Part shown: piece after piece, positions 1-23,182 of the stretch
Layout: the number at the start of each line of letters is the position of its first letter
Numbering within the stretch: position 1 is the first letter of the stretch
From: a virus
Reading direction: 5' to 3' (one strand)
Length of the DNA: 23,182 nt
Virus record (IMG/VR): IMGVR_UViG_3300006637_000032
Span: 1 to 23,182 of that record
Notes under the pieces: generated by a model
The model's database searches: none
The model's input: only the letters and a program-made list of their open reading frames with translations
What the model was told of the DNA's origin: nothing
Translations under genes and position numbers: made by a program

Positions 1-7616: not shown

Positions 7617-8338
7617 TGTCTCTTTTGACGATGATCCAGGCGGCTGCCAACCTCATCGGGGTGCAGCAGCCCGTCTCGGTCATCGGCTCGACGGACACGA
7701 CCACGCTGCAACTGCTGGCGTTCGCCAATCAGGAAGGCGTGGACCTTGCCGAACGGGCGTGGCCGTTGCTGTACCGCACGGCCACGATCACCACGGTAGC
7801 GTCGCAGCAGGAATACGCGCTGCCGGCTGATTTCAACTGGCAGATCGTCAACACGTTCTGGAACGCGGCCGAGCGGCTTCCCGTGTGGGGGCCGCTGACG
7901 CCGCAGACGTGGCAGGCCATCGAGTACGGGATGGTCGCGGGCAGTCCGGTGGGCACGCGCTACGTCATCTGGCGTGGCACGAGTTCCAACGACGCCAAGG
8001 TGTATCTGGAGCCGACGCCGGGCACCAACGGCGACACGCTGGCGTATATGTACGTGTCGTCGCACTGGTGCGCGTCCTCTGGCGGCACGACGCAGGCGGC
8101 GTGGGCGGCGGATACCGATGTCGGTATCCTCGACGAAGATCTGATGAAGGACGGCATAGTCTGGCGGTTCCTGCGTCAGAAGGGACTGAATTACGGCGAC
8201 CTCCGCAACGACTACGAGCGCCGCCGTTCGCGGCTTCTGGCGCAGGCCCGCCCGGCTCCGAACCTGAGCCTTGCCGGCAACCGTTCGTGGCGCCTGCTCG
8301 GGCCTCAGAACCTGCCGGAAACCGGATATGGAGCATAG
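7616..8338 (+). CDS. Putative head-tail adaptor (P22 gp4 / T7 gp11-like)
   Basis: A 240-residue protein. The helical start (MSLLTMIQAAANLIG, about 1-15) and LLAFANQEGVDLAER (about 34-48), then a beta segment with SQQEYALPADFNWQIVNTFW (about 63-82), match the layout of podovirus adaptor/tail tubular A-type proteins: N-terminal helical bundle, beta core and C-terminal helical tail (KGLNYGDLRNDYERRRSR). Role: docks onto the portal after packaging and carries the tail hub. The position two genes before the beta-propeller-like hub supports this. It is longer than P22 gp4 (166) and T7 gp11 (196). Start is ATG 7616 in a TGATG overlap; ends TAG. Confidence 0.6.
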   Translation: MSLLTMIQAAANLIGVQQPVSVIGSTDTTTLQLLAFANQEGVDLAERAWPLLYRTATITTVASQQEYALPADFNWQIVNTFWNAAERLPVWGPLTPQTWQAIEYGMVAGSPVGTRYVIWRGTSSNDAKVYLEPTPGTNGDTLAYMYVSSHWCASSGGTTQAAWAADTDVGILDEDLMKDGIVWRFLRQKGLNYGDLRNDYERRRSRLLAQARPAPNLSLAGNRSWRLLGPQNLPETGYGA

Positions 8339-8341
8339 CCG

Positions 8342-8911
8342 ATGCCGATGAACATGATGCCCGGAGGCGCTGGCGTCGACCCGATGATGCAGGCGTATCT
8401 GGAGATGGAGCGGCTGCGTGGTGACGGCCCGTCCACGGGGAACAACTTCCTCGGCTACGGGTCGCTACAGGGCGCATCTGACGCCATCCTGGGGCCGGGG
8501 CGCATGCAGTCGCCGGGCATGGCCCCGCAGGCTGCTACAATGCCCCAGCAGGGCACGCAGGGCATGATGGGCATGGCGCCGATGGCGCTGACGATGCCGC
8601 CGGCCAACGAGTCGCCGATGGCGATGTCCCGGCGCTATGCCGAGGCGCTGCTGGGCGGCGCGCGGGCGCCGGCCGGCATGCAGAACGTGCTGAACGTGGC
8701 GACGCCGTTCCAGACGGGCCAGATGCAGCCGTCGCGAGCGGACATCCAAAGCCTGATCGCGGCGGAACTGATGCGCCAGCAGCCGCGTCAGCAGCAGTTG
8801 TCGCCGCAGCAGATGTGGGCGGCTTCGTTCGGCGGCGAGGGTGGCAACTCGGCGTTCGGGGGCGGTCCCTCGGGCAGCTTCTCGGGCGGCAATCCCGATG
8901 CCTACGGCTGA
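8342..8911 (+). CDS. Met/Gln/Gly-rich protein of unknown function
   Basis: A 189-residue low-complexity protein starting three bases after the adaptor stop. It is rich in Met, Pro, Gln and Gly throughout, with a more ordered stretch (NESPMAMSRRYAEALLGG, about 83-100) and a Gln-rich segment (RQQPRQQQLSPQQMW, about 144-158). The end is Gly/Ser-rich. I do not recognise the family. Between adaptor and tail hub genes it could be a flexible virion or assembly factor, which is inference. An internal ATG at 8348 is an alternative start. Confidence 0.5.
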   Translation: MPMNMMPGGAGVDPMMQAYLEMERLRGDGPSTGNNFLGYGSLQGASDAILGPGRMQSPGMAPQAATMPQQGTQGMMGMAPMALTMPPANESPMAMSRRYAEALLGGARAPAGMQNVLNVATPFQTGQMQPSRADIQSLIAAELMRQQPRQQQLSPQQMWAASFGGEGGNSAFGGGPSGSFSGGNPDAYG

Positions 8912-8929
8912 TCTCCTGCGCCTGTTCTG

Positions 8930-10468
8930 ATGGCGCGTCGCCCGAGCCGTGGCAGGACGGCCCGACAGTACAGCCTCCCGGCCCCGACCGACGGATGGAA
9001 CGCGCGCGACAACATCGCCGCCATGCCGCCGCTGGATGCCGTCATCCTCGACAACTGGTTTCCGTCCACCGGCTACCTTCAGGTCCGCAACGGCAACACC
9101 GAGTTTGCCGATGGCGTCGGCGTTGGGTCCGTCTTTGCGCTGATGGCCTACTCGTCGCCGGCTGGTGGCAAACTGTTCGCGGCGAGCGCGACCAACATCT
9201 ACGACATCACGCCCGGCGGCACGGCATCGTCGGTGGTGGCGTCGATGACGAACGGCCGGTGGCAACACGTCAACTTCACCACGTCCGGCGGCTCGTTCCT
9301 GCTGGCTGTGAACGGCGCAGACACGCCCCGGCAGTATGATGGCACCAACTGGTCAGCCTCTACCATCAGCGCATCCGGCCTGACCACGGCGAACCTCATC
9401 AACATATGGGTCCACAAGGGCCGCATCTGGTTCGTGGAGAAGGACACGCTCGATGCGTGGTATCTGAGCGCGGGCGCCATTGCCGGCACGGCGGTCAAGT
9501 TCCCGCTCGGGGCAGTATTCCAGCTTGGCGGCGAACTCATTGCCGGCGGTTCGTGGAGCCGCGACGGCGGCGACGGCATGGACGACCTACAGGTGTTCAT
9601 CACGTCGAACGGCGAGGTTGCCGTCTACCAAGGCACCGACCCGGCTTCGGCTGACACGTTCGCGCTCGTCGGCGTGTTTCGCATCGGGCGCCCGCTTGGC
9701 TACCGTTGCATGGAGAAGTTCGGCGCCGACCTCATCGTGGTGACGGATCAGGGCTATCTGCCGTTGTCACAGGTCCTGAGGCTGGACCCGTCGCAGGCGG
9801 AAGCACAGGCGATTTCGGACAAGATCAGGGACGCGGTGAGCGAGGCCGCGCTGAGTTACGGCGGCAACTTCGGCTGGCAGGCGATCAGCTACCCGAAGAG
9901 CAATTGGGGCCTGTTCAACGTGCCGACGGTCGAGGGCGAGCAGGCCGAACAGCATGTGGTGAACGTGCTGACGGGCGCGTGGTGCCGGTTCACCGGCATG
10001 AACGCGGTCTGCTGGGAAGTGTTCAACGACGACCTGTATTTCGGCGGCCAGAACGGCTTTGTCTACAAGGCTGACAGCGGCGAGTCCGACGACGGCGATC
10101 CGGTCAACGCGGACTGCCTGCAAGCCTTCACGGACGCTGGTCTGCCGGGGACGATGAAGCGGTACACGATGCTGCGGCCTTTGTTCCGGTCGGACGGCTC
10201 GCTGGGCATCACGCTTCAGTTCAATGTGGACTACGCGATCAGCGCGCCGGGGACGAACCCGACGCCGGGGACCGCAAGCGGGCCGGTGTGGGACGTCGCG
10301 CTGTGGAACGTGTCGTACTGGGCCGGCCCTCCGGTCCCGGTGATGCTGCCGACTTCGGTTGTCGGGATCGGCACGGTGGCGTCCGCGCGCATCCGGTGTT
10401 CGGTGGATGCCCAGCAGGTCCAGTACCTGAAGACGGACTACCTGTTCGAGCCGGGAGGGTTCCTGTGA
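8930..10468 (+). CDS. Tail hub/nozzle protein (P22 gp10-like, beta-propeller)
   Basis: A 512-residue all-beta protein, close to P22 gp10 (472). The N-terminal LPAPTDGWNARDNIAAMPPLDA followed by VILDNWFP is a recurrent signature in podophage proteins of this position. Repeated WD-like blades follow (KLFAASATNIYDI, FLLAVNGADTPRQYDG, RIWFVEKDTLDAWYL, LQVFITSNGEVAVYQG, DLIVVTDQGYLPLS, DDLYFGGQNGFVYKAD), supporting a beta-propeller. Role: forms the nozzle beneath the adaptor and holds packaged DNA in. No good Shine-Dalgarno precedes ATG 8930. It ends in a TGATG overlap with the next gene. Confidence 0.68.
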   Translation: MARRPSRGRTARQYSLPAPTDGWNARDNIAAMPPLDAVILDNWFPSTGYLQVRNGNTEFADGVGVGSVFALMAYSSPAGGKLFAASATNIYDITPGGTASSVVASMTNGRWQHVNFTTSGGSFLLAVNGADTPRQYDGTNWSASTISASGLTTANLINIWVHKGRIWFVEKDTLDAWYLSAGAIAGTAVKFPLGAVFQLGGELIAGGSWSRDGGDGMDDLQVFITSNGEVAVYQGTDPASADTFALVGVFRIGRPLGYRCMEKFGADLIVVTDQGYLPLSQVLRLDPSQAEAQAISDKIRDAVSEAALSYGGNFGWQAISYPKSNWGLFNVPTVEGEQAEQHVVNVLTGAWCRFTGMNAVCWEVFNDDLYFGGQNGFVYKADSGESDDGDPVNADCLQAFTDAGLPGTMKRYTMLRPLFRSDGSLGITLQFNVDYAISAPGTNPTPGTASGPVWDVALWNVSYWAGPPVPVMLPTSVVGIGTVASARIRCSVDAQQVQYLKTDYLFEPGGFL

Positions 10469-10761
10469 TGTCGGACGCCGCACGCACTCGTCGGATGGCC
10501 GACACGCTGATGGGCAAGAAGGACGGCCCGAACCTGTCGGTCGGCCGTGGCGAAAAGTTGCCGGTGTCGCGGGGCGCCGGCCTGACCGCCAAGGGCCGCG
10601 AGAAGTACAACCGCGAGACGGGGAGCAACCTGCAAGCGCCTACGAAGGACAAGGACAACCCGAGGCACAAGTCGTTCTGCGCCCGAATGGCCGGCGTCGT
10701 GAAGAAGGCGGACGGCCCGGCTACCCGTGCGAAGGCGTCAATGCGGCGATGGGGATGTTGA
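10468..10761 (+). CDS. DUF6321 family small phage protein
   Basis: A 97-residue basic protein. The block GLTAKGREKYNRETGSNLQAP (38-58) followed by KSFCARMAGV (68-77) and a C-terminal ASMRRWGC matches the DUF6321 family found in many phages. No function is established. Coupled to the hub stop by a TGATG overlap (GTG 10465 is in frame just before). Its last 24 bases overlap, convergently, the end of the minus-strand endonuclease gene. A second, diverged copy of its C-terminal codons lies beyond that gene at 11391-11432, so the present 3' end was probably supplied with the inserted endonuclease. Confidence 0.78.
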   Translation: MSDAARTRRMADTLMGKKDGPNLSVGRGEKLPVSRGAGLTAKGREKYNRETGSNLQAPTKDKDNPRHKSFCARMAGVVKKADGPATRAKASMRRWGC

Positions 10762-11322
10762 TCTGGCGCGCTGATAGCATGGGCTGCACAGGCCGTGCGC
10801 GACATGCCGGCGACTAGACGTTCCGCATTCTATGCAATTCGGCCCGTGCTTCGACCACCGCCTTGATCGGGAGCACGTTCGATTGTTCTGGTTTTCCTTG
10901 TGTGTCACCCAGCGACAGTTCTCCGGAGAATAGCCTTTATCGGGGTCAACCCGGTCTATCTCCAGATTGTCGGCATAGCCGTTTGCGAACGACCAGAGGA
11001 AGAACGCTTCCTTATCATGCCATTCATCGCAGACGCGGATTCCTCGGTCTTCGTACCGATCTGCGAAGCGGTGCCTGTACGAACGATGGCCGCACCTCGC
11101 CATCATGCTTTGGTGGATGCGGTAGAGTCGGTGCGAGTGCATTCCGTGCTTTCGCCCGGCTCTTGCGCCGATGTCCGGGTTTTCTTTGGCGAACCGTCCG
11201 ATGTATTCGCCGCTCCGAATTCTGCCGCACGGCGCGCACGCGTTATTCAGTTGGTCGGTTCGCACCATTTCGATGCGCCCGCACGACGGGCAGATGCGTT
11301 GGGTTTTGCTGCGCTTTCTCAT
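10738..11322 (-). CDS. HNH-type homing endonuclease (free-standing)
   Basis: A 194-residue protein, the only convincing minus-strand gene. An N-terminal zinc ribbon (C11-x2-C14 ... C29-x2-C32) is followed by a nuclease-like core: RLYRIHQSMMARC (65-77), DRYEDRGIRVCDEW (88-101), LEIDRVDPDKGYSPENCRWV (120-139) and NQNNR (144-148). This is the pattern of a large phage/bacterial HNH endonuclease group. A second zinc knuckle closes the protein (C163-x2-C166 ... C179-x2-C182). Known role of such genes: cut an empty allele so that recombination copies the element in. The surrounding DNA is visibly less GC-rich than the flanking genes. It faces late transcription, so any expression needs its own promoter; no clear one was seen. 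Confidence 0.85.
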   Translation of the reverse strand: MRKRSKTQRICPSCGRIEMVRTDQLNNACAPCGRIRSGEYIGRFAKENPDIGARAGRKHGMHSHRLYRIHQSMMARCGHRSYRHRFADRYEDRGIRVCDEWHDKEAFFLWSFANGYADNLEIDRVDPDKGYSPENCRWVTHKENQNNRTCSRSRRWSKHGPNCIECGTSSRRHVAHGLCSPCYQRARSTSPSPH

Positions 11323-11431
11323 GGATGGACCATACCATGAACGAACGGTGCCGTCATAACAAATATGGTGCCCGGTCGGCTTCTTGGACTGGCGAGCGCG
11401 GGAAGGCGGCCCGGAAGCGGTGGGGCTGCTG
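10762..11431. mobile_element. Inserted homing-endonuclease segment
   Basis: The 670 bases between the DUF6321 stop and the GNAT start contain no convincing + strand gene, only the minus-strand HNH gene plus about 60 bases of 5' leader and the remnant at 11391-11432. Local base composition is lower in G+C (for example AACAAATATGG near 11360) than either side. All neighbouring genes overlap or nearly touch, so this gap is an interruption of a compact operon. The element's exact ends are not defined; the right end probably lies near 11390, where the remnant begins. Confidence 0.6.
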
Positions 11432-11432
11432 A
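11391..11432 (+). pseudogene. Stranded 3' end of the DUF6321 gene
   Basis: These bases read GERGKAARKRWGC-stop, parallel to the intact gene's TRAKASMRRWGC-stop (10723-10761). The terminal 33 bases agree at about 23 positions by hand comparison, with the last four codons and the stop differing only at synonymous third positions. The stop (11430-11432) overlaps the GNAT ATG by one base, the same TGATG arrangement used by other gene pairs here. This is best read as the original end of the DUF6321 gene, displaced when the endonuclease segment entered. It has no start of its own. Confidence 0.65.
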
Positions 11433-11953
11433 TGGCGCACCAGATCGTCCCGGTATTCCCGCGCTCCGTGGACGACGGTTACAACGAGTTCCTGTCCCGG
11501 TGGGCGGCGCAGCGGATGCCCGACTACGACGGATCGGTGCCGTTCTGGCCGTGCTACTCGATTGCCTTCGTGCGGGCGAATGATCTGCGGCAGCGTCCGC
11601 TGGCGGTGGCGGCCTACCACGGGCACAACGCCAAGTCCGGCGACATGCACCTGTCGGGGGCTTCGGAAAGCCCGATGTGGGCGACGCGCGACGCGATCCG
11701 CTGGATGCTCTGGTACCCGTTCGTCAAGCACCGTTGCCGGCGATTGACCACCATCACGGCGCGGGACAACAAGCGCGCACGGCGGTTCGACGAGAAGATT
11801 GGGTTCAAGGTTGAAGGCGTCCACCCCAAGGCATGGGACGGGCGGCGGGATTCCATAACGTATGGGATGCTGCGCGAAAAGGCTTTCGAGATGTGGAAAC
11901 TGGAGGAGTTTGCTGATGGGCAAGGGGTCGGGGTCCGCGCCGTCGGCGCCTGA
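11432..11953 (+). CDS. GNAT-family N-acetyltransferase
   Basis: A 173-residue protein with the C-terminal half of a GNAT fold: a helix region (ATRDAIRWMLWYPF, 84-97), a strand (CRRLTTITA, 102-110), then ARDNKRARRFDEKIGFKVEG (110-129) and DSITYGMLREKA (140-151). The Asn...Ala...GF-x-x-EG series is typical of acetyltransferases of the RimJ-like type. The acetyl-CoA Q/R-x-x-G-x-G/A motif is not obvious, so activity is uncertain. Chosen start is ATG 11432, which overlaps the stranded DUF6321 stop; an upstream TTG in frame is less likely. Target unknown. It overlaps the next gene by 38 bases. Confidence 0.72.
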   Translation: MAHQIVPVFPRSVDDGYNEFLSRWAAQRMPDYDGSVPFWPCYSIAFVRANDLRQRPLAVAAYHGHNAKSGDMHLSGASESPMWATRDAIRWMLWYPFVKHRCRRLTTITARDNKRARRFDEKIGFKVEGVHPKAWDGRRDSITYGMLREKAFEMWKLEEFADGQGVGVRAVGA

Positions 11954-13136
11954 TCCGCAGGAACTGGCACAGGCGCAGTCGCGAGCGAACATCGACGCCA
12001 TCCTTGCGTCGCAGTTCGTCAACTCGACGCCGACGTTCACGCCGTTTGGCAGCAACCAGTTCTTCGTGTCGCCGTCGGGCCAGTATTCGCAGGTTCAGGC
12101 GCCGTCGCAGCCGGAACTGGAGCGGATCGCTTCGGGCTACGCGCTCGGCAACACGGTTCTGAACCGCGCGCTGACTGGCGTCGACCAGATCAGGCCGCTG
12201 GATTTCTCGTCGGCTCCGGGCGCGGTCACGTCGCTTGACCTGTCGGGGCTGCCGTCCGTCATGACGGCGCAGCAGTTCGCGCCGGAACGTCGCCGCATCG
12301 AGGATGCCATCTACGGCCGGCAGGCGGAGATGCTGCGCGACCAGTTCAACCGAGATGACGAGCGGCTGAACACGCGACTGGTGAACCAAGGTCTGCGGCT
12401 CGGCTCGGAAGCCTACGCGGATGCACAGCGGCAGTTCGGCGAGCGGCAGAACCAGGCGTATGCGGACGCGCGCACGCGGGCGATCCAGCTTGGCGGCGAC
12501 GAACTGGCGCGTGCGTTCGGCATGTCGCTACAGGGGCGCCAGCAGGTCGGCAACGAGGTGACGTCGCAGGCTGAGTTTGCCAACCGTGCGCGGGCAGCTG
12601 CCATTCAGGAGGCGCTTCTGGGCAGGCAGGTGCCGTTGCAGGAGCTTTCTGCCTACGCGCGCTTCGCGCCGGGCCTCGGGATGCAGCAGTTTCCCGGCAC
12701 GCCGAACTATCAGGTTGCGCCGGCTGACATCACCGGGGCGACCAACAACCAGTTCAACGCGCAGATGAACGCCTTCAACCAGCAACAGGCGAGCCGCAAC
12801 GCCACCACGGGCGCGCTTGCCGGAACGGCCGGTTCGATTGCCGCTGCGGCAATTCCGTTCATCTTCTCCGACCGCGACATGAAGCAGGACATCGAGGTCG
12901 TCGACGCCGATGCCGTGCTGGACATGGTGCGGATGATGCCGACCAGCGAGTGGTCGTACAAGCCTGAGGCGCAGGCGATGGGCCAGCCCGGCGGCCGTCA
13001 CATCGGCCCGATGGCGCAGGACTTCCAGCGCATCACCGGAAAGGGCGACGGCAAGTCGATCCCGACCGTGGATGCGTTCGGCATGCTGCTGACGGCGACC
13101 AAGGCGCTTGCCGACAAGGTGGAGGCGATGTCCTGA
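11916..13136 (+). CDS. Virion protein with C-terminal S74 chaperone domain (putative DNA-transfer/internal protein)
   Basis: A 406-residue protein. It starts with a good Shine-Dalgarno (GGAGGAG, 11902-11908) inside the GNAT gene. The N-terminus (DPQELAQAQSRANIDAILAS, 13-32) and TPFGSNQFF (41-49) resemble podovirus proteins often annotated as DNA-transfer or needle-type. A long helical Gln/Ala/Arg region spans about 130-250, with a small hydrophobic stretch (GTAGSIAAAAIPFIF, about 303-317) just before S318-D319. From there a Peptidase_S74 domain follows: SDRDMK preserves the Ser-Asp cut site and the Lys five residues later, then GRHIGPMAQDFQRITG. Cleavage would leave about 317 residues. Exact particle location is inferred from gene order. 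Confidence 0.75.
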   Translation: MGKGSGSAPSAPDPQELAQAQSRANIDAILASQFVNSTPTFTPFGSNQFFVSPSGQYSQVQAPSQPELERIASGYALGNTVLNRALTGVDQIRPLDFSSAPGAVTSLDLSGLPSVMTAQQFAPERRRIEDAIYGRQAEMLRDQFNRDDERLNTRLVNQGLRLGSEAYADAQRQFGERQNQAYADARTRAIQLGGDELARAFGMSLQGRQQVGNEVTSQAEFANRARAAAIQEALLGRQVPLQELSAYARFAPGLGMQQFPGTPNYQVAPADITGATNNQFNAQMNAFNQQQASRNATTGALAGTAGSIAAAAIPFIFSDRDMKQDIEVVDADAVLDMVRMMPTSEWSYKPEAQAMGQPGGRHIGPMAQDFQRITGKGDGKSIPTVDAFGMLLTATKALADKVEAMS

Positions 13137-14371
13137 TGGCCCAGCCCCCGATGTTCTACCAGCGCAGCCCGGACTACGAGTCCAACATGCGGATGGCCGA
13201 GGCGCTGATGGCGCAGGGCGGATCGACCGCGCCCGTGGCGTCGCCGCTGGCGGCGTTGGCGCGCGTGGTTCAGGGCGGCGTTGGCGGCTTCATGCGCGAC
13301 CGGGAGCAGCGGCGCGACCGTGACCGCCAGAAGGAGTACAGCACCGCACTGGCGCAGGCGCTACAGGCCGGCGAGCCGTGGCGGAACCCGGACACGTCGG
13401 CCATGCCATCCATGAACGCGATGGAGCGTGACGACACGATGGGCGGCGGCGGCGGGCGTCGGTATCTGGAGCCGGGCGAAGTCGCGGAAGGCACGGGCGG
13501 CCAGAGGGCGATGATCGCGGCCCTGATGGGCAACGACATGACCGCGCCGCTCGGTACGCAGATGCAGTTCCAGGCGCTTCAGAGCCAGCAGGAGCAGGAG
13601 AGGGCGCTGGCGCTGGAGCGGGCGAAGCAGGCCGGCAAGGCGCCCGCGACGGAATCCTTCTATGACCAGCGGGGCAGAAAATACAAGGCCACCTGGAACC
13701 CGCTCACGCAGTCGTGGGATCCTGTCGGCGGCTCGGAGGCCCCGGCGCCCCGGAACGTGCAGACCGTCGAGCTCGGCGATGGCGTGTACGTGCTGAACCC
13801 GGATGGCTCGCGGGGCGTGAAGCTCGGAGACTCACCGAGCAGTTCCAGAGGGGTCAGCGCCGCGCAGCAGGCGGCGAACATCGAGATCCGGGCGGCGCGG
13901 GAGCGGCTTCGCAACCTCGCGTCGACGCTCGATCCGGGAGCCGTTCCGCGCGACGAGATCCGTGACCGATCCCAGAAGGCGACGAACACGGGCCGGCAGA
14001 ACACGCAGTATGATCCGTTCATCGAGCGCGACTACCGCATCGCCACCCAGCGGATGGTCGGCGACGATCCGGATTTCGAGGCGTTCCTGGGCATGCTCGA
14101 CACTGGCCGTCCGGGGCAGGCTCCCGAGTCCGCGCAGACGGTTGAGGCGGCGCCGCAGCCGGAGACGCCCAACTGGTTCGAGCGGAACCTCGCCGGTCGC
14201 ATGCGCGGCCCGTCGCCGGAGGCGCTGGAGCGGATGCGTGCCGGCGCTACGCCGGTGGCGCAGGACGGCACGCTCGACGTCGGCAGCCTGGAGGTCAACC
14301 GCCTCTACATGCGGCCTTCCGATGGCAGGATGTACCGCTGGGACGGCGAGAACTTCGTCGAGGCTGAGTAA
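13136..14371 (+). CDS. Probable internal virion/ejection protein, family not recognised
   Basis: A 411-residue polar protein between the S74 protein and the giant polyvalent protein. Features in order: helical N-terminus (SNMRMAEALMAQ, about 16-27), a Gly-rich hydrophobic helix (LAALARVVQGGVGGFM, about 38-53), a very basic stretch (RDREQRRDRDRQ), a Gln/Glu helix (MQFQALQSQQEQERALALER, about 143-162), and a C-terminal motif VNRLYMRPSDGRMYRWDGENF. No enzymatic motif is recognisable. Composition and position suit an internal/ejected protein, by inference. Start overlaps the previous stop (TGATG), with GGAGG about ten bases upstream; it ends TAA directly abutting the next ATG. Confidence 0.55.
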   Translation: MAQPPMFYQRSPDYESNMRMAEALMAQGGSTAPVASPLAALARVVQGGVGGFMRDREQRRDRDRQKEYSTALAQALQAGEPWRNPDTSAMPSMNAMERDDTMGGGGGRRYLEPGEVAEGTGGQRAMIAALMGNDMTAPLGTQMQFQALQSQQEQERALALERAKQAGKAPATESFYDQRGRKYKATWNPLTQSWDPVGGSEAPAPRNVQTVELGDGVYVLNPDGSRGVKLGDSPSSSRGVSAAQQAANIEIRAARERLRNLASTLDPGAVPRDEIRDRSQKATNTGRQNTQYDPFIERDYRIATQRMVGDDPDFEAFLGMLDTGRPGQAPESAQTVEAAPQPETPNWFERNLAGRMRGPSPEALERMRAGATPVAQDGTLDVGSLEVNRLYMRPSDGRMYRWDGENFVEAE

Positions 14372-17300
14372 ATGGCCGCCGCAGCGAAGACCATCGCACC
14401 CGGCGAGTTCCTGACGCCGAAGGCTGCGCCACGGGCGCTCCGGCCGGCCGAGTTCATGGCGCCGGTGCGCTCTCAGGCGGCACCTGCCCCGGCACCACCT
14501 GCCCCGTTGCCGGATGCGGCGGCTCCGGCAACGGGGCAGGTGGATGATGACGGCATGGCGTCTACCATTGTCGGGACCGCGCAGGAGTTGTGGGGTCAAG
14601 GATTCGAGAAGCCGCTGGGCGACCTGCTGGCGGGCTATCGCGCCGGCGCCTCGCGCATGTACACGACCGGCGCCAACGCGGCGATGCTGGTGAACCGTGT
14701 CAGCCAGAAGCTGGCGGAACTGTCCGGCTATGAAGGACCGGCCGACGCGGGCGACAGCTACGCCGAGCAGGTCGAGGCATGGCTGCGGCAGGCGGCAAAG
14801 GACGTGGCACCAAAGCCAACGGACGTGTCTTCCGATCTGGGGGGCATGGTCTACCAGGGCCTCGGCGCCGCGCCGGTGGCGATAACCGAGTACCTGCTGG
14901 GTGGCCGTGCGGTCGGAACCGTCCCCGGCATGGCCGGTATCGAGGCGCTGGCGCGGGCACACGAGGGGCCGCAGGAAACCGCCAAGGGTGCCGTCATCGG
15001 CGGACTGCTCGGCGGTGCGCTGAAGGGCACGGCGCCGCTGGCGAGGCTGCCGCGGGCGCTGGGAATGGGCGCCGTCGGCGGCGCGCAAGCGGCGGCAGAC
15101 GGTGGCGGTCCGAAGGAAATCGTGGCCGGCGCTGCCACCATGGCGGCGATGGGCGGCGCGTTGCCCGGCGGAAGGACATCGGCGCGGGTCGCCGCACAGG
15201 ACTTCCTGAAATCGGTCAGCCCCGAGCCACGGCAGACGCGCCAGGAACCCTACTTCGCCGAGCCGCCGGCGGTGCTGCCGCCGCGTGTCGTGGAACCGGA
15301 CAGGCCCCCGGCACCGCCTGCGGATACCGCACCTGCCGCTTCCGCGCCCGCAGGAAGCCCGCAGACGGCTTCGCCGGCTTCCCCGTTGGTCGATAGCGGC
15401 AAACCGCCCGAGGCGCCCCAGCGGGCACCTGTGAGTCAGGACGGGGCATCCGAGGTGGTGACGCCTCGCGGCCGGCGGGTCGGCGTTGCCTACGAACTGG
15501 TGGATGCCGACCGGCTGGTGACGAGCCACGATCTGGACTTCCGACCCACGCCGGGCTTCCCGACGGCATTGCAGCCGCGTGAGCGGACGCGGGCTGCCAG
15601 CCAGGAACAGGTCAACCGCATCGCGTCGAACCTGACGCCGGAACTGCTGGGCCGCTCGCCGTCCGCTTCCGAGGGTGCTCCCATCATCGGCCCGGATGGC
15701 GTCGTCGAGTCCGGCAACGGCCGCGTGCTGGCGCTGCGCAAGGTGTACCGGGACAGCCCGGAGACGGCGGCCCGATATCGGGACTGGCTGGCGTCGCAGG
15801 GCTACGACACGGCCGGCCTGAAGGCGCCCGTGCTGGTGCGCCGTCGCACGTCCGAACTGACGCCGCAGGACCGGGAGGCGTTCGTCCGGGAGGCGAACGA
15901 GCGGACCACGCTGGACATGGGCGCGTCGGAACTGGCGGCCAGCGATGCCCGCTCGATGCCCGACTGGCTTATCGACCTGTACCGGGGCGGCGACATCGCC
16001 AATGCCGGCAACAGGGAGTTCGTGCGCCGGTTCCTCGACAGCCTGCCGGAGAACGACCGCGCCCGGCTGGTCGGCGAGCGGGGCGAACTGAGCCAGGACG
16101 GCGTCCGCCGGCTGGAGAACGCGCTGTTCCATCGCGCCTACGAGGACGGCGGCTTGCTGGCGACGCTGCGGGAGAGCCGGGACAACAACATCGCGGCGAT
16201 CGGCAACGCCCTCACCGACGTGGCGGCTGATTGGGCGCGGATGCGGCAGCAGGCCCGGACCGGCAGCATGCCGGTGGACCTCGACCCTACACGCCATCTG
16301 CTCTATGCGGTGCGGCTGGTCCGGAAGGCGCGTTCGGAGAACCAGAAGGTCGGCGACCTCGCGCGCCAGGACGAGTTGTTCGGCTCGGCGCTGTCTCCGG
16401 AGGCGACGGGCTTCCTGAAGCTGATGTTCGCCGACGACGCGTTCCGCAAGCCGGTTTCAAGGCAGCGGATCGCCGAGGCGCTGCGCTTCTATGCGGATCA
16501 GGCCGGCCGGGTGAAGGCAGGGCCTTCCCTGCTCGGCGACGCGCCGGCGACCTCGGTCCGAGACATCCTCGACCTGACGGCCCAGCGCCAGAAGGGTGGC
16601 CTGCTGCCGCCGATGGAAGATGCCGCCGACATGCGGGCGGCGCGCTCGCCCGGCACGACGGCGCCGAAGACGATGAGCGTCGACCAGATGAATGCCGACA
16701 TGCGGGCGGCGGGACCGGGGAACAACTACGTCGGCATGCGGCGGGAGACGCCGGCGACAGGCTCGCGCGACATCGACACGCCGATCCGTCGCGAGGACAT
16801 CCTGAAGCCGCTCGCCGATGCGCTGGGGCTGCCGTTCTACCAGGGCCGCATCAACAAGCGGTCCAAGATGCTCGGGTTCTTCCGCATCCGTGCCGAGGAA
16901 ATCCGGCTGAAGAACGCGAACGATCTGGAAGTGGCGATCCACGAGGCCGCGCACCTGTTGGACAAGCGTTTCCCGGAAATCAAGAAGCAGTGGAACCCGG
17001 CGACCAAGGCGAACGAGCCGATCCGCAAGGAACTGGCAGGCGTCAGCTACGACAGCACCAAGCTGTATGAGGGCTTCGCCGAGTTCGTCCGCCTGTGGGC
17101 GACGCAGCCGGAGCAGGCCATCGCGCGGGCGCCGAAGTTCTCCGACTGGTGGGCGAACTTCATCCAGACCAACCCGTACCGGGAACCGCTTTTGCGCTTC
17201 CGTGACGGGGCGAACGCATGGTTCGAGCAGGATGCGCTGTTGCGCGCCCGGTCCAAGATCGGCCTGACGCAGACCATCGACCAGATCGATTCCAGCCTGT

Positions 17301-20050
17301 GGTCCCGGTTCCGCCAGTCCATCCTCGACGACCTGCACGGCATCGAGCGAATGGAGCGGGAACTGACCGGCGGCATCGCTCCCGTCGGCGCCTACGAAAC
17401 GGCACGGCTCACCCGCGCCAAGGCATCCTTCATCGAGGGTGCTCTGACCATCGGCGCGCCGGTGATCCGCCCGGACGGCTCTCACGGCTTCGAGGGCAAG
17501 GGACTGAAGCAGATCCTCGAACCCGTCGCCGACGACCTCGACCGCTTCTGGCTGTACGCCGTCGGCCGGTCCGCGAGGGAACTGCTGTCGCAGGGCCGGG
17601 AACGGCTGTTCACCAAGGCCGAGATCGACGCCATGACCGGCCTGGAGACGCCGGCCTTCAAGGAGGCGTTCGAGGGGTACCAGCGCTGGAACCGGGCCGT
17701 CCTCGACTTCGCCGAGGCGAAGGGGATCATCGACCCCGAGGTGCGGACGCGGTGGAAGCGCACGCAATACCTGCCGTTCTACCGTGTCGGCGAGGCCGGC
17801 GCGTCGACCGGATCGAAGGGCGCGCAGGGCGATTGGCGAGGCATCAAGGAACTGCACGGCGGCACCGCCAACCTCGGCAGTCCGGGCGAGAACGTGATCC
17901 GCAACGCGGCGATGCTGCTCGACGTGGCGCTGACCAACGAGGCCCGACTGAAGGTCGCGCGGCTGGCGAAGGGTGAAGGCGGCGCCCGGTTCATGGCGGA
18001 GATTCCGAAGGAGGATCGCCGCGTCAGGGTGCTGACCGACAGCGTGAAGCAGGCTGCCGAAATCGCCTTCGGCCGGGCGCAGGCGAAGGATGCGGAGGCG
18101 GCCCAGCGTCTCGGCAACGAGGGGCCGAACGACATTGCGGCGCGACAGAATGCGGAAGCAGAACTGTTCGGCGACGCACTGGATGAGGTGTTCAGCCGGC
18201 TGCCGGCGTTCCTTCAGGCCATCCAGCCCAATCAGGCGCCGGGCGGACGCAACGTCGTCGCCGTGCTCGACGGTGGCCGGCCACGCTACTTCGAGGTCGC
18301 CGACCCGCTGATGTTCCGCGCGCTCACATCACTGGACCGGCCGATGGCGCATGCCGTGGTCCGCTGGCTCGCGGTGCCGCGCCGGCTCGGACAGGCGGGC
18401 ATCACCCTGACGGCCGACTTCATGGCAGCGAACCTAGCGCGCGATACCGTGCTGGCGTCGATCCTGTCGCGCAACGGCTTCCGGCCGTTCGTCGACTCCG
18501 GGCGCGGCTTCACGTCCCGGCTGCTCACAGATCCCAGCTACAAGGAGTTCATCGCCAACGGCGGCGGGTTCTCGTCGCACCTGATGGACGAGCGGGCGTT
18601 CCGGCTGAACCTGGAGCGCTACTACGGCCGCAAGGGCATCGACTACCGCACCGTTCTCGATACCCCGGTGAAGCTGCTGGCGGGCGTCGAACGGGTTGCC
18701 GATGCCTTCGAGATGTCGACCCGGCTGGGGGAGTACCGGCGAGCCGTGGAGCGAGGCCAGAACCCGCGCCATGCAGCCTACGAGGCCCGCGAGATCAGCA
18801 CCGACTTCGCCATGCGCGGCGACAGCCAGGTCATGGGCTTCATGTACGACACGGTGCTGTTCCTGAAGGCCGCCGTGAACGGTCTGGACCGGCTCTATCG
18901 GGGCGTGACGCAGGATTCCAACCGCGCGACCGTCGCTGCCAAGGCCGGCCTTCTGGCGCTGATGTCGATGGGGCTCTACGGCATCAACCGCGGCAATCCA
19001 CTGTACGAGCAGCTTGAGGATTGGGACCGCGACACGCACTGGCACCTGTTTGCACCGACGGCGCGGTATTTCGAGTTCGTGGCGAGGAACGGCCGGGAGC
19101 CTGCGAATGGCGAGGAAGCGGAAGGGATGTTCGTCCATCTCCGCTACCCGAAGCTGTGGGAGATCGGCGCCGTCGCTTCCATCGCCGAGCGCACGCTACA
19201 GGGCATCCTCGACGGCGCGCCGGCAGAGCAGGTGCCGAAGATCATCGGCACCGTGGGCCGCACGCTGGGCTACGAGTACGTCCCGCAGGCGGTGGCGCCA
19301 CTGTACGAAATCGCCATCAACCGCAACCGCTTCCTCGACCGGCCCATCGAGACGCAGAGCATGCAGCAGATCGAGCCGTGGGCACGGTCCTCACCCTACG
19401 GATCGACAACGCTCCGGCAGGCCGGCGAGGCCGTCAGGAACGTGCCGGGGCTGAACCAGATCAGTCCGGCACAGGTCGAATCCCTCCTGCGGGGCTACTT
19501 CGGCACCTGGGCGATGTATGGCCTGAGCCTTGCGGATGCCGTGACGTCCGACGCCAAGCCCGACCTCCGGCTTGACCAGTATCCCGTGCTGCGCCGGTTC
19601 TACAGTGCCGACCCGGCGAGGACGACGAGGTTCACGACCGAACTGTACGACATGCTGGCCGAGGCGACGCAGGCGCGGCGCACCATCACCTACCTTGACC
19701 GCACATTCCGCCCGGAGATGGCGACGGAACGGGAAGGTCGGAAGGCCAACCTTGCCTATGGCCAACTCGCCCGAGCCGAGCAGGAGATGCAGGCGATGGC
19801 GGCCGAAATCCGGCAGATATACCAGGCGCGCACGCTGGCCGAGGTTCAGGCCCTCGCACGGCAGCGTCGCATCAGCAGGGGCGCAATCAGTAACACCGGC
19901 AACCTCTCGCGAGCCGGCAACTGGAACGATATCGGGCGCCTGAAGCGAGCGCTCATCGACGACATCGTTAGGGAGCGTAACCGGTATGCCCGCGACGTGG
20001 TGGAAGACGTCCGGCCACCGCCAACGCGAGCAGCCACACCGCTGCGATAA
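14372..20050 (+). CDS. Giant polyvalent protein: DdrB/ParB-like, zincin-like and LPD38-like domains
   Basis: An 1892-residue protein. In order: a Pro/Ala-rich N-terminus (1-60); a glycine/alanine-rich, partly hydrophobic region (about 165-275); a Pro-rich linker (280-360); a DdrB/ParB-like domain with AYELVDADRLVTSHDLDFRP (from about 372), QPRERTRAASQEQ and ESGNGRVLALRKVY (about 446-459); a helical region; a zincin-like domain with H857-E-A-A-H861 and E900GFAE904 about 40 residues on, giving plausible zinc ligands; conserved helical regions (about 968-1150); and an LPD38-like part (ITLTADFMAANLARD from about 1344, to about 1500). This architecture matches the 'polyvalent proteins' described in phages and conjugative elements. 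Known family idea: ejected with the DNA to act early in infection. Activities here are predicted from motifs only. Confidence 0.82.
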   Translation: MAAAAKTIAPGEFLTPKAAPRALRPAEFMAPVRSQAAPAPAPPAPLPDAAAPATGQVDDDGMASTIVGTAQELWGQGFEKPLGDLLAGYRAGASRMYTTGANAAMLVNRVSQKLAELSGYEGPADAGDSYAEQVEAWLRQAAKDVAPKPTDVSSDLGGMVYQGLGAAPVAITEYLLGGRAVGTVPGMAGIEALARAHEGPQETAKGAVIGGLLGGALKGTAPLARLPRALGMGAVGGAQAAADGGGPKEIVAGAATMAAMGGALPGGRTSARVAAQDFLKSVSPEPRQTRQEPYFAEPPAVLPPRVVEPDRPPAPPADTAPAASAPAGSPQTASPASPLVDSGKPPEAPQRAPVSQDGASEVVTPRGRRVGVAYELVDADRLVTSHDLDFRPTPGFPTALQPRERTRAASQEQVNRIASNLTPELLGRSPSASEGAPIIGPDGVVESGNGRVLALRKVYRDSPETAARYRDWLASQGYDTAGLKAPVLVRRRTSELTPQDREAFVREANERTTLDMGASELAASDARSMPDWLIDLYRGGDIANAGNREFVRRFLDSLPENDRARLVGERGELSQDGVRRLENALFHRAYEDGGLLATLRESRDNNIAAIGNALTDVAADWARMRQQARTGSMPVDLDPTRHLLYAVRLVRKARSENQKVGDLARQDELFGSALSPEATGFLKLMFADDAFRKPVSRQRIAEALRFYADQAGRVKAGPSLLGDAPATSVRDILDLTAQRQKGGLLPPMEDAADMRAARSPGTTAPKTMSVDQMNADMRAAGPGNNYVGMRRETPATGSRDIDTPIRREDILKPLADALGLPFYQGRINKRSKMLGFFRIRAEEIRLKNANDLEVAIHEAAHLLDKRFPEIKKQWNPATKANEPIRKELAGVSYDSTKLYEGFAEFVRLWATQPEQAIARAPKFSDWWANFIQTNPYREPLLRFRDGANAWFEQDALLRARSKIGLTQTIDQIDSSLWSRFRQSILDDLHGIERMERELTGGIAPVGAYETARLTRAKASFIEGALTIGAPVIRPDGSHGFEGKGLKQILEPVADDLDRFWLYAVGRSARELLSQGRERLFTKAEIDAMTGLETPAFKEAFEGYQRWNRAVLDFAEAKGIIDPEVRTRWKRTQYLPFYRVGEAGASTGSKGAQGDWRGIKELHGGTANLGSPGENVIRNAAMLLDVALTNEARLKVARLAKGEGGARFMAEIPKEDRRVRVLTDSVKQAAEIAFGRAQAKDAEAAQRLGNEGPNDIAARQNAEAELFGDALDEVFSRLPAFLQAIQPNQAPGGRNVVAVLDGGRPRYFEVADPLMFRALTSLDRPMAHAVVRWLAVPRRLGQAGITLTADFMAANLARDTVLASILSRNGFRPFVDSGRGFTSRLLTDPSYKEFIANGGGFSSHLMDERAFRLNLERYYGRKGIDYRTVLDTPVKLLAGVERVADAFEMSTRLGEYRRAVERGQNPRHAAYEAREISTDFAMRGDSQVMGFMYDTVLFLKAAVNGLDRLYRGVTQDSNRATVAAKAGLLALMSMGLYGINRGNPLYEQLEDWDRDTHWHLFAPTARYFEFVARNGREPANGEEAEGMFVHLRYPKLWEIGAVASIAERTLQGILDGAPAEQVPKIIGTVGRTLGYEYVPQAVAPLYEIAINRNRFLDRPIETQSMQQIEPWARSSPYGSTTLRQAGEAVRNVPGLNQISPAQVESLLRGYFGTWAMYGLSLADAVTSDAKPDLRLDQYPVLRRFYSADPARTTRFTTELYDMLAEATQARRTITYLDRTFRPEMATEREGRKANLAYGQLARAEQEMQAMAAEIRQIYQARTLAEVQALARQRRISRGAISNTGNLSRAGNWNDIGRLKRALIDDIVRERNRYARDVVEDVRPPPTRAATPLR

Positions 20051-20090
20051 GCCCGACAGCCAACACGGCGAAGAGAACGAGTCCGTCCAT
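19968..20090 (-). CDS. Possible antisense single-membrane-span peptide
   Basis: A 40-residue minus-strand ORF starting outside the polyvalent gene and running antisense into its last 83 bases. The predicted product begins MDGLVLFAVLAVGLIAAVWL, a strong transmembrane segment of about 25 hydrophobic residues, then a basic tail (GRLPPRRGHTGYAP). An AAAGG lies directly before the ATG, too close for ideal spacing. GC-rich antisense frames often give hydrophobic runs by chance, so this is only a candidate. Confidence 0.2.
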   Translation of the reverse strand: MDGLVLFAVLAVGLIAAVWLLALAVAGRLPPRRGHTGYAP

Positions 20091-20135
20091 CCTTTGATGA
20101 TGGGGCCCGCCCTCCGTCGCCACAAGGCAACGGAA

Positions 20136-20156
20136 CGGAAACGCTGTTGCTTTCCG
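20136..20156. repeat. Inverted repeat in the gap before the tail fibre gene
   Basis: CGGAAA and TTTCCG form a perfect 6-bp inverted repeat around a 9-base loop. A second pair, GCAAC (20127-20131) and GTTGC (20146-20150), uses part of the loop, so the two stems are alternatives. No T tract follows, so it is not a standard terminator. It overlaps the proposed -35 element and could be an operator; function is unproven. Confidence 0.3.
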
Positions 20157-20175
20157 CCGTCACACGTCCTATAAG
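20147..20175 (+). promoter_or_regulatory. Possible sigma70-type promoter for tail fibre and lysis genes
   Basis: TTGCTT (20147-20152) and TATAAG (20170-20175) are separated by exactly 17 bases. The -10 box matches consensus at five of six positions; the -35 matches at three. It lies in a 143-base gap, the largest outside the endonuclease insertion. A start site about seven bases downstream (near 20182) would leave only about 12 leader bases and would trim into the AAGGGA Shine-Dalgarno, which weakens the case. Confidence 0.4.
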
Positions 20176-20193
20176 TTGTGAAAGGGAAAAGCT

Positions 20194-21108
20194 GTGCCTT
20201 ATAACGGTAGTGGTACTTTCACCCGAACGTTCAACTGGGTGACGGACGCCGCGAACGGCATCCCGATCACCGCGGACCGGATGAACGACGACGCCAACGG
20301 CTTCGCCACCGGCCTGTCCACGGCCATCACGAAGGACGGCCAGACCACGGTGACGGCGAACATCCCGTTCGGCAACAACCGGCTGCTGGAAGTCGCGGAC
20401 CCGACGGCGGCGACGGACGCGGCGAACTTCCAGACGCTGACTGCGAACGAGGGTGTAAGCGTCGCCGGCTCGTCCGACGTGACACTCACCACGGAGCAAT
20501 CGCTTCACAACTTCCTGACCTTCACCGGGGCGCTGACCGGCAACATCTCGGTCATCTTCCCGACGACGCAGAAGCTGTGGATGGTGCGGAACGCCACGTC
20601 CGGCTCCTACACGCTGACGTGCAAGGTGTCCGGTCAGACGGGCGTTCTGGTCAACCAGGGCGACACGCAGGTTCTTTACGGCTCGGGCACGGACATCGAG
20701 GCGGCGGCGCCGGCGCTGACGTCGGACGGGGCTGTGCGAACGCGCGCGGGCGCGTCGGTCGGCAACATCTACAACAACCTGTTGATGCAGTTCGGCGGGC
20801 GCGTCGGTGACGGCGGCGTCAACACGTCGAATACGAGCGCGACGACCATCGGTGTCGTTCCGGGGCGCGGCGTCGTCGCCGTGGTGTGCGGCCGGGATCA
20901 GATTGGCGCCGGCTCCAAGTTCTTCGCCGACCTGGTGCTGTTCGGCGCCGGTCCGATGGGGCCTTCGGCCGTGTCAGCGGTTGACGGCGGCTCCGGCGCG
21001 GCCGCCCGGACCTACGGCATCAGCGGATCGAACTTTCAGGTCGCGATGGGCGCCACGGACGGCGGCTATGAGATCGCGATGGCCTTCATTTCGGCATTCC
21101 GGAGCTGA
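20194..21108 (+). CDS. Tail fibre protein
   Basis: A 304-residue beta-rich protein with a GTG start, preceded by AAGGGA (20182-20187). The N-terminal block PYNGSGTFTRTFNWVTDAA (2-20), then ITADRMNDDANGFATGLS and KDGQTTVTANIPFGNNR, is the typical podovirus/prophage fibre N-terminus that attaches to the particle. The middle (NISVIFPTTQKLWMVRNATS, GSYTLTCKV, VNQGDTQVLYGSG) is a fibre shaft-type repeat found in many tail fibres. The C-terminus (about 215-304) is Gly/Ala-rich beta structure ending in EIAMAFISAFRS, the likely host-binding tip. Unlike the fibre at the window start it has no S74 domain. It ends three bases before the next gene. Confidence 0.82.
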   Translation: MPYNGSGTFTRTFNWVTDAANGIPITADRMNDDANGFATGLSTAITKDGQTTVTANIPFGNNRLLEVADPTAATDAANFQTLTANEGVSVAGSSDVTLTTEQSLHNFLTFTGALTGNISVIFPTTQKLWMVRNATSGSYTLTCKVSGQTGVLVNQGDTQVLYGSGTDIEAAAPALTSDGAVRTRAGASVGNIYNNLLMQFGGRVGDGGVNTSNTSATTIGVVPGRGVVAVVCGRDQIGAGSKFFADLVLFGAGPMGPSAVSAVDGGSGAAARTYGISGSNFQVAMGATDGGYEIAMAFISAFRS

Positions 21109-21111
21109 CCG

Positions 21112-21519
21112 ATGGCACGCCTTACCAACGTCGTTGTCGAGGGCGCTGCGGCGCGGTTCGTGTTCTCCGACCCGGATCTGTCGTTCCTGCACATCCCGCC
21201 GTCCACGGGGCGCGCGCCGGCTGCCTTTACCGCCGAGGACGTGGCGTCGATTGCCGGGACGATGGCCGGGCAGTTCGGGTTCGCGCTCGACGGCATCGAC
21301 TACGTGGCGCCGCCGCGTCCGGTCAACAAGTTGACCATCGTGGACCGCATGACGGATGCGGAGTTGTCGGCGGCGCTGGCGTTCTTCGACGCGAACCCTC
21401 GGGTGCGTGAACGGTGGAACGCGGCGACCGAGGTCAACCCGGAGAACCCGACGACGGTCGGTCTGTTCGAGGCGCTGTACGGCGCAGAACGGACGGCCGA
21501 ACTTCTCGCCCCGGAGTGA
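21112..21519 (+). CDS. Tail-fibre companion, unknown function
   Basis: A 135-residue acidic protein starting three bases after the fibre stop. The first half is beta-like (NVVVEGAAARFVFSDPDLSF); the second half is helical with VNKLTIVDRMTDAELSAALA then FFDANPRVRERWNAATEVNP. A similar helical 'LTIVDR...LDANP...RW.AA' pattern occurs in small phage proteins encoded just after tail fibres, but the family has no named function I can state. A fibre chaperone or assembly role is inferred from position only. It lacks cysteines, signal peptide and membrane segments. Confidence 0.6.
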   Translation: MARLTNVVVEGAAARFVFSDPDLSFLHIPPSTGRAPAAFTAEDVASIAGTMAGQFGFALDGIDYVAPPRPVNKLTIVDRMTDAELSAALAFFDANPRVRERWNAATEVNPENPTTVGLFEALYGAERTAELLAPE

Positions 21520-21542
21520 CCAAGCCGAACGGGAGGCGACCG

Positions 21543-21836
21543 ATGCGCCTTGCTGTTACCCTTGCAGGCATCTTGCTTGCGTCTCCGGCGACGGCGCAGG
21601 TTCCGTTCACGCTTGTCTGCAAGCCCTATGACGTGCTGTCGAGCACGCTCGCCAAGGAGTTCGGCGAGAGCGTCCAGTACCGCGGCCTGACAAGCGCGGG
21701 GAACATGGTCGAGTTGTGGACGAACGCGAAGGCGGGATCGTTTTCGCTGCTGGAGCGCGATGCCTACGGGCAGGCGTGTGTCGAGAAGGTTGGCCTCGGC
21801 AGCGACACGGTTGCGATTCCGGGATTCCCGTCGTGA
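21543..21836 (+). CDS. Small exported protein with signal peptide
   Basis: A 97-residue protein with a classical signal peptide (MRLAVTLAGILLASPATA, probable cleavage after residue 18). The mature part has two cysteines (LVCKPYD and GQACVEK) that may form a disulfide, and motifs LAKEFGESVQYRGLTSAGNM then VELWTNAKAGSFSLL. The 'EFGE...G...VEL...G-x-C' arrangement resembles a family of small periplasmic proteins common in alphaproteobacteria and their phages; I know no assigned function. GGGAGG precedes the ATG at 21543 by six bases. It starts the lysis cluster, and its stop overlaps the next GTG start (GTGA), so a periplasmic lysis-related or superinfection role is possible but unproven. Confidence 0.72.
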   Translation: MRLAVTLAGILLASPATAQVPFTLVCKPYDVLSSTLAKEFGESVQYRGLTSAGNMVELWTNAKAGSFSLLERDAYGQACVEKVGLGSDTVAIPGFPS

Positions 21837-22204
21837 GTTCGGTTGCCTACAGCGGTCCCGAGCGCAGCAGCGACAACCGCGAGGCGATAGCGCGTGCCGA
21901 CGATGCGATCCGCGTGGCGCAGGAAGCGAAGCAGCAGGCCAGCGATGCCAAGCACCATGTCGAGCGGCATGAGGACCGTTGCGAGGAACGATGGAAGGCG
22001 GCCATTGCGACGATGGAGCGCATTGAGCGGAACGTCTGCGGGCTGGCGGGCGAAATCAAGGATATCGGGAAGCGCGTACAGTCCAATCAGGAGCGATCTG
22101 GCAACTTCATCTCCAAGGACTGGATCATCGGCGGCGGCGGGGCGCTGATTGCGGGGATGTTCGGCGTGATCTGGTATTTGGTGCAGAAGGTCGGGTCGCT
22201 GTGA
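21833..22204 (+). CDS. XhlA-like coiled-coil plus membrane-anchor lysis protein
   Basis: A 123-residue protein with GTG start in a GTGA overlap with the preceding stop. A long charged coiled coil (about 15-90, Arg/Glu/Ala-rich, one Cys each at 50 and 69) is followed by a C-terminal membrane segment DWIIGGGGALIAGMFGVIWY (96-115) and a short basic end. This order (coiled coil then C-terminal span) is that of XhlA/hemolysin-type phage lysis accessory proteins. Known role: acts with a holin to permeabilise the membrane. It could instead be an inner-membrane spanin-like protein, though those have the span at the N-terminus. Ends in a GTGA overlap with the next ORF. Confidence 0.68.
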   Translation: MSSVAYSGPERSSDNREAIARADDAIRVAQEAKQQASDAKHHVERHEDRCEERWKAAIATMERIERNVCGLAGEIKDIGKRVQSNQERSGNFISKDWIIGGGGALIAGMFGVIWYLVQKVGSL

Positions 22205-22284
22205 CAACGCGGTGCGTGGTGCGGATCGGAACGGGGGCCGTCGTGGCGGCGGCGGTGCTGGTGGCTTCGTACTTCGGCGCCTAG
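22201..22284 (+). CDS. 27-residue single-span membrane peptide ending at amber codon
   Basis: A GTG start overlaps the XhlA-like stop as GTGA, the same arrangement as the preceding pair, which argues for real translation. The peptide begins MTTRCVVRIGTGAVVAAAVL and is a single hydrophobic span with a basic N-terminus. It ends at TAG (22282-22284); the same frame continues open for 48 more sense codons to TAA at 22429-22431. It is either a genuine tiny membrane peptide or the first part of a 76-residue gene broken by the amber codon. Confidence 0.45.
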   Translation: MTTRCVVRIGTGAVVAAAVLVASYFGA

Positions 22285-22287
22285 TGG

Positions 22288-22431
22288 ATGCTGCCGGGGC
22301 GTGTGCCGGTGCCTTCGTTCGTGGCGGACGTGGTGTGTTCTGCGGAGCGGCCGGTATTCGTCTCGGCGCATGTGCGCGGCGACGGGACGGCGGTACGGGC
22401 GCACTGCCGGGGGAAGCCAGGGCGGTGGTAA
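22288..22431 (+). CDS. 47-residue ORF, in-frame continuation after the amber codon
   Basis: It starts at an ATG four bases after the TAG of the 27-residue peptide and keeps the same frame. The product has a Cys pair around VCSAERPVFVSAHVRGDGT and AHCRGK, resembling a small extracytoplasmic domain that would normally sit behind a signal or anchor. On its own it has no export signal, supporting the view that it and the preceding peptide were one gene, with reinitiation or readthrough now needed. Ends 12 bases before the endolysin. Confidence 0.35.
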   Translation: MLPGRVPVPSFVADVVCSAERPVFVSAHVRGDGTAVRAHCRGKPGRW

Positions 22432-22443
22432 GGAGTCCGTGAC

Positions 22444-22878
22444 ATGGCAATAGAGCGCCGCCCCGACTACCTGATCGACGACGACGCGCTCGCCGAATGG
22501 CGCTGGCCGAACTTCACGCCGGCCGAGTTCGCATGCAAGGGCACCGGCCGGCTGCTGGTGGTGCCCGCGTTCATGGACAAGTTGCAACGCCTGCGGACCA
22601 TGCTCGGCCGCCCGCTGGTGGTGACCAGTGGATACCGCGCGCCGGAGCACAACCGCGTCGTCTCCAGCACGGGCTACAACGGCCCCCACACGACCGGGCG
22701 AGCCGCTGACATCGCCATCTCCGGCGGCGACGCGCTCAGCTTCGTGGAACTCGCGCTCGCCTACGGGATGACCGGCATCGGCATCAAGCAGCACGGCCCG
22801 CATGCGAGCCGGTTCATTCACCTCGACGACCTCGCGGCCCCGGATCACCCGCGGCCCATGATCTGGAGCTACCCATGA
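22444..22878 (+). CDS. Endolysin, M15-type zinc peptidase
   Basis: A 144-residue protein with AGGAG eight bases before the ATG. The N-terminal NFTPAEFACKGTG (23-35) and the block VTSGYRAPEHNRVV (60-73) lead to the zinc site: GPHTTGRAADIAI (80-92) supplies H82 and D89, and RFIHLDD (123-129) supplies H126. This is the Peptidase_M15 (D-Ala/L-Ala-D-Glu type) fold used by many phage endolysins to cut peptidoglycan stem peptides. There is no separate cell-wall-binding domain and no signal peptide, so export depends on the holin. Its stop overlaps the holin ATG (ATGA). Confidence 0.9.
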   Translation: MAIERRPDYLIDDDALAEWRWPNFTPAEFACKGTGRLLVVPAFMDKLQRLRTMLGRPLVVTSGYRAPEHNRVVSSTGYNGPHTTGRAADIAISGGDALSFVELALAYGMTGIGIKQHGPHASRFIHLDDLAAPDHPRPMIWSYP

Positions 22879-23182
22879 TCGCCGCCCTTCTCCCCGCGCT
22901 CGCTCCGATCCTGGGCGACGTGATCCGCCGCCTGTTCCCGGACCCGGAAGCCGCAGCCAAGGCCGAGGCCGAACTGAACCGCCAACTGATGGCGCGTGCC
23001 GGCGAGATCGAGCAGGCCGCCGCCGGCATCGTCAAGACGGAGGCGGCATCCGCACACTGGCTGGCTGCCAACTGGCGGCCCATCACCATGCTGACCTTCG
23101 TCGGGCTGATCGTCGCCCGGTGGTTCGGCTTCTCAGCACCGGGCCTGTCGGAAGCCGAGGCGCTGGCGCTGTGGGATATCGT
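22875..23182 (+). CDS. Holin of the 3TM gene-transfer-release family (3' partial)
   Basis: 102 residues are visible before the window ends. The N-terminal helix (MIAALLPALAPILGDVIRRL) is followed by an amphipathic Ala/Glu-rich coiled stretch and then ASAHWLAANWRPITMLTFVG with LIVARWFGFSAPGL after it, the signature of the Holin_3TMs family. Known role: small pore-forming membrane proteins that release endolysin; relatives serve gene transfer agents. The remaining span and the usual conserved glycine-rich C-terminus lie beyond the window. The ATG overlaps the endolysin stop by four bases. Confidence 0.85.
   Translation, partial: MIAALLPALAPILGDVIRRLFPDPEAAAKAEAELNRQLMARAGEIEQAAAGIVKTEAASAHWLAANWRPITMLTFVGLIVARWFGFSAPGLSEAEALALWDI

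Follow-up and report, generated by a model that had tools for sequence, protein, structure and literature searches.

A putative homing unit at the 3' end of the phage DUF6321 gene: an HNH endonuclease gene with a replacement gene end

The window, a whole stretch of 23182 bases from a virus record, contains a DUF6321 gene with a complete 3' end, followed by an antisense HNH endonuclease gene and then by the stranded end of a reading frame resembling a second DUF6321 end. This locus raises the question of how an endonuclease gene came to lie between two ends of one kind of gene, and which of the two ends was the original. According to the original prediction, the endonuclease had brought its own 3' end and the downstream tail was the original one. 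This is supported by the tail classes found in the window, by loci sharing a PTKD-type 5' part and by the comparison of two further loci, L063 and L037.

Two tail classes at the window locus

The gene order was upstream gene, DUF6321, antisense HNH, stranded frame end and GNAT. The upstream gene P0005 (8930-10468, plus strand; 512 aa), whose product is probably structural, shares one base of its stop with the DUF6321 ATG. The DUF6321 gene (10468-10761, plus strand) ends with TRAKASMRRWGC-stop, the stop codon being at 10759-10761, and it met the requirement for membership of PF19846 (65.6 bits, curated cut-off 28.5). The HNH endonuclease gene P0002 (10738-11322, minus strand; 194 aa) overlaps the final 24 bp of the new tail with its 3' end, on the opposite strand. 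Profile matches to PHROG 374 (8e-33) and PHROG 3377 (8e-30) placed P0002 among phage-type HNH proteins, and nothing above the cut-off was found for it in Pfam or NCBIfam. Its structure model was poor (pLDDT 68), the best PDB fold match, PacI, was not significant (E 0.71), and a PDB sequence search with P0001 and P0002 gave no matches. The orphan frame ends with GERGKAARKRWGC-stop (stop at 11430-11432), and its TGA is overlapped by one base by the ATG (11432-11434) of the GNAT-type acetyltransferase gene P0003 (11432-11953, plus strand); the same one-base overlap of stop and start is present at the 10466-10470 junction. P0003 matched PHROG 4470 (2e-23), with a Pfam GNAT match under the cut-off, and matches at about 30-40% identity were seen in Burkholderia phage BcepIL02 (Lessievirus) and others. 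The predicted layout, namely an intact DUF6321 ending at 10761, a minus-strand HNH gene overlapping this end, and an orphan end joined to GNAT as other gene pairs are joined here, was thus exact in its coordinates.

The region between the tails (10762-11369) has the lowest GC among all 608-bp sliding windows of the record (step 20), 57.6% against a mean of 66.8% (s.d. 2.8). The same arrangement was found in the IMG/VR contigs L083 and L084, with 100% identity over 8519 and 4657 aligned bases, so that a one-off assembly error is unlikely; these contigs and the window may come from the same phage population. DNA identical to that of the window occurs in a 43.7-kb and a 9.7-kb contig. Elsewhere in the record, a 49-bp near-perfect palindrome (14495-14543) lies within a frame of 1892 aa (14372-20050).

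The loci of DUF6321 relatives used for comparison were those of the best 80 of 595 and the best 80 of 597 relatives found, and are therefore not a random sample. These relatives have an SFCAR-like motif in common, which is followed mostly by one of two endings, class A (for example MxGVVKxAKGPAERAKASLKRWKC) or class B (for example SxSWTGERGKAARKRWGC). By name, most of the 525 phage records with DUF6321 belong to Synechococcus (371), Cyanophage (62) and Prochlorococcus (42).

Over their final 33 bases, the attached and the stranded tail are identical at 23 positions, as had been counted originally. Alone this match is weak, because the next best plus-strand 33-mer of the window reaches 21/33; judged from profiles, the protein comparison raises the homology of the tails above chance. 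An HMM of class-B tails (59 tails of relatives) scored 40.7 bits (E 5e-12) at 11370-11429, the six-frame runner-up reaching 10.1 bits, and an HMM of class-A tails (27 tails) scored 60.6 bits at 10672-10758, with a runner-up of 8.0 bits. The loci L042 and L049 were excluded from the tail HMM, as well as from the codon tally and the endonuclease recheck given below. Based on the class-B HMM, the stranded 3' end was delimited as 11370-11432 (plus strand), ARSASWTGERGKAARKRWGC-stop, where the homology spans 20 codons. The view of the tails as homologous ends held, over a longer stretch than had been claimed; the two belong to different classes and are not slightly diverged copies.

In order of similarity, the top 25 endonuclease-free relatives of the 5' part up to SFCAR (10468-10686, plus strand; 57 residues compared) were all class B, the best being L008 with 52/57 residues. 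The attached tail had only class-A sequences among its top 25 matches (best L055, 21/24 residues), and the stranded tail only class-B sequences (best 17/18 residues; at the DNA level, 51/63 bases with L097). When the window gene was compared with L008, its nearest endonuclease-free relative and a class-B gene, the 5' part was 93% and its own tail 29% identical. On these comparisons the window DUF6321 gene is inferred to be a chimera of a class-B 5' part and a class-A tail. Since the 5' part and the stranded tail are class B and the attached tail is class A, the resident gene was class B, and it is concluded from the sequence alone that the endonuclease and the class-A tail arrived in the window together. 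The replacement 3' end, MAGVVKKADGPATRAKASMRRWGC-stop (10687-10761, plus strand), is accordingly described as brought by the element by inference only, and the same applies to the extent of the inserted unit (10681-11369, no strand), comprising the new tail, the HNH gene and the region upstream of the HNH gene. The left edge of this unit is uncertain, as homology of the incoming tail already begins at the FCAR codons.

Tail class and endonuclease among relatives

A PTKD-type 5' part was recognised in 37 loci, sorted by hand among the best 80 of 595 and of 597. No full-strength HNH of the antisense family or of the second, NUMOD4-HNH family described below lies downstream in 31 of the 37 (30 contigs), and all of these have class-B tails; L057 and L102 among them have less than 500 bp of downstream sequence, and L097 has a weak HNH match. 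Class-A tails were restricted to the window phage (5 copies) and L003, both with an antisense HNH; the two endonucleases are 55% identical and occupy the same position. The antisense HNH is not always paired with class A, since in L264 and L265 the PTKD 5' part and the antisense HNH occur together with a class-B tail.

In a nearest-neighbour comparison, each gene was paired with the relative closest to it over the final 44 residues of the 5' part; duplicates, and rows with fewer than 40 residues of 5' part, were omitted. Endonuclease-free DUF6321 sequences (n = 125, deduplicated) were 95% identical to their nearest relative in the 5' part and 87% in the tail. The corresponding values for NUMOD4-HNH-bearing sequences (n = 52) against their nearest endonuclease-free relative were 90% and 47%, and those for L003 were 95% and 36%. 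A Mann-Whitney p value of 2.7e-22 was obtained on the 51 and 125 sequences with a 5' identity of at least 75%. This value is only indicative because the rows share ancestry, and for the same reason the counts refer to sequences, not events. The Arg codon of the FCAR motif was AGA or AGG in 59/59 deduplicated element-bearing sequences (L261 omitted) compared with 50/135 others, so that the transferred stretch seems to extend back into this motif. The endonuclease-free label was rechecked by HMM in 155 loci, 12 of them with less than 500 bp of downstream sequence, and no full-strength member of either HNH family was found. L121, L031, L111 and L097, which were counted as endonuclease-free, have weak HNH matches in the 1.5 kb that follow DUF6321; perhaps these are further families at the same spot.

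The second family is encoded on the plus strand. In L063, a NUMOD4-HNH gene (Pfam NUMOD4 and HNH_3, both above cut-off) is preceded by the DUF6321 tail MAPIAKASPKGSRARASMRRWKCR, and the stranded tail SKNSERAKASMRRWKCR lies beyond it. Empty relatives of this locus were available (L037, L021 and L017). Compared with the empty L037, the left flank agreed at 186/192 and the right flank at 1132/1159 bases; judged by the BLAST ends, 485 bp were inserted and 17 bp of the host are missing. A new tail is attached in L063, and the old tail stranded there is still in use in L037. The position of the break, at the FCAR codons, is that seen in the window. As inferred from these alignments, a second and unrelated HNH family (NUMOD4) behaves in this way too, and at the same codons.

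With the L077 endonuclease as query, 81 relatives were found, of which 80 loci were kept; the addition of L077 gave 81 rows from 80 contigs (L029 and L092 share a contig, as do L077 and L186). In all 81 rows a DUF6321 end lies directly upstream and overlaps the endonuclease frame, read from the conserved start. A special tail, MxP(I/V)A...GSRA(R/K)A, was present in 80/81 rows, and it occurred in 52/52 deduplicated element-bearing sequences versus 0/125 deduplicated endonuclease-free ones. In L235-L237 this element tail ends in RWKCPNW, as in the endonuclease-free relative L079, which suggests a second conversion. No match to P0007 (NUMOD4-HNH) was found at 1e-20 in 50,697 phage records.

It had been expected that a relative without the endonuclease would show a C-terminus like the downstream tail. 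This was fulfilled in the sister case, L063 against L037, L021 and L017. For the window itself, an empty class-B DUF6321-GNAT junction from a close relative was not found among relatives of the upstream gene, by DNA pattern or in a genome scan, and the window's own event therefore rests on the class comparison. With GNAT as query, the window phage itself (L083, L084) was all that was recovered. The upstream gene has relatives at 14 loci, two of which are the window phage; the other 12 had no significant DUF6321 match (best E 0.53), and GNAT is present in 7 of them. The DNA pattern of a class-B tail running straight into TGATGG was met in 5 contigs, namely 2 of the window phage and 3 with other next genes. 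The genome scan gave 3 DUF6321 loci (65, 49 and 44% identity), in which no second tail was noted. In the contig L276 (664-1965), from a Betaproteobacteria MAG, the DUF6321 frame continues into a long ORF and the terminal Cys is lost.

Displaced ends and the antisense HNH family

Clear-scoring stranded tails were found in the window phage, L063 and L260. In L260, GVVRNAKGPAERAKASLRNWKC-stop follows directly after the endonuclease stop and scored 26.6 bits, from GVVRNAKG to the stop. In L273, a stranded VIKGKRGKAARRRWGCR-stop lies past the start of the antisense HNH, and the contig breaks off within the HNH gene. No stranded tail was seen in L003. The original prediction would have been refuted by two tails in phages without the endonuclease; a regex scan of 165 loci gave none, a second tail being present only in the 5 window-phage copies and L063.

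In 13 NUMOD4 rows, a short in-frame remnant like KAASLKRWKC (8-12 bits each) is fused to the C-terminus of the endonuclease. Less securely, and from residue similarity only, these C-termini may be captured old DUF6321 ends. Endonucleases with DUF6321-like last residues (for example AASLKRWKC-stop) were noted in L196, L212-214, L216, L218, L219, L221, L227-229, L233 and L238. No stranded-tail HMM match was obtained in 64/81 NUMOD4 rows (3 of the 81 have less than 150 bp there), and 2/81 gave matches at noise level only; none of the matches in the scan of the 81 rows was on the minus strand. Old ends thus seem usually to be lost.

With an alignment of P0008 and P0002 as query, 12 loci of the antisense family were found. 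L264, L265, L266, L268, L269 and L270 have the endonuclease at a DUF6321 end, and L273 has the stranded end; L267 is the L003 contig and, by contig name, L271 and L272 are the window phage. No significant DUF6321 match was found in L274 and L275. P0008 matched 13 phage records at 1e-20, with at most 69% of the query covered. Two sub-kinds could be distinguished. The window and L003 have a C-terminal zinc-ribbon-like stretch (a motif recognised by eye) and class-A tails; L264, L268 and L270 have short HNH C-termini and class-B tails. The latter tails are weakly discordant with their neighbours (79-84% tail identity), so that no tail swap is demonstrated there. The HNH C-terminus overlaps the host tail by 24 bp in the window, 41 bp in the L003 contig, 33 bp in L264, 75 bp in L268 and 60 bp in L270; because of this overlap, tail and HNH are expected to move as one piece. 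L266 has no DUF6321 tail after SFCSRSK. Just upstream of the antisense HNH start, GGATGTCAA is shared by L003, L268, L270 and L273, and L264 has GGTTGTCAA; the reverse complement TTGACATCC resembles a -35 box for the HNH gene and is absent from the window.

Proposed homing and comparison with known systems

We consider it highly probable that the locus holds a free-standing homing element whose mobile unit is the HNH endonuclease gene together with a replacement 3' end; cleavage, resistance and mobility are inferred. The endonuclease would cleave a DUF6321 gene that lacks the element, at the highly conserved FCAR codons or close to them. With an element-bearing genome as template, repair would then place the new tail in frame behind the resident 5' part and the endonuclease gene behind this tail, a process inferred from a product that is observed. 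The resident gene would keep a complete end of a different class, which should no longer match the cut site. The old 3' end, seen downstream as a stranded fragment that in the window still overlaps the GNAT start, would have been displaced by this event. As the frames of endonuclease and new tail were found to overlap, the two may tend to travel together. Later the stranded tail would disappear or, as it appears for the NUMOD4 family, become the C-terminus of the endonuclease.

Ordinary intronless homing as in T4, with an intergenic endonuclease, co-conversion that altered the 3' end of the neighbouring gene and an incidental stranded tail, appears unlikely without being negligible. Co-conversion with replacement of flanking markers is established for T4 homing endonucleases, according to the part of the source available (PMC2988022), but here the insertion lies inside a coding region, the tail shares bases with the endonuclease frame and is a component of the inserted unit, and several loci still have an old end downstream. 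Of a conversion, the sequences show only the result. The boundary between this explanation and the replacement-end element is a matter of degree.

It is very improbable that the HNH gene was inserted just past the stop of an old class-A gene and that the stranded tail is a remnant of another DUF6321 gene, separate or in tandem, which lost its 5' part by deletion. A duplication of the old gene is conceivable, and DUF6321 is gained or lost, since it is absent from the 12 loci with upstream-gene relatives; however, the 5' part of the attached gene is class B like the stranded tail and not class A, no second tail was found by regex in 159 other loci, and both flanks of L063 match one single empty gene.

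In group I introns, U precedes the insert and G ends it, and the window insert fits these rules. An intron (group I or other) with an antisense HNH, in which the class-A tail would come from unspliced RNA and splicing would restore a class-B protein, was considered seriously because joining the sequence after TTCT (10678) to GTGCCCGG (11368) would read SFCARSASWTGERG in frame, yet it is hardly tenable: no Rfam intron family was found at E up to 10 in 10400-11700, so that group I membership was not met, no Rfam family reached gathering level in the window, L003, L063, L260, L273 or L077, L063 lost 17 host bases, and L003, L264, L268 and L270 have no tail-like end downstream of the HNH as splice partner.

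Returning to the element with a replacement end, we think it reasonably probable, with less assurance than for the element itself, that the DUF6321 3' end forms a hot spot at which the combination of an endonuclease with a host 3' end evolved independently in at least two HNH families of phages that are unrelated to each other, that the tail brought along serves the element as its own resistance allele, that repeated homing reshuffles the C-termini, and that stranded ends are sometimes captured by the endonuclease. Carrying a replacement end would be a way, besides introns and inteins, for a homing gene to occupy a coding region and leave it unbroken. The frequency of the NUMOD4 family (80 contigs) allows filled and empty sites to be compared, and the idea that the carried tail gives immunity through synonymous or class differences is testable. 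Annotators may overlook odd overlaps, switched tails and stranded gene ends, for which the model would also offer an explanation.

No phage precedent was found in the open-access literature, as far as titles and the openings of abstracts allow, and precedent elsewhere is possible; no mention of DUF6321 was found in the open-access literature searched. The T4 seg and mob endonucleases are likewise free-standing, several cut neighbouring genes with co-conversion of flanks, and four T4 free-standing endonucleases overlap the upstream ORF by 11-24 bp (PMC2988022). They differ in that no carried spare 3' end or stranded old end is described in the accessible part of that source, in that their cut sites and endonuclease genes are separated by hundreds to thousands of bp, and in that insertions into genes split them, as mobE does in Aeh1 nrdA (PMC2988022).

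Closer likeness is found in fungi. Mobile ORFs of fungal mitochondria with C-terminal duplication, in Allomyces atp6 and Glomus atp6, atp9, cox2 and nad3, combine a foreign C-terminus in phase with the resident gene, an endonuclease ORF and the native C-terminus downstream, as reported in the available part of the source (PMC3630166). There the genes are mitochondrial and the ORF is of the LAGLIDADG type for atp6 (PMC3630166), whereas the phage enzymes are HNH types, one of them antisense to the host gene. In the WHO elements of Torulaspora and Lachancea yeasts, an endonuclease lies beside the host gene and each integration replaces the host 3' end, according to the portion available (PMC7282813). 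The chimeric host gene, the old 3' end left downstream and a unit of endonuclease plus 3' end are common to both systems (PMC7282813), and two criteria of the WHO kind were met in the window, a 3'-chimeric host gene beside the endonuclease and a displaced 3' end downstream. WHO endonucleases are related to HO and inteins and fused to zinc fingers, they target FBA1 in yeast nuclear genomes, and their cleavage has been shown (PMC7282813); in the phage case, unlike these, the enzymes belong to two HNH families without relation to each other, the target is a phage gene whose function is unknown, and the frames overlap, with no biochemistry as yet. Membership of the WHO family proper was not met, the enzyme being HNH by profile and the target DUF6321. 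In view of enzyme type and target, this is therefore not a WHO element, but it works like one. If true, WHO-like homing would, within the reach of our searches, be reported here for the first time from bacteria or phages, and the replacement-end strategy known from yeast nuclei and fungal mitochondria would here be used in phages by two unrelated enzyme families.
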